From: Odoribacter splanchnicus DSM 20712
GTDB lineage: Bacteria; Bacteroidota; Bacteroidia; Bacteroidales; Marinifilaceae
Assembly (NCBI RefSeq): GCF_000190535.1
Contig: NC_015160.1
Location: 2,728,001-2,792,000 of the forward strand
DNA length: 64,000 nt
Reading direction: 5' to 3'
Part shown: one piece after another, positions 1-64,000 of the stretch
How the letters are laid out: each line of letters begins with the position of its first letter
Position numbering within the stretch: position 1 is the stretch's first letter
Program-made: the position numbers and the translations under genes
Notes under the pieces: generated by a model
Told to the model about the DNA's origin: nothing
Database searches by the model: none
Seen by the model: the letters and a program-made list of their open reading frames with translations, nothing else

Positions 1-266
1 ATATCGATATGATAAATACCTTCTTCGGTATATTGAATGATCAGATCATTTCCTTCTTTTACGACCACATCGTCATCGCCCTGATTGATTAAATCCCAAA
101 GAGTAAAAGACCCCTGAAGCACTTTTAAGGAAACACCCGGCTCCCAGCCTTCTATTTCATTGGTCCATTTATCGGTATCGAAAAGATCGGCATCACCACA
201 AGAAGTACACAAAAGCAGCATAGACAACAAAGCCGCACCACCCCAATTCAAACAAAATTTCATCAT
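1..266 (-). CDS. Small lipoprotein, C-terminal part outside the window
   Basis: The frame opens with ATG at 266 (a second ATG follows at 263) and reads without a stop to the window edge, giving 88 codons. The product begins with a hydrophobic leader ending in a lipobox-like LLLCTSC, so it is probably a lipoprotein with acylated Cys near residue 23. The mature part is acidic and probably beta-rich (motifs SFTLWDLINQGDDDVV and LIIQYTEEGIYHID). I do not recognise the family. It is read in the same direction as its upstream neighbour but about 120 bases separate them. Only the N-terminus is visible, so length and function are open. Confidence 0.7.
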   Translation of the reverse strand, partial: MMKFCLNWGGAALLSMLLLCTSCGDADLFDTDKWTNEIEGWEPGVSLKVLQGSFTLWDLINQGDDDVVVKEGNDLIIQYTEEGIYHID

Positions 267-387
267 AAATATAACATTTACACAATAGTGCAAAATTGTG
301 TTAATTTTTTGGAAAATCAAATTTTTAGAAAAACTATTTTTTGCAATTTATCTATTTTCTAAATCATTCACTTTAAACGTCTTCAAG

Positions 388-3114
388 TCATCGTTGCACC
401 TTATATTTCAGGATCGTATTGTTTCCGGTTCCGGCAAACAAGAAAAATCCGTCATTTCCTAAAAAGACGATTGAAAAAGGCGAATCGCCGGTAATGGGAA
501 ATCCTTTGGACAGCTTTCCATCAGCCGATAACAAAAACAAGTGGTTTTGTTCCGGATCGGTCAAGCCGACACGCACGTCTTTAGCAGAGAAACGGTATAC
601 ATAAGGGAAACCTAAAGTTTTAGCCTCCATTTTCTTCTCGAAAAGCGGCGTTCCATCCAAACGGGTGACCAATACCCGGTTCCCATCGGTAAACAAAACA
701 TCCCCGTTCCCATTTCCATCCCAATCCACTATATTCATTTCAAACCGATCGGACAATCCTTCTACCCGGGAAGTCTCTGTCTGACCGGAAAAATTCACCA
801 CATGTACCTGTCCTCCCTTACCAGCAAATACCAGAACCGGTTGTCCGCCTTTACGGGTTAAATAGACATCGGTATGAGGTTTCAGATCGAATACGGAAGA
901 AACTCTCACTCTCTCTTTGCCTTTACGGTCCAATATATAAAAACGATACCGATCGGCAAAGACGATATAATCTTTGTCGGCCACCCTGAAATGCTGTACT
1001 TTCGAAACGACCGGTTTATCGGTCTTTTGGGGATTCCAGCCTTCTACCGGTTTTCCATCCAAACCGTACAGATATACTTCCCGGTTTTCACAAGGAACAA
1101 AGATGCGGTAGTTACGGTTATTATCGTAATCGTACACGGATATTCCCTGCTCGCACTTTCCTTTGAAAGCGACGGGGAAACGCCCCGCTGCATTACCGTT
1201 GCGGTCGATCAGGTACATCTTGTCGGGAGTAGAAAACAGGTATTGTAATTTCCCGTTCTTGAAGAGATCGATCTGATATACTTCGCTATTGATCTGCTGC
1301 CCGAGAGGAAGTTTCCAAAGCACACGCCCCACATCGTTGATCAGATAAACGGTATGGCGATCGTCCTGCACGAACAATTCCTTCTCACCCGTCACATGAT
1401 TGGTCACGGGAACGGGCTTCATACTCACTTTCCCATCCAATTTAGTCTGCCACAATACATGCGGACGAATTTCATCCTTTATCTCGGCTGTACTCAGAAA
1501 AAGAGTGGTATAGAGCATATCTCCCTCGTTGGACCACTGCCAGGCCCAGGTAGAAAATACAGACAGTTCCTTTTGACGTCGAGTCAGGAATTGCTGCCAA
1601 CTTCCCTGAGTCAAAGAGGTATAAAAAGGTAAAACCTCAGCCGTACGGGCAAAATAAGCCATATTGTATTTTCCGGCCAAACGGGTTTTCAGATGCCGAT
1701 ACCATTCGGCATCGCGGATGACGCTCCCATGCACATAATCGCGGGCAAAACTCTTTACCGCACTCTCGGAGGAAGCAAAAATCAGGTAGTTATCCTCCAC
1801 CAACACGCAACGGCATTTTATCCCTTCAAAAATATATCCCCAATAAACGGCAGCCAGATCATCAGCCGGGAAAAGATAGTAACGGAAAGTTTTTTCCCGA
1901 TCGAGGTTATATTCTTTTAAATAGTTTTCTGAAGACTGATTATCGAAACGGGCATATTCCTTCATCATTTTCTCCAACACCACTTTACACAGGCTACCCG
2001 ATTTAAGACTGGCTACGATAAGCCCATCCCTTTCGCGGGTCGCTTCATTATAGGCCAGATCTACAACAGCAAACTCTCCCTGCAACAAATCGCGCAACTC
2101 TTCTTCGCGTCCTTTTCCGAACATCTTAACGAACTGCTGCTTTCGCCTGAAGATATTTTCTTTTTGTCCTACCGTATAGCGGTAATTGTCCAAAGCAGCA
2201 AAGTAAGCCGCAGGATTACTCAGGTTCAGCAATCCTAACGAGAGCAGACCGGAAGGCAGTACCCCGTCGATATTCGCTTCCCGGGCCTGTTGTTTTTCCA
2301 ATGTAGCGATGTACGAACCATCCAGTCCACTATAGTTCATAAATCCGTTCAGACAAATCCCCTGTCCGCTGAAATCTCCGTCCAAAGCTCCCCATTTGAA
2401 AAAACGGGTAATATCGACATGGGGAAAAACCTTTTTAACCTGGATATACAAAGGCATCAACTCTGTAAAAGCTCCGGTATTCAACAGAATATTTATACCG
2501 GCACCGGCTGAAAAATATTTATTCAGATTCTGATAATGGGGTTTGACTCCTTCCCCGGCTTCTTCGAGGTCGAATTGTTTCAGTCCGTCTTCGATATACA
2601 GGTCCGAATCCGACAACAAGATAATACCGCCGCAAACAGCAAAATAAGCGATCTCTTTCCCTTGTTTTAAAGTATATATTTTATGCCGGTCGTATTTCCG
2701 TACCTTCTCCCCTCCGGCAGCAAAAGTCCGGTTCAGGAAATCGGTTACTTCTCCCCGGGAAATGACATCTTTATTATCCATCACATAGAGGAAAGCCACG
2801 TCGCTCTTGCCTTCCACCCGGGCTGCCACAACGTAAGGATGTGCCTTCACCAGCCCTTGTTGTTGTAAAGTATCGGTTATCCGGACCAACAACTTCCGGC
2901 GAAACACTTTCAAATCGGCCGCAAAAGCCTGCCGGATCTCAGGTGCTAACTCAGCCCCGGCATTAACCGTCACCACGACAGCCGAATTGTAAGGGATAAA
3001 AGAATCTTTACTACCGGCACGCATTTTCCCCTCTTCATTGATATACCAAATGGCACAAACAACGACAGCAAGCAGGATAACGGCCAATAATGATAATAGA
3101 ATCCCTTTTTTCAT
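388..3114 (-). CDS. Large membrane-anchored protein with C-terminal beta-propeller
   Basis: The product has 908 residues. An N-terminal hydrophobic segment (about residues 4-23, short basic MKK start) anchors it to the inner membrane or acts as an uncleaved signal. Residues about 40-550 form a region that opens with FIPYNSAVVVTVNAG and resembles DUF3352-type proteins, a tentative match. From about residue 560 onward, repeated PQQ/WD-like blades appear (VLWQTKLDGKV, VLWKLPLGQQ, MYLIDRNGNAAG, VYLYGLDGKPV, HLFLLSADGKL), which should fold as one propeller. A TAnnTTTG box lies about 38 bases upstream and a terminator separates it from the S9 peptidase gene, so it is probably transcribed alone. Function is unknown; an envelope scaffold or sensor is a guess. 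Confidence 0.85.
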   Translation of the reverse strand: MKKGILLSLLAVILLAVVVCAIWYINEEGKMRAGSKDSFIPYNSAVVVTVNAGAELAPEIRQAFAADLKVFRRKLLVRITDTLQQQGLVKAHPYVVAARVEGKSDVAFLYVMDNKDVISRGEVTDFLNRTFAAGGEKVRKYDRHKIYTLKQGKEIAYFAVCGGIILLSDSDLYIEDGLKQFDLEEAGEGVKPHYQNLNKYFSAGAGINILLNTGAFTELMPLYIQVKKVFPHVDITRFFKWGALDGDFSGQGICLNGFMNYSGLDGSYIATLEKQQAREANIDGVLPSGLLSLGLLNLSNPAAYFAALDNYRYTVGQKENIFRRKQQFVKMFGKGREEELRDLLQGEFAVVDLAYNEATRERDGLIVASLKSGSLCKVVLEKMMKEYARFDNQSSENYLKEYNLDREKTFRYYLFPADDLAAVYWGYIFEGIKCRCVLVEDNYLIFASSESAVKSFARDYVHGSVIRDAEWYRHLKTRLAGKYNMAYFARTAEVLPFYTSLTQGSWQQFLTRRQKELSVFSTWAWQWSNEGDMLYTTLFLSTAEIKDEIRPHVLWQTKLDGKVSMKPVPVTNHVTGEKELFVQDDRHTVYLINDVGRVLWKLPLGQQINSEVYQIDLFKNGKLQYLFSTPDKMYLIDRNGNAAGRFPVAFKGKCEQGISVYDYDNNRNYRIFVPCENREVYLYGLDGKPVEGWNPQKTDKPVVSKVQHFRVADKDYIVFADRYRFYILDRKGKERVRVSSVFDLKPHTDVYLTRKGGQPVLVFAGKGGQVHVVNFSGQTETSRVEGLSDRFEMNIVDWDGNGNGDVLFTDGNRVLVTRLDGTPLFEKKMEAKTLGFPYVYRFSAKDVRVGLTDPEQNHLFLLSADGKLSKGFPITGDSPFSIVFLGNDGFFLFAGTGNNTILKYKVQR

Positions 3115-3151
3115 ACAATTTAACGTCGGTATACAACAAGCTATTTCAAAG

Positions 3152-3159
3152 CAAAATTA
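3152..3159 (-). promoter_or_regulatory. Candidate -7 box (TAATTTTG) for the 908-residue propeller gene
   Basis: On the minus strand the site reads TAATTTTG, a match to the Bacteroidetes -7 consensus TAnnTTTG. It lies 38 bases before the ATG at 3114 and directly after a terminator hairpin. No clear TTTG -33 box is seen at the expected 19-21 base spacing. Confidence 0.5.
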
Positions 3160-3166
3160 ATAAAAA

Positions 3167-3185
3167 ATGCCGGCACTGCCGGCAT
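3167..3185 (-). terminator. Rho-independent terminator of the eight-gene import operon
   Basis: A perfect 9-bp stem (ATGCCGGCA / TGCCGGCAT) with a one-base apex, in practice a slightly larger loop, is followed on the minus strand by TTTTTTATTAATTTT. It stands 13 bases after the stop of the S9 peptidase gene, so it closes the operon that starts with the sigma factor gene. Confidence 0.85.
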
Positions 3186-3197
3186 GATCTGGTAAAA

Positions 3198-5840
3198 TTA
3201 TTCTTCTCCTTTCTTTTTCAGGTAAGTTCGTCCTTCCAATATCCAATCGGCCGCAACCGTTTTTTTCAGATAATAATCGAAATAATCCATGACACGCCCG
3301 GTTTGATCCAAGGTATTCATTTGTCCACCGATTGTATGTCCTTCGCCCTCATAGGTCAATAGGATACAAGGTTTTCCAAGCCTGCGCATGGTAATATACA
3401 TTTCCAGTCCCTGACTCCAATCGACGGCCTGGTCTTCAGTTCCGAAGATCATCAATAGCGGCGTCTGAATGTTTTCTGCCTGAAATACCGGGGAATTACA
3501 AATATATTGCCGGGAGATTTGCCACCAGGGTAATCTGAAACGTGCCTGTCCCGTTTCGAACATTTCTTGATTGGAACGTCCGCTTTCCCAATAAATACTA
3601 TTATACATACTTATCATATCTGTCAGAGGTGCTCCTGCCACGGCAGCAGCAAAAAGCGGAGTTTGTGTGATGATATAAGCCGTCTGGTAAGCACCCCAGC
3701 TATGCCCGATCAAGCCCAACCGTGCAGGATCGATATCTTCTCTTTTCAACACTTGCCGAACAGCAGCCGTAACACAGTCTACTGCCGATTCGCCCGGCCG
3801 GTTCACCTCATAGGTGATATCAGGCTGAAAAACAAAATAGCCCTGTAACACATAATTCATCGTATTATAAAGATCCGATGCCGAAGGAAAAACAAAATCG
3901 TTTAAATGCTGGGACAGTCTCTCGTAGATATGAACGATCATCGGATAGGATTGACCTTCCCGATAGTTTACCGGATAAAACAATGCTCCTTTCAACTCCT
4001 TACCCTGTGAATTTTTATAACGGATCAATTCACTCTTGCGGAAAATAAATCCGGAAGGACGCAAATTCGTATGTGTCAATTGTTGAAGCCGATTCAGGTT
4101 TTCATCACAAACGAATAATTCGGGAGCTGTAATATTGTCAGCCCATCCGAGCAAGTTCATCTTTTTATCTGCCGACTGTTCCAAACGTAACGTACTGAAT
4201 GCCCCATACAGTAAAGGGCGATGATGTCCTTTAGGATCGAAGCGATAAATTCCGGAAGCCCCGTCATCACCGGTAGCTCTCAACAGCAAGTTACGGTCGG
4301 GAGTCAAAACTCCGCGTTGAAATTTCCGGAAAGTGATCTTGTCTTCGCGTCCTCGGGTCAACCGCTTCAATTTCAGCGTAGCCGGCTCGACACTCCAGAT
4401 ATCATATTCGTCATAAAACCAAAAAGCCTTATCTTCTTTCAGCCAACCGGCCACACCGAAGGAGGGAGCGATATCGATAGGGCCATCGTAATATATATCG
4501 CTTAATCCAGTAGTTACCTGAGCGGTAAGATTGATATATTCTTCTTTCGCTAAATCGTATGCCCACCAGTTTTTATTCTTAAAATAGTAAACATACTTTC
4601 CTTCGCGGGAAAAAGAAGCCGACAATATTGTATTCTCCAACAAGCGGGTACGTTTTCCTGTCTCCGTCTGTATCACATAAATATCCCGATGAAGTTCGCG
4701 GTAATGGGGCCGATAGGGCCGATCGTCGACAGCTAAAACAAATGCCCCGTCGGCAGAGATACCGGCTATATCGAACAAGGAAGAATCGGCCAGCTGCCTC
4801 CAGCGTTTTTCTTCCGGCCACCATACACACAAATAGGTCCGGCTACGATTCAGGTAATAGCGGTTTTTCTGACGCGACTGAATTTCCTGATCTTTCCAAT
4901 GCCAGATATCGACATCTGCTGTAACTTCCGCCCGGGATTCCCCTTGATACCGTTCCGGAGCGATACCGAAAAACAACTTTTTCCCATCGGCAGACCATTG
5001 GGGCGTGTAATATTCACTGATTTTCATATTTGCCGGAAAATCGGCCCAGGCCTCTGCAGCAAAACAGCAAACCTGCTGCCTATTTCCGATATTCCGGACG
5101 ACATGAATTTCCCTGCCTTGCTTCTGCCCTGTACTGTCCGACAACACTTTCATAAACAGAAGCCCGTGGTCTGTCCATTTCAATTTTTCATATCCGTTTT
5201 TATCGTTTTCTAAAAACAGAAGACGGTAATCATTCAGTTCCAATACCTCCAGACTATTGCTCAGTCCCTTTTCAGCTTTTAGGGTATAAGCCAGGTATTT
5301 CCCCGTTGGATCAACCGTATATTCCTGTATATTGGCTATATTCTTTATCCGTTTTTTTTCAAGATCATAAAGATTCAATTCTACGGCATCCCCAGCATTT
5401 TTCCCTTTCAAAATCAAACATTTACTATCGCTGGTAAAAGTAAAACTTTCTATTCCCCGGAAAATCTGTTCTTCACCATCAGCGAGGCAAACCAGTTTCA
5501 CCTGATAAGCAATACCGGCAGCCACGTCTTCTCCCGTCGGTTCTGAAAAGACGATCCAGCGGGAATCTTTGGAAAATTCAGGAGCCGAGGTTTCTTTATA
5601 CTTATACTCCTTGCCCGACACGATATTCCGCACAAACAAGGTATCTGTTGTCTCTCCGGCCTGGATTCTCCACATCGCCCATTCTCCGGATGGAGATAAC
5701 CCGTATTGCAATAGTTTGTGCCACAACTCGAATTCATGAAAATCCCGAACTGTTTTATCACCGGCCCATACGTTTTCCATCCCCCCCACTCCTATCAGAC
5801 AGACGAAGAAGGTCAATATCACTTTTTTCAAACCAATCAT
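3198..5840 (-). CDS. S9-family prolyl oligopeptidase-like serine peptidase
   Basis: The product has 880 residues with an N-terminal signal peptide (ILTFFVCLIGVGGMENVWAG), so it acts in the envelope. Residues about 30-600 are a WD/DPP-IV-type beta-propeller that gates access to the active site. The C-terminal alpha/beta-hydrolase carries the nucleophile in GHSWGAY (Ser714), the acid in GTEDQAVDW (Asp803) and the base in GEGHTIGG (His835), so the triad is complete. The family cleaves short peptides, often after Pro or Ala, or works as an aminopeptidase. Its ATG overlaps the stop of the thioredoxin gene (ATGA), implying translational coupling. As the last gene of the SusC/SusD locus it probably trims imported peptides; the substrate is inferred. 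Confidence 0.92.
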   Translation of the reverse strand: MIGLKKVILTFFVCLIGVGGMENVWAGDKTVRDFHEFELWHKLLQYGLSPSGEWAMWRIQAGETTDTLFVRNIVSGKEYKYKETSAPEFSKDSRWIVFSEPTGEDVAAGIAYQVKLVCLADGEEQIFRGIESFTFTSDSKCLILKGKNAGDAVELNLYDLEKKRIKNIANIQEYTVDPTGKYLAYTLKAEKGLSNSLEVLELNDYRLLFLENDKNGYEKLKWTDHGLLFMKVLSDSTGQKQGREIHVVRNIGNRQQVCCFAAEAWADFPANMKISEYYTPQWSADGKKLFFGIAPERYQGESRAEVTADVDIWHWKDQEIQSRQKNRYYLNRSRTYLCVWWPEEKRWRQLADSSLFDIAGISADGAFVLAVDDRPYRPHYRELHRDIYVIQTETGKRTRLLENTILSASFSREGKYVYYFKNKNWWAYDLAKEEYINLTAQVTTGLSDIYYDGPIDIAPSFGVAGWLKEDKAFWFYDEYDIWSVEPATLKLKRLTRGREDKITFRKFQRGVLTPDRNLLLRATGDDGASGIYRFDPKGHHRPLLYGAFSTLRLEQSADKKMNLLGWADNITAPELFVCDENLNRLQQLTHTNLRPSGFIFRKSELIRYKNSQGKELKGALFYPVNYREGQSYPMIVHIYERLSQHLNDFVFPSASDLYNTMNYVLQGYFVFQPDITYEVNRPGESAVDCVTAAVRQVLKREDIDPARLGLIGHSWGAYQTAYIITQTPLFAAAVAGAPLTDMISMYNSIYWESGRSNQEMFETGQARFRLPWWQISRQYICNSPVFQAENIQTPLLMIFGTEDQAVDWSQGLEMYITMRRLGKPCILLTYEGEGHTIGGQMNTLDQTGRVMDYFDYYLKKTVAADWILEGRTYLKKKGEE

Positions 5841-7180
5841 TTTTTCAATAGATTCTTCAATAATTTCTTTAATGCAGGATTAGAAGGCCGGAGTGCCTCG
5901 GTATCTACCCAATTACCCTCTTTATCGATCAAAATAAACCGGGGTATAGAACCGACGTGTAACTCTTCCGGAAGACGACTCCAATCACCGGCCCACAATT
6001 GCACCCCTCCCAACTGATGCTCCCGAACATATTCTTTCCATTTTTTCCTGTTTTCATCTATGGAGATACTGACAAATTCAATCTCTTCCCCCTGAAATTC
6101 AACCTCCAGCTCTTGTAAATAAGGAATTTCGGCTTTACAGGGGGCACACCAGGTCGCCCAAAGATCGATAAACTTATATTTCCCCCGGAAATCGGCCATA
6201 GAACGATATTGCCCGGTAGTATCGGGAAAGATAAAATTCGAAGCCCGTTCTCCTTTTTGTAGTATGGAATGAGGACGTCCCTTATACTGGCATAATCGCA
6301 GCCGCTGTTCCTCATTTTGCATCAGAGAAAAATACTTCTTTTCGTAATCACAAAACCGCTCGAAACTAGCGGTATCTATTTCAGCCAACACAAATTCGGC
6401 TTTCAATACCGGAGATCCGATTTCAGCCAACCACTCATCGAGCGAATATTCTCCCTGACGTACAACAAAACTCCTTTTGTAAGCAAAATATTTCCGAAGC
6501 AACTGAATGCCGTATGGTTGTTGCAGGATACGTTCATCTTCAAGAGGGAAATGTCCGATGATCTGCCGATAATAGGCCGATTGTCGTTCTTCGGATTCAT
6601 AAAATTGTTGATTTTTAGCAATATAAGAAACAAAATCATACAACAGATCAAATTCGACCGTTTCCTTCAACTGTTTCCGGAAAAGGGAATCCCGGACAAT
6701 TATTTTTTCCAGCCACCGGTCCACCTCTTGCCGGACCGAATCGAAGCGGGGGAAATAGGCACCGTACGCTTCTGCTTTGGAACGTGTTTTCAAAGGGCGT
6801 TCCATTTCTGTCCAGTGTGCCAACAAACGATTTTCTTCACCGACACAACCTATCTGTTTCCAAACCCCATCGATTCTCTGAAGTTGTATTTCATCTCCTG
6901 CTTTTATATACATCCGGTGATAATTATTTCCATCATACAGGTAATAAAAACCAGTCTCTGCCGGCTGGAACATAAAAGCGAAACTACCGTTACCGGCAAT
7001 AGTGGTACCGGCATATTTTACCGGTACCCCATTTTCTACGGTCATCAGTCGTACTTCCTTTACGGGTATCTTTCCCTCGATCTTTCCCTTTATCACGGCA
7101 AATTCCTCCGCCCTGATTCCTCCCCACGGAAGACAACAGAACAACCATAGCAACCACACTCGACTATCTATCAATAACAT
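5837..7180 (-). CDS. TlpA-like thiol-disulfide oxidoreductase with DUF4369-like N-terminus
   Basis: The product has 447 residues. A signal peptide (LLWLFCCLPWGGIRAEE) sends it to the periplasm. Residues about 28-120 form a small beta-rich domain resembling DUF4369, then a helical linker, then an AhpC/TSA-thioredoxin fold at about 310-447 with the redox motif WATWCAPCKAE (Cys345/Cys348), the fold's FISIDE-like strand and a cis-Pro motif (GSIPRFILID). The family reduces or resolves periplasmic disulfides. Its start lies within the end of the PKD-like lipoprotein gene (10-base overlap) and its stop overlaps the S9 peptidase start. This arrangement suggests reduction of a disulfide-containing substrate before peptidase attack, which is inference. 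Confidence 0.9.
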   Translation of the reverse strand: MLLIDSRVWLLWLFCCLPWGGIRAEEFAVIKGKIEGKIPVKEVRLMTVENGVPVKYAGTTIAGNGSFAFMFQPAETGFYYLYDGNNYHRMYIKAGDEIQLQRIDGVWKQIGCVGEENRLLAHWTEMERPLKTRSKAEAYGAYFPRFDSVRQEVDRWLEKIIVRDSLFRKQLKETVEFDLLYDFVSYIAKNQQFYESEERQSAYYRQIIGHFPLEDERILQQPYGIQLLRKYFAYKRSFVVRQGEYSLDEWLAEIGSPVLKAEFVLAEIDTASFERFCDYEKKYFSLMQNEEQRLRLCQYKGRPHSILQKGERASNFIFPDTTGQYRSMADFRGKYKFIDLWATWCAPCKAEIPYLQELEVEFQGEEIEFVSISIDENRKKWKEYVREHQLGGVQLWAGDWSRLPEELHVGSIPRFILIDKEGNWVDTEALRPSNPALKKLLKNLLKK

Positions 7181-8712
7181 AAATATACATTATCCATTTT
7201 CGAACTCATATACATTACCTCCGAAGGCATTCCTTCACCCTGGTAAACTTCCGGATTGTCCTTTACTTTATCCGCCGAAGTATCGAAAAGGTAAAGTTTG
7301 TAACTACTTCCGTTTCCGGTAGCAACGACCAACTTATTCGTGTACTCATCCGGTGCCTCATAATTATTGTCGAAGATAATATGTTTGATCATAACGATCT
7401 TTTCTCCTGCCGGCACAGCGGGTTGTCCACCCACTCTTTTCACTTCCTGCGTCTGTTTGTTCTGCAGGTCATAATAATACAGTTTATCGCCTTTAGAAAA
7501 ATACAGCATCTGGAAAGTACGGTTCATCCCAAAGCATTCGGCTCGAGTGAACTCATTTTCCAGCGGAATCTTATCGATGGCTGTAATTCTGTTTTTGAGG
7601 AAACCCGACATCCAAGACACCAAACAATTAAGATCGAAATGAAGAATAGAACGAGCTTTGGTCGCGTCTTTTTTCTGCATGACAACGTATCCTTTTCCAC
7701 CTTCCCACATCCCCTCATCCAGAAAACCGGCATAAAGCGGCTCCTGATCAGGATAAGCTTCAGGAAATTTAGAATGATCATCACTATCCAAATAAACCAA
7801 ATTCGGATTTCTACGGACAACGGTACAAAATTTACTGCTCTTGGTATCGAAAAACAGGGGGCTCATAGTTCCGTTCTTCGTCATCAGATGGGCCAATTCA
7901 TAATCGCCCTCCTTCGCATAAGCGAACTTACCCGCTCCCAAAGGGGAACCACGTACTTCGATGGCAAATACTTTTCCATCATTCACCAAACCGTTTTCGT
8001 CCGATCCACCGAACCATTTACCGGGAGCAACGACACTTTGTTTCTCATAAAAGAGGGAATTGAAATCGCCAACCATTTTCAGATCGAGAATCCGGACCAC
8101 TTGTAATTCTTTCTCCGACACAACCATCAGACAGGCGTTATCCTTGACCATCGCTTCCTTTTCTTCGTCCAAATAGGCATAATCACCGATATAACCCAAA
8201 GAACGAGGCCGGCCGGCCAGTGCTTCTCCCCGACTTTTCTGTATCAGCCCGGTATTCTGTAATTCCGGAGAAAAGAAATCGACATCGGTCGTCTCCCCAT
8301 TTTGCTTCATCACATACCATCCCCTGAAATATTTCGATTCTATGATCATTTCGGATTCTATATAATTCACAACACCGGTCTGCTTATCGCTATATTCGAA
8401 AATAAGCCGATAAACTCCCGGACCTGCCCAAACGACCCAATCCAGATCTTTCTCCCGCGAAATAGTATCGATCTTTTTCGATCCCTCACTTTTATGATAC
8501 ATCCACACATAATCATATGTCCGGTCCTTATCTTCCGACTGGATGACAACAGGAATAGACAAACGGCTCAACAAATCACAGCGGTAAACGGGATCTATTC
8601 CGGATACTGCGGTCCGATTCAGTTCGTGATAATCATAATTGCCTTGATCGTCATAACACGACCAGCATAGTACAGACAATAAGGCTAATAAAAATAAATA
8701 TACCGTTCTCAT
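7171..8712 (-). CDS. PKD-like family lipoprotein (intact locus)
   Basis: The product has 513 residues. The leader ends in VLCWSC, so Cys is the lipidation site, followed at once by the family signature YDDQGNYDYHELN. Residues about 35-130 resemble a PKD/Ig-like domain, and the rest is beta-rich, probably a propeller (TGNGSSYKLYLFDTSADKV near the C-terminus). The gene follows the DUF4843 gene by 12 bases and overlaps the thioredoxin gene by 10 bases. Two more members of the same family are encoded at 26013-27500 and 58912-60471. It is probably a surface-exposed accessory lipoprotein of the SusC/SusD system; what it binds is unknown. Confidence 0.88.
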   Translation of the reverse strand: MRTVYLFLLALLSVLCWSCYDDQGNYDYHELNRTAVSGIDPVYRCDLLSRLSIPVVIQSEDKDRTYDYVWMYHKSEGSKKIDTISREKDLDWVVWAGPGVYRLIFEYSDKQTGVVNYIESEMIIESKYFRGWYVMKQNGETTDVDFFSPELQNTGLIQKSRGEALAGRPRSLGYIGDYAYLDEEKEAMVKDNACLMVVSEKELQVVRILDLKMVGDFNSLFYEKQSVVAPGKWFGGSDENGLVNDGKVFAIEVRGSPLGAGKFAYAKEGDYELAHLMTKNGTMSPLFFDTKSSKFCTVVRRNPNLVYLDSDDHSKFPEAYPDQEPLYAGFLDEGMWEGGKGYVVMQKKDATKARSILHFDLNCLVSWMSGFLKNRITAIDKIPLENEFTRAECFGMNRTFQMLYFSKGDKLYYYDLQNKQTQEVKRVGGQPAVPAGEKIVMIKHIIFDNNYEAPDEYTNKLVVATGNGSSYKLYLFDTSADKVKDNPEVYQGEGMPSEVMYMSSKMDNVYLCY

Positions 8713-8724
8713 AGTTCATTCGTT

Positions 8725-9528
8725 TTAAGGGAAAACAACTTCTTTACCATTCTCATCTTTCAAAGGAGGATTGTTTTTCGGATCTGCATTGTATTCGGCT
8801 AATTCCTTTTTTATTTTAGCCAGATAATAATCCCTCAGCGTCCAAGTATCATAATTATTTATAATATAAGCCAGAAAATTATTGTCCCATTTTTGTCCGG
8901 TGACATCGATCATAAAACGATGTTTTGCCTCCGACCAATTTCCTAAATACCTTTGATAATAGTAATCATTGTCTCTCCAGCGGGTAGGACGTTCCAGTTT
9001 ATCCGATATCGTAATGCTCTTCACCAGTTTATTCACCTCCCCGGTTTCGAAATCATCGGACGGCAATAGCCGCAATACTAATTTCCGGGCATTTTTCTGC
9101 AAACTGATATCTTCCCGTTTTACAACCACATTCACCTTCAGCACATTTTGATTTGCCGGCAGGATCAATTCATTTTTCTCGCCTAAAGATTTGTAATGTA
9201 CACCTGCCACTGCCGGAAATTCCATATCTACATAAGTGGAATCGACCACCTTTTTGGGATCTTCCTCATCATACGTATATTTCCATTCTTTGGTCACTTG
9301 CTCGAATCTGACGGTACGGGGAAAATCCGTCACTTCTCCTACCGAAATGATTTCGATTCGTACAGTATCTTCCTGTTTGCTTTCGGGATAATAAGCAAAA
9401 GTGTATACCTCTTCGGCCTTTGTCTTAAATTGTATCCGATCTGTTCCTTCGAAGGACATATATTCTTCCGAACAACTACAAATCATCAAGCAAGCCATCC
9501 CTATTCCCAATAAATATTTTAATTTCAT
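8725..9528 (-). CDS. DUF4843 domain-containing lipoprotein
   Basis: The product has 267 residues with a lipoprotein leader (GIGMACLMICSCSEEY). The mature part matches DUF4843 by pattern: an early DRIQF motif, YPESKQEDTVRIEI, an immunoglobulin-like stretch with FPAVAGVHYKSL, then WRDNDYYYQRYLGNWSEAKHRFMID near the C-terminus. The second member of the window (60479-61222) shows the same landmarks. The family is found next to SusD and PKD-like lipoproteins in Bacteroidetes; its role is unknown, possibly a surface ligand-binding partner of the SusC/SusD complex. Confidence 0.85.
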   Translation of the reverse strand: MKLKYLLGIGMACLMICSCSEEYMSFEGTDRIQFKTKAEEVYTFAYYPESKQEDTVRIEIISVGEVTDFPRTVRFEQVTKEWKYTYDEEDPKKVVDSTYVDMEFPAVAGVHYKSLGEKNELILPANQNVLKVNVVVKREDISLQKNARKLVLRLLPSDDFETGEVNKLVKSITISDKLERPTRWRDNDYYYQRYLGNWSEAKHRFMIDVTGQKWDNNFLAYIINNYDTWTLRDYYLAKIKKELAEYNADPKNNPPLKDENGKEVVFP

Positions 9529-9544
9529 ACGTTCAAGCTTTTAA

Positions 9545-10903
9545 TTATTCAAACTTAATTTCACTTTTCGGCAAAGGCAAAACATAAACTTCCTTGCTTC
9601 CTTCTATGTCGGTCCAAAGGATCGTTTTATCGCCCCTGCGTTTGGTCTGGAAAAACTGCTGTCCTTCTCCGTAAAATTCCTTCTGGTATTCTTTAGCCAC
9701 AAAGGCATTTTTCAAGTCGACAGTTGCAACATTTATCACAGAGATATTCCGGGCAACGACCAACTCGTCGACCAAGGGTTTATACTTCGCTTCCTGATCG
9801 GTACATTCGATCGCGATCAAATACATCTCGTACAAACGGATCAACGGCACTTCTTGCAAACCGGCATCAGGCATGCCTTCCTGTTTATATTTCTCCAGAA
9901 TATAGCGGGTTCCCGCTTTTTCGGTAACCTCATTCCATAAATAACGAGGGCGGAAATCGGTAACATCCGACTCGAAAATATCGGTTTTCACCTTGTTTTG
10001 ATCCTGTTGTACTCCACCGGCATTTAAAAAATACCCAGAAACGATATCGTTCAGATTATAGACATGCAAAGAAAAAAGATGCTCCGGGGAAGCAATATTG
10101 TCTTTTGCAGCAAAATCTCCCCCTTGATTCAATCTGAAATTTTTGTTGGCAATAACCCGACCGGCGTACTCCGCTGCTTTGGGTTTATCCTGAATCCACA
10201 GGTAAAAACGGGCTTTCAATGCCAACACCGCCCAATAATTCAAGCGGTTTTGCCGATAACTGAAAAATTCATCGTTCATCCCTTTTTCTTCCACTTCTTT
10301 CAACAGACCTTCGGCCTCATTCAAATCTTTTTCCAGATAGCCCACATACTCTTCCCAGGTATTTACTTCATGATAATTTTTAGATACCGTACGTACATAA
10401 GACAATATCCTGTCTTTTGTCTGTTCACCCGGTATCGGGCCGAACAGCCGCAAAATATCCAGATGGCAGAAAGCCCTCATCGCCAATGCCTCTCCTTTGA
10501 TCAGGTCATGCATATCTGAAGTCAAAACCCCATTATCCACATAATCGAGCAGATTATTGATGTTGACGATCGTATTGTAAAATTTTCCGTAAATCTCTTC
10601 GATCAATTCTTCGACTTCAGTATTTTTATAATCATAAGCGGCGGTATACCCATCGATTGCCTGCGGATTCGTCTTCCAATGCTGAGCCAGATTCTCACAA
10701 AACTCCATGGTCAACGTTTTACCATACAGCTTGCTGTCTTTCAACATAATATAATTACCGATCAAAGCATTCTTAAAACCATTTTCATCCGAAAACATCT
10801 CTTTTTGCTCGACTTTATCTTTCGGATTGACGCTCAACCAATCGCTACATCCGGTTCCTAAGAGGAGGTAGCCTATTATCATATAATAAATCGTCCTTTT
10901 CAT
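9545..10903 (-). CDS. SusD/RagB family outer-membrane nutrient-binding lipoprotein
   Basis: The product has 452 residues. The leader IIGYLLLGTGC gives a lipobox, followed by the SusD hallmark SDWLSVNPKDKVEQKEMFSDENGFKN in part. TPR-like helices follow, with the usual AMRAFCHLDILRLFGPIPGE motif and an RLYEMYLIAIEC-type C-terminal motif. SusD proteins cap the SusC barrel on the cell surface and hand ligands to it. The gene starts 12 bases after susC and precedes the DUF4843 gene by 16 bases, the standard co-transcribed arrangement. The sequence does not show carbohydrate enzymes nearby, so a glycan substrate is not supported. Confidence 0.93.
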   Translation of the reverse strand: MKRTIYYMIIGYLLLGTGCSDWLSVNPKDKVEQKEMFSDENGFKNALIGNYIMLKDSKLYGKTLTMEFCENLAQHWKTNPQAIDGYTAAYDYKNTEVEELIEEIYGKFYNTIVNINNLLDYVDNGVLTSDMHDLIKGEALAMRAFCHLDILRLFGPIPGEQTKDRILSYVRTVSKNYHEVNTWEEYVGYLEKDLNEAEGLLKEVEEKGMNDEFFSYRQNRLNYWAVLALKARFYLWIQDKPKAAEYAGRVIANKNFRLNQGGDFAAKDNIASPEHLFSLHVYNLNDIVSGYFLNAGGVQQDQNKVKTDIFESDVTDFRPRYLWNEVTEKAGTRYILEKYKQEGMPDAGLQEVPLIRLYEMYLIAIECTDQEAKYKPLVDELVVARNISVINVATVDLKNAFVAKEYQKEFYGEGQQFFQTKRRGDKTILWTDIEGSKEVYVLPLPKSEIKFE

Positions 10904-10915
10904 ATTGCTGAAATT

Positions 10916-13900
10916 TTAAAATGTTGCTGAAAGAGAGAAAGTAAACCTCCGGGAAAAAGGATAGGCGATACCTCTTTCCTGTTTGATGCTCGATACGCGG
11001 AATAAATTATCCGTATTAAAAGAGAGAGACAAATATTGGGTTCCCAGGTGTTTTTTCACCCAAGGCTGTAAGAAATCATATTTTATCTGTATGCTCTGAC
11101 ATTCGAGGGTATTCTCTTTTTGCACGAAACGGGATGACATTTGAGTTTCCTGCGTATTCTTGATATCTTTAAAGAAAGTATGATCCCCCGGATTTACCCA
11201 ACGGTCTTTATACACCCTCCGGTCTACATTGTATCTGGTATCCGCATTTTCTACCCGGTCCACCAAGGTTGAATTGTATTGAGATCCTCCCAGACGATAA
11301 CCGAAAGACAGGTTCACACTCAAATCGCGGAAAGTAAACATGGTATTGATGTTCCCTCTGAATTTAGGATCGGTTACTCCACAGGCCACTTTATCACGGG
11401 CATCCCAATTGAATGTGACATTACCGAAGCGGTCGATAAACAATTCCTGTCCGGTACTGGGATCGATCCCCAGCGAAGGGACGACATAGATGGTCCGCAA
11501 AGCCTCTCCTTCCCGATACATGAAATTCGGGTTAGATCCGCCTTGTAATTCCAATTCCTCGTTGGCCACTTTCAATGCCTCGGAGATTTTGACTATCTCG
11601 TTCTTTTCATGAATAAAACTGGCAGATACCGACCAAATGATATTCTTTTCCGTATTCCGGATGGGATATCCTGACAAAGCAACTTCAACTCCCTTATTCT
11701 TCACTTTACCGACATTATCCGTATAACTAGGGAAACCATTCGTCAAGGGAAGGTACATTTCAGACAACAAATTATTAGTCTGATTTGTATATACATCGGC
11801 TGTCACTTTCAAGCGGTTATGGAATGCTCCGACTTCCAATCCGAAGTTCCATTTGTCGGTCTTCTGCCATTCCAAGTCCTCATTGGCCAGACCTTGCAGG
11901 TGGCTTCCAAACCAATACCGATACCGATCGTCGGTATAATATTCATAAGTAGCAAGGGCCTGATAAGCATCGAAATTCACCGATCCGGTCACCGCATAAG
12001 AACCCCGCAATTTCAGACGATCCAGCCACAATATATTTTCCATAAACTTTTCTTTATGAATATTCCAACCGATTCCGAAAGAATAGAAGGGCGCAAAGCG
12101 CTTCGAGCTACCGAACTGGGAGGCCCCGTCCATACGATAAGCCACGTCGGCGAAATAACGATTGTCGTAGATGTAATTCACATTCCCCGTCACACCGATA
12201 CGCCGGTTGAGCGATTCGGATCCGGTAGGTTTTCCATCTTTCTGATACTGAAGAGCCATCGACAAAAATTTAATATTGGATTGGGGAAAACCCTCTACCT
12301 GAAAAGTATAAGAATGCGATTTTTCCTGAGCAACATTGTAATCCAAACCGACATAGAGCTCGTGTTTTTCTTTAAAGTTACGGGAATAGCTTAAAGTCAG
12401 ACTCCAATCATAACTAAAGCTTTTCCCTGAAGAATAGATATATTCTCCTTTACGGAAAATCTGTTCATCCGAATAATCCTTAAATTTGGTATGGTCGGCA
12501 GGTTTAAAATTATCATAATCATTCACCTGTTTCGATAATCCGATGCGTGAACGTAAAGTCAGGCTTTCCCAAGGTTTCCATTCTACATCGAAATTATTGG
12601 TAATAGTCGTATAGGTTTTTTTATCGACCAAATCGAGCGTAGCATTGTAAAGCGGATTTTCAGGGGCTGTAGTCCAAAAATCTCCTTTTTGTTCGAGTTC
12701 TTTCAACACTTTACCGTCTTCTCCGCGTTCCCGCCAGTAAGGGTTGAGTTTCACATACTGATCGAAAGATCCGTAAGGTGATTCATTCGATTCACTCAAT
12801 CCGACTTCGAGGTTATTGCGGAACAATAATTTTCCTTGCTGGTACATCAGATTAATATTTCCATTAAAGGTTTTCCGGTCGGACCCTTTCATCACCCCCA
12901 GGATATCGTTATATTGAACAGAAGCAGAATAACGGAAGCCGTCATTCCCACCTCCTTCCAAACGCAGGTTGTGCTTGTGACCGACACCCGTACGCAAAGG
13001 CTTCGACAACCAATAGGTATCGACTCCCCGTTCTATTTCCTGTTTGATTCTGGCCTGCCTTTTCCTCAACGCCATTTCTATATGGGCCCATTCGTCTTTA
13101 TACAAACCGGCATTCTCTTCCAACTGAAGTTTTTCGGCAGCATTCAATACATCGTAATCGCTCAGATCAGGCACCTCGATATTCACACTTCCCCGATAAG
13201 ACAACCTCAATTTTCCAGCCTCGGGTTGTTTAGTCTCGATGACAATCACTCCATTAGCTCCCCGGGATCCATAAATCGCGGTAGCCGAACCGTCTTTCAA
13301 CAAAGTCACTGAACTAATATCCTCGTCGTTTAAATCCAGCATCCGGGTGAGACTGATCTCAAAACCATCCAGGATTATCAAGGGAGTATTCAAATCTACT
13401 TTCGTTTCATTTTTCAGGTCCTCTACCGTCGGTAAACTGGAAGTTCCCCGGATCTGTACTTCCGGTAAATGGTTCGGATCTGCCCCATAGACATTGTTTT
13501 CGATAATATTGAAGGTCGGATCGATATTTTTCAACGTAGATAATAAATTACGTCCCCGAAAAGATTTCAGTTCTTTCTCCGTAATTGTCGATACCGAACC
13601 GGTAAAACTCTCCTGAGATTTCTTAAAAATACCGGTTACCACAACTTCATCCATTTCGGCCACTTCCTCCTCTAATTTTATTTTCAATTCACTTTGGCCA
13701 TTATACCGAACTTCCAAGGGTTTCATCCCGACAAAAGAAAAAGCCAATACAACCTCTTTGGTATCGGGTAATTCGAAACGGAATTTACCGTTCACATCGG
13801 TAGAGACTCCGAGCTGAGTTCCTTTGATCCGTACGGTTACACCAGGCAAGGGTGTACCCCGGACATCCGTTACCTGTCCCTGGATAACCTGTACCTGTTT

Positions 13901-14275
13901 CGTCTGGGTAACCTCATCGAGTTTACGGATAATAATGGTCTTATCCGTAATATCGTACACCAGCTTCGTCCCTTGTAAACAGTTTTTCAATACCTCCTCG
14001 ATCGTTGCATCCTTCATTTGTACATTCCGTTGAGTGATCCCTACCAAATCGGCATCACTATACACAAAACTAAAGTCAGAATGAAGGCGGATTTCCTGAA
14101 TCACTTCTTTGAGGGTTGCATTTTGTAAATTCAGGTCCAAACGCAACTGTTGTGCATAGACATTTGCTTTTATCTGCAAGGTCAATAGCAGTAAAAAAAT
14201 AAAACTCGCTTTCATCACTAAAAAATGAATGATTTTTCTACACCCCGGACTAGGGTATAAAGACTTTTTTTTCAT
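10916..14275 (-). CDS. SusC/RagA family TonB-dependent transporter with STN signalling domain
   Basis: I place the start at the ATG at 14275 (MKKKSLYP...), giving 1119 residues; an upstream ATG at 14299 would add eight. After the signal peptide comes an STN (secretin/TonB short N-terminal) domain at about 45-110 (LRLDLNLQNATLKEVIQEI), a carboxypeptidase-regulatory-like CNA domain (VTDVRGTPLPGVTVRIKGT), the plug (ILDGFEISLTRMLDLNDEDIS, SVTLLKDGSATAIYGSRGAN) and a 22-strand barrel ending in an aromatic residue (FSLSATF). The STN domain means the protein can signal through the FecR protein encoded next to it, as in FecA-type transducers. It imports the SusD-captured substrate using TonB energy. 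Confidence 0.94.
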   Translation of the reverse strand: MKKKSLYPSPGCRKIIHFLVMKASFIFLLLLTLQIKANVYAQQLRLDLNLQNATLKEVIQEIRLHSDFSFVYSDADLVGITQRNVQMKDATIEEVLKNCLQGTKLVYDITDKTIIIRKLDEVTQTKQVQVIQGQVTDVRGTPLPGVTVRIKGTQLGVSTDVNGKFRFELPDTKEVVLAFSFVGMKPLEVRYNGQSELKIKLEEEVAEMDEVVVTGIFKKSQESFTGSVSTITEKELKSFRGRNLLSTLKNIDPTFNIIENNVYGADPNHLPEVQIRGTSSLPTVEDLKNETKVDLNTPLIILDGFEISLTRMLDLNDEDISSVTLLKDGSATAIYGSRGANGVIVIETKQPEAGKLRLSYRGSVNIEVPDLSDYDVLNAAEKLQLEENAGLYKDEWAHIEMALRKRQARIKQEIERGVDTYWLSKPLRTGVGHKHNLRLEGGGNDGFRYSASVQYNDILGVMKGSDRKTFNGNINLMYQQGKLLFRNNLEVGLSESNESPYGSFDQYVKLNPYWRERGEDGKVLKELEQKGDFWTTAPENPLYNATLDLVDKKTYTTITNNFDVEWKPWESLTLRSRIGLSKQVNDYDNFKPADHTKFKDYSDEQIFRKGEYIYSSGKSFSYDWSLTLSYSRNFKEKHELYVGLDYNVAQEKSHSYTFQVEGFPQSNIKFLSMALQYQKDGKPTGSESLNRRIGVTGNVNYIYDNRYFADVAYRMDGASQFGSSKRFAPFYSFGIGWNIHKEKFMENILWLDRLKLRGSYAVTGSVNFDAYQALATYEYYTDDRYRYWFGSHLQGLANEDLEWQKTDKWNFGLEVGAFHNRLKVTADVYTNQTNNLLSEMYLPLTNGFPSYTDNVGKVKNKGVEVALSGYPIRNTEKNIIWSVSASFIHEKNEIVKISEALKVANEELELQGGSNPNFMYREGEALRTIYVVPSLGIDPSTGQELFIDRFGNVTFNWDARDKVACGVTDPKFRGNINTMFTFRDLSVNLSFGYRLGGSQYNSTLVDRVENADTRYNVDRRVYKDRWVNPGDHTFFKDIKNTQETQMSSRFVQKENTLECQSIQIKYDFLQPWVKKHLGTQYLSLSFNTDNLFRVSSIKQERGIAYPFSRRFTFSLSATF

Positions 14276-14369
14276 AATTTTGTATTTAAAGTTCAACAAA
14301 CGCTCATTATCTGTTAGCAGCAGAAATGAACATGAATTTCAGGGCAGTGTTAGCAGCACTGCCTTTGTA

Positions 14370-15533
14370 TTATCTGACAATCACTGTATTTTTATTTATT
14401 TCGAATTGTATTTTTCCTGTACTCTGCATTAGTTCCAGTACCTGAGCAAATTTCTCATGCTTCCGGATATTCAAAGAAAAAGGTATTTCTTTTGCTGCGG
14501 AAGTGGCATAAAACACCTCGAATGAATACCAACGCCCCAAGTCTTTCAAAATCCGCTCTAATGAACAATTATCGAACACCAATCGTCCGTCTTTCCAACC
14601 CACAAACAACTCAGTATCCACAGCAGCCACTTTCACGGCCTCTGTTTGTTTATCGAACACAGCTTGCTCCGAAGGTTTCAACTCATACACCTGTTTCCCG
14701 GCCGACACATTTACCCGGCCCGAGACCAGGGTCGTACGAATTTCTCTTTCATCGGCATAAGCCCTGATACCGAAAGTAGTGCCCAACACGTTGACCTGCA
14801 TACCGCCGATATCGACGACAAACGGTTTCTCCGGATTTCGTTTTACCTCGAAATAAGCTTCTCCTTCCAATTTCACTTTGCGCAGATCGCCCGAAAACAG
14901 TACGGGATATTTCAAGCTGGATTCGGCATTCAAAAACACCTTCGAGCCATCGGCTAAAACCAAAGTATACTCTCCTCCCCGGGGCACTTTTAAGGTATGA
15001 TATTCTTCCCCTCCCTTTACTCCCTCTTCACAATATTTCAAAGAATCGGACCTCACCTCCCAATGTCCCCCCTGTATTTGTCCCCGGACAGCTGTTTCCC
15101 CCAAATCGATACTCGTTCCGTCGGCCAACTCGAGCACGGCATAGGATTTCCCAGGAATAAAAGGTACTGAAACAAGCGTTTTTTCTTGAGGAGTACGACT
15201 CAATTTTATAAAATAACCACTGGCAATCAATAAAGGGAGAAAGATGGCTGCGGCATAACGATACCAGCGGATCGTTCTCTTGCCCCTGTCCCGACCGACC
15301 GTTCTTTGCCGGATGATCTCCCATTCGGATTGGGTATCGGATTCATTTTTCACAAAACGACCTATACTCCGTTGCCAATGGGCAGAGGATAACAAACGCC
15401 GAAAAAGAAGTTCATGTGCTTCAGATGCAGCACGCCATCGCTCAAGCTCCCGGCTTTCTTCTTCATTCAATTGATCCCGGAGATAACGGAATATCAATCG
15501 GCTCAGGTGTCGTTGTGTTTTAATATTCATCAC
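14370..15533 (-). CDS. FecR family transmembrane anti-sigma regulator
   Basis: The product has 387 residues. A cytoplasmic N-terminal region of about 90 residues (ERWRAASEAHELLFRRL) would bind the sigma factor. One membrane span lies at about 92-112 (YAAAIFLPLLIASGYFI), followed by a FecR domain (VPRGGEYTLVLADGSKVFLNAESS..., GEAYFEVKRNPEKPF, VNVLGTTFGIRAY) and a C-terminal DUF4974-type domain (FDNCSLERILKDLGRWYSFEV). The C-terminal part should contact the STN domain of the adjacent SusC. Located between the sigma and susC genes, it forms the middle relay of a cell-surface signalling system. Confidence 0.93.
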   Translation of the reverse strand: MMNIKTQRHLSRLIFRYLRDQLNEEESRELERWRAASEAHELLFRRLLSSAHWQRSIGRFVKNESDTQSEWEIIRQRTVGRDRGKRTIRWYRYAAAIFLPLLIASGYFIKLSRTPQEKTLVSVPFIPGKSYAVLELADGTSIDLGETAVRGQIQGGHWEVRSDSLKYCEEGVKGGEEYHTLKVPRGGEYTLVLADGSKVFLNAESSLKYPVLFSGDLRKVKLEGEAYFEVKRNPEKPFVVDIGGMQVNVLGTTFGIRAYADEREIRTTLVSGRVNVSAGKQVYELKPSEQAVFDKQTEAVKVAAVDTELFVGWKDGRLVFDNCSLERILKDLGRWYSFEVFYATSAAKEIPFSLNIRKHEKFAQVLELMQSTGKIQFEINKNTVIVR

Positions 15534-15828
15534 TTCAATCGCAGGTTGTTTCTATTATAACACGCAATCCCTGCTTTGGTGTAATATAAAAAGTCATTTT
15601 TTTTAATTTTAACTAAAAAATAGAAGTTGCAAGGGTTGCAGAAATTTAAGCCGACGAGTAGTTTTTGTTAAAAAACTTTCAGTTTGCCGAGACTCACTTC
15701 ATGCCCGTCGAGAGCCCCCAGACCTGTGTAGAATAATCTTTAATTCAATGATTCCCGACAGAAATCGAAAGATTGGTCATGCAATATCGACCCGGAAATA
15801 TAGCCCCATGCCCCGTCCCTGTGGTTTA
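15534..15828. other. 295-base spacer between sigma and fecR genes
   Basis: No frame here looks coding on either strand. The part nearest fecR (15560-15650) is AT-rich and could hold the promoter used by the sigma factor, but I cannot define its boxes. No hairpin followed by a U-run is obvious. Confidence 0.4.
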
Positions 15829-16389
15829 TTAAGGAAATTGACAAAGAACCAGTAAGGAAAGAATATGTTTCAGGCGCTCACGCATATAATGGTTGGCATT
15901 ATTCTTATGTTTTTTGACGGTATTTACGGTAATCTGAAGGATCTCGGCTATTTCTTCATGTTTTTTCCCTTCAAGGCTCAGGCGGTATACCTCCCGGCAA
16001 GCCGGAGGAAGTTCATTGAAAACTCCTAATAATAATTCGAATAATTCGGTTTCCAGGATATGATCCCAAAAAGATTCCAGTTCTTCTTCGTGGAGAGCCA
16101 CTTCGGCATAACGATCTTTCACTCCCTGATGCCGGATCGTATTCAGACAACTATTTTTTACAGCCTTATACAAAAAAGCTTTGATCGTTTCTTCTGTTTT
16201 AAAATCAACTCTTTTCTCCCATAGACAAACAAACACATCCTGTACGATATCGTCGATCACCTCTCCCTCCTCGACATATTTCGCAGCAAAATAACGTAAA
16301 GCAGGAGCATATTTTTCATATAATATACGAAAAGCCTTTTCCTGTCCTACCGAAAAATCCCGGATAATATGTTCGTTTATACTTCCCAA
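15829..16389 (-). CDS. ECF RNA polymerase sigma-70 factor (SusC/FecR-linked)
   Basis: The product has 186 residues. Region 2 occupies about residues 10-80 (ALRYFAAKYVEEGEVIDDIVQDVFVCLWEKR) and region 4 about 125-178 (LPPACREVYRLSLEGKKHEEIAEILQITVNTVKKHKNNANHYMRE), a helix-turn-helix for -35 recognition. The layout sigma-FecR-SusC is the one known for Bacteroidetes TonB-dependent regulatory loci; the sigma factor probably activates the genes from susC to the S9 peptidase when substrate is bound. A 295-base spacer separates it from fecR, so the downstream genes likely have their own promoter. Confidence 0.93.
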   Translation of the reverse strand: MGSINEHIIRDFSVGQEKAFRILYEKYAPALRYFAAKYVEEGEVIDDIVQDVFVCLWEKRVDFKTEETIKAFLYKAVKNSCLNTIRHQGVKDRYAEVALHEEELESFWDHILETELFELLLGVFNELPPACREVYRLSLEGKKHEEIAEILQITVNTVKKHKNNANHYMRERLKHILSLLVLCQFP

Positions 16390-16555
16390 GTCTGCCGTTT
16401 AAAAGAGTTATTCACCGATTCTATTTTTGCAAAAGTGATAAAAAATCTACCGACACCGAAATTTTCGAGTCAAAACAACGGCTAAAAATATAAATTAAAT
16501 TCAAAATATACCGATTCTCTTTTGTTTTTGTATTTTTACCGTCAAAGAGACAACT

Positions 16556-17638
16556 ATGGAGGTAAAAACGATATTGGGAAAACAGGAACTTAGCAAAACA
16601 GATTTAGTGGCGTTGTTGGATTGCCGGGATACAACGGAAGCAGAATTATTCCGGCATAGCCGACAGCTTCGGGATGCGACCATAGGGAACGGCGTTCATA
16701 TGCGAGGCCTGATCGAGATTTCGAATGTATGCATCAAAGATTGCCTTTATTGTGGGATCCGGAAATCGAACAGCCAGGCCCAGCGCTACGAGCTGAACGA
16801 TGAAGAAATCGTCGAAGCAGCTATCTTTGCTTACCGGAATCACTATGGTTCGGTGGTGTTACAAGGTGGCGAACGCCATGATCCGGCTTTTATCCTACGC
16901 ATCGAACGGCTCGTCAGGGAGATCAAACACCTGAGTAACCAGCGTTTGGGGATCACTCTCTCGCTGGGAGAACAAACCGAAGACACCTACCGGAGATGGT
17001 TCGATGCAGGAGCTCACCGCTATCTGCTCCGGATCGAAACTTCGAACGAATCACTCTACCGAAAAATTCATCCTGCCGGCCAGCTCCATGATTTTCACAC
17101 CCGGCTGGAATGTATCCGCAGCCTTCAGCGTTGCGGTTACCAAACCGGTACAGGAGTGATGATCGGACTTCCTTTTCAAACGACCGGAGATCTGGCCGAC
17201 GATTTGCTTTTTTTGAAATCGATGGATATCGACATGGTGGGTATGGGACCTTATCTGGAACACCGGGATACTCCCCTATGGCGATACCGGGAAGCCCTTC
17301 CTTCCCAACAGGAACGTTTAAGATTAGGACTGCATATGGTCAGTTGTCTCCGGCTGTTGATGCCTGATATCAATATCGCCGCGACGACAGCTTTACAGGC
17401 AATCGACCCGGAGGGACGGGAAAAAGCGCTGGAAATCGGTGCCAACGTAATCATGCCTAATATCACTCCCCTCGGCAACCGGGGCAACTACCGCCTCTAT
17501 GAGAATAAGCCGGGCATGGATGAAGGAGCCGAGGAATCGACACGCCGGTTGATGGAAAGCGTCAAGCGAAGCGGATGCGAAATACAACTGGATACGTGGG
17601 GAGATTCCCTACACTTTCAGAACAGAGTGAAAAAATAG
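16556..17638 (+). CDS. hydE: [FeFe]-hydrogenase maturation radical SAM protein HydE
   Basis: The product has 360 residues. The radical SAM cluster motif C-x3-C-x2-C is at Cys59/63/66 (VCIKDCLYCGIR), followed by the HydE-typical VLQGGE and SLGEQTEDTYRRWFDAGAHRYLLRIETSN strands and a C-terminal NIMPNITP-like motif (ANVIMPNITPLGNRGNY). HydE makes part of the H-cluster diiron subsite together with HydF and HydG. It is transcribed away from the sigma gene with a 166-base intergenic region. hydF, hydG and a hydrogenase are not in this window. The stop codon is one base from the convergent LysE-family stop, leaving no room for a separate terminator. Confidence 0.9.
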   Translation: MEVKTILGKQELSKTDLVALLDCRDTTEAELFRHSRQLRDATIGNGVHMRGLIEISNVCIKDCLYCGIRKSNSQAQRYELNDEEIVEAAIFAYRNHYGSVVLQGGERHDPAFILRIERLVREIKHLSNQRLGITLSLGEQTEDTYRRWFDAGAHRYLLRIETSNESLYRKIHPAGQLHDFHTRLECIRSLQRCGYQTGTGVMIGLPFQTTGDLADDLLFLKSMDIDMVGMGPYLEHRDTPLWRYREALPSQQERLRLGLHMVSCLRLLMPDINIAATTALQAIDPEGREKALEIGANVIMPNITPLGNRGNYRLYENKPGMDEGAEESTRRLMESVKRSGCEIQLDTWGDSLHFQNRVKK

Positions 17639-17639
17639 G

Positions 17640-18296
17640 TCAGGCTGCGGGCAACAAAGACCGGAAAGGCTCGAAAGCAGCTAAAATCACCAAGCCTCCC
17701 AACACGGTGATCAATACCCCGGACACCCGGTTGATGGTGATCAATACCCGAAGCCGGAATTTCTTCCGGAAAATGTTCACCAGCGTCGAAAGCGTATACC
17801 ACCACAAACCACCGCCGATCACCACGCCGGACAAAACAAACAATTCGATCCGATACGAAGGATCATCTCCGAAAACCGAAGCACCGGCAAAGACAGCCAT
17901 AAAAACGACAATAGCCACCGGATTAGAAACAGTCAGAAAAAAAAGGGTCAGAAAATCACCCAGCAACCCTTTTTTAGTGACCCGCTTTTTCATCCGGATT
18001 TGCTTCAAGGGATTATCGAAATAGATTTTCAATCCTACGATAATCAGAAAAATTCCCCCGATGATCTGTAGGATCAACTCGTGAGTCTGTATGACATTGA
18101 TCACGAATCCTAATCCGAAAGCCGCCACCGTAGCATAAAAAAGATCTGCACAGGCCGCTCCCATTCCGGCGACAAAACCGGCTAAAGCTCCTTTCTGTAA
18201 TGTCTTTTGTATAATCAGTACACCCATCGGACCGAGTGGCACCGACACCATCAGTCCGATCAGTATTCCTCTGAAAATATAAACAACATCATACAT
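17640..18296 (-). CDS. LysE/RhtB-family amino-acid exporter
   Basis: I use the ATG at 18296 (MYDVVYIFRGILIG), giving 218 residues; a TTG at 18305 is possible but weaker. The protein has about six hydrophobic spans, with the family signature GLMVSVPLGPMGVLIIQKTL near the N-terminus and GGIFLIIVGLKIYF in the third span. The family exports amino acids or related small metabolites across the inner membrane; the substrate cannot be read from sequence. A TAnnTTTG box lies only seven bases before the ATG, so the message may be nearly leaderless. It is tail-to-tail with hydE. Confidence 0.86.
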   Translation of the reverse strand: MYDVVYIFRGILIGLMVSVPLGPMGVLIIQKTLQKGALAGFVAGMGAACADLFYATVAAFGLGFVINVIQTHELILQIIGGIFLIIVGLKIYFDNPLKQIRMKKRVTKKGLLGDFLTLFFLTVSNPVAIVVFMAVFAGASVFGDDPSYRIELFVLSGVVIGGGLWWYTLSTLVNIFRKKFRLRVLITINRVSGVLITVLGGLVILAAFEPFRSLLPAA

Positions 18297-18302
18297 GCTC
18301 TT

Positions 18303-18310
18303 CAAAGTTA
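18303..18310 (-). promoter_or_regulatory. Candidate -7 box (TAACTTTG) just before the LysE-family ATG
   Basis: The minus strand reads TAACTTTG, ending seven bases before the ATG at 18296. If functional, transcription would start at or within a few bases of the start codon. No firm -33 box was found. Confidence 0.4.
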
Positions 18311-18341
18311 AAATACACCTTATAAACGCTATAATCCGGAC

Positions 18342-20150
18342 TTATACTTCCAGATTATCCGAAGAGAAACGATTCAAAATCGTATCATCATTGATCTCTT
18401 TCGACAAAGATTCAATGGTACTCATAGGTACATCGAACAAATCCAGAATCAACAAACCATCCAGGCACATATTAAATTTAGGGTCTATATTGAAACCGAC
18501 AATACGCCCGTTCAATAAAATATATTTCTTCAATAAAATAGGAAGTTTATCGCTCGAAGGCTCTATATCACCGATCAACTTATCCAGCGTAGCGATATTA
18601 TCCCCCGAAGCTTCCACCATTACATCCACATCGGGATCATGAGTCTCTACCCGATATTTACAGCGGGGAGAGATACACCGGGCCAACTCGGCATCCCAAT
18701 GATTTCTGATGATAAACTTCATAATCAGTTCTTTCGAAACCTCCGAATATTTCCCGCTTATCGTCACCGGCCCGATCAGATAGCGGTATTCCGGATTCTT
18801 GATCAGGAAGTAAAGAATTCCTTTCCACAGCATAAATAAGGGCAACGGTTTACGCTGATAGTCTTCGATAATAAAAGAACGTCCTAATTCGATCGACTCA
18901 TACAATACAGGCATGATCTGCTTGCGGATTTTGAACAGAGTATTGATATAAAATCCTTTTATCCCATAACGGTCGATGATATCCTTCCCTTTTCCCACCC
19001 GATAGGCCCCGACAATCCGGTCGGTATCGTTGTCCCAAATAAACAGATGATAATAGTATAAATCGAATTCATCCAGATCGATACTCCGGTTGGTGCCCTC
19101 GCCGACAGCCCGGAACGTCAGTTCACGCAAACGCCCGATCTCGTTCAGGATGTTCGGAATTTTCATGGTGGGAGCACAATAAACCGTATAATTTTTCATG
19201 GAAAACAACAGATAGTCTTCCATGATATCTTTAATTTCCTTTTGTAAAATTTCCACGGGAGTCTCCTTTGCTACCGGTTCGACCTGTTTTTCCGCCTTCT
19301 GGGATTTCAGGAAAAATTTTTTCACTTCGAGCGAAGATCCCAATAGATAAGTCTTTGCCCTCAAAAATTTACCGTATTGTATCAGATCGGCGAAAGAATT
19401 TTGAGTTTCTACAGAAATCGGATTTCCTACCCGTAATTTAATTACCCGGTTTTTCTTATTCAAGAGTTCCGAAGGTAATTTCACCGTTCGCAGCATCGGA
19501 TGAATCATACCGAGTATCTGAAACAACATACTATTGGAACCTTTAAAATAAATCGGGATCACCGGCACATCGGCTTTCCGGATCAACTTCAACACAGAAC
19601 GGCTCCACGCTTTATCTTCAATCGAATTCGAGTCGGCCTGGTAAGCAGATACCTCTCCTGCAGGAAACAGCCCCAACGCCCCTCCTTCCGATAAGTGCCT
19701 TAAAGCTTCTTTCAATCCCCCGGCACTCGAAATATCTTTCAGTCCCTCGAAAGGATTCACGCCTAAAAAATAATCTTTGATGGGTACGATCTTCTTCAGC
19801 AGAAAGTTAGCCATCACCTTATAATCGGGACGGATTTTACTCAACAACTTGATCAGGATAATCCCGTCAAGCCCACCGAAAGGATGATTGGAAATGGTGA
19901 TAAAAGCTCCCTCTTTCGGTATTTTCTGAAGATCTTCTTCATTCACTTCGATCGTCACTCCCAGGGCTTCGATCAATCGGTCCAGAAAAGCTTCGGGATT
20001 ATCGCTATATACATCGGAATACAGCTTGTTGATTTTATTCAGCCGCATGATATACATCACCAGCTTCGCCACCAGGCTTCCGCCCAGATTCCCCCCAAAC
20101 CGATTCAACTTTGAGGCTTTCAATATATCGTTCGAGTCTATCAGATTCAT
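18342..20150 (-). CDS. Fused PlsC-type and GNAT-type acyltransferase (glycine/ornithine-lipid synthesis type)
   Basis: The product has 602 residues. The N-terminal half is a PlsC-like acyltransferase with the catalytic motif NHPFGGLD (His89, Asp95; one residue longer spacing than the common HX4D) and FPAGEVSAY as the second block. The C-terminal half (about 310-600) resembles the hemolysin/OlsB-like N-acyltransferase (Acetyltransf_5) fold, with LRELTFRAVGEGTNRSIDLDEFDLYYYHLFIWD and GAYRVGKG. This order resembles OlsF, which makes acyl-amino-acid lipids with one polypeptide, while Bacteroides GlsA/GlsB are separate. It is predicted to make glycine or ornithine lipid, acting at the inner membrane. 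It follows the dciA-like gene by 21 bases. Confidence 0.85.
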   Translation of the reverse strand: MNLIDSNDILKASKLNRFGGNLGGSLVAKLVMYIMRLNKINKLYSDVYSDNPEAFLDRLIEALGVTIEVNEEDLQKIPKEGAFITISNHPFGGLDGIILIKLLSKIRPDYKVMANFLLKKIVPIKDYFLGVNPFEGLKDISSAGGLKEALRHLSEGGALGLFPAGEVSAYQADSNSIEDKAWSRSVLKLIRKADVPVIPIYFKGSNSMLFQILGMIHPMLRTVKLPSELLNKKNRVIKLRVGNPISVETQNSFADLIQYGKFLRAKTYLLGSSLEVKKFFLKSQKAEKQVEPVAKETPVEILQKEIKDIMEDYLLFSMKNYTVYCAPTMKIPNILNEIGRLRELTFRAVGEGTNRSIDLDEFDLYYYHLFIWDNDTDRIVGAYRVGKGKDIIDRYGIKGFYINTLFKIRKQIMPVLYESIELGRSFIIEDYQRKPLPLFMLWKGILYFLIKNPEYRYLIGPVTISGKYSEVSKELIMKFIIRNHWDAELARCISPRCKYRVETHDPDVDVMVEASGDNIATLDKLIGDIEPSSDKLPILLKKYILLNGRIVGFNIDPKFNMCLDGLLILDLFDVPMSTIESLSKEINDDTILNRFSSDNLEV

Positions 20151-20171
20151 ATTATTTCCTACGTAAATCCA

Positions 20172-20468
20172 TTAGTTTATGATCATTTCTTTGACCACTT
20201 CTTTTCCGACTTTTTCGTTCAGAGCTCTGATCAGTCCTTCTTTGACCATCATAATTTCATTTCTCACGACGGCAGAAGTGAAAGAGACGAAGAGCTTGCC
20301 ATCCATCACCCGGACACTTTTCGTCCGGGAGGCAATCATTTGCCCCACAACTTCCGGCCAGATCATACAAACCTCATGCTCCTTAAATTTCTGTTCAAGG
20401 CCCATATTACGAAGCACCTGGTCGACCAGCTCATCGATTTGTTTTGTTTTCCCCTCTTTCATAAACAA
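20172..20468 (-). CDS. DUF721/DciA-like small protein
   Basis: The product has 98 residues (or 96 from the second ATG). It matches the DUF721 (DciA) family by its short helical N-terminus and the core MIWPEVVGQMIASRTKSVRVMDGKLFVSFTSAVVRNEI, with the W-x3-VG and the L-x-V-x-FTSA-x-VRNE pattern. DciA loads the replicative helicase in many bacteria; whether this short version does is inferred. It is next to recF, as in many Bacteroidetes. A TATATTTG box at 20499-20506 suggests its own promoter. Confidence 0.85.
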   Translation of the reverse strand: MFMKEGKTKQIDELVDQVLRNMGLEQKFKEHEVCMIWPEVVGQMIASRTKSVRVMDGKLFVSFTSAVVRNEIMMVKEGLIRALNEKVGKEVVKEMIIN

Positions 20469-20498
20469 GGCACCGAATTCCCTTTTTCAAATTACTTG

Positions 20499-20506
20499 CA
20501 AATATA
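20499..20506 (-). promoter_or_regulatory. Candidate -7 box (TATATTTG) for the dciA-like gene
   Basis: The minus strand reads TATATTTG, a match to TAnnTTTG, 31 bases before the gene's first ATG (20468) in the 66-base gap after recF. A TTTG upstream is at 11-base spacing, shorter than expected, so the -33 box is uncertain. Confidence 0.45.
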
Positions 20507-20534
20507 ATATTAAATCTCAAATGCGACCGGAAAA

Positions 20535-21629
20535 TCAGGAAATCTCCCCTCCGGTAACTGTAAACAACTTATAATCCACCGCCTGGGCTCTCAGTATATC
20601 ATCGATATGCCCGCGATTGGTGTCTGTGATAAAGACCTGTCCGAACATCTCTCCTCCTACGATTTTCACGATTTGTTCTACCCGGTCGGCATCCAGTTTA
20701 TCGAAAATATCATCGAGGAGCAAGAGCGGTTTCACCTCACTCATCTGGTGTAACCAATGGTATTGTGCTAATTTCAAGGCAATCAGGAAAGTCTTTTTCT
20801 GTCCCTGCGAACCGATTTTACGAACCGCATAGTCACCGATATTCAGAACCAGATCATCCCGGTGAATACCGACAGTCGTGTAAGTCAACAATCGGTCGCG
20901 GTCGGCAGCCTGTTTCAAAGCCGTCAGGAAATTACCCTCTTTTACCGAAGGTTTGTATTCCAGACATACTTCTTCCCGCCCCAGAGACAACCGTTCGTAA
21001 TAAGTCTGAAATACCGACCGGAATTCCTTCAGAAATGCGATCCTTTTTTGGCGGATCGCTTCTCCATGTTCGGCCAATTGCTCGTTCCATACTTCCAGCA
21101 TTTCAGGATCGAGAAATTTACCGGCAGCCGATTTCAACAGCATATTCCGCTGAGTAAGTGCTTTATTATAACGAATCAGCCGATGCAGGTAAACCCGGTC
21201 GCACTGGCTGATAATACCGTCCACCAACTTGCGTCTCTCCTCACTTCCTCCGTCGATCAGGATAAAATCTTCGGGTGAGATCATTACTAAAGGGATCAGT
21301 CCGATATGTTCGGACAACTTATCATAAGCTTTCTGATTTTTCTTAAACACTTTTTTTTGCCCCCGTTTCACTCCACAATAAACCGTCAGTTCTTCTCCCC
21401 CGCGTTCGTATTTTCCCTGCACAACGAAAAAAGGTTCTTCGTGCCGGATATTCTGCAGATCAGGCAGGTTAAAATAACTTTTACACATGGAAAGGTGATA
21501 AATAGCATCCAGGACATTGGTCTTTCCAACCCCATTATTTCCGACGAAACAATTGAAACCGGAAGTAAAAGTCAGGGTCGCCTCTGCGATATTTTTAAAG
21601 TTGATGATATTTAACTCCTTCAGTGTCAT
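20535..21629 (-). CDS. recF: DNA replication and repair protein RecF
   Basis: The product has 364 residues, the usual RecF length. The Walker A motif is GNNGVGKTN (30-38), the ABC signature region is KIGSQGQKKTFLIALKLAQ, and Walker B is LLLLDDIFDKLD, all intact. RecF is an SMC-like ATPase that loads RecA on gapped DNA with RecO and RecR. The gene is divergent from the TPR gene at 21853; each has a TAnnTTTG box in the shared 223-base region. Confidence 0.95.
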   Translation of the reverse strand: MTLKELNIINFKNIAEATLTFTSGFNCFVGNNGVGKTNVLDAIYHLSMCKSYFNLPDLQNIRHEEPFFVVQGKYERGGEELTVYCGVKRGQKKVFKKNQKAYDKLSEHIGLIPLVMISPEDFILIDGGSEERRKLVDGIISQCDRVYLHRLIRYNKALTQRNMLLKSAAGKFLDPEMLEVWNEQLAEHGEAIRQKRIAFLKEFRSVFQTYYERLSLGREEVCLEYKPSVKEGNFLTALKQAADRDRLLTYTTVGIHRDDLVLNIGDYAVRKIGSQGQKKTFLIALKLAQYHWLHQMSEVKPLLLLDDIFDKLDADRVEQIVKIVGGEMFGQVFITDTNRGHIDDILRAQAVDYKLFTVTGGEIS

Positions 21630-21668
21630 TTAACAAGCTATTCCTTATCCGGCATTCATAATTCAGGA

Positions 21669-21676
21669 CAAAATTA
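21669..21676 (-). promoter_or_regulatory. Candidate -7 box (TAATTTTG) for recF
   Basis: The minus strand reads TAATTTTG 40 bases before the recF ATG at 21629. A TTTG lies 23 bases further upstream, slightly longer than the usual spacing. Confidence 0.5.
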
Positions 21677-21769
21677 GTCTTTTTCACCTAAAACACGCCC
21701 AAATCAATGGCTTATTTAAAGTCGATCGAAAAAAAACTGCCGGATATTTCGATTTTCAATTAAAAAAGC

Positions 21770-21777
21770 TAATTTTG
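21770..21777 (+). promoter_or_regulatory. Candidate -7 box (TAATTTTG) for the YfgM-like gene
   Basis: The plus strand reads TAATTTTG, 75 bases before the ATG at 21853. The upstream region is AT-rich without an exact TTTG. It pairs with the divergent recF box about 100 bases away. Confidence 0.5.
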
Positions 21778-21852
21778 CAGGCTATTAAGAATAATGTAAA
21801 ACCGGGCATAGCCGGTAGGTGTTAACACGGTAACCTTTATAACATTACAGAT

Positions 21853-22542
21853 ATGTCAAAAGAACAGAAAAAACGCGAGGATGGTTTCGAGCACTTGGAA
21901 GAGGCCCTGACCAGTGGTGAACAATTTATTGAAAAAAATCAAAAAATGATTGTGAATGTCGTCCTTGTTCTGGTAGTGATTATTGCCGGATATTTCGGAT
22001 ACAACAGATTCATTGCTGAACCACATGCCCAAGAAGCTGCCAACCAGATTTTCGGAGCGCAAAACTATTTCGAAAAAGATTCTTTCAATCTGGCCCTGAA
22101 CGGAGACGGTAATGTGCTGGGGTTTATCGAAATAGCAGACAAATACAGCTCGACTCCCAGCGGTAATCTGGCAAAATATTATGCCGGATTGTCTTATTTA
22201 TATATGGGCGAATATCAGAATGCCATCCAATATCTGGAAAAATTCTCTTCGGACGATTTGTTATTGTCCAACTTAGCTAAAGCCAATATCGGAGATGCTT
22301 ATATGCAATTAGGAGAATACCGGAAAGCTGCTGAAAATTACAAAAAGGCTGCAGCTTCTAAAACGAACGATTTTTCAACTCCTACTTTCCTGATGAAAAA
22401 CGGCTTAGCCTTAGAGAAATCCAACGACTACAGCGGAGCTTTAAAAGTCTACGAGCAAATCGAACAGGAATATCCGGCATCGCCTGAAGGCCGGGATATT
22501 GAAAAATATATCGAAAGAGCTCAGTTGAAACTGAAAAAATAA
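21853..22542 (+). CDS. YfgM-like TPR protein with one membrane span
   Basis: The product has 229 residues: a charged cytoplasmic N-terminus (MSKEQKKREDGFEHLEEALTS in part), one membrane span at about 32-50 (IVNVVLVLVVIIAGYFGY), then periplasmic tetratricopeptide repeats (LAKYYAGLSYLYMGEYQNAI, NIGDAYMQLGEYRKAAENYKKAA, LEKSNDYSGALKVYEQIEQ). The topology is that of YfgM, an ancillary SecYEG/chaperone partner in Proteobacteria; the same role here is inference. A strong terminator follows directly, so it is monocistronic. Confidence 0.85.
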   Translation: MSKEQKKREDGFEHLEEALTSGEQFIEKNQKMIVNVVLVLVVIIAGYFGYNRFIAEPHAQEAANQIFGAQNYFEKDSFNLALNGDGNVLGFIEIADKYSSTPSGNLAKYYAGLSYLYMGEYQNAIQYLEKFSSDDLLLSNLAKANIGDAYMQLGEYRKAAENYKKAAASKTNDFSTPTFLMKNGLALEKSNDYSGALKVYEQIEQEYPASPEGRDIEKYIERAQLKLKK

Positions 22543-22547
22543 CAGAA

Positions 22548-22576
22548 AGCCCCGGTAACGGGGCTTTTTTCTTTCT
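22548..22576 (+). terminator. Rho-independent terminator after the YfgM-like gene
   Basis: The stem AAGCCCCG / CGGGGCTT with loop GTAA is followed by TTTTCTTTCTTTTT on the plus strand. It begins five bases after the stop codon. Confidence 0.92.
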
Positions 22577-22583
22577 TTTTTAT

Positions 22584-22591
22584 TATTTTTG
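22584..22591 (+). promoter_or_regulatory. Candidate -7 box (TATTTTTG) for the TPR/beta-barrel pair
   Basis: The plus strand reads TATTTTTG just after the preceding terminator and 47 bases before the ATG at 22639. The -33 region overlaps the terminator's T-run, so an exact TTTG is not resolvable. Confidence 0.5.
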
Positions 22592-22638
22592 CAGGAGTAT
22601 GTGTAGCATTCCTCACTGTGGAATAATTCGATCCCGAC

Positions 22639-24321
22639 ATGAAAAACTTGCTTATACTCCTTGGCATTCTATTGTCTTCTCCGTTTGTCGTAGCCCAGCA
22701 TTCAGCTATCAACGGCAACGTCGCTATTGCAAATAACAGCCCGGAAGGAACGCGGGTTGTCGTAATCAAAAACGGGAATAAGCTCGACGAACAGGTGCTG
22801 AATAAAAAAGGACATTTCGATTTGAAACTCGCCTTCGATGCCGACTACAAAATTTCTTTCGAAAAAACAGGTTATATCACCAAAATTATCAGCATCAACA
22901 CCGAAGTACCGGAAGAAAGCATTGAAAACAACCCCGATTTTCCTCCCGTCAAGTTGATCATCAATCTGTTGCCAAGTGTCGAAAAAATCGATCTATCCAT
23001 ATTCGATCAGCCTATTGCCATACTGACCTATCAGGCCGAACTGGACGATTTTACGTTCGACAAATCGTATTCAGATAAAATCAAAGACCGGATCGCCCAA
23101 ACCGAACAAGCTGTAAAAAAACAATTAGCTGCCCGGGATGCCGCCGCCATCGAACAGGAACGGAAATTTGCCGAACTATTCAATAAAGGACTGGAATCGT
23201 TCGGCCGGAAAGCCTGGCAGGCAGCCATCGACAGCTGGACCCTGGCTCAAAATATGAAGCCCGGCAACAAAGAGGTGAAACAAAAAATTGCGGAAGCTCA
23301 GGAACAAGCAAAACTGGAAGAAGCCCGAAAGAGTGTCGAACCTCAAAACGAACAAACCTACCGGCTACTGCTCGCTGCGGCCGACAGCTTATTCAGCCGG
23401 GAAGAGTACCCGGCGGCTAAAGAAAAGTATGCCTCAGCCAAACAAATCAAGACAAAAGAGCCTTATCCCCAGGAACAAATCCGTAATATCGACCGGTTAT
23501 TGGCAGAGATCGCCCAAAAGGAAGCTATAACACAACAGCAATTAGCCGAAGCCGAAGCTACCTATCAAAAAACAATCGCCCAAGCCGACCGTTCCTATCA
23601 AGCCCAGGAATACCGCCAGGCCATTACTACTTATCGGCAGGCACTGGCCTTAAAATCGGAAGAAGCCTATCCCCGGAATATGATCGGCAAAGCCGAGCAA
23701 GCACTGGCAGCCCTGGAAAAGCAACAGGCTGACGAAGCTGAGAAACAACGCCAGGAAGAAGAAAGAATCAACACTTTAAAACTCAAATACACCGGGATCA
23801 TAGCCGAAGCCGACCAGGCATTCAAAAACGAAAACTACAGTGCGGCCAAACTACGCTATACCGAAGCCGATCAACTTAACCTGGGCGAAGATTATCCCCG
23901 TAAACGCCTCGGAGAGATCGAGCAAATCATCCATTCTTCGAAATACAAAGCCCGACTGGCCGAATACAATAAAAACAAAACACTGGCCGAAAAGAATCTG
24001 GAACAGAAAAACTATGCTTCTGCCAAGGTATATTTCCAAAAAGCATTGACCTTATCACCGGCCGACAAAGAGAGCATCAGGGAACGGATCGCCGAAACAG
24101 ACCGATTGATTGAAGCCGAACAACTGGCTGCCTTAGACAAAGCCTATCAGACCAATATAGATAAAGCCGACAAAGCTTACGCTGAAAAAGCCTACGCCAT
24201 TGCCAAATTCTATTATCAAAAAGCGTTGGAAATAAAAATCGGCGACAAACATGCTACCGAACGGCTGCAGGAAATAGAAAAATACATCGGAGAACGACAG
24301 ACTAAAGAAGCCGAATTATGA
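22639..24321 (+). CDS. Secreted TPR-repeat protein with N-terminal beta-domain
   Basis: The product has 560 residues. A signal peptide ends at VVAQ (about 19). Residues 20-90 look like a carboxypeptidase-regulatory-like beta-sandwich (GTRVVVIKNGNKLDEQVLNK). From about 170 to the end run at least five degenerate TPR-type repeats of roughly 70 residues, each with a core like A-x-x-x-Y-x-x-A-x-x-x-Y-x-x-A-x-x-L-K (YRQALALKSEEAYP, YTEADQLNLGEDYP, FQKALTLSPADKES, YQKALEIKIGDKHA), in an Ala/Glu/Lys-rich, coiled-coil-prone context. Its stop overlaps the ATG of the beta-barrel gene (ATGA), so the two are probably coupled partners in the envelope. I do not recognise a named family. Confidence 0.82.
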   Translation: MKNLLILLGILLSSPFVVAQHSAINGNVAIANNSPEGTRVVVIKNGNKLDEQVLNKKGHFDLKLAFDADYKISFEKTGYITKIISINTEVPEESIENNPDFPPVKLIINLLPSVEKIDLSIFDQPIAILTYQAELDDFTFDKSYSDKIKDRIAQTEQAVKKQLAARDAAAIEQERKFAELFNKGLESFGRKAWQAAIDSWTLAQNMKPGNKEVKQKIAEAQEQAKLEEARKSVEPQNEQTYRLLLAAADSLFSREEYPAAKEKYASAKQIKTKEPYPQEQIRNIDRLLAEIAQKEAITQQQLAEAEATYQKTIAQADRSYQAQEYRQAITTYRQALALKSEEAYPRNMIGKAEQALAALEKQQADEAEKQRQEEERINTLKLKYTGIIAEADQAFKNENYSAAKLRYTEADQLNLGEDYPRKRLGEIEQIIHSSKYKARLAEYNKNKTLAEKNLEQKNYASAKVYFQKALTLSPADKESIRERIAETDRLIEAEQLAALDKAYQTNIDKADKAYAEKAYAIAKFYYQKALEIKIGDKHATERLQEIEKYIGERQTKEAEL

Positions 24322-24962
24322 AAAAAATCATCTATCTGTTTTGTCTGATCTGCACAATCACACTGGCCAAAGGCCAATACTACCGTCCCGACCGCGGATT
24401 TTTACCGGGCATCAATGCCGGATATTTTTACCCGACAGGCGATATGGGGAAAATCCTGAAAAACGGTATCGGGGGAAACGTATCGGCCAAATACCTAATT
24501 AACAAGATGATCGGTATAGGTTTCGAGGCAGGATATTACGGTTTCAAAACCAAAGTCAATCTAAACAAAGACGATGTCTCCCAAAAATATAAATACCACC
24601 TGATCCCGGTCCTGCTCGAAGCGACCTTTTATGTCCCGACATGGAACAGAACCACTTTGCCTTATCTGGGCATTCAGTTCGGGGGGTATTTCTCCCAGCT
24701 CGATGTAGGACGCCAATATACCGGTTATTCTGCCTCCCTTTCTTTTTCAAAACACCTGTTTCTGTTTTCACCGGGAGTGGGGCTTCATGGCGGTCTCTTG
24801 TTTCAACTCTCGGACAAGGTATGGATGGACCTGAAAGTGAGGGCCGATTATGTCCCCCGAATCGACGATGCATATGAGTACAACGAATATACCCAAGGTA
24901 ACATCGGTTTCAACAAAATGCTGAATATCGGAGGAAATATCGGCCTGCTTTATCGGTTTTAA
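24318..24962 (+). CDS. Outer-membrane beta-barrel protein
   Basis: The product has 214 residues with a signal peptide ending near AKGQ. The rest alternates hydrophobic and polar residues with Gly/aromatic girdles (FLPGINAGYFYPTGDMG, MIGIGFEAGYYGF, LPYLGIQFGGYF, FLFSPGVGLHGGLLFQL) and ends in LLYRF, a C-terminal aromatic typical of barrels of 8-10 strands (OmpW/PorT-like size). It is translationally coupled to the upstream TPR protein. No function is assigned; a pore, or an anchor for its partner, is possible. Confidence 0.85.
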   Translation: MKKIIYLFCLICTITLAKGQYYRPDRGFLPGINAGYFYPTGDMGKILKNGIGGNVSAKYLINKMIGIGFEAGYYGFKTKVNLNKDDVSQKYKYHLIPVLLEATFYVPTWNRTTLPYLGIQFGGYFSQLDVGRQYTGYSASLSFSKHLFLFSPGVGLHGGLLFQLSDKVWMDLKVRADYVPRIDDAYEYNEYTQGNIGFNKMLNIGGNIGLLYRF

Positions 24963-25093
24963 GGGTATATCCCTTGCAGTAATCTGTATTCCTTTCAGGC
25001 ACCGGCCGGCTAAAAAACGATTCTTTATCCAAACCGTAATTCCGCCCATCGATATGCTGAAAGAAATCACCGATCAAGGTTTGTAAAGCAGTC

Positions 25094-25969
25094 TCAAATT
25101 CCTTTGAGCCTGCTTAAAGTTTCCACCGTTATTTCCTGTGAAGGGCGGCTCATATTCGGATTTACGACTTTCCCTTCAGGATCGAGCAAAATAAAATGGG
25201 GGATTCCCTGAATACCGAAAAATTTCATAAATGCAGGATCGCCTCCACAATTCAATTGAATCCCTCCCATCCGGTCGGTTCTGAGTTTCTTCTTCCAGGC
25301 CTGTAAATCCTTATCACAGGAAAGACTGACAAAACAGATTTTCTTACCGTGAAATTTCTTTTCCAATTCGCCCATATAAGGAATCTCCTCACAACAAGGC
25401 CGGCACCAGGTGGCCCACATATCCACGTACACATAATTTCCCCGGAAAGAAGAAAACTTCACTTCTTTGCCAGTCGAATCGCGATAACAAAAATCAGGTA
25501 TTTCGCGTCCGATCAAAGCGATTTGCTGCTGAGCCTGCGAATTGACCGGATAAACGGTTTTCGAAGCCAATGCATCAGCACCTACCTGCAACAATTCCGC
25601 TTCCTTTTTGCTGCCTACAATCCGGTAAACTTCACCACCTTCGCCATTGACAAACAAAAGGGTCGGGAAGGCATTGATTTTATAAGTATTCAAAATCACC
25701 GGTCCCTCTCCTTTTTCCATATCCATCTTCACATTTATAAAATGCTCATTGTAAAACTTCCCCACTTTTTCCGACGGAAAAACCTGCTGTTCCATTTGCT
25801 TACAAGGCTGGCACCATTCCGTATAACAATCCACAAAGATCAATTTTCCTTCCTTTTTCGCTGTTTCCAACAGTTCTTTCCAACTTCCTTCTGCAAAGCG
25901 TATTCCCTGTGCCTGCCCACCCAAGGCCAATCCACACAGCATTGCTATGATAAAATAAACTTGCTTCAT
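25094..25969 (-). CDS. Two-domain thioredoxin-like protein (second locus remnant)
   Basis: The product has 291 residues with a signal peptide ending near GGQAQG. Domain one carries EWCQPCKQ (Cys53/Cys56) and domain two WATWCRPCCEE (Cys189/Cys192, with an extra Cys193), each followed by its cis-Pro strand (FPTLLFV; GIPHFILLD). It is thus two fused thioredoxin folds in the periplasm. It sits 43 bases downstream of a PKD-like lipoprotein gene, the same neighbour relation as the 447-residue thioredoxin in the intact locus, but the domain make-up differs. It probably served the deleted import locus; whether it is still expressed depends on what now drives the lipoprotein gene. Confidence 0.9.
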   Translation of the reverse strand: MKQVYFIIAMLCGLALGGQAQGIRFAEGSWKELLETAKKEGKLIFVDCYTEWCQPCKQMEQQVFPSEKVGKFYNEHFINVKMDMEKGEGPVILNTYKINAFPTLLFVNGEGGEVYRIVGSKKEAELLQVGADALASKTVYPVNSQAQQQIALIGREIPDFCYRDSTGKEVKFSSFRGNYVYVDMWATWCRPCCEEIPYMGELEKKFHGKKICFVSLSCDKDLQAWKKKLRTDRMGGIQLNCGGDPAFMKFFGIQGIPHFILLDPEGKVVNPNMSRPSQEITVETLSRLKGI

Positions 25970-26012
25970 TTCTTAAAATTTTACCGTTTTTTCATTTTTT
26001 ACCTCCTACCCC

Positions 26013-27500
26013 TCACTCCTCGACATCATATTCGACAGATTTCTTTTCGACCATATCCACCGGTGTCCCGCCGAAACGCTGATAATGTTCGAGAATTGTC
26101 CCGTCTTTTGCATTTATCTTATACACATCTCCTTTGTATTTCTCCGGTCTGTCTGTCTCCACTCCGACAAACAAGGCCAAATTATCGACAGATACTTTCA
26201 GCATCGTTATCCGGCAATTATCCGGTAAAGCACATTCGAAAGGGATAGAAGGAAACTTAAAATCAGGATCCGATAAATTCAACACATAAAGCTGACGGCC
26301 TCCATCCGAATAATACAACCAATTGATACCGGAATTAACGGCCATAACCGAACCTTCGGCTAAATGATGACCGGACAGAAAAACCAGCGAATCCTGTCCT
26401 TTCAATTTTCCTGTAGCGGTATGGGCCCGGGCCAGTGCAGCCCGATCAGTAACCGGATCATAAAATAAAGAACTGAACTGATATGTTCCGCCAGACATAT
26501 TTTTTCCCCATCCCAGCCAGGGAAGTCCGATATAAGTCTCCGATATCCGAACTTCATCATACTGATTTTCATCATAAGAAGGGATATCGTAACTATTCAT
26601 AAAATACATAAACCGCCCCGACAGATTATCATACCCCAAAGTAGAATTCCGGGTATTCAAAAGCATCGGAGACAACCGATAGTCCACCGATCTTTCTGCA
26701 TCTCCTTCGACGTGGATCGGTTTTAAAGAAGAAGCCATATAACGGTTTTGACGGGCCTGTTTAGGATAAATAATCCCATCTTTACCGATAGCCCCTCCGA
26801 ATTCGGTAATCGCATCTTCAAACCGGCAATACACCATATCATATTCCTGGGCAGGCCCGGTAAATGAATTTTCGTCGAACAAGGCAATCTCTTTAAATAG
26901 TACAGGATCCAACTCATGAGAGGAAGCTGAAGTATGTACAAAAACAGTTCCACCATAAGAGTATTCATCGGACTGCTCTATTGCTAAGGCCTTCCCCTTC
27001 AACTCTCTCTTATTCTCCAAACTATACACATCCCGCATGATTTTATTAGTCGGATTATTCAATGTGCTCATAAAAGAAACTTCCGGATAATCCTCATAAT
27101 CACTCAATAACAATAGTCCTTTTGAATAGGGTGAGAAAACCTGAACCTCAAAATCAGCAAAAAAACGGACACTATCATCTTCCGGCAAAGTAACTTCCAT
27201 ACGAGCCTGATATTTTTTAGCCTTATCCGACACAACATAACAAAGGTCCTCGGTTTCCGCAATCTTTTTCTGATCCAGATACCAGGCATAAATCAATTTA
27301 GCTTTCTCATTCAGGCTATTTTCTAAAGTAACCGGAATTTTCAAGGTATCCCAGCGCAATATTTCGTAAGGGTCTTCTTTAATCCCCGATATTTTTACTT
27401 CATTGATCGGATGATAGTCATAATTTCCTTTATCCTCATAACAGGAAACTGTAAGAAGCACAATCATCCAGAAAAAGGCATATATTCTTATATTATTCAT
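26013..27500 (-). CDS. PKD-like family lipoprotein (second locus, 5' flank replaced by IS)
   Basis: I place the start at ATG 27500 (MNNIRIYAFFWMIVLL), giving 495 residues. The open frame continues upstream for 98 codons into the insertion sequence, but that part is IS DNA read backwards. The leader ends in VSC and continues with YEDKGNYDYHPINEVKISGI, the family signature. A PKD-like domain (VTLENSLNEKAKLIYAWYLD) is followed by a beta-rich body. Only 11 bases separate the start codon from the IS1634 terminal repeat, so the native promoter and the upstream genes of the locus have been lost. The gene is otherwise intact. Confidence 0.88.
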   Translation of the reverse strand: MNNIRIYAFFWMIVLLTVSCYEDKGNYDYHPINEVKISGIKEDPYEILRWDTLKIPVTLENSLNEKAKLIYAWYLDQKKIAETEDLCYVVSDKAKKYQARMEVTLPEDDSVRFFADFEVQVFSPYSKGLLLLSDYEDYPEVSFMSTLNNPTNKIMRDVYSLENKRELKGKALAIEQSDEYSYGGTVFVHTSASSHELDPVLFKEIALFDENSFTGPAQEYDMVYCRFEDAITEFGGAIGKDGIIYPKQARQNRYMASSLKPIHVEGDAERSVDYRLSPMLLNTRNSTLGYDNLSGRFMYFMNSYDIPSYDENQYDEVRISETYIGLPWLGWGKNMSGGTYQFSSLFYDPVTDRAALARAHTATGKLKGQDSLVFLSGHHLAEGSVMAVNSGINWLYYSDGGRQLYVLNLSDPDFKFPSIPFECALPDNCRITMLKVSVDNLALFVGVETDRPEKYKGDVYKINAKDGTILEHYQRFGGTPVDMVEKKSVEYDVEE

Positions 27501-27511
27501 AAGTTCATCAT

Positions 27512-27529
27512 TTTTTCCTGACTTCGTCA
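27512..27529 (+). repeat. Left terminal inverted repeat of IS1634-type element
   Basis: The 18 bases TTTTTCCTGACTTCGTCA pair exactly with 29172-29189. The next outward bases (T on the left, G on the right) no longer match, which fixes the boundary. Confidence 0.93.
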
Positions 27530-27617
27530 CTATAAAATTATCGATTTTGTAATTGCTTGATAAATAATTATATATACTTTTCGTACCCCAAAAATGGGGT
27601 ACGCAACGTATTTTTCT

Positions 27618-29174
27618 ATGTTCATTAAGCGTAAAAAGAATCGGTCTGGTACCGTAAGCATTGTTGTCGCTGAAAAGAGTTCCGGCTTTTACAAGGAGTT
27701 TGCAACTATAGGCATCGCCAAAAGTCCAGATGAGATCGATGGACTTTTGGTCAAAGCTCGTGTCTGGATTGACAGGGAGGAAGAACGCCGCCATCCACGT
27801 CTGGACCTTTTCGGTGATGAACGCAAGAAATGTGAGACTGAACTGCTAAGTGCCGAACAAATGCTTTCATGTATCACTAATATATCTATCAACGGAGCTG
27901 ATTTAATACTCGATCGTGTATTTGATAATATTGGCTTTAACCGAATTGAGGACATTGTTTTTCGGCAGCTTGTCAAGGCACGTCTTGCTTATCCTGTAAG
28001 CAAATCAGCCACAGTAGAATATCTGAAGAATCATTTTGACGAAGATGTCAGCTTGTCAAAGATATACCGCTATCTGGACAAACTTAGCGACAATCAGCAT
28101 GAAATTGTCCAGGGTATCAGCGTTATGCACACCAGTAAAATACCAGATGGGCATATTGGCGTTCTTTTTTATGATGTAACCACCCTTTATTTTGAGGCCG
28201 ATTATGAAGACGACTTGCGTAAGACCGGATTTTCCAAGGAAGGCCGTCACAAGAATCCGCAAATAATCCCAGGGCTGCTTGTCAGTATTGGAGGCTACCC
28301 GTTGGCATATTGTATATACGAGGGCAATAAATATGAAGGACATACAATGTTACCTGTCGTGACTGAATTTGTCAGGAAGTACAGTCTTGATGATTTTATT
28401 GTCGTAGCCGACTCCGGGCTTATGAACGGCAATAATATAGCGGACCTTGAGAGTAATGGCTACAAATATATTATCGGCGCAAAGATAAAGAATGAAAGCA
28501 AGAAAATACAGGAGTGGATTCTTGCACAGCCGAAGGTCAATTGTCAAATGATAGAGTACGACAAAGGTAACGGACAGCGACTCTTGGTAGGATATACCGA
28601 CGACCGTGCCCGCAAGGACGCCTATAACAGAGAAAAGGGAATACGCCGTTTGGAAAAGGCTTATAACCGAGGAACACTTACGAAAGACAACATTAACAAG
28701 CGTGGTTACAACAAATTCTTAAAAATGGAAGGAGACGTAAAGGTTTCCATAAATTATGATAAGCTTGAAGCGGACGAGAAATGGGACGGTCTTAAAGGGT
28801 ATCTTACAAACACGGATATTCCTGTTAGCGAGGTATACGCCGCATACCATAATCTCGGGCATGTTGAGAGGGCTTTCCGGATATCAAAATCAAAAATAGA
28901 GATAAGGCCGATGTTTCATTTTACCCGTAGGAGAATAGAAGCTCACGTGTGCATCTGCTTTGTGGCACTTAAAGTCTACAAAGAGCTAGAGAGACTACTG
29001 AAGCTATCCAATATAAACATGAGTGTAGATAAAGTGCTGGCGCTTGCACAGACTATAGTCACGATACAGGTGACTTTACCTCAAAGTAAGCAAACTATAA
29101 CAAGAACAATGCTTATGAAACGTCATCAACGGATCGCACCATTGTTTAATGATGGGTTTTGGGGTACGCATTGA
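27618..29174 (+). CDS. IS1634-family DDE transposase
   Basis: I start at ATG 27618 (MFIKRKKNRSGTVSI), giving 518 residues; an in-frame ATG at 27594 would add eight. DDE-type landmarks are YDVTTLYFEADYEDDLRKTGFS in part (first Asp), VVADSGLMNGNN (second Asp) and LGHVERAFRISKSKIEIRP (Glu), typical of the IS1634 group of IS4-like elements. The frame is complete, so the element may still be able to move. Confidence 0.92.
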   Translation: MFIKRKKNRSGTVSIVVAEKSSGFYKEFATIGIAKSPDEIDGLLVKARVWIDREEERRHPRLDLFGDERKKCETELLSAEQMLSCITNISINGADLILDRVFDNIGFNRIEDIVFRQLVKARLAYPVSKSATVEYLKNHFDEDVSLSKIYRYLDKLSDNQHEIVQGISVMHTSKIPDGHIGVLFYDVTTLYFEADYEDDLRKTGFSKEGRHKNPQIIPGLLVSIGGYPLAYCIYEGNKYEGHTMLPVVTEFVRKYSLDDFIVVADSGLMNGNNIADLESNGYKYIIGAKIKNESKKIQEWILAQPKVNCQMIEYDKGNGQRLLVGYTDDRARKDAYNREKGIRRLEKAYNRGTLTKDNINKRGYNKFLKMEGDVKVSINYDKLEADEKWDGLKGYLTNTDIPVSEVYAAYHNLGHVERAFRISKSKIEIRPMFHFTRRRIEAHVCICFVALKVYKELERLLKLSNINMSVDKVLALAQTIVTIQVTLPQSKQTITRTMLMKRHQRIAPLFNDGFWGTH

Positions 29175-29189
29175 CGAAGTCAGGAAAAA
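29172..29189 (+). repeat. Right terminal inverted repeat of IS1634-type element
   Basis: The 18 bases TGACGAAGTCAGGAAAAA are the reverse complement of the left end; the leading TGA serves as the transposase stop codon. Confidence 0.93.
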
Positions 29190-29282
29190 GCACAATGGAC
29201 GATGCCAGGAATAAAAAAGCTCCTGGAAAGCTTCTTTTTCCCGTTGTTGCAAACGCCGTATGAAATCTTCCTGATTGATCAC
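29190..29282 (-). pseudogene. ECF sigma factor, N-terminal 31 codons only, cut by IS1634
   Basis: From a GTG at 29282 the frame reads VINQEDFIRRLQQREKEAF then QELFYSWHRPLC, a typical start of region 2 of Bacteroidetes ECF sigma factors, and runs straight into the IS right repeat at 29189. The rest of the gene is not found on the other side of the IS; instead the PKD-like lipoprotein of the same locus type begins there. It is therefore the 5' end of a sigma/FecR/SusCD locus whose middle was deleted. Confidence 0.8.
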
Positions 29283-29330
29283 TGCCCTTATTCCTACTTT
29301 GTGCGTATAAAAGTAAATAAAAACAAATAA

Positions 29331-29359
29331 AGGTGCAACCGGTATTTCCGATTGCACCT
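29331..29359 (-). terminator. Rho-independent terminator after korB
   Basis: The arms AGGTGCAA (29331-29338) and TTGCACCT (29352-29359) pair perfectly, with an inner CGG/CCG pairing around TATTT. On the minus strand a T-rich run TTTATTTGTTTTTA follows. It lies 27 bases past the korB stop and shields the sigma gene remnant. Confidence 0.85.
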
Positions 29360-29386
29360 CATTTTCAGCTTACACTTGTCCGCTTA

Positions 29387-30403
29387 TTATTTTACTTCCC
29401 AGGTATCCCCGCTATTCAGCAAGTCTTCCATACAATGGATCTTAGAAATTTTCTTCACTTCTTCGATCTGATCGTCCAGAGCCTGGTCGTAAGTATGCGC
29501 TTCGACATCACGGATAACTCCCAGGGCAACCGGGAATTCCGGAGCTTTCATATTGACGAGCATCCAATGCAGGAACGGATTGGGATTATGTGCATCGTGA
29601 ACCAGGATATCTTTTTCAGTGATACCGTCTTTACCGATTTCGACCACTTTCAGCTCACCTGATTTTGCCAATACCAAACCTTTATTTTTGTTTTTACCGA
29701 AGATCATCGGTTCACCGTGACGCAAAACGATCTGACGCTCTTCTTTCAACTCTTTATCCGTTACAGCAGAATGAGCACCATCGGCAAAGATGACACAATT
29801 CTGAAGCACTTCTACCACAGAAGTTCCCTGGTGTTTTACAGCTGTTTCCAGAATTTCAGCGGTCAAGTTCACGCTGGTATCGATCGAACGGGCGAAAAAT
29901 TTACCCTGAGCACCGATGCAAAGCTCTCCAGGATTGAAAGGATGCTCGATCGTTCCGTAAGGAGAAGTTTTGGTTTTAGTTCCCAATTTGGTAGTCGGGG
30001 AATATTGTCCTTTAGTCAGACCATAAATTTCATTGTTAAACAACAAAATGGTAATATCCACATTCCGGCGGATAGCATGAATAAAATGGTTACCCCCGAT
30101 AGCCAATGCATCACCATCACCGGAGATCTGCAATATATTCAGTTTCCGGTTGGCATTCTTCGCTCCGGAAGCAATAGCGGCAGCACGTCCATGAATTGTA
30201 TGGAACCCATAGGTATTCATATAATAAGGGAAACGGGAAGAACATCCGATACCGGAAATCACAGCCCAGGATTCTTTGGGATAGCCCAGTTCAGCCATCG
30301 CTTTTTGCACGGAATTAATAATACCGTGATCACCGCAACCCGGACACCATCTGATTTCCTGGTCGCTTTTAAAATCTTTAGGAGTATATTTTAATTCGCT
30401 CAT
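29387..30403 (-). CDS. korB: 2-oxoacid (2-oxoglutarate):ferredoxin oxidoreductase beta subunit
   Basis: The product has 338 residues. The cluster-binding WCPGCGDHG (Cys20/Cys23) and a further Cys in SGIGCSSRFPYY are present, followed by the TPP/Mg motif GDGDALAIGGNH...NNEIYGLTKGQ. With KorA it oxidatively decarboxylates a 2-oxoacid, probably 2-oxoglutarate, to the acyl-CoA with reduction of ferredoxin, the anaerobic replacement for 2-oxoglutarate dehydrogenase. It lies 63 bases after korA. Substrate choice among 2-oxoacids is from family resemblance. Confidence 0.9.
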   Translation of the reverse strand: MSELKYTPKDFKSDQEIRWCPGCGDHGIINSVQKAMAELGYPKESWAVISGIGCSSRFPYYMNTYGFHTIHGRAAAIASGAKNANRKLNILQISGDGDALAIGGNHFIHAIRRNVDITILLFNNEIYGLTKGQYSPTTKLGTKTKTSPYGTIEHPFNPGELCIGAQGKFFARSIDTSVNLTAEILETAVKHQGTSVVEVLQNCVIFADGAHSAVTDKELKEERQIVLRHGEPMIFGKNKNKGLVLAKSGELKVVEIGKDGITEKDILVHDAHNPNPFLHWMLVNMKAPEFPVALGVIRDVEAHTYDQALDDQIEEVKKISKIHCMEDLLNSGDTWEVK

Positions 30404-30466
30404 TTCAATTTCTAATTTTCGATTTCTGATTCTAAATATCTTTCATCCTTGTTTAAGTCGAAGAGC

Positions 30467-32305
30467 TTAAATTATTTTATTGATTTTTTCTTTCAATTCT
30501 ATGACAGTAAAAGGTAATCCAGCCACCTTATTTACTTGCAGGTAATTGAATTCGGGAAATTTACTTTTCAGATATTTAGCAAACTGTCCGAGATTCAATT
30601 CACATACGACGATTTTCTTATAACGAGCCAACACATCCCGTGTATTTTTCGGCAGCGGATTGATAAAGTTGAAATGGGCCAAACTGACATCTTTTCCTTC
30701 AGCCCGCATTTCAGATACTGTGGTATAAAGGTGACCATAAGTACCTCCCCATCCGACAATCAAAATATCGCCTCCTTCGGGATTACCGTATACTTCCTGT
30801 TCGGGCAGATCGTTTGCAATCCGGGCTACTTTTTCTTCACGCAGATCGGTCATGACCTGATGATTCTCGGGCACATAACTGATCGTTCCGGTGATATTCA
30901 TCTTTTCCAGTCCGCCGATCCGGTGTTCCAAGCCTTTGGTACCGGGTAAAGCCCAGGTTCTGGCCAGAGTTTCGGGATCACGGGCATAGGGTTTATAATC
31001 ATCACCTTCTTTAGCCAGACGCAATTTTATCTCAGGTAATTTAGCCATGGAAGGAATCAACCAGGGCTGAGCTCCGTTGGCCAGGAAGCCGTCGGTCAGC
31101 AGGACTACCGGAGTCATATGCTCGAGCGCAATCTTTCCGGCCATAAAAGCATAGTCGAAACAGTTTCCTGAAGTACTGGCAGCGATTACCGGCATCGGAC
31201 ATTCACCATTACGGCCGTAAAGTGCCTGTAATAAGTCGGACTGTTCGGTCTTCGTAGGCAGACCCGTAGAAGGCCCTCCCCGTTGTACATCCACGATCAC
31301 CAAAGGCAATTCAGCCATAACTGCCAATCCGCAAGCTTCCGATTTCAGCGCCAATCCGGGACCTGAAGTCGTCGTACAGGCAAAATTACCGGCATAGCTG
31401 GCACCGATAGCGGTACAGATACCACCGATTTCATCCTCAGCCTGATAAGTCTTAGCACCCAAATCACGACGAAGTGCCAATTCATGCAAAATATCGGTAG
31501 CCGGAGTGATCGGATAAGAACCACAGAATAAAGGTAGTCCTGCTTTTTCTGCAGCTGCCAACAACCCCCAGGCTGTGGCTTTATTACCGGTAATCGTACG
31601 GTATTTACCTTTCTCGATGGTAGCCGGAGCTACTTTAAAATGAGTGGCTAACGCATGTACATTAGCAGCATAATTATAACCGGCTCTCAACACCATTTTG
31701 TTGGCAGAAGCAATAGCCGGTTTTTTGCCGAATTTAATATCGAAGAAAGCTTCGGTATGCTCTACAGATTGCTCGAACATCCAATAGATCATTCCCAAAG
31801 CAAACATATTTTTACATCTCAATATCGATTTCTGATCCAAACCGGTCTCTTTCAGCGCTTCGATAGTCAGCTCGGTTACTTTCACCGGAACAACATTATA
31901 GTCCGCCAAAGAACCGTCTTCCAACGGATTTGCAGTATAACCGGCCCTTTCGATATGTTTGTCGGTAAAGGCATCGATATCCACAATAATAGTACCTGCT
32001 TTTTTAGCCCAACGTAAGTTCGCTTTTAAAGCAGCCGGATTCATAGCCACGAGGACATCGGCATAATCACCCGGAGTAGTAATGTGCTCTTCTCCAATGT
32101 GTACCTGGAAACCGGACACGCCACCAACAGTACCTTGCGGGGCACGAATTTCTGCCGGATAATCCGGAAATGTTGCTACGTCATTTCCAAATAAAGCAGC
32201 TGTATCCGAAAACTGCTGCCCGGTTAATTGCATTCCGTCTCCCGAATCTCCGGAAAAACGAATGACAACATCATGTTTTTCGATAACTTTTGTCTCTTGA
32301 CTCAT
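30467..32305 (-). CDS. korA: 2-oxoacid (2-oxoglutarate):ferredoxin oxidoreductase alpha subunit (gamma-alpha fusion)
   Basis: I use the ATG at 32305 (MSQETKVIEKHDVVIRFSG), giving 612 residues; an upstream in-frame ATG at 32341 adds twelve unlikely residues. The N-terminal third is the gamma-type domain (SGDSGDGMQLTGQQF), the rest the alpha domain (GSYPITPATDILHEL, QAEDEIGGICTAIGASYAG, CTTTSGPGLALKSE) that binds the pyrophosphate part of TPP with KorB. It reads through to korB in one transcript. The 450-base upstream region is shared with the divergent MscS gene. Confidence 0.92.
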   Translation of the reverse strand: MSQETKVIEKHDVVIRFSGDSGDGMQLTGQQFSDTAALFGNDVATFPDYPAEIRAPQGTVGGVSGFQVHIGEEHITTPGDYADVLVAMNPAALKANLRWAKKAGTIIVDIDAFTDKHIERAGYTANPLEDGSLADYNVVPVKVTELTIEALKETGLDQKSILRCKNMFALGMIYWMFEQSVEHTEAFFDIKFGKKPAIASANKMVLRAGYNYAANVHALATHFKVAPATIEKGKYRTITGNKATAWGLLAAAEKAGLPLFCGSYPITPATDILHELALRRDLGAKTYQAEDEIGGICTAIGASYAGNFACTTTSGPGLALKSEACGLAVMAELPLVIVDVQRGGPSTGLPTKTEQSDLLQALYGRNGECPMPVIAASTSGNCFDYAFMAGKIALEHMTPVVLLTDGFLANGAQPWLIPSMAKLPEIKLRLAKEGDDYKPYARDPETLARTWALPGTKGLEHRIGGLEKMNITGTISYVPENHQVMTDLREEKVARIANDLPEQEVYGNPEGGDILIVGWGGTYGHLYTTVSEMRAEGKDVSLAHFNFINPLPKNTRDVLARYKKIVVCELNLGQFAKYLKSKFPEFNYLQVNKVAGLPFTVIELKEKINKII

Positions 32306-32755
32306 GGTTGAATAAGTAGTTTTAATTGTTGCTGACGTCAATCAGCTTACTTCATTGTAAATGTAAAAGGGAAAATTACCACTTTAACTATTCATTTTAA
32401 CAATCTTATAACATTCTCCGAATGCTATTTTTATGTTTTAAAACATGGTAAAGGTAGCGAAACCTCCCTTTTAAACAAGTTTAATCCGAACATTTTTTCC
32501 TGATTTGCAATAACTCTGATAATCAACGATTCTGCAAACGATTTTCAAGTTTTCGAAACGCTTTAAAATGAAATCGTTCTAAACAATCTTCCCAAAAACG
32601 ACATTTTTTTGTACAGAGCGCTCACGTTTGCGGAATTATCGCTTAAAATGTATTTTTTATTACAAATTATTACTTTATCGTATTTTTTATTTTTTTTAAT
32701 AGAATCCTTCTTCTTTTTTTTCTTCCTTTACGTATGACTAAAAAAATGGATACGC
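32306..32755. other. 450-base divergent intergenic region between korA and the MscS gene
   Basis: No coding frame is convincing here. The minus strand has a near-consensus -7 box TAATTTTC at 32371-32378 about 66 bases before the korA start. A perfect 14-bp palindrome ATGTTTTAAAACAT is at 32433-32446 and could be an operator for a dimeric regulator. The part next to the MscS gene (32660-32740) is almost pure T/A with long T-runs. I see no RNA gene. Confidence 0.5.
32433..32446. promoter_or_regulatory. 14-bp perfect palindrome upstream of korAB
   Basis: ATGTTTTAAAACAT reads the same on both strands and lies about 55 bases upstream of the candidate korA -7 box. It has the form of a dimer-binding operator, but no regulator is encoded nearby. 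Confidence 0.3.
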
Positions 32756-34252
32756 ATGAATAGAATACTACTCTTTTTCTGTTTACTTTTCGGGGTATAC
32801 TCCTGTCACACCCCAAGTACGACAAAAACACCACCGGCTAACATTGTCTCCGAATTCAGGATAACGTCTACTCAGGTCGGAGCCATCCGAAAGGGTATGA
32901 CGATAAAAGAACTGTATGCAGCCCTACCGGAAGACCGGATCAAAAAACTGAAAACCCGTACCGAGCTATCCAACGAGACTGCCGACTATTACTATATCTA
33001 TGGCGATAGTTCCCGTTTACTCCTCATTGTCAATACCGAACGGCAAAACGACGAACGCTCGCGTATTTCCCGAATCATCGTAAAAGATAAACGTTTCCAG
33101 ACAGCCTCGGGAATCGGACTGGCTTCCACCGTAGGAACAATCAGAACGGCTTATCCTCATAGTCAGTTTCTACCTTCGGTAGATGAAATCATCCTATATG
33201 TCCCGGAAATAGATGCCAATTTCGAAATAAACAAACGACTCCTCCCTCCTTCACTAGCCATCGACTCGACCGGAGAGATCGCCCCCGACAGTATACCCGC
33301 CCAAACCAAAGTAACCGACCTGTCTATCTTTTGGGATTACAGTATTAAAAATCTGGCCGACAAAACCTTCTGGAAAGACCTGACTCACCGGTTTACCAAT
33401 TGGGTAATCACCCAAGTACCTTCTATGATCATCCTCACTCTCATTTTTATCGGCTTATTACGACTACTCAATTATATCGTCAAAAAATTAAATAAAGCGG
33501 CCAAACGACGGGTACACCTCAATGAAAGTATCGACGACGCAGAAGGCAACAAAAGAATAGAGACCTTATCCGGCATTATCTTAGGGGTTGGAAAAATATT
33601 CTTATGGACCATATTCGTGCTGATCATGTTGAGTAAGTTCAACATCAATATCGGTCCGATCCTCGCCAGTGCCGGAATCGTCGGCTTGGCAGTAGGTTTC
33701 GGTGCCCAGGAATTAGTCCGGGACTTTATCTCGGGATTCTTTATCCTATTGGAGGATCAAATCCGGACAGGAGACGTGGCGATCATCAACGGTACGACAG
33801 GAACCGTAGAGAAAATAGAGATGCGAACGACGACCTTACGGGACGCTTCGGGGGTCGTTCACATTTTTCAAAACGGTAAAATCAACTCCTTATCGAATAT
33901 GACCAAAGGCTGGTCGGCAATAGTAGTCGATATCGGCGTAGCTTACAAAGAAGACACGGACCATGTCAACGAAATAATGAAACAAGTGGGTGACGAACTC
34001 ATGAAAGACGCTGCCTGGCAATCGATCCTTATGGGGGTAGATTTATGGGGAGTAGATAGTTTCGGCGACAGTTCCGTGATTCTGAAAGTAAAACTGACGA
34101 CTAAATCAGGACAGCAGTGGGCAGCCAGCCGGGAATTCCGCCGCCGGATCAAAAAAGCTTTCGACGCCCAGCACATCGAAATCCCATTTCCACAAGTCAG
34201 CCTGAACACCGGCTCCGGAACAGGGGCTATGCCGGTGAAAATAGAAAGTTAA
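32756..34252 (+). CDS. MscS-family mechanosensitive channel with lipoprotein-type N-terminus
   Basis: The product has 498 residues. The leader MNRILLFFCLLFGVYSC has a lipobox-like end at Cys17. A soluble domain follows (about 30-210, with GMTIKELYAALPEDRIKKL), then two or three membrane spans (VPSMIILTLIFIGLLRLL; IFLWTIFVLIMLS; ILASAGIVGLAVGFGAQELVRDFISG, the pore helix TM3) and the MscS beta domain (EDQIRTGDVAIINGTTGTVEKIEMRTTTLRD). The channel opens under membrane tension. The periplasmic, possibly lipidated N-terminal domain is not part of E. coli MscS and might sense or tether. It stands alone, with its own terminator. Confidence 0.88.
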   Translation: MNRILLFFCLLFGVYSCHTPSTTKTPPANIVSEFRITSTQVGAIRKGMTIKELYAALPEDRIKKLKTRTELSNETADYYYIYGDSSRLLLIVNTERQNDERSRISRIIVKDKRFQTASGIGLASTVGTIRTAYPHSQFLPSVDEIILYVPEIDANFEINKRLLPPSLAIDSTGEIAPDSIPAQTKVTDLSIFWDYSIKNLADKTFWKDLTHRFTNWVITQVPSMIILTLIFIGLLRLLNYIVKKLNKAAKRRVHLNESIDDAEGNKRIETLSGIILGVGKIFLWTIFVLIMLSKFNINIGPILASAGIVGLAVGFGAQELVRDFISGFFILLEDQIRTGDVAIINGTTGTVEKIEMRTTTLRDASGVVHIFQNGKINSLSNMTKGWSAIVVDIGVAYKEDTDHVNEIMKQVGDELMKDAAWQSILMGVDLWGVDSFGDSSVILKVKLTTKSGQQWAASREFRRRIKKAFDAQHIEIPFPQVSLNTGSGTGAMPVKIES

Positions 34253-34258
34253 AAAGCG

Positions 34259-34290
34259 ATAAGCTATAAGCTAAAAGCTTATTTTTGTTT
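34259..34290 (+). terminator. Hairpin terminator after the MscS gene, built from AAGCTATAAGCT words
   Basis: ATAAGCT (34259-34265) pairs with AGCTTAT (34276-34282), followed by TTTTGTTTT on the plus strand. It stands seven bases after the stop codon and uses the same word that fills the rpsK-rpsD spacer at 42170-42250. Confidence 0.65.
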
Positions 34291-34335
34291 TACCATACAG
34301 CTTAGCTTATAACTTTTAACCTATTTAGTTGATTT

Positions 34336-35397
34336 ATGGCTCGTTTTTTAAAAGATAAACAAAAATCCAAGGGAGCTGCTCCTGGTTCACTGATCTTTAT
34401 CGGCCGGCAAAAGATGGATTACAGCTGCATTCGGGTAACCCAATACAATGCCGAATATGTCAAAGAAGGGGAAGTGAAAGCTTTGGATAAGATTTCCGAA
34501 TACCTTTCCGACGACCATGTGGTCTGGATTTCCGTGCGCGGCTTACAGGATACCAACCTGATCGGCAAACTCGGAAAGAAATTCGACATCAGTGCCCTGA
34601 TCCTGGAAGACATCCTGAATACGGACGAACGTCCCAAATTTATCGAAGACGACAAGCATTTGTTCGTTATCCTGAAATCCCTGAATTTCAACCGAGAACT
34701 CCGTAAGGTTCAGATCGATCAGATCTCGTTGATTGTCGGGAAAAATTACCTGATTTCCATTCAGGAAACGGATAACGAGTATTTCGAAGATGTCTCGAAA
34801 AGAATATATGCCGGACAAGGAAAAATCAGAAGTTTATCCTCCGATTATCTCTGCTATGCGATGATCGATACCTTGGTCGATAATTATATATTGAATATCG
34901 AAAAATTAGGTAATGTGATCGAGGAACAGGAAAAATTATTGCTCACATCAGGGAAGGAGCTTGTCGAGAATATTTACCACTATAAGACCGAATTATCTTA
35001 TGTCCGGAATAATGTCCGTCCTGTAAAAGAGCTCATGACCCGTTTCGTCACCTGCGATTCCGACTTGATCAACGATCATACTTACAACTATCTGCGCGAT
35101 CTGGAAGGTTTGGTTACCCAAGCCCTGGAAGCTATCGAAATCTACTACACCATGCTTTCCGACCAACAAAACAGCTACAATGCTACCATCAGTAATAACG
35201 TCAACGACATCATGAAAGTGCTGACGATCTTTTCAGCTATTTTCATCCCCCTCACCTTTATCGTAGGAGTTTACGGAATGAATTTCGACTATATCCCTTT
35301 CCTCAGATACCGCTATGCCTATTTTATCCTGTGGGGGATCATGATCGCTATCGTTATCCTGATGCTATTTTTCTTCAAACGGAAAAGATGGTTTTGA
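34336..35397 (+). CDS. corA: CorA-family magnesium/cobalt transporter
   Basis: The product has 353 residues: a long cytoplasmic alpha/beta N-terminal domain (IEDDKHLFVILKSLNF, QISLIVGKNYLISIQE), the stalk helix, and two C-terminal spans. The first ends in the invariant YGMN loop (Gly314-Met315-Asn316) and the basic tail KRKRWF closes the protein. CorA forms pentamers that admit Mg2+ (and Co2+, Ni2+) down the membrane potential. No Mg-sensing leader is visible in the short upstream spacer. Confidence 0.93.
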   Translation: MARFLKDKQKSKGAAPGSLIFIGRQKMDYSCIRVTQYNAEYVKEGEVKALDKISEYLSDDHVVWISVRGLQDTNLIGKLGKKFDISALILEDILNTDERPKFIEDDKHLFVILKSLNFNRELRKVQIDQISLIVGKNYLISIQETDNEYFEDVSKRIYAGQGKIRSLSSDYLCYAMIDTLVDNYILNIEKLGNVIEEQEKLLLTSGKELVENIYHYKTELSYVRNNVRPVKELMTRFVTCDSDLINDHTYNYLRDLEGLVTQALEAIEIYYTMLSDQQNSYNATISNNVNDIMKVLTIFSAIFIPLTFIVGVYGMNFDYIPFLRYRYAYFILWGIMIAIVILMLFFFKRKRWF

Positions 35398-35427
35398 CAG
35401 CCATTTGTTTTCAATATACAATTAACA

Positions 35428-35484
35428 AGAGGTTACAAGGCTTAGGGATAAACTTCCGAACCCCTTTTCACCTTTGTAACCTCT
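35428..35484. repeat. Imperfect hairpin between convergent corA and eno
   Basis: AGAGGTTACAAGG (35428-35440) pairs with CCTTTGTAACCTCT (35471-35484) around a 30-base loop. It could act as a bidirectional transcription barrier, though neither side has a clean T-run. Confidence 0.5.
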
Positions 35485-35520
35485 GTAACTAAAAAAACCG
35501 GATACGTTATTTCGTTCGTA

Positions 35521-36828
<1,308 letters not shown>

Positions 36829-36868
36829 TTAAATTATACATTTTATTTTGCTGACACAAGTTACGACA

Positions 36869-36906
36869 AAAGAATGAAGAATGAAGAATTAAAAATGAAG
36901 AATTAA
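36869..36906. repeat. Short direct repeats of a GAATGAAGAAT word upstream of eno
   Basis: The words AGAATGAAGAATGAAGAATT and AAAATGAAGAATTAA follow one another here. No complementary arm is present. It is one of several spacer-specific word repeats in this window. Confidence 0.55.
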
Positions 36907-37018
36907 CTTTCATTTATAAAATTTACATAAAACATAAACTGTATCTATTGTATGATTATTTCAGTCTATAAAATCCGGTAAATTGTCGGTTATTTTATCA
37001 AATAAAGAAGGAAGCTTA

Positions 37019-37026
37019 TATCTTTG
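37019..37026 (+). promoter_or_regulatory. Candidate -7 box (TATCTTTG) for the DUF4923 gene
   Basis: The plus strand reads TATCTTTG 20 bases before the ATG at 37047; a TTTTA about 20 bases upstream may stand in for the -33 box. Confidence 0.5.
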
Positions 37027-37046
37027 CAAAAAATAATCTAAAAGAT

Positions 37047-37655
37047 ATGAAAAAGATCCCGGTTACCTTATTTATAGTCTCGGCTTTACTTTTCATCCTC
37101 CCGGAAAAAACAGAAGCACAGAGCCTGAAAGACATCCTAAAATCAGAAACAGCACAAAAAGTCATCGATGCCGTAAAGGAAGCGACAGCACTCAAATTCG
37201 AAGACTTGCAGGGGACCTGGCAATACAAAGGAGCAGCCTGCCAATTTAAAAGTGAGGAATTACTCCAAAAGGCAGGAGGTATAGCCCTGGGTGAAACAAT
37301 GGAAGGCAAACTCGAAAAAGCTTATGAAAAAGCAGGAATCAGAACCGGCAATTTCTCATACACTTTCAACCATGATTCCACCTTTACCTGCCAAATAGGG
37401 AAAAAGGAATTGAAAGGTACCTATGCTTATGATAGCTCTAATCAAATTTTGACGTTAAGTTATTTCGGTTTATTAAACACCGAAGTACAACTATCGGGAA
37501 AGAAAGACGGCACGACTTTCCTCTTCAATGCCGACCGATTACTAAAACTGGTCACTTTACTGTCGGGTTATTCAAAGAGCAGTACTTTATCGGCTGTCAA
37601 CAAAGTAGCCCAACAATACGACGGCATGATGCTCGGATTCGACCTGCAAAAATAA
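37047..37655 (+). CDS. DUF4923 lipocalin-like secreted protein
   Basis: The product has 202 residues with a signal peptide ending at EAQS. The mature part matches DUF4923 by its helical start (LKDILKSETAQKVIDAV), the LQGTWQYKGAACQFKSEE motif and a run of antiparallel strands (FSYTFNHDSTFTCQIGKKELKGTYAY, VQLSGKKDGTTFLFNAD). The family is common in Bacteroidales and uncharacterised; a lipocalin-like fold is assumed. It converges on the propeller lipoprotein pair with 14 bases between stops. Confidence 0.85.
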   Translation: MKKIPVTLFIVSALLFILPEKTEAQSLKDILKSETAQKVIDAVKEATALKFEDLQGTWQYKGAACQFKSEELLQKAGGIALGETMEGKLEKAYEKAGIRTGNFSYTFNHDSTFTCQIGKKELKGTYAYDSSNQILTLSYFGLLNTEVQLSGKKDGTTFLFNADRLLKLVTLLSGYSKSSTLSAVNKVAQQYDGMMLGFDLQK

Positions 37656-37669
37656 CCGGGCATCGGCCA

Positions 37670-38785
37670 CTATAGAAAATCCCTGACATCATACTTCCGG
37701 ATGCAGTCTTCTTCATCCGTAGCGTATAAAAAACCTTTCTCTGCATCCAAAAAAGGATATTTAAGGGGATGGGAAAGTTTGAGTTGAAATTTAAAAGTCC
37801 CTTCCCAATCGAATACCTCCACCGAAAAGCCAAGTTTGCCCGGACGCCGCGGATCCTCGGGAAAAGCTCTGTAGGCAAAAACCGTTTTATCGGTACAATC
37901 GACTCCAGAATAATTTTCCCCGAATGACTCGGAAGAATTCAATAACGGCAATTCGTTACCCGTTGTCAGCCAACGGAAGTTTTGCATTTTTGAATCGTAT
38001 AGTATTATCTGATTCATATTACGAAAGGCCACCGCTATTCTCCGGCGATCGGGCGACATCGCTTCATCCCCGAGAAAAAGCTGATCAAAATCCCGGATGT
38101 CGTCATAATCGGTATACCATACGCTATCTAAAACGGTAGCGGAAGCATAATTATAGCTCAACCAATACAAATTCTTACCTCCTACATGCGTCGTTCCCTG
38201 CATAGACAGAATCCGTATACTACCATCAGCATTTTTTCTAATATTCTGATTCGGTATAATATCATAAGGCCTTTCGGCACGGGAAATCCAAAACACCGAA
38301 TCGTTCAAGACAAAAACCGGGCGGTATAAGAAATCGGCCATACCCCGATCCATAAATTTATATTGCTTTTCCCAACAAGGTTTACCTGCTGTTAAAGAAC
38401 TTTCCAAATCGACGACTCCTATGAAATTTTGGGGAGCTTTCAACCACAGCCTCATTTTTCCCTTCCAGGGAGCTGCCCATATTTCCTGGCAGCTGATCAC
38501 TTCATCATCTCCCCGTCCTTTTTCCAAAAAGGCTCCTAAAAACCGATAGGTATCCGCCTGATATACCCTCACTATTTTCTCTTCCTCCATATTCAGTATC
38601 ACCAGAAAAGAATCGAGACGGCAGATACTCGTCGGGATCAATTCCTGTATAGGTAATTCCTCTCCTTTCAACTCGACTATTTGTTCAGGTGTTACCCCTA
38701 AAATCATTACTTTCTTCTCTTCATTACCCCGTTCTGCACAACTCATAAAAAGAAAAACTAGAAAAAGCAGGTAGAAAATCTTCAT
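37670..38785 (-). CDS. Six-bladed beta-propeller lipoprotein, copy 1 (TolB-like/BF3164 type)
   Basis: I start at ATG 38785 (MKIFYLLFLVFLFMSC), giving 371 residues; the longer frame from 38812 adds nine residues before a good lipoprotein leader. After the lipidated Cys comes a propeller-like body with VELKGEELPIQELIP, FLGAFLEKGRGDDEV, IWAAPWKGKMRLWL and EKGFLYATDEEDCIRKY. It belongs with 6-bladed beta-propeller (TolB-like) lipoproteins of Bacteroidetes, function unknown. It is a tandem paralogue of the next gene, 47 bases away. Confidence 0.85.
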   Translation of the reverse strand: MKIFYLLFLVFLFMSCAERGNEEKKVMILGVTPEQIVELKGEELPIQELIPTSICRLDSFLVILNMEEEKIVRVYQADTYRFLGAFLEKGRGDDEVISCQEIWAAPWKGKMRLWLKAPQNFIGVVDLESSLTAGKPCWEKQYKFMDRGMADFLYRPVFVLNDSVFWISRAERPYDIIPNQNIRKNADGSIRILSMQGTTHVGGKNLYWLSYNYASATVLDSVWYTDYDDIRDFDQLFLGDEAMSPDRRRIAVAFRNMNQIILYDSKMQNFRWLTTGNELPLLNSSESFGENYSGVDCTDKTVFAYRAFPEDPRRPGKLGFSVEVFDWEGTFKFQLKLSHPLKYPFLDAEKGFLYATDEEDCIRKYDVRDFL

Positions 38786-38832
38786 AAATCCGGTTTTAAT
38801 TATAATGAGCAAATATATAATTTCCGATGTGA

Positions 38833-39933
38833 TTAAAGAAATTCCCCGACAGCATACTTCCGGATACGGTCTTCATCGTCCGTAGCATAAAGAAATCCCT
38901 TTTCTGCATCGAAAAAAGGAGCTTTCAGGGGGTGTTCGATATTCAGTAGATATTTGAATTTGCCGTTCCAGTCAAAGACGGAGATGTTACGTTCTCTTTT
39001 TCTGCCATCCGGATGCAAAGGAAAAGCCCGAAATGCAAGTACTGTCTTATCGGTACAGCAAACCCCGGAATAATGTTGTCCATCGGTTGTGTGGGGCAAA
39101 GGTAATTCAGTCGAAGTAGTCAGCCACTTTGAAGTAAGCTTCTTCCGGTCAAAGAACAACATCTGATTCATCAGCTGAAAAGCCACGACAATCTTATGCT
39201 GATCCGGTGACATCGCCTCTTCGGTTGAAAAAATCCGGTCGAAATACTGTAAATCGGTATAAGACGTATACCAAACAGTATCTTGTGCCTGAGAAGAAGC
39301 GTAATTGAATTCCAGCCAATACAAGTTTTTCGGAGGAAAACTCTGTACCCCTTTTTCAGAAATAACGGTATAACTACCATCCGGATTTTTTTTCAATGTC
39401 CCTTCCGGGTAAAGCCACGAAGGTTCTTCGGCACACGATATCCAGAAAACAGAATCATTCAAAGGAAAAACTGAACGGTATAAATGATCACTTTTTACGT
39501 ACCTCCCCAATTTATACTGTTGTTTCCAACAAGGTTTACCTGTTTTTAATGAACTTTCCAAATCGACGACTCCGACAAAATTCAACGGAGCCTGTAGCCA
39601 TAATCTCATTTTACCTTTCCAGGGAGCCGCCCATATTTTACGGCAGGTAATCACTTCATCGCTCCCTCTTCCCTTTTCCAGAAAGGCCCCTAAAAACCGG
39701 TAGGTATCCGCATGATACACCCTCACTATTTTCTCTTCCTCCATATTCAGAATCACCAAAAAAGTATCGAGACGGCAGATACTCATCGGTATCAATTCCT
39801 GTATAGGTAATATTTCACCTTCCAAATCCAGCGTTTGTTCCGGACTTGCAGCTAAAACCACTTCGCTGTCGTTTTGCTGCTGCGTACAAGCGAAAAAAAA
39901 TAAAAGCAAGAAAAAAAGAGAAAAGATTTTCAT
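38833..39933 (-). CDS. Six-bladed beta-propeller lipoprotein, copy 2 (TolB-like/BF3164 type)
   Basis: The product has 366 residues with a lipoprotein leader MKIFSLFFLLLFFFAC. The N-terminal half is nearly the same as copy 1 (ICRLDTFLVILNMEEEKIV, FLGAFLEKGRG, IWAAPWKGKMRLWL), while the middle (residues about 145-280) differs much more, and the last residues converge again (EKGFLYATDDEDRIRKY). It lies just after the rplQ terminator, so it either has a promoter I cannot define or is read by leak-through. Confidence 0.85.
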   Translation of the reverse strand: MKIFSLFFLLLFFFACTQQQNDSEVVLAASPEQTLDLEGEILPIQELIPMSICRLDTFLVILNMEEEKIVRVYHADTYRFLGAFLEKGRGSDEVITCRKIWAAPWKGKMRLWLQAPLNFVGVVDLESSLKTGKPCWKQQYKLGRYVKSDHLYRSVFPLNDSVFWISCAEEPSWLYPEGTLKKNPDGSYTVISEKGVQSFPPKNLYWLEFNYASSQAQDTVWYTSYTDLQYFDRIFSTEEAMSPDQHKIVVAFQLMNQMLFFDRKKLTSKWLTTSTELPLPHTTDGQHYSGVCCTDKTVLAFRAFPLHPDGRKRERNISVFDWNGKFKYLLNIEHPLKAPFFDAEKGFLYATDDEDRIRKYAVGEFL

Positions 39934-39952
39934 GGCTTTGTATTTAAAAAGA

Positions 39953-39977
39953 AAGGCGGATCTTCAGGATCCGCCTT
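39953..39977 (-). terminator. Rho-independent terminator after rplQ
   Basis: A 10-bp stem (AAGGCGGATC / GATCCGCCTT) with loop of five is followed on the minus strand by TCTTTTTAAAT. It ends the ribosomal supercluster, 23 bases after the rplQ stop. Confidence 0.92.
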
Positions 39978-40000
39978 CTATCTGAATTCCTGTAAAAGAA

Positions 40001-40513
40001 TTATTCAGCCTTAGGAGCTTCCTCTGCAGGAGTTTCTGCTTTCGGAGCTTCTTCAACTACTGCAGCCCCGGTAGCTTCAGCTTTCTTAGCGCCTGAAGAA
40101 CGACGACGACGGGTAGTTGTTTTCTTCACTTCCTGTTTAACTTCAGTATAAGTGGCATTGAAGTCTACCAATTCGATAATACAAGTCTCAGCGTTATCAC
40201 CGATACGATTACCGGTACGCAGAATACGGGTATAACCTCCCGGACGGTTCACGATTTTCGGAGCAACTTCGCTAAACAATTCGGTAACGGCTTCTTTCTG
40301 TCCGAGGTAACTAAATACAACACGGCGAGAATTGGTGTTATCGTTTTTACTTTTAGTGATCAGAGGCTCAACATATATTTTGAGCGCTTTAGCCTTAGGC
40401 ACTGTCGTGCTGATTCTCTTGTTGAGAATCAAAGAAGCGGCCATATTGGACAACATGGCTTTCCGATGTGCACTGGTCCGGCTCAGATGATTAAATTTCT
40501 TCTTATGGTTCAT
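40001..40513 (-). CDS. rplQ: 50S ribosomal protein L17 with acidic C-terminal tail
   Basis: The product has 170 residues. The L17 core ([43 protein letters not shown]) is followed by an Ala/Lys/Glu-rich extension of about 40 residues with [15 protein letters not shown]17 lies near the peptide exit tunnel. Bacteroidetes L17 proteins often carry such tails. It starts four bases after rpoA. Confidence 0.97.
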
Positions 40514-40517
40514 GATG

Positions 40518-41510
40518 TTATTCCTTATCTAATTTATACTTTGTAACATCCATACCGAATTCGAGGTTGTTATTTTCCAACAGAGCTTCCAGTTCGGTCA
40601 GCGACTTCTTACCGAAGTTGCGGAATTTCAACAGGTCGTTCTTATTGAAGCGGCACAATTCCCCGAGTGTTTCTACTTCGGCAGCTTTCAGGCAGTTCAA
40701 TGCACGCACTGACAAGTCCATATCGACTAATTTAGTCTTCAACAGCTGACGCATATGAAGCACTTCTTCGTCGAATTCCTCATTACCGTACTTGTCTTCA
40801 GATTCCAAAGAAATCTTTTCATCCGAGAACAACATAAAGTGATGAATCAGAATTTTCGCAGCCTCTTTCAAAGCATCGGTAGGAGCGATAGAGCCATCGG
40901 TTTCAATTTCAAACAACAACTTTTCATAGTCGGTTTTACCTTCTACACGATAGTTCTCAATTTCATATTTTACATTCCGGATCGGAGTATAAATGGCATC
41001 AATAGGGATAAATCCCGCTTCGGCCTCTGCCGGCATATTTTCTGTACTAGGAACATAACCGCGCCCTTTCTGGATCGTAATTTCCATCTGGAAATTAACA
41101 GAAGGGTCCATATGGCAGATGACGAGTTCAGTATTGAGCACCTCGAATCCTGTGAGGAATTTGTTGATATCCCCTGCCTTAAAAGCTTCCTGACCGTTGA
41201 TCAGAACCGTCAGCTTCTCATCCTCTACATCTTCCACTTTTCTCTTGAACCGAACCTGCTTCAGATTCAGGATAATCTCGGTAACATCCTCGATCACCCC
41301 GGGGATGGTGGCAAACTCATGTTCTACACCATGTATTTTGATTCCGGTAATCGCGAAGCCTTCCAATGAAGACAGTAGGATTCTGCGTAACGGATTACCA
41401 ATTGTGATTCCGTAACCTGGCTCTAACGGACGAAATTCGAATTTTCCGAATTTGTCTGTCGATTCGAGCATGATTACTTTGTCCGGTTTCTGGAAAGCTA
41501 ATATTGCCAT
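40518..41510 (-). CDS. rpoA: RNA polymerase alpha subunit
   Basis: The product has 330 residues, full length. The N-terminal assembly domain has [18 protein letters not shown] and the C-terminal domain (about 250-325) has the helix-hairpin-helix motif [20 protein letters not shown] and [16 protein letters not shown] for UP-element and activator contacts. It lies in the alpha operon between rpsD and rplQ. Confidence 0.98.
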
Positions 41511-41528
41511 AAATATCTTTAATTTTTT

Positions 41529-42137
41529 TTACTTAGAATACAATTCTACGATTAACTGCTCTTTAATGTTTTCCGGAATATCGCTTCTTTCCGGCACGTT
41601 CAACAGTTTGCCACTCATAGAAGCTCCGTCCCATTCCAACCAGGAATATTTGCTGACACGGTTACTACGCAGGCTATCTGCTACCACTTCAAGAGCTTTG
41701 GATTTCTCACGTACTGCAACGACATCCCCAGCTTTAACAGCTGCTGAGGGAATGTTACAAACACCACCGTTCACCGTGATATGACGATGAGAAACCAATT
41801 GCCGTGCTGCAGCACGGGTAGGAGCAATACCTAAACGGTATACGACATTGTCCAGACGACATTCGAGCATCTGCAACAATACTTCACCGGTAACACCTCC
41901 TGCACGTTCTGCTTTTTCAAACAGGATACGGAATTGTTTTTCCAGTAAACCATAGGTATATTTTGCTTTTTGTTTTTCTTTCAACTGAACACCATATTCA
42001 GAGATTTTTCTTCTGCGACGAGCCAAACCGTGCTGTCCTGACGGATAATTTCTCCGTTCCAGTGCCTTATCCGGTCCGTAAATAGGCTCACCGAACTTTC
42101 TTGCTATTTTAGACTTAGGTCCTGTATATCTAGCCAT
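41529..42137 (-). CDS. rpsD: 30S ribosomal protein S4
   Basis: The product has 202 residues, zinc-free type (no N-terminal Cys cluster). Core motifs are [10 protein letters not shown] and the S4 RNA-binding domain [35 protein letters not shown]4 nucleates 16S rRNA folding and in E. coli represses the alpha operon; regulation here is unknown. A 115-base spacer with word repeats precedes it. Confidence 0.98.
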
Positions 42138-42169
42138 TTGTTTCTATTCTTTAAATTTACACAACATTC

Positions 42170-42250
42170 ATAAGCTATAGGCTACAAGCTATAAGCTACA
42201 GGCTTTCGGCCTTTTCTTGCTTTTAGCATTTCGCTTTTAGCTTTTAGCTT
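42170..42250. repeat. Hairpin-forming word repeats in the rpsK-rpsD spacer
   Basis: The left arm repeats the word AAGCTATA/AGCTACA (TAAGCTATAGGCTACAAGCT, then ATAAGCTACAGGCT), and the right arm repeats GCTTTTAGC (GCTTTTAGCATTTCGCTTTT, then AGCTTTTAGCTTT), which is nearly complementary to the left arm. The spacer could fold into one long imperfect hairpin with a GGCTTTCGGCC tip. Confidence 0.7.
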
Positions 42251-42252
42251 TA

Positions 42253-42645
42253 TTACACTCTTCTGCGTTTCGGAGGCCGGCAACCATTGTGTGGAAGCGG
42301 GGTAACATCGATGATTTCAGCTACTTCGATACCACTGGCGTGAATAGAACGAATGGCTGATTCACGGCCATTACCCGGACCGGAAACATATACTTTAGCT
42401 TTACGCATCCCCAGATCGAATGCGACCTTAGCGCAATCGGCAGCTGCCATCTGAGCTGCATACGGAGTGTTCTTTTTAGATCCTCTGAAACCCATCTTTC
42501 CGGCGGAAGACCATGAAATCACCTGACCAGTAGAATTGGTCAAAGAAATGATGATGTTGTTAAATGAGGAATGAACGTGTGCTTGTCCCACGGCTTCTAC
42601 TTTAACCAGCCGCTTCTTGTTACTTGATGTAGACTTCTTTGCCAT
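42253..42645 (-). CDS. rpsK: 30S ribosomal protein S11
   Basis: The product has 130 residues with [37 protein letters not shown] and the C-terminal [15 protein letters not shown] that lines the mRNA exit on the platform. It follows rpsM by 12 bases. Confidence 0.98.
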
Positions 42646-42657
42646 AATTCAACTCAA

Positions 42658-43035
42658 TTATTTAGTTGCTTTTTTCTTGTTAGCAACAGTTTTCTTCTTA
42701 CCCTTACGTGTACGGGCATTGTTCTTCGTGCTCTGTCCTCTTACGGGCAGTCCTAAACGGTGACGGATACCCCGGTAACAACCGATATCCATCAGTCGTT
42801 TGATGTTCATCTGAACGCTTGATCTCAACTCACCTTCGACTTTGTACTCTGTTCCAATGATTTTTCGTACAGCCCCGAGCTGGTCGTCGTTCCAGTCTTT
42901 CACCTTCAGGTCATAATCGATGCCGGCTTCACTCAGGATAGCACGTGCACTACTTCTACCTATACCATAGATATAGGTCAAGGCTATTTCTCCTCTTTTG
43001 TTTGAGGGTAAATCTACACCTACGATTCTTGCCAT
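42658..43035 (-). CDS. rpsM: 30S ribosomal protein S13
   Basis: The product has 125 residues with [38 protein letters not shown] and the basic [20 protein letters not shown] tail that reaches tRNA in the P site. It follows rpmJ by 30 bases. Confidence 0.98.
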
Positions 43036-43065
43036 AAATCTTTTTTAATTTAACTAGATTAATGA

Positions 43066-43182
43066 TTAACCCTGACGCATTTTAAACTTAGGGTTCTTTT
43101 TGTTAATGACGTACAAAACGCCTTTTCTTCTTACAATCTTGCAATCGTCATTACGTTTCTTGATTGACGCTCTTACCTTCAT
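43066..43182 (-). CDS. rpmJ: 50S ribosomal protein L36, zinc-free type
   Basis: This short frame encodes 38 residues beginning [19 protein letters not shown] and ending [12 protein letters not shown]. It matches L36 in length, in the KVRASIK start and in KFKMRQG at the end. Only one of the usual Cys/Cys/Cys/His zinc ligands remains (Cys14), so it is the zinc-independent form. It lies between infA and rpsM, the usual place. Confidence 0.95.
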
Positions 43183-43195
43183 GGTCCTTTAATTT

Positions 43196-43289
43196 GAATT
43201 ATTATGATTCATGATCTACGCATTACGATTTTCAATCAAAAGCCATACAGCTAAATCCGAAATCAAAAACCGTAAATCAAAAATTAAAT
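43196..43289. repeat. Word repeats in the infA-rpmJ spacer
   Basis: Words of the type TGATTCATGATC / CATTACGATTTTC occur on the left and AAATCCGAAATCAAAAACCG / TAAATCAAAAATT on the right, so the two halves are roughly complementary. The same ATTTACGATT word fills the spacer infA-map (43520-43545) and the spacer upstream of rplE. Confidence 0.6.
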
Positions 43290-43290
43290 T

Positions 43291-43512
43291 TTAGTTTTTG
43301 TATCTAAATGTAATTCTACCTTTTGTCAGGTCGTAAGGGGACATATCCACACGTACCCGGTCGCCAGGAAGTATCTTAATGTAATGCATACGCATCTTGC
43401 CGGAAATATGGGCTGTAATCACATGTCCATTTTCCAATTCTACCCGAAACATGGCATTCGACAATGCTTCTGTTATTACTCCATCCTGCTCTATTGACGG
43501 CTGTTTTGCCAT
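43291..43512 (-). CDS. infA: Translation initiation factor IF-1
   Basis: I start at ATG 43512 ([13 protein letters not shown]), giving 73 residues, the family length; a TTG two codons upstream is not needed. The OB-fold shows [24 protein letters not shown] in part, [23 protein letters not shown] and [11 protein letters not shown]-1 occupies the A site of the 30S subunit during initiation. Confidence 0.97.
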
Positions 43513-43537
43513 AAACAATTAATTTATGATTTATGAT

Positions 43538-44317
43538 TTACGATTTATGCAATACTTGCTCGACATATTCGAACGTAGACAAAATATCCGCACCATTCTT
43601 CCCTACGGCTACGGTATGCTCGAAATGAGCTGCCGGCTTTTTGTCCCTTGTCCGGATCGTCCATCCGTCGGCTTCCTGATAAATATGCCTTTTACCCAAA
43701 TTGATCATCGGTTCGATAGCGATCACCATCCCTTCTTTCAGTTTTACCCCCTGCCCCTGACGGCCATAATTAGGCACCTGAGGCTCTTCGTGTAAATCGT
43801 GTCCTACTCCGTGTCCTACCATCTCCCTCACCACCGAATAACCTTCGGCCTCACAATGGGATTGCACTGCATGTCCTATATCTCCGATCCGCATACCCGC
43901 AACAGCTTTTCCGATTCCTTTATAAAGGCTTTCTTTCGTCACCCGCAATAACTTCCGGATTTCTTCATCCACTTCCCCAACCTCGAAGGTATAGGCACTA
44001 TCACCGTAAAAACCGTTCTTCAAAGTGCCACAATCGATGGAAACAATATCCCCCTCTTGTAAAACACATTTTTCAGAGGGAATACCGTGCACGACAACGT
44101 CATTTACAGAAATACAAAGCGTATTCGGAAAACCACCGTAACCCAAAAATCCGGGCTCTGCACCGTGGTCACGAATAAACTCCTCTGCAATACGATCGAG
44201 CTCTAATGTAGAAATCCCCGGACGAATATGCTTTGCCATCTCGCCCAGAGTCATCCCTACCAATCGGTTGCTTTCTCTTAACAGTTCAATCTCTTCTCCG
44301 GTTTTTACAAAAATCAT
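43538..44317 (-). CDS. map: Type I methionine aminopeptidase
   Basis: The product has 259 residues. Metal ligands and catalytic residues are seen in VSIDCGTLKNGFYGDSAYTF (two Asp), GHGVGHDLHEEP (His), IAIEPM (Glu) and HFEHTVAVG (catalytic loop and C-terminal Glu region). It removes the N-terminal Met from nascent proteins. It sits between secY and infA, as in other Bacteroidetes. A consensus TAATTTTG box ends five bases before its ATG. Confidence 0.97.
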   Translation of the reverse strand: MIFVKTGEEIELLRESNRLVGMTLGEMAKHIRPGISTLELDRIAEEFIRDHGAEPGFLGYGGFPNTLCISVNDVVVHGIPSEKCVLQEGDIVSIDCGTLKNGFYGDSAYTFEVGEVDEEIRKLLRVTKESLYKGIGKAVAGMRIGDIGHAVQSHCEAEGYSVVREMVGHGVGHDLHEEPQVPNYGRQGQGVKLKEGMVIAIEPMINLGKRHIYQEADGWTIRTRDKKPAAHFEHTVAVGKNGADILSTFEYVEQVLHKS

Positions 44318-44321
44318 GCCG

Positions 44322-44329
44322 CAAAATTA
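44322..44329 (-). promoter_or_regulatory. Candidate -7 box (TAATTTTG) directly before map
   Basis: The minus strand reads TAATTTTG, then GCGGC-like bases, then the ATG at 44317. A functional promoter here would give a transcript starting at about the start codon. The -33 match is weak (TTAG or TTG at imperfect spacing). Confidence 0.45.
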
Positions 44330-44342
44330 CAAAAAATATTTC

Positions 44343-44404
44343 AAGTTTCTAAGTTGCTGAGTCACAAAGTTACTAAGTTTTTCTGAACTCAGTAACTTAG
44401 CAAC
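44343..44404. repeat. Hairpin-forming TAAGTTACT word repeats in the secY-map spacer
   Basis: CTAAGTTGCTGAGT and AAGTTACTAAGT on the left pair with ACTCAGTAACTTAGCAACTC on the right, giving a long imperfect stem between secY and map. Confidence 0.75.
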
Positions 44405-44414
44405 TCATTCACTA

Positions 44415-45755
44415 TTAATAGGCAGCCGGTCCACCGGGAGTCTTCCCTTTAATTCGTCCTGTTTTCATCAATCCGTCGTAATGACGCATCAACAAATGCG
44501 ACTCGATCTGTTGTAGAGTATCCAAAACAACTCCGACCAAAATCAACAGGGAAGTACCGCCATAGAACTGAGCAAACTGTTGGTTCACTCCGGCAATGGT
44601 TGCAAAAGCCGGTAATATGGCAACTATTCCCAGGAATATAGATCCCGGTAAAGTAATCCGTGACATAATGGTATCCAGGAACTCCATTGTTTTCCGTCCG
44701 GGTTTCACACCGGGAATAAATCCACCGTTCTTCTTCATATCCTCGGACATCTGCATCGGATTAACCGTAATCGCCGTATAAAAATACGTAAATGCCACAA
44801 TCAGGATAAAGAAAGTGAAGTTATACCAAAAACCGGTGAAATTAGAAAAAGCAGTTGCAAAACCGGATAACGATTCAGAAGCTGCATAATTCACAAAAGA
44901 AATCGGTAACAACATAATTGCCTGAGCAAAAATGATCGGCATAACCCCTGCAGCATTAATCTTCAGAGGGATATACTGACGTACTCCACCATATTGTTTG
45001 TTTCCGACAATACGTTTTGCATACTGTACAGGCACCTTACGGGTTCCTTGTACCAGCAGGATCGTACCGCAGAATACGAAAAACAGCAGAATAATCTCGA
45101 TCAGGAATGCCACCAATCCGCCACCTTGCTGACTAACACGCGAAGTCAGTTCGGCAAAGAATGCAAACGGCAGACGGGCGATAATACCAATCATGATAAT
45201 GATAGAAACACCGTTTCCAATACCTTTATCTGTAATTTTTTCACCCAACCACAAAACGAACATAGAGCCCGCAGCCAGGATAATTACGGAATAGATTGTA
45301 AAGAAAGCCCCTTTTATCAGAAAGAATTCGGGCTGAATCTGTGCATGCAAGTTGGTAAGATACGCAGAACCTTGTAATATCAGAATGATAATGGTCAGAT
45401 AACGGGTAATCTGGTTGATTTTACGCCGTCCACTTTCCCCTTCACGCTGCATACGCTGAAAATAAGGAACCGCAATTCCCAGTAACTGAACTACGATAGA
45501 AGCAGAGATATAGGGCATAATTCCCAAGGCAAAGATCGAAGCATTCGAAAATGCACCTCCCGAAAACATATCCAGCAATCCCAGCACACCACTCGAAGTC
45601 TGCTGTTTTAAAGCGGCTAATCCGGCAGGGTCGATACCCGGTAGTACCACCTCTGTTCCAAGTCTGTAAACGAGAATCAACCCGAGTGTTGTCAGAATCC
45701 GGGTTTTCAATTCCTCAATTTTCCAAATGTTCTTTAATGTATCAAATAACTTCAT
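44415..45755 (-). CDS. secY: Protein translocase subunit SecY
   Basis: The product has 446 residues with ten membrane spans. It starts MKLFDTLKNIWKIEELKTRI and has the family motifs LGIMPYISASIVVQLL, GVSIIIMIGII, VRQYIPLKINAAGVMPIIFAQ and a short basic C-terminus. SecY is the channel for Sec export and membrane insertion. It is flanked by spacers of about 100 bases rich in spacer-specific words. Confidence 0.98.
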   Translation of the reverse strand: MKLFDTLKNIWKIEELKTRILTTLGLILVYRLGTEVVLPGIDPAGLAALKQQTSSGVLGLLDMFSGGAFSNASIFALGIMPYISASIVVQLLGIAVPYFQRMQREGESGRRKINQITRYLTIIILILQGSAYLTNLHAQIQPEFFLIKGAFFTIYSVIILAAGSMFVLWLGEKITDKGIGNGVSIIIMIGIIARLPFAFFAELTSRVSQQGGGLVAFLIEIILLFFVFCGTILLVQGTRKVPVQYAKRIVGNKQYGGVRQYIPLKINAAGVMPIIFAQAIMLLPISFVNYAASESLSGFATAFSNFTGFWYNFTFFILIVAFTYFYTAITVNPMQMSEDMKKNGGFIPGVKPGRKTMEFLDTIMSRITLPGSIFLGIVAILPAFATIAGVNQQFAQFYGGTSLLILVGVVLDTLQQIESHLLMRHYDGLMKTGRIKGKTPGGPAAY

Positions 45756-45769
45756 AAGTTCTTTTATTT

Positions 45770-45855
45770 ATAAGTTTATAAAGTTTATAAAGTTTAAAAG
45801 TTACAAAGTTAAAATTACCTTATGAACTTATGAACTTTATGAACTTTATAAACTC
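45770..45855. repeat. Hairpin-forming AAGTTTATAAAGT word repeats in the rplO-secY spacer
   Basis: The left arm is three to four copies of AAGTTTATA (ATAAGTTTATAAAGTTTATA and on), and the right arm is copies of TATGAACTT (TTATGAACTTATGAACTTTA and on). The arms are roughly complementary over about 40 bases. Confidence 0.75.
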
Positions 45856-45863
45856 GTTTTGTT

Positions 45864-46310
45864 TTACAAAACGACTACAGAGCCACCGGCAGCCTCGATC
45901 GCAGCAATCGCTGACTTAGAGAATGCATTTGCTGTAATTTCGAGTTTAGCACTGATTGAGCCGTCACCCAAAACTTTCAACAATTCATTCTTATTGAGCA
46001 ATCCGGCTGCAATCAGAATATCCCGATCGATTTTCTCCAGATTATCTCTTTCAGCTAAAGCCTGCAACATGCTTACATTGATAGCTTTATAGGCTACACG
46101 ATTGATATTCTTAAAGCCGAATTTCGGTACACGTCTCTGCAGAGGCATCTGACCACCTTCAAAACCAATCTTCGTATGGTAACCCGATCTTGATTTAGCT
46201 CCTTTATGTCCTCTTGTAGAAGTACCTCCTTTTCCGGAACCTTGTCCGCGACCAATTCTTTTTTCGTGATGAGTTGATCCGCAGGCCGGTTTTAAGCTAC
46301 TTAAATCCAT
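45864..46310 (-). CDS. rplO: 50S ribosomal protein L15
   Basis: The product has 148 residues with the glycine-rich RIGRGQGSGKGGTSTRGHKG region and GFEGGQMPLQRRVPKFGF. It is a late-assembly 50S protein. It follows rpmD by 27 bases. Confidence 0.98.
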   Translation of the reverse strand: MDLSSLKPACGSTHHEKRIGRGQGSGKGGTSTRGHKGAKSRSGYHTKIGFEGGQMPLQRRVPKFGFKNINRVAYKAINVSMLQALAERDNLEKIDRDILIAAGLLNKNELLKVLGDGSISAKLEITANAFSKSAIAAIEAAGGSVVVL

Positions 46311-46337
46311 TTTATTTCGTTCTTAAAATGTTTATAC

Positions 46338-46520
46338 TTATTTTACTTCTTCCACACGAACCAGATGGCTGATTTTTGCCACCATTCCCAGGATCTGCGG
46401 AGTAGCTTCTTTCTCAACACTGCTGTTGGTTTTCTTCAATCCCAAAGCCTGAATAGTGCCTACCTGAGTTTTATCGCTACCGATTTTACTTTTTACAAGT
46501 GTGATTTTAATCTTTGCCAT
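46338..46520 (-). CDS. rpmD: 50S ribosomal protein L30
   Basis: I start at ATG 46520 ([16 protein letters not shown]), giving 60 residues. [13 protein letters not shown] and the final [10 protein letters not shown] are typical. It follows rpsE by 12 bases. Confidence 0.96.
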
Positions 46521-46532
46521 GATCCTCAAATA

Positions 46533-47039
46533 TTAACCGTTAAACACTTTATCCAGACTAATGCCTCTCTGAGCGGCAATCGTACGGGCATCACGCATTT
46601 CTTTCAATGCAGCTATCGTAGCTTTTACCAAATTGTGAGGGTTGGACGAACCTTTACTTTTAGCCAATACGTCGTGAATACCGGCACTTTCCAAAACAGC
46701 ACGCATAGCACCTCCGGCTACCAGCCCGGTACCGGAAGAAGCGGGTTGCATATAAACCTCAGAACCGCTGAAACGAGCTACCTGCTCATGAGGAATAGTT
46801 CCTTTCAATACAGGTACTTTGATCAGGTTCTTTTTAGCAGCTTCGATTCCTTTAGAAATAGCTGTAGTCACCTCGTTTGCTTTTCCTAATCCCCAGCCTA
46901 CGATTCCGTTTTCGTCACCTACCACAACGATAGCTGCGAAACTGAATGTACGACCTCCTTTTGTAACTTTGGTCACACGATTGATAGCTACCAATCTGTC
47001 CTTTAATTCCAAGTCAGTATTATTTACTTTTTGTTCCAT
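46533..47039 (-). CDS. rpsE: 30S ribosomal protein S5
   Basis: The product has 168 residues with [36 protein letters not shown] and the C-terminal domain [18 protein letters not shown]5 helps decoding fidelity and contacts the mRNA entry. Confidence 0.98.
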
Positions 47040-47051
47040 TCCGCTAACTTA

Positions 47052-47408
47052 TTAAAAATTAAGACCTCCGTTACGGGCAGCATCAGCTAATGCTTTTACT
47101 CTACCGTGATACAAATAACCGTTTCTGTCGAAAACAACAGCTTCGATACCGGCAGCTTTAGCTTTTTCTGCTACAGCAGCCCCTACGAAAGCAGCCTGTT
47201 CGGTCTTGTTGCCTTTCTTCTCAGCAATTTCCTTGCACAAAGATGAAACAGATAATAAAGTCTTACCTGCTTTATCGTCGATCAGCTGTACAGATATCTG
47301 CGCATTTGAACGATAAACGCTCATACGTGGACGTTCAGCTGTCCCGGAGACAATCTTCCGAATTCTCCGTTTTATTCTTAATCTTCTTTCTTCTTTCGTT
47401 AAAGCCAT
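47052..47408 (-). CDS. rplR: 50S ribosomal protein L18
   Basis: The product has 118 residues with [20 protein letters not shown] and [20 protein letters not shown], and it binds 5S rRNA with L5. It lies 22 bases after rplF. Confidence 0.98.
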
Positions 47409-47430
47409 AACTTTTTACTTCCTTTAGTAA

Positions 47431-47985
47431 TTAAACTTTAGCTGACTTACCTGCTTTCCGGCGAACCACTTCACCAACGAAGCGAATACCTTTACCCTTG
47501 TAAGGCTCAGGTTTACGGAAAGAACGGATTTTAGCAGCTACCTGACCGATCAACTGTTTGTCACAGCTTTCGAGCGTAATAATCGGGTTAGCACGTTTTT
47601 CAGTTACGGCTGTAACTTTCACCTCTGCCGGTAATTGCAAGAAGATAGAGTGAGAATATCCCAGTCCCAGTTCGAGAACCTGACCCTCAGCGTTAGCACG
47701 GAAACCAACACCTACTAATTCTTGTTTGATGGTATAACCTTCAGAAACACCTACAACCATATTATGAAGCAATGCACGGTACAGACCATGCTGTGCTTTG
47801 TGTTCTTTATCTTCTGTATGACGTGCTACATGCACTTCGTTCTCTTCAACGGTAACAGTCAGATCAGCACTTACCTGCTGAGAAAGTTGTCCTTTCGGAC
47901 CTTTGACTGTGACGGTGTTATCAGGACTTACTGCTACAGTAACTCCTTGTGGTATATGAATCGGTAATTTCCCTATACGTGACAT
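47431..47985 (-). CDS. rplF: 50S ribosomal protein L6
   Basis: The product has 184 residues, starting MSRIGKLPIHIPQGV, with VTVKGPKGQLS and the signature PEPYKGKGIRFVGEVVRRK. It sits near the factor-binding site of the 50S subunit. Confidence 0.98.
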   Translation of the reverse strand: MSRIGKLPIHIPQGVTVAVSPDNTVTVKGPKGQLSQQVSADLTVTVEENEVHVARHTEDKEHKAQHGLYRALLHNMVVGVSEGYTIKQELVGVGFRANAEGQVLELGLGYSHSIFLQLPAEVKVTAVTEKRANPIITLESCDKQLIGQVAAKIRSFRKPEPYKGKGIRFVGEVVRRKAGKSAKV

Positions 47986-48003
47986 TTCTTCTTCACTTTA
48001 AAA

Positions 48004-48399
48004 TTAATACACATAACACAATACTTCACCGCCTACATTCCGCTGGCGAGCTTCTTTGTCAGTCATCAATCCCATTGAGGTAGACAAAATGGCAATACCC
48101 AGTCCGTTCAATACACGTGGCATTTCTTCCACATTAGTGTACCGACGTAAACCCGGTTTTGACACACGTACCAGCGATTTGATGGCCGATACTTTCGTCT
48201 CGGGATGATATTTCAATGCAATTTTGATATTGCTTCTTGCACCTTCCTGTTCGAACTTATAATTCAGGATATATCCTTTTTCTTTCAGGATTTTGGTCAT
48301 TTCGAGTTTAATTTTAGAACCCGGGATTTCAACCACTTTATGACCAACACTTACCGCATTCCGAATGCGGGTAAGGAAATCTGCTATTGGATCTGTCAT
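48004..48399 (-). CDS. rpsH: 30S ribosomal protein S8
   Basis: The product has 131 residues, with TDPIADFLTRIRNAV at the start and GLGIAILSTSMGLMTDKEAR in the C-terminal RNA-binding part. In E. coli S8 represses the spc operon at rplE; no such site was tested here. Confidence 0.98.
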   Translation of the reverse strand: MTDPIADFLTRIRNAVSVGHKVVEIPGSKIKLEMTKILKEKGYILNYKFEQEGARSNIKIALKYHPETKVSAIKSLVRVSKPGLRRYTNVEEMPRVLNGLGIAILSTSMGLMTDKEARQRNVGGEVLCYVY

Positions 48400-48420
48400 C
48401 TCTTTTCGTTTTTTTTAATA

Positions 48421-48690
48421 TTACCAACTAGCCTTTTTAACTCCCGGTATCAACCCTTGTGAAGCCATTTCACGGAATTGGATACGGCTGATACCAAATT
48501 GTCTCATATAACCTCTGGGACGTCCAGTCAGTTTGCAACGGTTGTGCAAACGGATCGGATTCGAGTTTCTAGGCAGGAGACTCAGTGCAGCATAGTCACC
48601 TTCCTCTTTTAATTTTGCTCGTTTCGCAGCGTACTTTTCTACCAATTTTGCACGCTTCACCTCACGGGCTTTCATTGATTCTTTTGCCAT
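48421..48690 (-). CDS. rpsN: 30S ribosomal protein S14, zinc-free type
   Basis: The product has 89 residues, the long form, with [20 protein letters not shown] and [21 protein letters not shown]. It has a single Cys and no C-x2-C pairs, so it does not bind zinc. Confidence 0.97.
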
Positions 48691-48701
48691 TTCGCTTGTT
48701 T

Positions 48702-49250
48702 TTAGTTCTTTTTAAACGGTAATCCAAACTCTCTGAGCAGAGCAAAACCTTCTTCGTCGGTATTAGCCGAAGTCACAAATGTAATGTTCATACCCATGAT
48801 TTTGTGAACGGAATCCATCACAATTTCAGGGAATATGATCTGCTCTTCAAGACCTAATGTATAGTTGCCTTTTCCGTCCAGCTTACTGTTGATCCCCTTG
48901 AAGTCGCGGATACGCGGCAGGGCACTACAGATCAATCTTTCCAGAAATTCGTACATACGTTCTTTCCGTAAAGTCACTTTCACACCGATCGGCATGCCTT
49001 TACGCAATTTGAAGTTAGATACGTCTTTTGTCGATTTACCTACAACAGCTTTCTGACCTGTTATCGCAGTAATCTCATTCAATGAAAATTCCAGGATCTT
49101 CTTATCCTGAATAGCTGAACCCACTCCCTGATTGATTACTATCTTCTCCAGCCGGGGAGCCTGCATAACTGACTTGTATCCGAATTCTTTCATTAAAGTC
49201 GGTACAATCTCTTCGTTATACTTTGTTTTAAGATTTGGTACGTATTTCAT
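48702..49250 (-). CDS. rplE: 50S ribosomal protein L5
   Basis: The product has 182 residues with [40 protein letters not shown] and [20 protein letters not shown]. It binds 5S rRNA and contacts S13. A 204-base spacer with a candidate promoter separates it from rplX, the longest gap in the S10-spc part. Confidence 0.98.
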
Positions 49251-49264
49251 CTATTTAATTATAA

Positions 49265-49454
49265 TTTTGATTCACGATTGACGATTTTACACACAATAGT
49301 CGACCGAAAAATCAGATTTTCAGGCGGCAAAGGTATAAAATATTTTGGATTATATCACTTCGTAAATCCCATTTTTATTCTTGCTTTACGATATTGATTT
49401 ACGATCAGAGTGTTTTTTCACTATAATCGTAAATCCGGAATCGTAAATCAGGTC
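49265..49454. repeat. ATTTACGATT word repeats in the rplX-rplE spacer
   Basis: Words GATTCACGATTGACGATTTT (49267-49290), CTTTACGATATTGATTTACG (49380-49405) and ATCGTAAATCCGGAATCGTA (49424-49450) share the core ATTTACGAT or its complement. The direct and inverted copies could fold together. The candidate rplE promoter lies between the blocks. Confidence 0.65.
49328..49335 (-). promoter_or_regulatory. Candidate internal promoter -7 box (TACCTTTG) before rplE
   Basis: The minus strand reads TACCTTTG, a match to TAnnTTTG, about 78 bases upstream of the rplE ATG in the largest spacer of the cluster. The -33 region lacks a perfect TTTG. It suggests that spc genes can be transcribed apart from S10 genes. 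Confidence 0.5.
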
Positions 49455-49778
49455 TTATTTCAGGATTTCTCCTGATTTTTTAGCATATCTCACCAAGTTA
49501 CCTTTTTCGTCCTTTTTACGGCCGATACGGGTCGGTTTGTTGGTAGACGGATCGATCACGTTCAGGTTAGAGATGTGGATCGGAGCTTCTTGCTTGATGA
49601 TACCACCCTGCGGATATTTAGCATTCGGTTTGGTATGTTTGCTGATCATGTTGATTCCCTCAACGATCGCTCTTTCCTTATCCGGAAAAACTTCCAGTAC
49701 CTTTCCCTGTTTGCCTTTATCTTCCCCAGCGTTCACCTGTACTAAATCGCCTTTTTTAATATGAAATTTTCTATTCAT
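49455..49778 (-). CDS. rplX: 50S ribosomal protein L24
   Basis: The product has 107 residues with the KOW motif [20 protein letters not shown] and [16 protein letters not shown]. It starts assembly of the 50S 5' domain. Confidence 0.98.
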
Positions 49779-49796
49779 CTCTTTACTTTTTTAATT

Positions 49797-49872
49797 GTCG
49801 AAAGTCCAAAAGTCAAGAGTTTAAAAATTCTCATTCCCGAACATTCGACTTTCTGACATTCGACATTTGACA
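49797..49872. repeat. GTCGAAAGTC / GACTTTCTGACATTCGAC word repeats in the rplN-rplX spacer
   Basis: GTCGAAAGTCCAAAAGTCAA on the left and CGACTTTCTGACATTCGACA on the right are largely complementary, and the right part repeats the word ACATTCGAC/GACATTTGACA. The spacer can form an imperfect stem-loop between rplN and rplX. Confidence 0.7.
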
Positions 49873-50238
49873 TTAAAGTACTTCGGGGGCTAACGAAACG
49901 ATTTTCGTATAACCTTCACGAACTTCACGGGCTACAGGTCCGAAGATACGGGTTCCTCTCATTTCACCGGCATTGTTCAACAATACACAGGCATTGTCGT
50001 CAAAACGGATATAAGAACCATCGGGACGTCTGTATTCCTTGGTTACGCGTACAACCACAGCTTTGCTGACAGTACCCTTTTTAATTTCACCGCTAGGCAG
50101 GGCACTTTTTACAGCAACAACGATTTTATCGCCTACGCGTGCATATCTTTTCTTGGAACCTCCAAGAACACGGATACAAAGCACTTCTTTAGCACCGCTG
50201 TTGTCTGCTACTGTTAATCTGGTTTCCTGTTGTATCAT
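49873..50238 (-). CDS. rplN: 50S ribosomal protein L14
   Basis: The product has 121 residues starting [20 protein letters not shown], with the signature [14 protein letters not shown]. It follows rpsQ by two bases. Confidence 0.98.
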
Positions 50239-50240
50239 GA

Positions 50241-50498
50241 TTACTTCGCTCTTTCAATGATTTCAACTAATCTCCATCTCTTCATTTTACTTAAAGGACG
50301 GGTTTCCATAATTCTCACGGTATCACCGATATTACACTCATTCTTTTCATCATGAGCGGTGAACTTTTTGGTCTTTTTAATGAACTTACCGTAAATCGGG
50401 TGTTTCTCCTTAAAATGTACAGCAACGGTGATAGTTTTATCCATCTTATTGCTCAGTACCAGACCGATACGTTCTTTTCTAAGATTTCTTCCTTCCAT
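50241..50498 (-). CDS. rpsQ: 30S ribosomal protein S17
   Basis: The product has 85 residues with [20 protein letters not shown] and the signature [20 protein letters not shown]. It binds the 5' domain of 16S rRNA. Confidence 0.98.
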
Positions 50499-50502
50499 TG
50501 CT

Positions 50503-50703
50503 TTACTTCTTTTCAGTTAATTCTCTCTTACGTATTTCTGTCATCATACGAGCGATGGTTTTACGGGCAGCACGAATCTGCATCGGGTTTTCCATCGGCG
50601 TAATGGTATGATTCATCGTCATCTTATTGAGGGCTGCTTTTTCAGTCTCTACCCGTTCAATAAGTTCAGCTGTGGTCATTTCAATAATTTCTGAATTTTT
50701 CAT
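50503..50703 (-). CDS. rpmC: 50S ribosomal protein L29
   Basis: The product has 66 residues, helical, with [18 protein letters not shown] and [20 protein letters not shown]. It lies at the exit tunnel and contacts targeting factors. Confidence 0.97.
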
Positions 50704-50743
50704 CTCTCTGACAAATTAATTTTTAAACTTAATAGCCGGAAGA

Positions 50744-51166
50744 CTATTCTTCTGTATAATCACGTCTAACCACAAACTTTGTCGTAATAGGTAATTTCTG
50801 TGCTGCAAGACGTAAAGCCTCTTTTGCCACTGCATACGGAACACCGTCAGCCTCGAAAATAATTCTTCCCGGAGTTACAGGTGCTACGAATCCCTCTGGG
50901 TTACCTTTACCTTTACCCATACGTACCTCGGCAGGTTTTTTGGTAATCGGTTTATCGGGGAATATACGAATCCAAATCTGTCCCTGACGTTGCATGTAAC
51001 GGGTTACTGCAACACGGGCAGCTTCTATCTGGCGTCCTTCGATCCATTTTTCTTCTAACGCCTTAATACCGAAAGATCCGAATGCAAGTTGATTACCTCT
51101 CTGGGCATTCCCCTTCATCCTACCTTTCTGGCTTCTTCTAAATTTAGTCCTTTTCGGCTGTAACAT
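50744..51166 (-). CDS. rplP: 50S ribosomal protein L16
   Basis: The product has 140 residues with [20 protein letters not shown] and [20 protein letters not shown]. It positions A-site tRNA. Confidence 0.98.
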
Positions 51167-51196
51167 AGCTCTTCGTTTATTAAATTAAAAGACTAC

Positions 51197-51931
51197 TTAC
51201 TTTTTCTTCTTTCTGAAACCGCCTTTTTTCCCGTCAGCTTTACCAGCTGATGCAGGACGGCTGTTGTCACGGGTCTGGAGCAGTGAGTTCGGAACGAGTT
51301 CACGTTTTCCATAAACTTCACCTTTACAGATCCATACCTTGATACCTAACAGACCATAAGTGGTCAGGGCCTCTGCCTGTGCAAAATCGATGTCAGCACG
51401 GAAAGTGTGCAGCGGAGTCCTTCCTTCTTTGAACATCTCGGCACGTGCCATTTCAGCACCGTTCAGACGTCCTGAAATCAGGATCTTGATTCCCTCGGCA
51501 CCCATTCTCATGGTTGAAGCGATTGCCATTTTGATAGCCCGGCGGTATGCTACACGGCCTTCCAACTGACGAGCTATGTTATTTCCAACGATCACAGCAT
51601 CCAATTCCGGACGTTTGATCTCGAAGATATTGATCTGAACCTCTTTATCGGTAATTTTCTTCAGCTCTTCTTTCAGTTTATCCACTTCCTGACCGCCTTT
51701 ACCGATAATAATTCCCGGACGGGCGGTATTGATCGTGATAGTGATGAGCTTCAGCGTACGCTCGATAACGATTTTTGCGATTCCGGCTTTTGCAAGACGG
51801 GCATTCAGGTATTTACGGATTTTGTAATCTTCTACCAGTTTGTCACCGTAATTCTTGCCGCCGAACCAATTAGAATCCCATCCACGGATGATACCTAATC
51901 TATTGCTTATTGGATTACATTTTTGTCCCAT
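51197..51931 (-). CDS. rpsC: 30S ribosomal protein S3
   Basis: The product has 244 residues with a KH domain ([20 protein letters not shown]) and the C-terminal domain ending in a basic [15 protein letters not shown] tail. It lines the mRNA entry with helicase activity in the ribosome. Confidence 0.98.
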
Positions 51932-51934
51932 GCT

Positions 51935-52357
51935 TTACTCTTTTACAGTGTTTTCAACAACGGCGGTTTTACTTCCCAACACGATAGTCACGTGATTGGA
52001 TCTTTTACGGATTCTGTGAGCCCGTCCCTGTGGAGCCGGACGCAGTCTTTTCAGAATACCCGCACCATCCACAAAGATTTCTTTGATATACAAAGCAGCG
52101 TCGTCTACGCGCTGGCCTTCGTTTTTCACGCTCCAGTTTGCAATAGCTGAAAGTAAGAGTTTCTCCACTTTACGAGCAGCTTCTTTCGGACAAAATTTCA
52201 GTGTATCCAAAGCCCTCTGTACGTCCATACCCCGTACAAGGTCTGCCACCAATCTCATTTTCTGAGGTGATGAAGGACAATCATGCAGCACAGCGAAAGC
52301 CTTTGTTTTTCTGGCTTCCTTCATCTGATTTGCTTTTATTCTTTTTCTTGCACCCAT
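51935..52357 (-). CDS. rplV: 50S ribosomal protein L22
   Basis: I start at ATG 52357 ([17 protein letters not shown]), giving 140 residues; the frame has an earlier ATG that adds three. Core motifs are [20 protein letters not shown] and [20 protein letters not shown], the loop that narrows the exit tunnel. Confidence 0.97.
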
Positions 52358-52394
52358 TTTATACAATCTTCATTTGTTCAACATCATCACGCTA

Positions 52395-52664
52395 TTATTT
52401 TTTCTTCTTGTCAGCGTGACCTCTAAATGTACGTGTCGGTGCAAATTCACCCAATTTATGACCAACCATATTTTCGGTCACATATACCGGGATAAATTTA
52501 TTACCGTTGTGTACAGCTACTGTATGCCCTACGAAATCCGGAGAAATCATGGAGTAACGAGCCCAGGTCTTAACAACCGATTTCTTGTTGGTCTCATTCA
52601 TTGCCAGGATTCTCTTTTCCAGCTTTACATCAATAAAAGGGCCTTTTTTTAACGAACGACTCAT
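52395..52664 (-). CDS. rpsS: 30S ribosomal protein S19
   Basis: The product has 89 residues, starting [15 protein letters not shown], with [20 protein letters not shown] and a basic end. It forms the head contact with S13. Confidence 0.98.
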
Positions 52665-52683
52665 AACATCAAGTTTTAATCAG

Positions 52684-53508
52684 TTATTTTTTCCTTCTTT
52701 CAATAATATACTTCGAAGAAGCCTTCTTCGGTGCTCTGGTCTTCAAGCCCTTAGCCAACAAACCTTTTCTTGAACGGGGCAGACCTCCGGAAGCACGGCC
52801 TTCACCACCACCCATCGGGTGATCAACCGGGTTCATGACAACACCACGGACACGAGGACGACGGCCTAACCAGCGGGTACGCCCTGCTTTACCGGAACGT
52901 TCCAGAGAATGGTCAGGATTAGATACAGTACCTACGGTTGCTTTACAGGTAACCAGCACCATACGGATCTCACCTGAAGGCAATTTGATAGAAGCATATT
53001 TTCCTTCTCTTGCAACTAACTGAGCATAAGAACCGGCGCTACGGGCCATTACAGCTCCTTGTCCCGGACGTAACTCAATGTTATGTATGATTGTACCCAA
53101 TGGGATTTCAGACAAATACAGCGTATTCCCGATTTCAGGAGCGACTCCTTTACCGCTCTCGATGGTCTGACCGACAGTCAAACCGATCGGGGCAACGATA
53201 TAACGTTTTTCACCATCTGCATACACTAACAGGGCAATACGGGCCGTGCGGTTCGGATCGTATTCGATACTTGCTACTTTAGCAGGTATATTTTCCTTCT
53301 CGCGTTTGAAGTCGATTACTCTGTATTTGCGTTTATGACCACCACCTATATATCTCATTGTCATCTTACCGGTGTTATTACGACCTCCGGTTTTGCTGTA
53401 GGGTCTCAACAATGATTTCTCAGGTCTATCTGTAGTCACCTGTTCGAAAGTATTCACTACCTTTCCTCTTTGTCCAGGCGTTACAGGATTTAATTTTCTT
53501 ACAGCCAT
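52684..53508 (-). CDS. rplB: 50S ribosomal protein L2
   Basis: The product has 274 residues with [20 protein letters not shown] in its RNA-binding half and [17 protein letters not shown], which holds the conserved His near the peptidyl-transferase centre. Confidence 0.98.
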
Positions 53509-53513
53509 CTTAT

Positions 53514-53804
53514 TTAAATATTGCTAAAAAAATCAATACTATCACCTTCTGCTAAAGTCACAATTGCTTTCTTGAACGAGTTGGTACGTCCGCTGATTAC
53601 ACCGGCCTTGGTATAACGGGATTTAGCCGTCCCCTGATAACGCTGGGTATTTACAGCCAATACGTTCACTCCATACATGGCTTCAACTGCTTTCTTTATC
53701 TCAATCTTATTTGCCTCTTTTGCTACGATAAAAGCTACTTTACGCTGTTTATCGGTGAGAGCTGTCATCTTTTCCGTTAAAACGGGCTTAATAATAATTT
53801 CCAT
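53514..53804 (-). CDS. rplW: 50S ribosomal protein L23
   Basis: The product has 96 residues, starting [16 protein letters not shown], with [20 protein letters not shown]. It is the docking site for trigger factor and SRP at the tunnel exit. Confidence 0.98.
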
Positions 53805-53815
53805 CTCTTCTTGGT

Positions 53816-54451
53816 TTAGTTAAGATTGAACATTTCGTTAAGGCCCTCTACAGAACTTTCAACTAAAACAAGGTTTTTAGCCTTCATTACGTTGTAAGTT
53901 GCGATGTCGCTAACTCTCATCACTTCCACATTCTGCAAGTTACGGGCAGACAGAAGTACATTTTCGTTCACACCGTTACCCAATACCAACAACAGACGAC
54001 CGTTGTTTACCTGCAGGTTGTTCATCAAAGCAACCATTTGTTTGGTCTTCGGAGCTTCGAAGGTGAAGTCTTCAACGACTTTTACAGCATTTGCACTTGC
54101 TTTTACAGCCAAAGCTGATTTACGAGCCAATTTTTTCAATTTCTTGTTCAGTTTGAAGCTGTAATCTCTCGGTACGGGACCAAAAATACGACCTCCTCCT
54201 CTGAACTCAGGGTTCTTAATACTACCTGCACGAGCACCTCCGGTACCTTTTTGCTTTTTCAGCTTTTTGGTACTTCCGGAAATTTCATTCCGCTGTTTTG
54301 ACTTGTGAGTACCCTGACGGTTGTTGGCCAGGAACTGTTTTACGTCAAGGTAGATAGCGTGCTCATTAGGCTGAATTCCAAAAATAGCGTCATCCAACAC
54401 TATCTTTCTGCCGGTTTCCTGTCCGGCAATGTTTAGTACACTTAACTCCAT
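53816..54451 (-). CDS. rplD: 50S ribosomal protein L4
   Basis: The product has 211 residues with the long loop [20 protein letters not shown] and [20 protein letters not shown] that reaches into the exit tunnel. In E. coli L4 regulates the S10 operon. Its ATG overlaps the rplC stop by one base, so the two are coupled. Confidence 0.98.
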
Positions 54452-55074
54452 TACTTCTGAATAATTACGTATGAACCTTTAGATCCGGGAACAGATCCCT
54501 TCACCAACAACAAATTATTTTCAGGAATTACCTTCAAAACTTCCAAGTTCTCTACAGTAACCCGGTCTCCGCCCATACGGCCACCCATACGCATTCCTTT
54601 GAAAACACGTGCCGGAGTAGAACATGCTCCGATAGATCCCGGTTTTCTCAGACGGTTATGCTGACCGTGGGTAGCTTGTCCTACTCCACCGAAACCGTGA
54701 CGTTTCACAACGCCCTGGTAACCTTTACCTTTAGAGGTACCGACGATATCGACATAGGCAGTACCTTCCAGTATGGTCACGTCGATTACATCTCCCAACT
54801 TGTGTTCTTCGGCAAATCCTGCAAACTCAACGAGTTTACGTTTCGGAGTTGTGCCAGCCTTCTTAAAATGTCCACTTAGCTGCTTCGTTGTGTGTTTTTC
54901 TTTTTTCTCATCAAAACCCAACTGAAGTGCTTCGTAACCGTCTTTTTCTATGGTTTTCACCTGAGTTACGACACATGGACCGCATTCAATAACAGTGCAT
55001 GGGATACTTTTCCCCTCAACACTGAAAACGGAAGTCATTCCGACTTTTTTTCCAATTAAACCTGGTAATTTCAT
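54451..55074 (-). CDS. rplC: 50S ribosomal protein L3
   Basis: The product has 207 residues, starting [17 protein letters not shown], with [20 protein letters not shown] and [17 protein letters not shown]. The conserved Gln of GQATHGQ is the methylation site in other bacteria. Confidence 0.98.
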
Positions 55075-55128
55075 TTCTTTTTTAATAGGTTAATTCTTCA
55101 TTTTAACGACATAGGGTTTCGCCGTTAA

Positions 55129-55434
55129 CTACACTTTAATCTCAACTTCAACACCACTGGGTAATTCAAGTTTCATCAGCGCATCGATGGTACCTGTAGT
55201 AGAACTATAGATATCAATCAGACGTTTGAAAGTACATAATAAAAATTGTTCACGGCTCTTCTTATTTACGAAAGTAGAGCGGTTAACAGTAAATACTCCT
55301 TTGTGGGTAGGAAGTGGAATCGGACCACTAACCACTGCACCTGTAGCCTTCACTGTCTTAACAATCTTTTCAGCCGACTTGTCTACCAAGTTGTGATCGT
55401 AAGATTTTAACTTAATTCTGATTTTTTGGCTCAT
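55129..55434 (-). CDS. rpsJ: 30S ribosomal protein S10
   Basis: The product has 101 residues with [20 protein letters not shown] and the signature [17 protein letters not shown]. It also works with NusB in antitermination in other bacteria. It opens the S10 part, 60 bases after fusA with no tuf between. Confidence 0.98.
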
Positions 55435-55459
55435 GTTTTTTGTTTATTATATTTAAGCG

Positions 55460-55486
55460 GTCGGAAAGGCCAGAGACCTCTCCGAC
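55460..55486 (-). terminator. Hairpin between fusA and rpsJ (attenuator or weak terminator)
   Basis: GTCGGA (55460-55465) and AGG pair with CCT and TCCGAC (55481-55486) across one mismatch. On the minus strand the hairpin is followed by CGCTTAAATATAATAAAC, with no true T-run, so it may only attenuate or mark an mRNA processing point between str and S10 parts. Confidence 0.4.
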
Positions 55487-55494
55487 ATTAATTT

Positions 55495-57597
55495 TTAGAT
55501 TAAATCCACACGTCCGTTCGCTTTTTCAACCACCTCTCTCGCAATATTCTTCGGAACTTCGGCATAGTGATCGAATTCCATAGAAGAACTTGCACGTCCG
55601 GATGACAGGGTACGTAATACAGTCACATAACCGAATTGTTCTGCCAAAGGAACTTTTGCCGTAATCACACGGGCACCGATACGGGAATCCATCGATTCTA
55701 CCTGTCCCCGGCGACGGTTCAGGTCAGCGATGATGTCACCCATAAAGTCTTCGGGAGTAACTACTTCCAGCTTCATAATCGGTTCCAGCAATACCGGTTT
55801 TGCTTTCTGAGCAGCTTCTTTATAACCGATTTTAGCAGCCATTTCGAACGACAACGCATCAGAGTCAACAGGGTGGAAAGAACCATCGATCAAAGTGATC
55901 TTCAAAGCTTCCAAAGCATAACCTGCCAGAACACCGTTCTGCATCGCTTCTTTGAACCCTTTTTCTACAGACGGGATAAATTCCTTCGGAATATTACCAC
56001 CTTTCACTTCGTTCACAAAAGTCAAGCCCTCTTTACCTTCCTCTGCAGGTTCCATACGGAAAATAATATCTGCAAACTTACCACGACCACCGGACTGTTT
56101 TTTGAACACATGACGATGATCGACAGGTACAGTAATCGCTTCTTTGTAAGATACCTGAGGAGCTCCCTGGTTACATTCTACTTTAAATTCACGACGCAAA
56201 CGGTCGAGGATGATATCCAGGTGAAGCTCACCCATACCGCTGATTACGGTCTGGCCTGAATCTTCATCAGTTTTCACGCGGAAGGTCGGGTCTTCTTCAG
56301 CCAATTTAGCCAAAGCCATACCTAATTTATCCGTATCTTTCTGAGTCAGCGGTTCGATAGCGATACCGATCACAGGTTCCGGGAAAGTCATACTCTCCAG
56401 TACGATCGGTTTATCTTCAGAACACAAGGTATCTCCGGTACGGATATCTTTGAAACCTACGCAAGCGCAGATATCTCCGGCTTCCAGTACTTCTTTCGGC
56501 TGTTGCTTGTTAGAGTGCATCTGGAACAGACGGGAAATACGTTCTTTTTTATCGGTACGCGGGTTATAAACATACGAACCGGCTTCGATCTTACCAGAAT
56601 AAATACGGGTATAGCACAAACGGCCGACAAACGGGTCGGTAGCGATCTTAAATGCCAGTGCCGACAGCGGAGCCTCCGGATCTACAGGGAAATGTACATC
56701 TTCTCCTGTCCGGGGATCAGTACCTTTACTGTTCGGAATATCCAACGGGTTCGGCAAATAAGCGATCACAGCATCCAACAGGTTCTGCACGCCTTTATTT
56801 TTGAAAGAAGAACCGCACATCACCGGACAGAAGTCCATGGCGATCACAGCCTTCCGAATCACTGCTTTCAGGTCTTCGACTGTGATAGAGTCCGGATCTT
56901 CAAAGAAACGTTCCATCAAAGCTTCGTCCTGCACAGCAGCAGCTTCTACCAATTTCTCTCTCCATTCCTGAGCTTCAGCCATCATATTTTCGGGAATTTC
57001 TTTCACGGTAGCTTCCATAGCACCGTTTTCCCAAACATAAGCTTTCATTTCTACCAGGTCGATAATACCCTGATAGTTATCTTCCGCTCCGATCGGAAGT
57101 ACCAAAGGAACCGGATTTGCACCTAATTTCTCTTTGATTTCACGAACTGCTTTGAAGAAATCGGCCCCGGAACGGTCCATTTTATTCACGAAAGCAATTC
57201 TCGGAACACCATATTTGTTTGCCTGACGCCATACGGTTTCAGACTGTGCTTCAACCCCACCTACTGCACAGAACAATGCAACCGCACCATCCAATACACG
57301 AAGAGAACGCTCTACTTCAACCGTGAAGTCAACGTGTCCCGGAGTGTCGATGATATTAATTTTATATTCGTTTCCCTGATATTTCCAGAAACAAGTGGTA
57401 GCAGCAGAAGTGATGGTAATACCTCTCTCCTGTTCCTGCACCATCCAGTCCATCGTTGCAGTACCATCATGCGTTTCCCCGATCTTATGGTTCACACCGG
57501 TGAAATACAGGATACGTTCGGTCGTTGTAGTCTTACCGGCATCGATGTGAGCCATGATACCGATATTTCTTGTGTAATGTAAATCTCTCTTAGCCAT
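55495..57597 (-). CDS. fusA: Elongation factor G
   Basis: The product has 700 residues. The GTPase domain has the P-loop [16 protein letters not shown], the switch DTPGHVDF and [10 protein letters not shown]; the remaining domains reach [22 protein letters not shown] and [21 protein letters not shown] motifs (here [15 protein letters not shown]). EF-G drives translocation of tRNA and mRNA. It lies in the str operon 18 bases after rpsG. Confidence 0.98.
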
Positions 57598-57615
57598 CTA
57601 TTTTTCGCCTCTAAA

Positions 57616-58095
57616 TTAAAATCTGAAATGTGCAAATGCCCGGTTAGCTTCAGCCATACGATGGGTATCTTCTTTCTTTTTGAAAGCAGCACCTTCCTCT
57701 TTGTAGGCAGCCATAATTTCAGCAGAAAGTTTTTCAGCCATGCTGTGTCCGCTTCTCTTGCGGGAGTAAAGGATCATATTTTTTACAGAGATCGCTCTTT
57801 TACGGGCCGGATTAATTTCAGTAGGCACCTGGAAAGTAGCACCACCGACACGGCGGCTCTTTACTTCTACCTGAGGAGTAATATTCTCCAATGCCTGCTT
57901 CCAGATCTCCAGAGCAGATTTCTCTTCTTTTTTTGCCATTTTTTCCTCAACGATATCCAGTGCGTCATAAAAGATTTTGAACGCAACAGTCTTTTTACCG
58001 TCCACCATCAGGTCATTAACAAACCTCGTCACCAGTACATCGTTGAATTTTGGATCCGGTAACAGGATTCTCTTCTTTGGTTTAGTCTTTCTCAT
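57616..58095 (-). CDS. rpsG: 30S ribosomal protein S7
   Basis: The product has 159 residues with [38 protein letters not shown] and [17 protein letters not shown]. It nucleates 30S head assembly. The 123-base gap to rpsL shows no promoter match or hairpin that I can defend. Confidence 0.98.
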
Positions 58096-58218
58096 TTCTT
58101 TTCGTTTACGAATTTGTTCGTCAAGCTGCCCTTTTTGGTCTTCAACGGTTTCCCAACCATTTACTCAACTGTTTTTCGGGAACGCTTCATAAACACAATT
58201 CCTGTTAATCACTAATTT

Positions 58219-58632
58219 TTATTTCTTGCCCTTTCCTTTAGCTGGAGCAGCAGCCTGACCCGGTTTCGGTCTTTTCGCACCATACTTAGAACGTCCCTGG
58301 CAACGTCCGGCAACACCGGCAGCATCCAAAGTACCACGAACCAAGTGGTAACGCACACCCGGAAGGTCTTTCACACGACCGCCACGGATCAACACGATGG
58401 AGTGTTCCTGCAAGTTGTGGCCTTCTCCCGGAATATAAGCATTCACTTCTTTTCCGTTGGTCAATCTAACACGGGCAACCTTTCTCATGGCTGAGTTCGG
58501 TTTTTTCGGAGTGGTAGTGTAAACACGTACACAAACTCCTCTTCTCTGTGGGCAAGAATCCAAAGCAGGAGCTTTACTCTTGTCCTCGATCTTTACTCTT
58601 CCTTTTCTTACTAACTGTTGAATAGTAGGCAT
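58219..58632 (-). CDS. rpsL: 30S ribosomal protein S12
   Basis: The product has 137 residues, starting [20 protein letters not shown], with [18 protein letters not shown] (unmodified Lys at the streptomycin-response position) and [20 protein letters not shown] basic, Pro/Ala-rich tail extends the C-terminus. It is the first gene of the supercluster and has the best promoter match in the window. Confidence 0.98.
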
Positions 58633-58681
58633 TTTACAAGTACTCTTTTAAAATTATTATACTTTTCTCCAAAATGGAGTG

Positions 58682-58713
58682 CAAATGTACTTACAATTCT
58701 AGTAACTACCAAA
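58682..58713 (-). promoter_or_regulatory. Promoter of the ribosomal supercluster upstream of rpsL
   Basis: On the minus strand TTTG (58713-58710) is followed after 20 bases by TACATTTG (58689-58682), a full match to the Bacteroidetes -33/-7 consensus. The -7 box lies about 50 bases before the rpsL ATG. Confidence 0.75.
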
Positions 58714-58820
58714 TGTTCTTCCTACTTTTTTTGTAAAAAAGATAAGATTGTCAGAAAGTTACCTATTCAAACCCACCAGTCCTTAAGATTTCGGAAAGCC
58801 GGAAACAGGTAAAAGAAAAA

Positions 58821-58857
58821 GAAAATCGCGATGAAATATGTCTTTATCGCGATTTTC
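58821..58857 (-). terminator. Rho-independent terminator of the third import locus
   Basis: A perfect 12-bp stem (GAAAATCGCGAT / ATCGCGATTTTC) with a 13-base loop is followed on the minus strand by TTTTTCTTTT. It stands 55 bases after the stop of the PKD-like lipoprotein gene, so no thioredoxin or peptidase gene follows in this locus. Confidence 0.9.
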
Positions 58858-58911
58858 TAAACTAAACACGGACAAGAAACCTCGTTCACTCAACCTTATC
58901 TGCCACACTCA

Positions 58912-60471
58912 TCAATATCTTTCCCGATAAACTATATCTACCGGTTTGGCAAAACCGCTATACTCTTTATACAAGGTCACTTTTCCATTCATCCTCTCCG
59001 GAATATCCACTATACGAATCATACCTCCATTCTCTCCACCTTTGTCCGAACCGATGATCAACCGGTATTCCATATCCAATCCTAACCTACCGTATTCACC
59101 ATACTGGAACCAGTTAAATTTGATAAATGTGATTTCCTCTCCGGAAAGATCTATTTTCTCCCCGTCTCCGTCCAATATATCCAGTTTCCGCCACTCTTTA
59201 TAAGCCATATCGTACAGATAAATCATATTATCGACAACGTAGAAGAGGTAACGATAATGCATGTGTACAGCAAACAATTCTGCACGTTCGATATCCGGAG
59301 CATCGATTCGGTAATAATAATTACTCAACTGAGAGAAAGAATTATACCACAAATTACCGAACCCGTGCAACCACAATTTTCCGGTATCATCACGCAAAAT
59401 AACATACGAGCTGTTACCATCATGTCTGGTATTAGCAGCATAAACAAACTCTTTTCCTGTTACCATGGGAAAAACCTCATTTGCAACCGGGGGTATACGG
59501 CAGGATGTTTCATTCCAGGCAAGCCCCAGTTGTACAAACCGTCTGTTGTCCGTATCATAAAGGATAACCGGTGGTTCATAATATCCCCATACTCCATCTG
59601 CCGATGTAATGATAAAGGGAGCAACCTTAAAGGTCTTCTCTTCTCCAGCTACATTATTTCTCGGTAATTCATAAATAATTCTTCCCGATGTTTTACAATA
59701 CACTTCGGTCGTTGTCAACAATACCGAACAAGGATATGTACCGGAGCCATACATCGGATCAAGACAAATCATAGCAGTCGGAACAAATACTCCCGGTATT
59801 TTCCCCATGTCGTACTTCAAATCGAATGCTTCTTCCCAAGCCAAACTTTCCGGATCCAAATAACAAGCCCCTGTTTCAGTCATCAATATGATTTTATCTC
59901 CCGATCCTGTTATATTTAACACTATACTTTTCGGTCCCTTTTTATTCGGCAGGGCATAATCGTCGAGCAAATTGCGAATCATTAATTCCTGGTTACCGTA
60001 TTTAGAGATCATATCCAAACGTACTTCGCCCTTTTCGTCGCACAGCACCAACCAACCTTCAGTTGTCTGAATAATCACCTCCATGTCGAAATGTTGCCGC
60101 CAAGTCACTTCTGTCTCTTGGTCCAACACATTCAAATAAACAGCGTATTTTCCCAATGGTAAATCGATAAAATAATTCAAATTTTTCTCTTTACCAATCT
60201 CATATTCGAACTCATTACCGGTTTTATTCTCTTTCGCGACAGCCACCCAAGTATACTCATACTTTCCGCTTCCGGCAGCCAATGTGTGTTTCAGCTCCGG
60301 AACAACTTTTAGTGTATCTGTATTTTTAAATACCGTCACCAGTGTGTCCGGCATTCCTGCAATAGAAATCTCATCGATATCCTCATAACTGTAATTTCCT
60401 TTATCATCGTAACACGAATAAAGTATAACAGTCATCAACCATACAATTAAATATACATTCTTTCTCATCAT
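58912..60471 (-). CDS. PKD-like family lipoprotein (third locus)
   Basis: The product has 519 residues. The leader ends in VILYSC and continues YDDKGNYSYEDIDEISIAGM, the family signature. A PKD-like region (LAAGSGKYEYTWVAVAKENK) is followed by a beta-rich body with repeated strand-turn-strand units (VLCDEKGEVRLDMISKYGN, LMTETGACYLDPESLAW). It follows the DUF4843 gene by seven bases and is the last gene of the locus. Unlike the two other copies it has no thioredoxin gene downstream. Confidence 0.88.
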   Translation of the reverse strand: MMRKNVYLIVWLMTVILYSCYDDKGNYSYEDIDEISIAGMPDTLVTVFKNTDTLKVVPELKHTLAAGSGKYEYTWVAVAKENKTGNEFEYEIGKEKNLNYFIDLPLGKYAVYLNVLDQETEVTWRQHFDMEVIIQTTEGWLVLCDEKGEVRLDMISKYGNQELMIRNLLDDYALPNKKGPKSIVLNITGSGDKIILMTETGACYLDPESLAWEEAFDLKYDMGKIPGVFVPTAMICLDPMYGSGTYPCSVLLTTTEVYCKTSGRIIYELPRNNVAGEEKTFKVAPFIITSADGVWGYYEPPVILYDTDNRRFVQLGLAWNETSCRIPPVANEVFPMVTGKEFVYAANTRHDGNSSYVILRDDTGKLWLHGFGNLWYNSFSQLSNYYYRIDAPDIERAELFAVHMHYRYLFYVVDNMIYLYDMAYKEWRKLDILDGDGEKIDLSGEEITFIKFNWFQYGEYGRLGLDMEYRLIIGSDKGGENGGMIRIVDIPERMNGKVTLYKEYSGFAKPVDIVYRERY

Positions 60472-60478
60472 ATTTCAT

Positions 60479-61222
60479 TTATTGGGCCTGTGGTCCCATT
60501 GTCATTTCCGTAATACCATCCTCTTCATAAACAGTCCGGCCCGCCGCTTTTTCGTCGGCCAGATATTTTTTCATATACGATCCGATATACCCCATGCGGG
60601 AAAGTATATAACCCGCCTCCTCGGATTTTTTATTAAACTCTTCCCGTGGAATATCCATTTCATCGCAAATCAAAGCAAACTTCTTCGCCGAAAATTCACC
60701 GAACATATATGGATTCCACTGCGAAGGCGGTTCATTCATAAATTCCGAAAACAATAATATCAGCTTTAACCGCTGCGTCTTTACCCAAGAGGTCGAATCG
60801 CTGGAACCATAATCGTAATAAGTTGTAAAATGCCCGTTAGGCAATAATTCCATATCAATTCCCTTTTCTTCCGTTTGTAAGGCTTTCGTCCGGATCATAG
60901 TTACAGGAATCACAAGAGAAACCTCTCCCTTCTTAACCACATACTCTTTCTCCAACGGTTCAAAATCCACACCTTCCACCGCATTTACCGGTGTAAATTT
61001 TATATTCACCGGACGATCGTAATCTGCCACCTTACCTATCACCTTCAGATGAATATCCTGTGCCTGTGTTTCATATTCACTGTCGACATAAGTAAAAGAA
61101 AAACGTACCGTATCCGATATCTCATTCAGATAAATGGCATCAGTACCGCTATATTCCTCATATTCTGATTTACAACTGCTCAATATTGTCAAAAGCAATA
61201 TAAAAATAACATTCTTTTTCAT
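60479..61222 (-). CDS. DUF4843 domain-containing lipoprotein (third locus)
   Basis: The product has 247 residues with the leader VIFILLLTILSSC. Landmarks shared with the member at 8725-9528 are the early TDAIYLNE strand, the TVRFSFTY strand, EGVDFEPLEKEYVVKKGEVSLVIPV-type strands and the late PSQWNPYMFGEFSAKKFALI segment. It lies between SusD and the PKD-like lipoprotein, the same order as in the intact locus. Confidence 0.85.
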   Translation of the reverse strand: MKKNVIFILLLTILSSCKSEYEEYSGTDAIYLNEISDTVRFSFTYVDSEYETQAQDIHLKVIGKVADYDRPVNIKFTPVNAVEGVDFEPLEKEYVVKKGEVSLVIPVTMIRTKALQTEEKGIDMELLPNGHFTTYYDYGSSDSTSWVKTQRLKLILLFSEFMNEPPSQWNPYMFGEFSAKKFALICDEMDIPREEFNKKSEEAGYILSRMGYIGSYMKKYLADEKAAGRTVYEEDGITEMTMGPQAQ

Positions 61223-61232
61223 AACTCATCTT

Positions 61233-62669
61233 TTAACGAAAATCGGTTTCACTTAATGGCAACGGGACGACGTATTTTGCTGCATCCATATCCAGGTCGG
61301 CATTTTCCGAATAAGAATGTAATACTTTTACATTCAAACGCTTATAATAAAAAAACAACTGTCCTTCTCCAAAAAATTCTCTCCTGTATTCGTCCCGAAG
61401 CATTCCGGCCAATTGTGTTTTATCCTCCAATTCTTTCACTCCCCTATTAAACAATACGGTATTCAGCGCATCCAACGCCTCCGTCTCATCCGTGGCTGTC
61501 TCTGCAATAATGTAATACATTTCCGTCATCCGAATCAAAGGGATCAACTTAGTCCATACCTCAGTCGACGACACGTCTTCATACTTATGGAAACACCTGT
61601 AGTCCCGGGTAGTGCCTTCCAACCAAATCGGTCTGTTACGCCAATCCAGCAAATCCCAAGTAAATAAATCATCGATATGTTTTTTAGGTGAATACACTTG
61701 TGCAGGCTCCAGAGTGGGACTGAAATAATTCGTAAAAATCTCTTCACGTGCATTATAATAAGCTGCAAACAACAATTCTGAAGAAAAGATCCTGTCCGGA
61801 TTTCTCGTATTATCCATAATCTCCCGGCGTTCGGTCCAAGGGAACCATTGTTCTTGTACAGCTGTCACGGCTTTTGCTTCCCGATAAGCTTCCGCCTTAT
61901 TGTCCGCCCATAAATATACCCTTGCTTTTAAAGCTTTTACCGCATAATAGTTCAAGCGTTGTGTACGATAAGTATAATAATTCAACCCATCTTCCGAATC
62001 CTGGTTTTGCGGTCCTTCTTCAATAATCGGATCAGACTCACCTAACAAACGTTCCGCCTCATCCAAATCTTTCAGTACTTTCTCCACAACCTGAGTAGCC
62101 GGTAAAAGGGAGGTTGCCGAAATTGAATATACCGTATTATAAGGAATAGACAAATCGGCTTTATTGGTAGCATATACCGGTCCAAACAAACGTAACATAT
62201 CAAAATGCAGAAAAGCACGAAGTGCCATCGCCTCACCGATAATCATTTTCCGCATTTTTCCTGTCAACACTTCCTCATTTTTTTCCGCATATTCCAATAA
62301 TTTATTACAATTGGCAATCAGCGAATAGGCTTTCTCCCACACTGCAGCGAACTTACTCTTCGCATAATCTATGGTATAATTATATGTTCCCAACCGATAA
62401 GCATTTGTCGTATTCCCCGAAAAATCATACCGTTGCGCTAAAATCTCTACGGCATCTACCGATAATTCACCTCCATAAAGCGCATTATTGCTCAATTCCA
62501 CATAAATTCCATTCAGAGCAGTGCGAAACCCTGATTCCGTACTGAACAGCTGCCCGTCGGTCACCTGATCTTCCGGCTGCACATCCAACCAAGAGTGACA
62601 TCCCGAAAATATACCCGTTATACAAACAAGTAATCCTATCAATATATATTTTCTATTCATAACTTCCAT
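61233..62669 (-). CDS. SusD/RagB family lipoprotein (third locus)
   Basis: The product has 478 residues. The leader LIGLLVCITGIFSGC gives the lipobox, then HSWLDVQPEDQVTDGQLFST, the SusD start. Further motifs are MALRAFLHFDMLRLFGPVYA, YAVKALKARVYLW and LIRMTEMYYIIAETA. It follows the truncated SusC by two bases, so its intended partner is broken in this copy. It may be silent or may serve another SusC. Confidence 0.92.
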   Translation of the reverse strand: MEVMNRKYILIGLLVCITGIFSGCHSWLDVQPEDQVTDGQLFSTESGFRTALNGIYVELSNNALYGGELSVDAVEILAQRYDFSGNTTNAYRLGTYNYTIDYAKSKFAAVWEKAYSLIANCNKLLEYAEKNEEVLTGKMRKMIIGEAMALRAFLHFDMLRLFGPVYATNKADLSIPYNTVYSISATSLLPATQVVEKVLKDLDEAERLLGESDPIIEEGPQNQDSEDGLNYYTYRTQRLNYYAVKALKARVYLWADNKAEAYREAKAVTAVQEQWFPWTERREIMDNTRNPDRIFSSELLFAAYYNAREEIFTNYFSPTLEPAQVYSPKKHIDDLFTWDLLDWRNRPIWLEGTTRDYRCFHKYEDVSSTEVWTKLIPLIRMTEMYYIIAETATDETEALDALNTVLFNRGVKELEDKTQLAGMLRDEYRREFFGEGQLFFYYKRLNVKVLHSYSENADLDMDAAKYVVPLPLSETDFR

Positions 62670-62671
62670 TT

Positions 62672-63049
62672 TTAGAACATTGCAGACAATGAAAACGAGA
62701 ACGAACGGGCAAACGGATACTCAATTCCCCGCTCCTCCTTGATCGAAGAAATACGGAATAAATCCGTCGTATTCGCTTGTAAACGCAAAGACTGGATTCC
62801 CAGTTTCTGTACTGCTTGCGATTCAAAATCATAACCGACCGATATGGATTCGGCCTTGATATAATTCTCCCGCAATACAAAACGTGAAGAGATGGGTGTC
62901 GTTTCGGTTAGTGAAATTCCTTTAAACTTAGCATGATCCCCCGGTTTTTGCCAACGGTCATGCAAAGCGCGTTTGTCCTGATTGCTTTTCAAGCCAGCCA
63001 ACGAAATATTCTCCACTTTATTATAAGTAGGGATATTCAGTAAATGTCC
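62672..63049 (-). pseudogene. SusC C-terminal fragment cut by an insertion sequence
   Basis: The frame reads LLNIPTYNKVENISLAG from about 63043 to the stop at 62672, ending EERGIEYPFARSFSFSLSAMF in the last barrel strands. It matches the end of the intact SusC (KQERGIAYPFSRRFTFSLSATF in part), with VEN, DRW-x-x-PGDH and LFR-[VI]-SSIK at equal places. About 120 codons of roughly 1100 remain; a stop at 63050-63052 and foreign sequence follow. The rest may lie beyond the IS outside the window. Confidence 0.88.
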
Positions 63050-64000
63050 CTATAAAATACAATGGCATATGAAGATGCCCCAGTATAATCACTTCATATG
63101 TCATTTTTATTGTCATTTTTCTGTATTTTCCCATATACTCTTATAGGCAGGACATGACGTTCCGGAAGAAGTCTGACGACCTCTTCTGATTTTTTCGTTA
63201 AAATCATATCATGCTGCTTTCAGCGCTCTGTTCCTGACCTTATCTATCATCAGTATGGCATTTGCCGTATGTATTCCAAAGAAAATCCAAAGGATTTCCG
63301 TTTTCCTGTTCCGTGCCTTTATCCTTGAGAGTGAGTAATGTTGCTTTTGAGTGCCGAAGCTGCCTTCAAGCCTGGTGGCCCTTTCTTTGGAGAGTTCACT
63401 TCTGAGAACCTTTCTCAAGGATTCATCCCTGGCCGCCCTTCCCTTGCGTACAAAGGATGTGGATATTCCATATTTTGTACAGAACTTTCTGTTGGCATTA
63501 TTGGCATATATGGAATCGGCAGCCACGCATCTTATCCTCACATTCATGAGCTTCTGCTGCATGCGGATGCAGTCCTTCAGGCGTATACCTTCGTTGAAAG
63601 CCTTGAACGAAAGATGTTCGATGAACGATATGCCGTCTATCTGTATGTTGTTGACCTTCGCACCGAACTCGACGGACTTTGTTTCCTTGCCTCTTACAAT
63701 GGGACGTACATAATGACGGTCAATGCTGACGATGCGGTCCCTGACCTTCTTCCCTACAAACATTTCCTTTTCCTGTACAAGAACCTTTCTGATGATGGAA
63801 AGACGTTTCTGGTAATCCTGGGTATAGCGGAGTAAGGTTCCGTACTCTCGATGAATCTCATCCCTCTGTATGAGGAGCTTTTCAAGAAGCCTGATCATAC
63901 GACGCCTGAGCATTTTTGTCCTCGAAGCCTTCCTTTTCTTTTCTTGCAGTAGGACAGATAGGACTCCGCTACATTCCTGTATTTGTTGCGGGGACGTCTT
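63050..64000 (-). mobile_element. Second insertion sequence (IS5/IS1182-like), incomplete in the window
   Basis: Sequence unrelated to SusC begins at about 63043-63052 and includes a transposase in the minus direction that runs off the window. The 150 bases between the SusC fragment and the transposase stop are non-coding IS flank. The far end and its terminal repeats are not visible, so family and target duplication cannot be fixed. Confidence 0.75.
63209..64000 (-). pseudogene. IS5/IS1182-like transposase, apparently frameshifted
   Basis: The main frame (63209-63913, 234 residues) holds DDE-domain motifs: PIVRGKETKSVEFGAKVNNI, AADSIYANNANRKFC, STSFVRKGRAARDE and RLEGSFGTQKQHYSLSRIKA. Upstream of 63913 the homologous reading (NKYRNVAESYLSYCKKRKGR) is in a different frame, and the two meet at a run of five A (63913-63917, minus strand). 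Either the gene carries a -1 frameshift mutation or the A-run is a programmed slip site. The N-terminus lies outside the window. Confidence 0.75.

Follow-up and report, generated by a model that had tools for sequence, protein, structure and literature searches.

Tandem-word hairpins with a species-specific lexicon in the ribosomal operon spacers of Odoribacter splanchnicus

Background

Why do the long spacers of an essential ribosomal operon consist of short repeated words facing their own complements, and where do these words come from? The question is raised by the S10-spc-alpha cluster of Odoribacter splanchnicus DSM 20712, which lies in the 64,000-nt stretch analysed here (GCF_000190535.1, NC_015160.1, positions 2,728,001–2,792,000; hereafter the window). 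We compare its spacers with shuffled sequences, with the rest of the genome and with relatives, and ask which process could have produced them.

The nearest published system that we found is that of the TAACTGA heptamer arrays, which are direct repeats with a 7-nt unit located in intergenic regions, including those of ribosomal operons (MacGregor 2015, PMC4679880). In that paper, some Bacteroidetes have long intergenic heptamer arrays and their relatives shorter, array-free spacers; the same paper describes the heptanucleotide long simple sequence repeats (LSSR) of Mrazek 2007. We found no description of word hairpins of the kind reported below in the open-licence PMC literature.

Results

Word hairpins in the spacers of the cluster

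Exactly six gaps in the cluster exceed 90 nt (rpsK-rpsD, infA-rpmJ, secY-map, rplO-secY, rplX-rplE and rplN-rplX), and word hairpins are found in 6/6, which bears out the original prediction that they occupy most of its long gaps. Each spacer received a hairpin score and a tandem score, and each score was compared with those of 300 dinucleotide shuffles. Four spacers, all on the minus strand of the window like the other cluster features, reach p 0.003/0.003 (hairpin/tandem): 1) rpsK-rpsD (42138..42252), with AAGCTA words and, in mRNA sense, a left arm at 42219–42250 and a right arm at 42172–42203, 2) secY-map (44318..44414), with AAGTTACT/AAGTTGCT words and arms at 44380–44405 and 44344–44368, 3) rplO-secY (45756..45863), with AAGTTTATA/AAGTTCATA words and arms at 45816–45854 and 45773–45811, and 4) rplN-rplX (49779..49872), with GTCGAA words and arms at 49840–49868 and 49793–49821. 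The signal is weaker in infA-rpmJ (43183..43290, GATTTACG words, arms at 43253–43290 and 43191–43231; p 0.03/0.01) and in rplX-rplE (49251..49454; p 0.007/0.053), where a GATTTACG-word hairpin at about 49385–49447 precedes a promoter-like site and a leader when the spacer is read in mRNA sense. The remaining gaps of at least 45 nt in the window, fusA-rpsJ (60 nt), rpsJ-rplC (54 nt) and rpsS-rplV (49 nt), are not significant on both scores. The map-infA spacer (43514..43549) also has a right-arm-type ATAAATCGTAAATC word array, which takes in the map stop codon.

Predicted RNA folding of the mRNA strand gives z scores of -2.0 for both rpsK-rpsD and infA-rpmJ (6 and 7 of 200 shuffles, respectively, fold as well), -4.3 for secY-map, -7.0 for rplO-secY, -4.1 for rplN-rplX and -4.8 for a 137-nt part of rplX-rplE. 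In the arm alignments complementarity is imperfect, often with one or two mismatched positions per word. With this qualification, the claim that at least five ribosomal spacers repeat a word in the left arm and its complement in the right is borne out by the sequence, the alignments and the shuffles; the shuffles fall short of the observed word rates, contrary to the proposed objection that shuffled sequence might hold such words equally often. The claim that each spacer has its own word stands only in part: three spacers (infA-rpmJ, map-infA and rplX-rplE) have GATTTACG words in common, and words recur throughout the genome. One such recurrence within the window is an AAGCTA-word hairpin outside the cluster (34253..34335, plus strand) between two co-directional called genes.

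A genome-wide lexicon of degenerate heptamers

A genome-wide search for repetitive and self-complementary gaps gave a clear excess over shuffled sequence: 34 of 785 gaps have a tandem score of at least 10 together with a hairpin score of at least 12, compared to 1.4 per shuffle round (20 rounds), the gap counts being approximate because the gene caller missed small genes such as infA and rpmJ. The sample behind these gap counts, the array and word counts that follow and the counts of purine-rich words includes the window itself and is slightly enriched because 9 of the 60 later stretches (those at 490, 550, 1250, 2125, 2570, 3195, 3535, 3765 and 3830 kb) contain matches of a search for AAATCGTAAATC, mostly having been placed to do so. 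The exact 12-mer AAATCGTAAATC is itself not clearly enriched, with 12 matches compared to 7 for its reversed control. In a further word search the reversed control does not count as independent, since it is contained in (GATTTTA)n. Among lags 7–9, 141 of 258 gap arrays have lag 7, compared to a mean of 33.9 out of 98.5 arrays in shuffled gaps, and units of 8 and 9 nt are present besides those of 7 nt. Words recur among the gap arrays far more often than in shuffles (AAAAGCT 10 versus 0.2, AAACTTTAT 8 versus 0, AAATCGT 6 versus 0), and array density is 9.5 per 10 kb in gaps versus 2.7 in coding sequence.

The 1.78 Mb of genome examined contain 37 loci with AAGCTA words, far above shuffles. One of the searches by which words were seen to recur across the genome had 175 matches. 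The 37 loci do not provide a density estimate because some stretches were chosen for their AAGCT matches; such stretches were used only for the locus, edge-placement, block-sharing and stop-codon counts and for the purD and uvrA queries. In 233 copies of AAGCTAA, 41% have a base other than the commonest one at position 2 and 39% at position 7, the latter position being partly free in the collecting pattern. Both arms are present at 10 of the 37 loci, the other 27 having words on one strand only at the threshold used. The spacer hairpins are degenerate tandem arrays of a word of 7–9 nt, in which the core is fixed and one or two bases float.

Polarity and placement at gene edges

More than half of the AAGCT arrays (28/48) begin within 25 nt of, or inside, an upstream co-oriented stop codon. 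The opposite polarity is seen in 16/48, of which 11 lie within 52 nt of a start; 4 of the 32 sense-side arrays have no called gene within 2.6 kb or lie at the end of a stretch. With this fixed polarity, the left array that follows a stop and the right array that precedes a start face each other as the arms of a hairpin. Some arrays are single arms, and some lie in divergent gaps. Our claim of polarity concerns the AAGCTA family, in which we counted it; a general rule that purine-rich words follow stops (20 versus 7 in co-directional and 10 versus 0 in convergent gaps) was rejected because GATTTACG words break it. The idea that the arrays serve as stop-codon arrays was also dropped: 175 of 189 AAGCT word joins hold an in-sense stop, but stops are common in AT-rich words and absent from GTCGAA words.

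Within the cluster, with only spacers of at least 45 nt scored, 8 of 30 junctions are occupied. Five of these eight border fusA, secY, map or infA, while non-ribosomal genes, rpoA included, border 7 of the 30 (hypergeometric probability ~0.007, post hoc).

Turnover between congeners

The pattern (AAGCTNN)x4 with at most 2 mismatches has 86 overlapping matches in the O. splanchnicus genome and 0 for the reversed control, compared to 0–2 in each of seven congeners (completeness 66–99%, two of the seven being only 66–67% complete). The lexicon is species-specific. Against three congeners with 88–90% identical genes, 13 of 18 hairpin-spacer comparisons fall within 0.09 of shuffled identity, whereas plain spacers are 74–100% identical. 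For example, in the relative L123 (gene DNA identity 89.5%) the identity is 0.50 for rpsK-rpsD (shuffled 0.51) and 0.53 for rplN-rplX (0.51), compared to 1.00 for the plain spacers rpsJ-rplC and rpmJ-rpsM. These comparisons show near-complete sequence replacement between congeners at most hairpin spacers. Turnover is not uniform, however, as the other 5 of 18 comparisons are clearly above shuffled identity; the rplO-secY word is kept in the relatives L124, L127, L128 and L130, and the rplN-rplX word in L124.

Orthologous sites in relatives mostly hold another word or a short spacer, rplO-secY and rplN-rplX being the exceptions, and those at the purD and uvrA 3' ends are empty or hold another word. 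The proposed refutation that close relatives might lack such words is therefore not what was found: they do carry words, mostly different ones. A search of the window, L135, L131 and L123 gave no Rfam matches at the gathering score.

Evidence for selection at the RNA level

At rplO-secY, 94.3% of cells in the alignment are paired versus 91.9% in shuffles, with 6 double-change pairs versus 2.5; this is based on six sequences with a structure derived from the same six, and coordinated change of the words could have non-structural causes. Other genera have a conserved hairpin that is not made of words at the same site. The rplO-secY hairpin seems to be structurally maintained, whatever its sequence, and its role would probably be to set mRNA stability or to uncouple SecY expression from that of the ribosomal proteins.

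We rejected strand-specific wobble as a proof that the RNA is under selection. In the raw counts G.T outnumbers A.C (107 to 44 among 63 operon hairpins and 99 to 51 among 81 co-directional hairpins genome-wide), but this excess is gone after permuting the mismatched bases (observed 0.709 and expected 0.764 in the operon; 0.635 and 0.66 genome-wide), and across all hairpins there is no pair-level sign of RNA selection once mismatch composition is controlled. The suggested role as mRNA processing or stability signals is possible: at rplO-secY covariation preserves the pairing, but the G.U-over-A.C excess across all hairpins is lost under this control.

Discussion

We propose, with a probability of roughly 0.5, that the word hairpins are locally grown arrays of tandem words, seeded by short copied words, with the second arm templated by fold-back, and that they are mostly tolerated. 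A gene boundary would first receive a copy of a short word, through microhomology template switching or from a specific writer, and this word would then grow locally into an array through replication slippage; the second arm would be templated by fold-back on the first. The arms may then drift and expand separately, which would account for their regular mismatches. Such hairpins, probably transcribed within the operon mRNA, would survive wherever extra spacer is tolerated, and at most sites their sequence looks dispensable. Local growth is consistent with the autocorrelation of the AAGCT arrays, which is higher at lags 14 and 28 (0.853) than at lag 7 (0.808), with higher-order repeats that are locus-specific, and with block sharing between arrays that does not exceed shuffles. 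Slippage alone fails to explain one word at 37 loci of one species. It is possible, although we consider it unlikely, that Bacteroidia own a word writer, perhaps templated, that adds species-specific heptamers where genes end or begin and also copies them onto the opposite strand; essential-operon spacers would then be rewritten within a genus and still retain their hairpin form. We found no writer, template or vector of the words, the search for one consisting of two word-pattern scans of viral contigs, which gave 8 and 13 matching stretches.

The strongest competitor, to which we assign a real but distinctly smaller chance than to local growth, is that the hairpins are selected cis-acting mRNA elements that act in processing, 3'-end protection or the stoichiometry of ribosomal and non-ribosomal products, with words as the easiest route to building a stem. 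Both the rplO-secY covariation and the different but conserved hairpin at that place in other genera argue for it, as does the junction association with fusA, secY, map and infA. The mRNA strand also folds better than the antisense strand in 26 of 32 thinned operon hairpins and in 41 versus 23 of 66 co-directional hairpins genome-wide (18 versus 16 of 36 convergent ones), for which a G/T-rich sense composition alone would suffice. However, spacers other than rplO-secY are short in many relatives, wobble pairs show no specific excess after composition control, and single-arm and divergent-gap arrays exist. Intrinsic terminators or attenuators, suggested as partial terminators in the original prediction, are the least probable reading. 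Long stems do follow stop codons, and secY-map has a run of six T about 14 bases past the stem, but these spacers lie within an essential operon and none of seven mRNA-strand terminator-like sites falls in the six spacers. The scan is weak evidence against terminators, given that it requires a short loop with at least three G-C pairs in the stem and that secY-map has its T6. Internal terminators that set operon stoichiometry are likewise signals between genes of one operon, but they differ in having terminator-like sites, of which our scan found none in the six spacers.

That the hairpins are a MITE- or REP-like mobile family with insertions at gene ends is improbable, although the presence/absence pattern at orthologous boundaries fits it and one word is abundant in one species only. 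Two loci (1,476,848 and 2,310,086) have an identical AAGCTA dyad, and among the 25 arrays shown with 8 upstream bases, 7 are preceded by a related block (AAAGTAAA or AAGGTAAA), which could be a shared end. Against this, exact blocks of at least 25 nt are shared in 7 of 1018 pairs among 46 arrays versus a mean of 16.7 in 12 heptamer shuffles (longest block 40 versus a mean of 34.4), leaving out two arrays (the second copy of the identical dyad) and pairs less than 5 kb apart. Because block sharing does not exceed that of heptamer-shuffled arrays, transposition of a finished unit is not supported; loops and lengths also differ between hairpins. REP/BIME elements and tagged palindromes are similarly intergenic and palindromic, but unlike in REP/BIME or MITE, we saw no conserved element sequence among the copies, whose arms are tandem words. 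An equally poor prospect is that the words are protein-binding arrays or a drive-like signal, in which a DNA-binding or uptake machine favours a species-specific word. DNA uptake sequences form inverted pairs at gene ends, and they and their dialects share with our words the species-specificity; the fixed core with two free positions and the inverted pairs at gene ends would fit as well. Unlike uptake sequences, however, there are several different words per genome, they form tandem arrays, and arrays, as counted, are scarcer in coding DNA; moreover, the word is nearly absent from congeners.

The hairpins come closest to the heptanucleotide LSSR and TAACTGA arrays, with which they share the dominance of a 7-nt tandem unit (lag 7) and the mainly intergenic location. 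The differences are that 1) copies here are not near-identical and several degenerate words occur per genome instead of one, 2) TAACTGA arrays are mostly forward and just upstream of starts, whereas here most AAGCT arrays are at stops and the start-side arrays have the opposite polarity, and 3) here the arrays pair as inverted arms of hairpins and the words are replaced between congeners.

Conclusions

That one species has the same word at dozens of loci while its congeners have almost none of it calls for some process of copying or writing, and we found no description of a process of this kind in the open-licence PMC literature. If a word writer exists, its effect would be comparable to telomere-like repeat addition at interstitial sites. 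Between species whose genes are ~89% identical, most of these essential-operon spacers have been replaced without losing their length class, polarity and hairpin form, which is hard to explain through point mutation or ordinary mobile elements. Two questions thereby become testable, namely how bacterial heptamer repeats originate and whether RNA structure can be kept despite wholesale rewriting of the sequence.

Word hairpins in the ribosomal cluster

The genome of O. splanchnicus DSM 20712 is one contig of 4,392,288 bases, and its S10-spc-alpha ribosomal cluster (gene names read from annotated products) lies on the minus strand of the window. Six cluster gaps exceed 90 nt, namely rpsK-rpsD, infA-rpmJ, secY-map, rplO-secY, rplX-rplE and rplN-rplX, and all six have word-like hairpin arms, i.e., a 7–9 nt word repeated in the left arm and its complement repeated in the right. 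Tested against 300 dinucleotide shuffles, self-complementarity (hairpin score) and word repetition (tandem score) gave p = 0.003 and 0.003 in four spacers, 0.03 and 0.01 in infA-rpmJ, and 0.007 and 0.053 in rplX-rplE, which bears out the original observation that such hairpins fill most long cluster gaps. Fold z-scores of the mRNA strand range from -2.0 to -7.0, and the spacers show some longer periods as well as 7, 8 and 9 in Tandem Repeats Finder. Read along the mRNA, the left arm begins a few bases past the stop codon, and the right one finishes ahead of the next start. The arms pair word against word, often with the floating bases mismatched; for example, GATTT cores are paired and the two bases between cores are not. 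The AAGCTA-family heptamer is 91–99% fixed at positions 1, 3, 4, 5 and 6; position 2 deviates from the commonest base in 41% and position 7 in 39% of 233 copies, collected with a pattern (at most 2 mismatches) that left position 7 partly free and position 2 not free.

A genome-wide lexicon

It had also been proposed that each spacer has its own word. The words instead form a lexicon shared across the genome, because the same ones recur in gap arrays far beyond shuffles. In a sample of 1.654 Mb (62 pieces, window included; 1262 called genes, 813 gaps of at least 30 nt), 34 of 785 scored gaps reached a tandem score of at least 10 and a hairpin score of at least 12, compared to 1.4 expected. The gaps held 258 arrays of lag 7–9 (98.5 in shuffles), including 141 of lag 7 (33.9), and among 65 array pairs less than 200 nt apart, 15 were same-word inverted pairs and 7 same-word direct pairs (0.75 and 1.1 in shuffles). 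AAAAAGT occurred in arrays 11 times, AAAAGCT 10, AAACTTTAT 8, and AAAATTG, AAAAGGT and AAATCGT 6 times each, all with shuffle counts of at most 0.55; low-complexity words are less telling (e.g., AAAAAAT, 8 vs. 2.25). Array density is 9.5 per 10 kb in gaps vs. 2.7 in coding DNA, where periods are chiefly 9 and 6.

Other arrays include AAGAATG/AATTAAA heptamers in a divergent gap at 36870–36906, long 8-mer arrays of AACTCAGCAACTCAAT and related words at two distant loci (170025–170431 and 392179–392399 of the chromosome), and pyrimidine-rich TTTTCAA and TTTTACC heptamers in divergent gaps of three further stretches (L212:11619–11798, L201:7668–7926, L167:17009–17207), immediately upstream of promoter-like TTTG sites.

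The lexicon is species-specific. The pattern (AAGCTNN)x4 with at most 2 mismatches has 86 overlapping matches in this genome (reversed control 0) and 0, 1, 2, 0, 1, 0 and 2 in seven congeners that are 88, 99, 97, 99, 99, 66 and 67% complete, respectively; at least one match occurs in 23 of the 56 family genomes. A shorter AAGCT pattern has 175 matches (control 1). Of 296 genomes of the phylum, 49 contain (GATTTNN)x4; by hand count these are 32 of the 73 genomes in the same class, this one among them, and 17 of the 223 outside it.

Occurrence and turnover among relatives

Across the window and 20 relatives, 21 family genomes in all, both scores were significant at 0.05 in 53 spacers at 8 of 30 junctions; these include 14 of 20 rplN-rplX spacers and 13 of 20 fusA-rpsJ spacers. 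In 80 other named loci this applied to 12 spacers over 7 junctions, and in 71 of these loci rplN-rplX never reaches 45 nt.

Six cluster genes of the window have mean DNA identities of 89.5, 89.0 and 88.4% with three congeners (L123, L124 and L127; same order throughout). Hairpin-spacer identities (shuffled range in brackets) were 0.50, 0.51 and 0.51 (0.51–0.53) for rpsK-rpsD; 0.53, 0.65 and 0.53 (0.47–0.51) for rplN-rplX; 0.59, 0.50 and 0.57 (0.45–0.51) for secY-map; 0.47, 0.89 and 0.73 (0.40–0.55) for rplO-secY; 0.72, 0.49 and 0.73 (0.47–0.53) for rplX-rplE; and 0.51, 0.50 and 0.22 (0.23–0.47) for infA-rpmJ, so that 13 of 18 comparisons lie within 0.09 of the shuffled value. The plain spacers gave 1.00, 0.94 and 0.96 (rpsJ-rplC), 1.00, 0.97 and 0.90 (rpmJ-rpsM), 0.92, 0.92 and 0.94 (rpsS-rplV), 0.87, 0.80 and 0.87 (rpsC-rplP), and 0.78, 0.76 and 0.74 (rpmD-rplO); fusA-rpsJ, a word site in relatives, gave 0.54, 0.60 and 0.85. 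Turnover of hairpin spacers is strong and not uniform, since L124 and L127 retain the rplO-secY word, L124 partly retains that of rplN-rplX, and L123 and L127 retain the promoter/leader half of rplX-rplE.

Gene edges and origin of the arrays

Within 1.78 Mb of the genome, AAGCT words form 48 arrays at 37 loci. The gene on the upstream side of the word is co-oriented for 32 of the 48, and 28 of these 32 begin within 25 nt of the stop codon or inside the gene end; the remaining 16 run with reverse polarity, and for 11 of them a start codon lies within 52 nt. Two examples lie outside the ribosomal operon: the array that separates purD from its neighbour now contains the end of the purD reading frame (VKGKKLEAIS), and the uvrA frame terminates in KKVKG at an array. 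Among the 22 of 30 loci listed per gene, congeners G046, G044 and G043 have no such array at either 3' end, and the uvrA end carries GATTTACG words in genome G016 and GTTTATAAGGTTCATAAGG words in genome G008.

Arrays could have spread by transposition of a finished hairpin or, alternatively, each array would grow in place from a short seed. Arrays of at least 60 nt carry their own higher-order repeats (autocorrelation 0.853 at lags 14 and 28 vs. 0.808 at 7), and among 1018 array pairs long-block sharing was not above that of heptamer-shuffled arrays (12 shuffles): blocks of at least 25 nt were common to 7 pairs vs. 16.7, blocks of at least 30 nt to 2 vs. 2.7, and the longest common block was 40 vs. 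a mean of 34.4. The lack of excess sharing and the locus-own repeats speak against transposition and fit growth in place. Growth in place does not explain why the same seed word sits at 37 loci in a single species, nor does it explain the recurrent AAAGTAAA/AAGGTAAA block ahead of 7 of 25 AAGCT arrays, or an identical AAGCTA-containing dyad (1476848–1476881 and 2310086–2310119), perhaps within a repeated element. Both strands are present at 10 of the 37 loci, two of which are this dyad, where hand arithmetic for independent arrays in ~850 gaps gives one or two; the second arm is therefore probably derived from the first.

The nearest published work that we found concerns TAACTGA heptamer arrays in Beggiatoaceae, Cyanobacteria and five Bacteroidetes (MacGregor 2015, PMC4679880), some of them within ribosomal operons of Beggiatoaceae; relatives of some of the Bacteroidetes have shorter spacers without the arrays. 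Mrazek et al. 2007, as cited there, found heptanucleotides to be the most frequent class of long simple repeat in the majority of genomes, possibly reflecting polymerase slippage. In the literature searched, we found no description of inverted word hairpins, gene-edge polarity or word replacement.

Promoter-like sites and function

The Bacteroidota -7 box is TAnnTTTG, which TAATTTTGCGGC at 44318–44329 (-), immediately ahead of the map ATG, resembles. Of the 21 family genomes, 18 have a secY-map spacer that ends in TTTTGCGGC, two have variants of it, and one lacks the spacer. Together these features suggest an internal promoter and a leaderless map mRNA. The pattern TANNTTTGCNGC has 2 matches in the window vs. 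0.53 expected. In rplX-rplE, promoter-like TACCTTTGCCGC at 49324–49335 (-) precedes a leader containing a CCTGAAAATCTGATTTTTC stem, possibly a ribosomal-protein leader for rplE; site and leader are similar in some congeners, and other genera have ATGCCGTGAGGCAT instead.

No terminator-like site was found on the mRNA strand of the six spacers, which speaks weakly against the suggestion that the hairpins are partial terminators. Rfam gave no match in the window, and a general test over all hairpins gave no support for RNA-level selection.

For the rplO-secY word hairpin, 94.3% of cells are paired across six genomes vs. 91.9 in shuffles, with 6 double-change pairs vs. 2.5, and 28–52% paired when slid; the structure was derived from the same six sequences, and words changing in concert could look like covariation. 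Among the family's rplO-secY spacers the hairpin score reached p ≤ 0.01 in 14 of 20 and the tandem score in 7. Eight other genomes (L132–L135 and L137–L140; L136 equals L135 and was left out) have in this spacer a non-word hairpin of ~100 nt with 95% mean column identity and 26 pairs without double change. Pairwise identity of the spacer with L132 is 0.85–0.88, similar to rpsJ-rplC and rpsS-rplV and above rpmD-rplO and rpsC-rplP. This hairpin, which has no Rfam match in L135, is a candidate cis-regulatory RNA ahead of secY. Because the word hairpin keeps its pairing and other genomes conserve a different hairpin, many of these genomes seem to favour a hairpin ahead of secY irrespective of its sequence.
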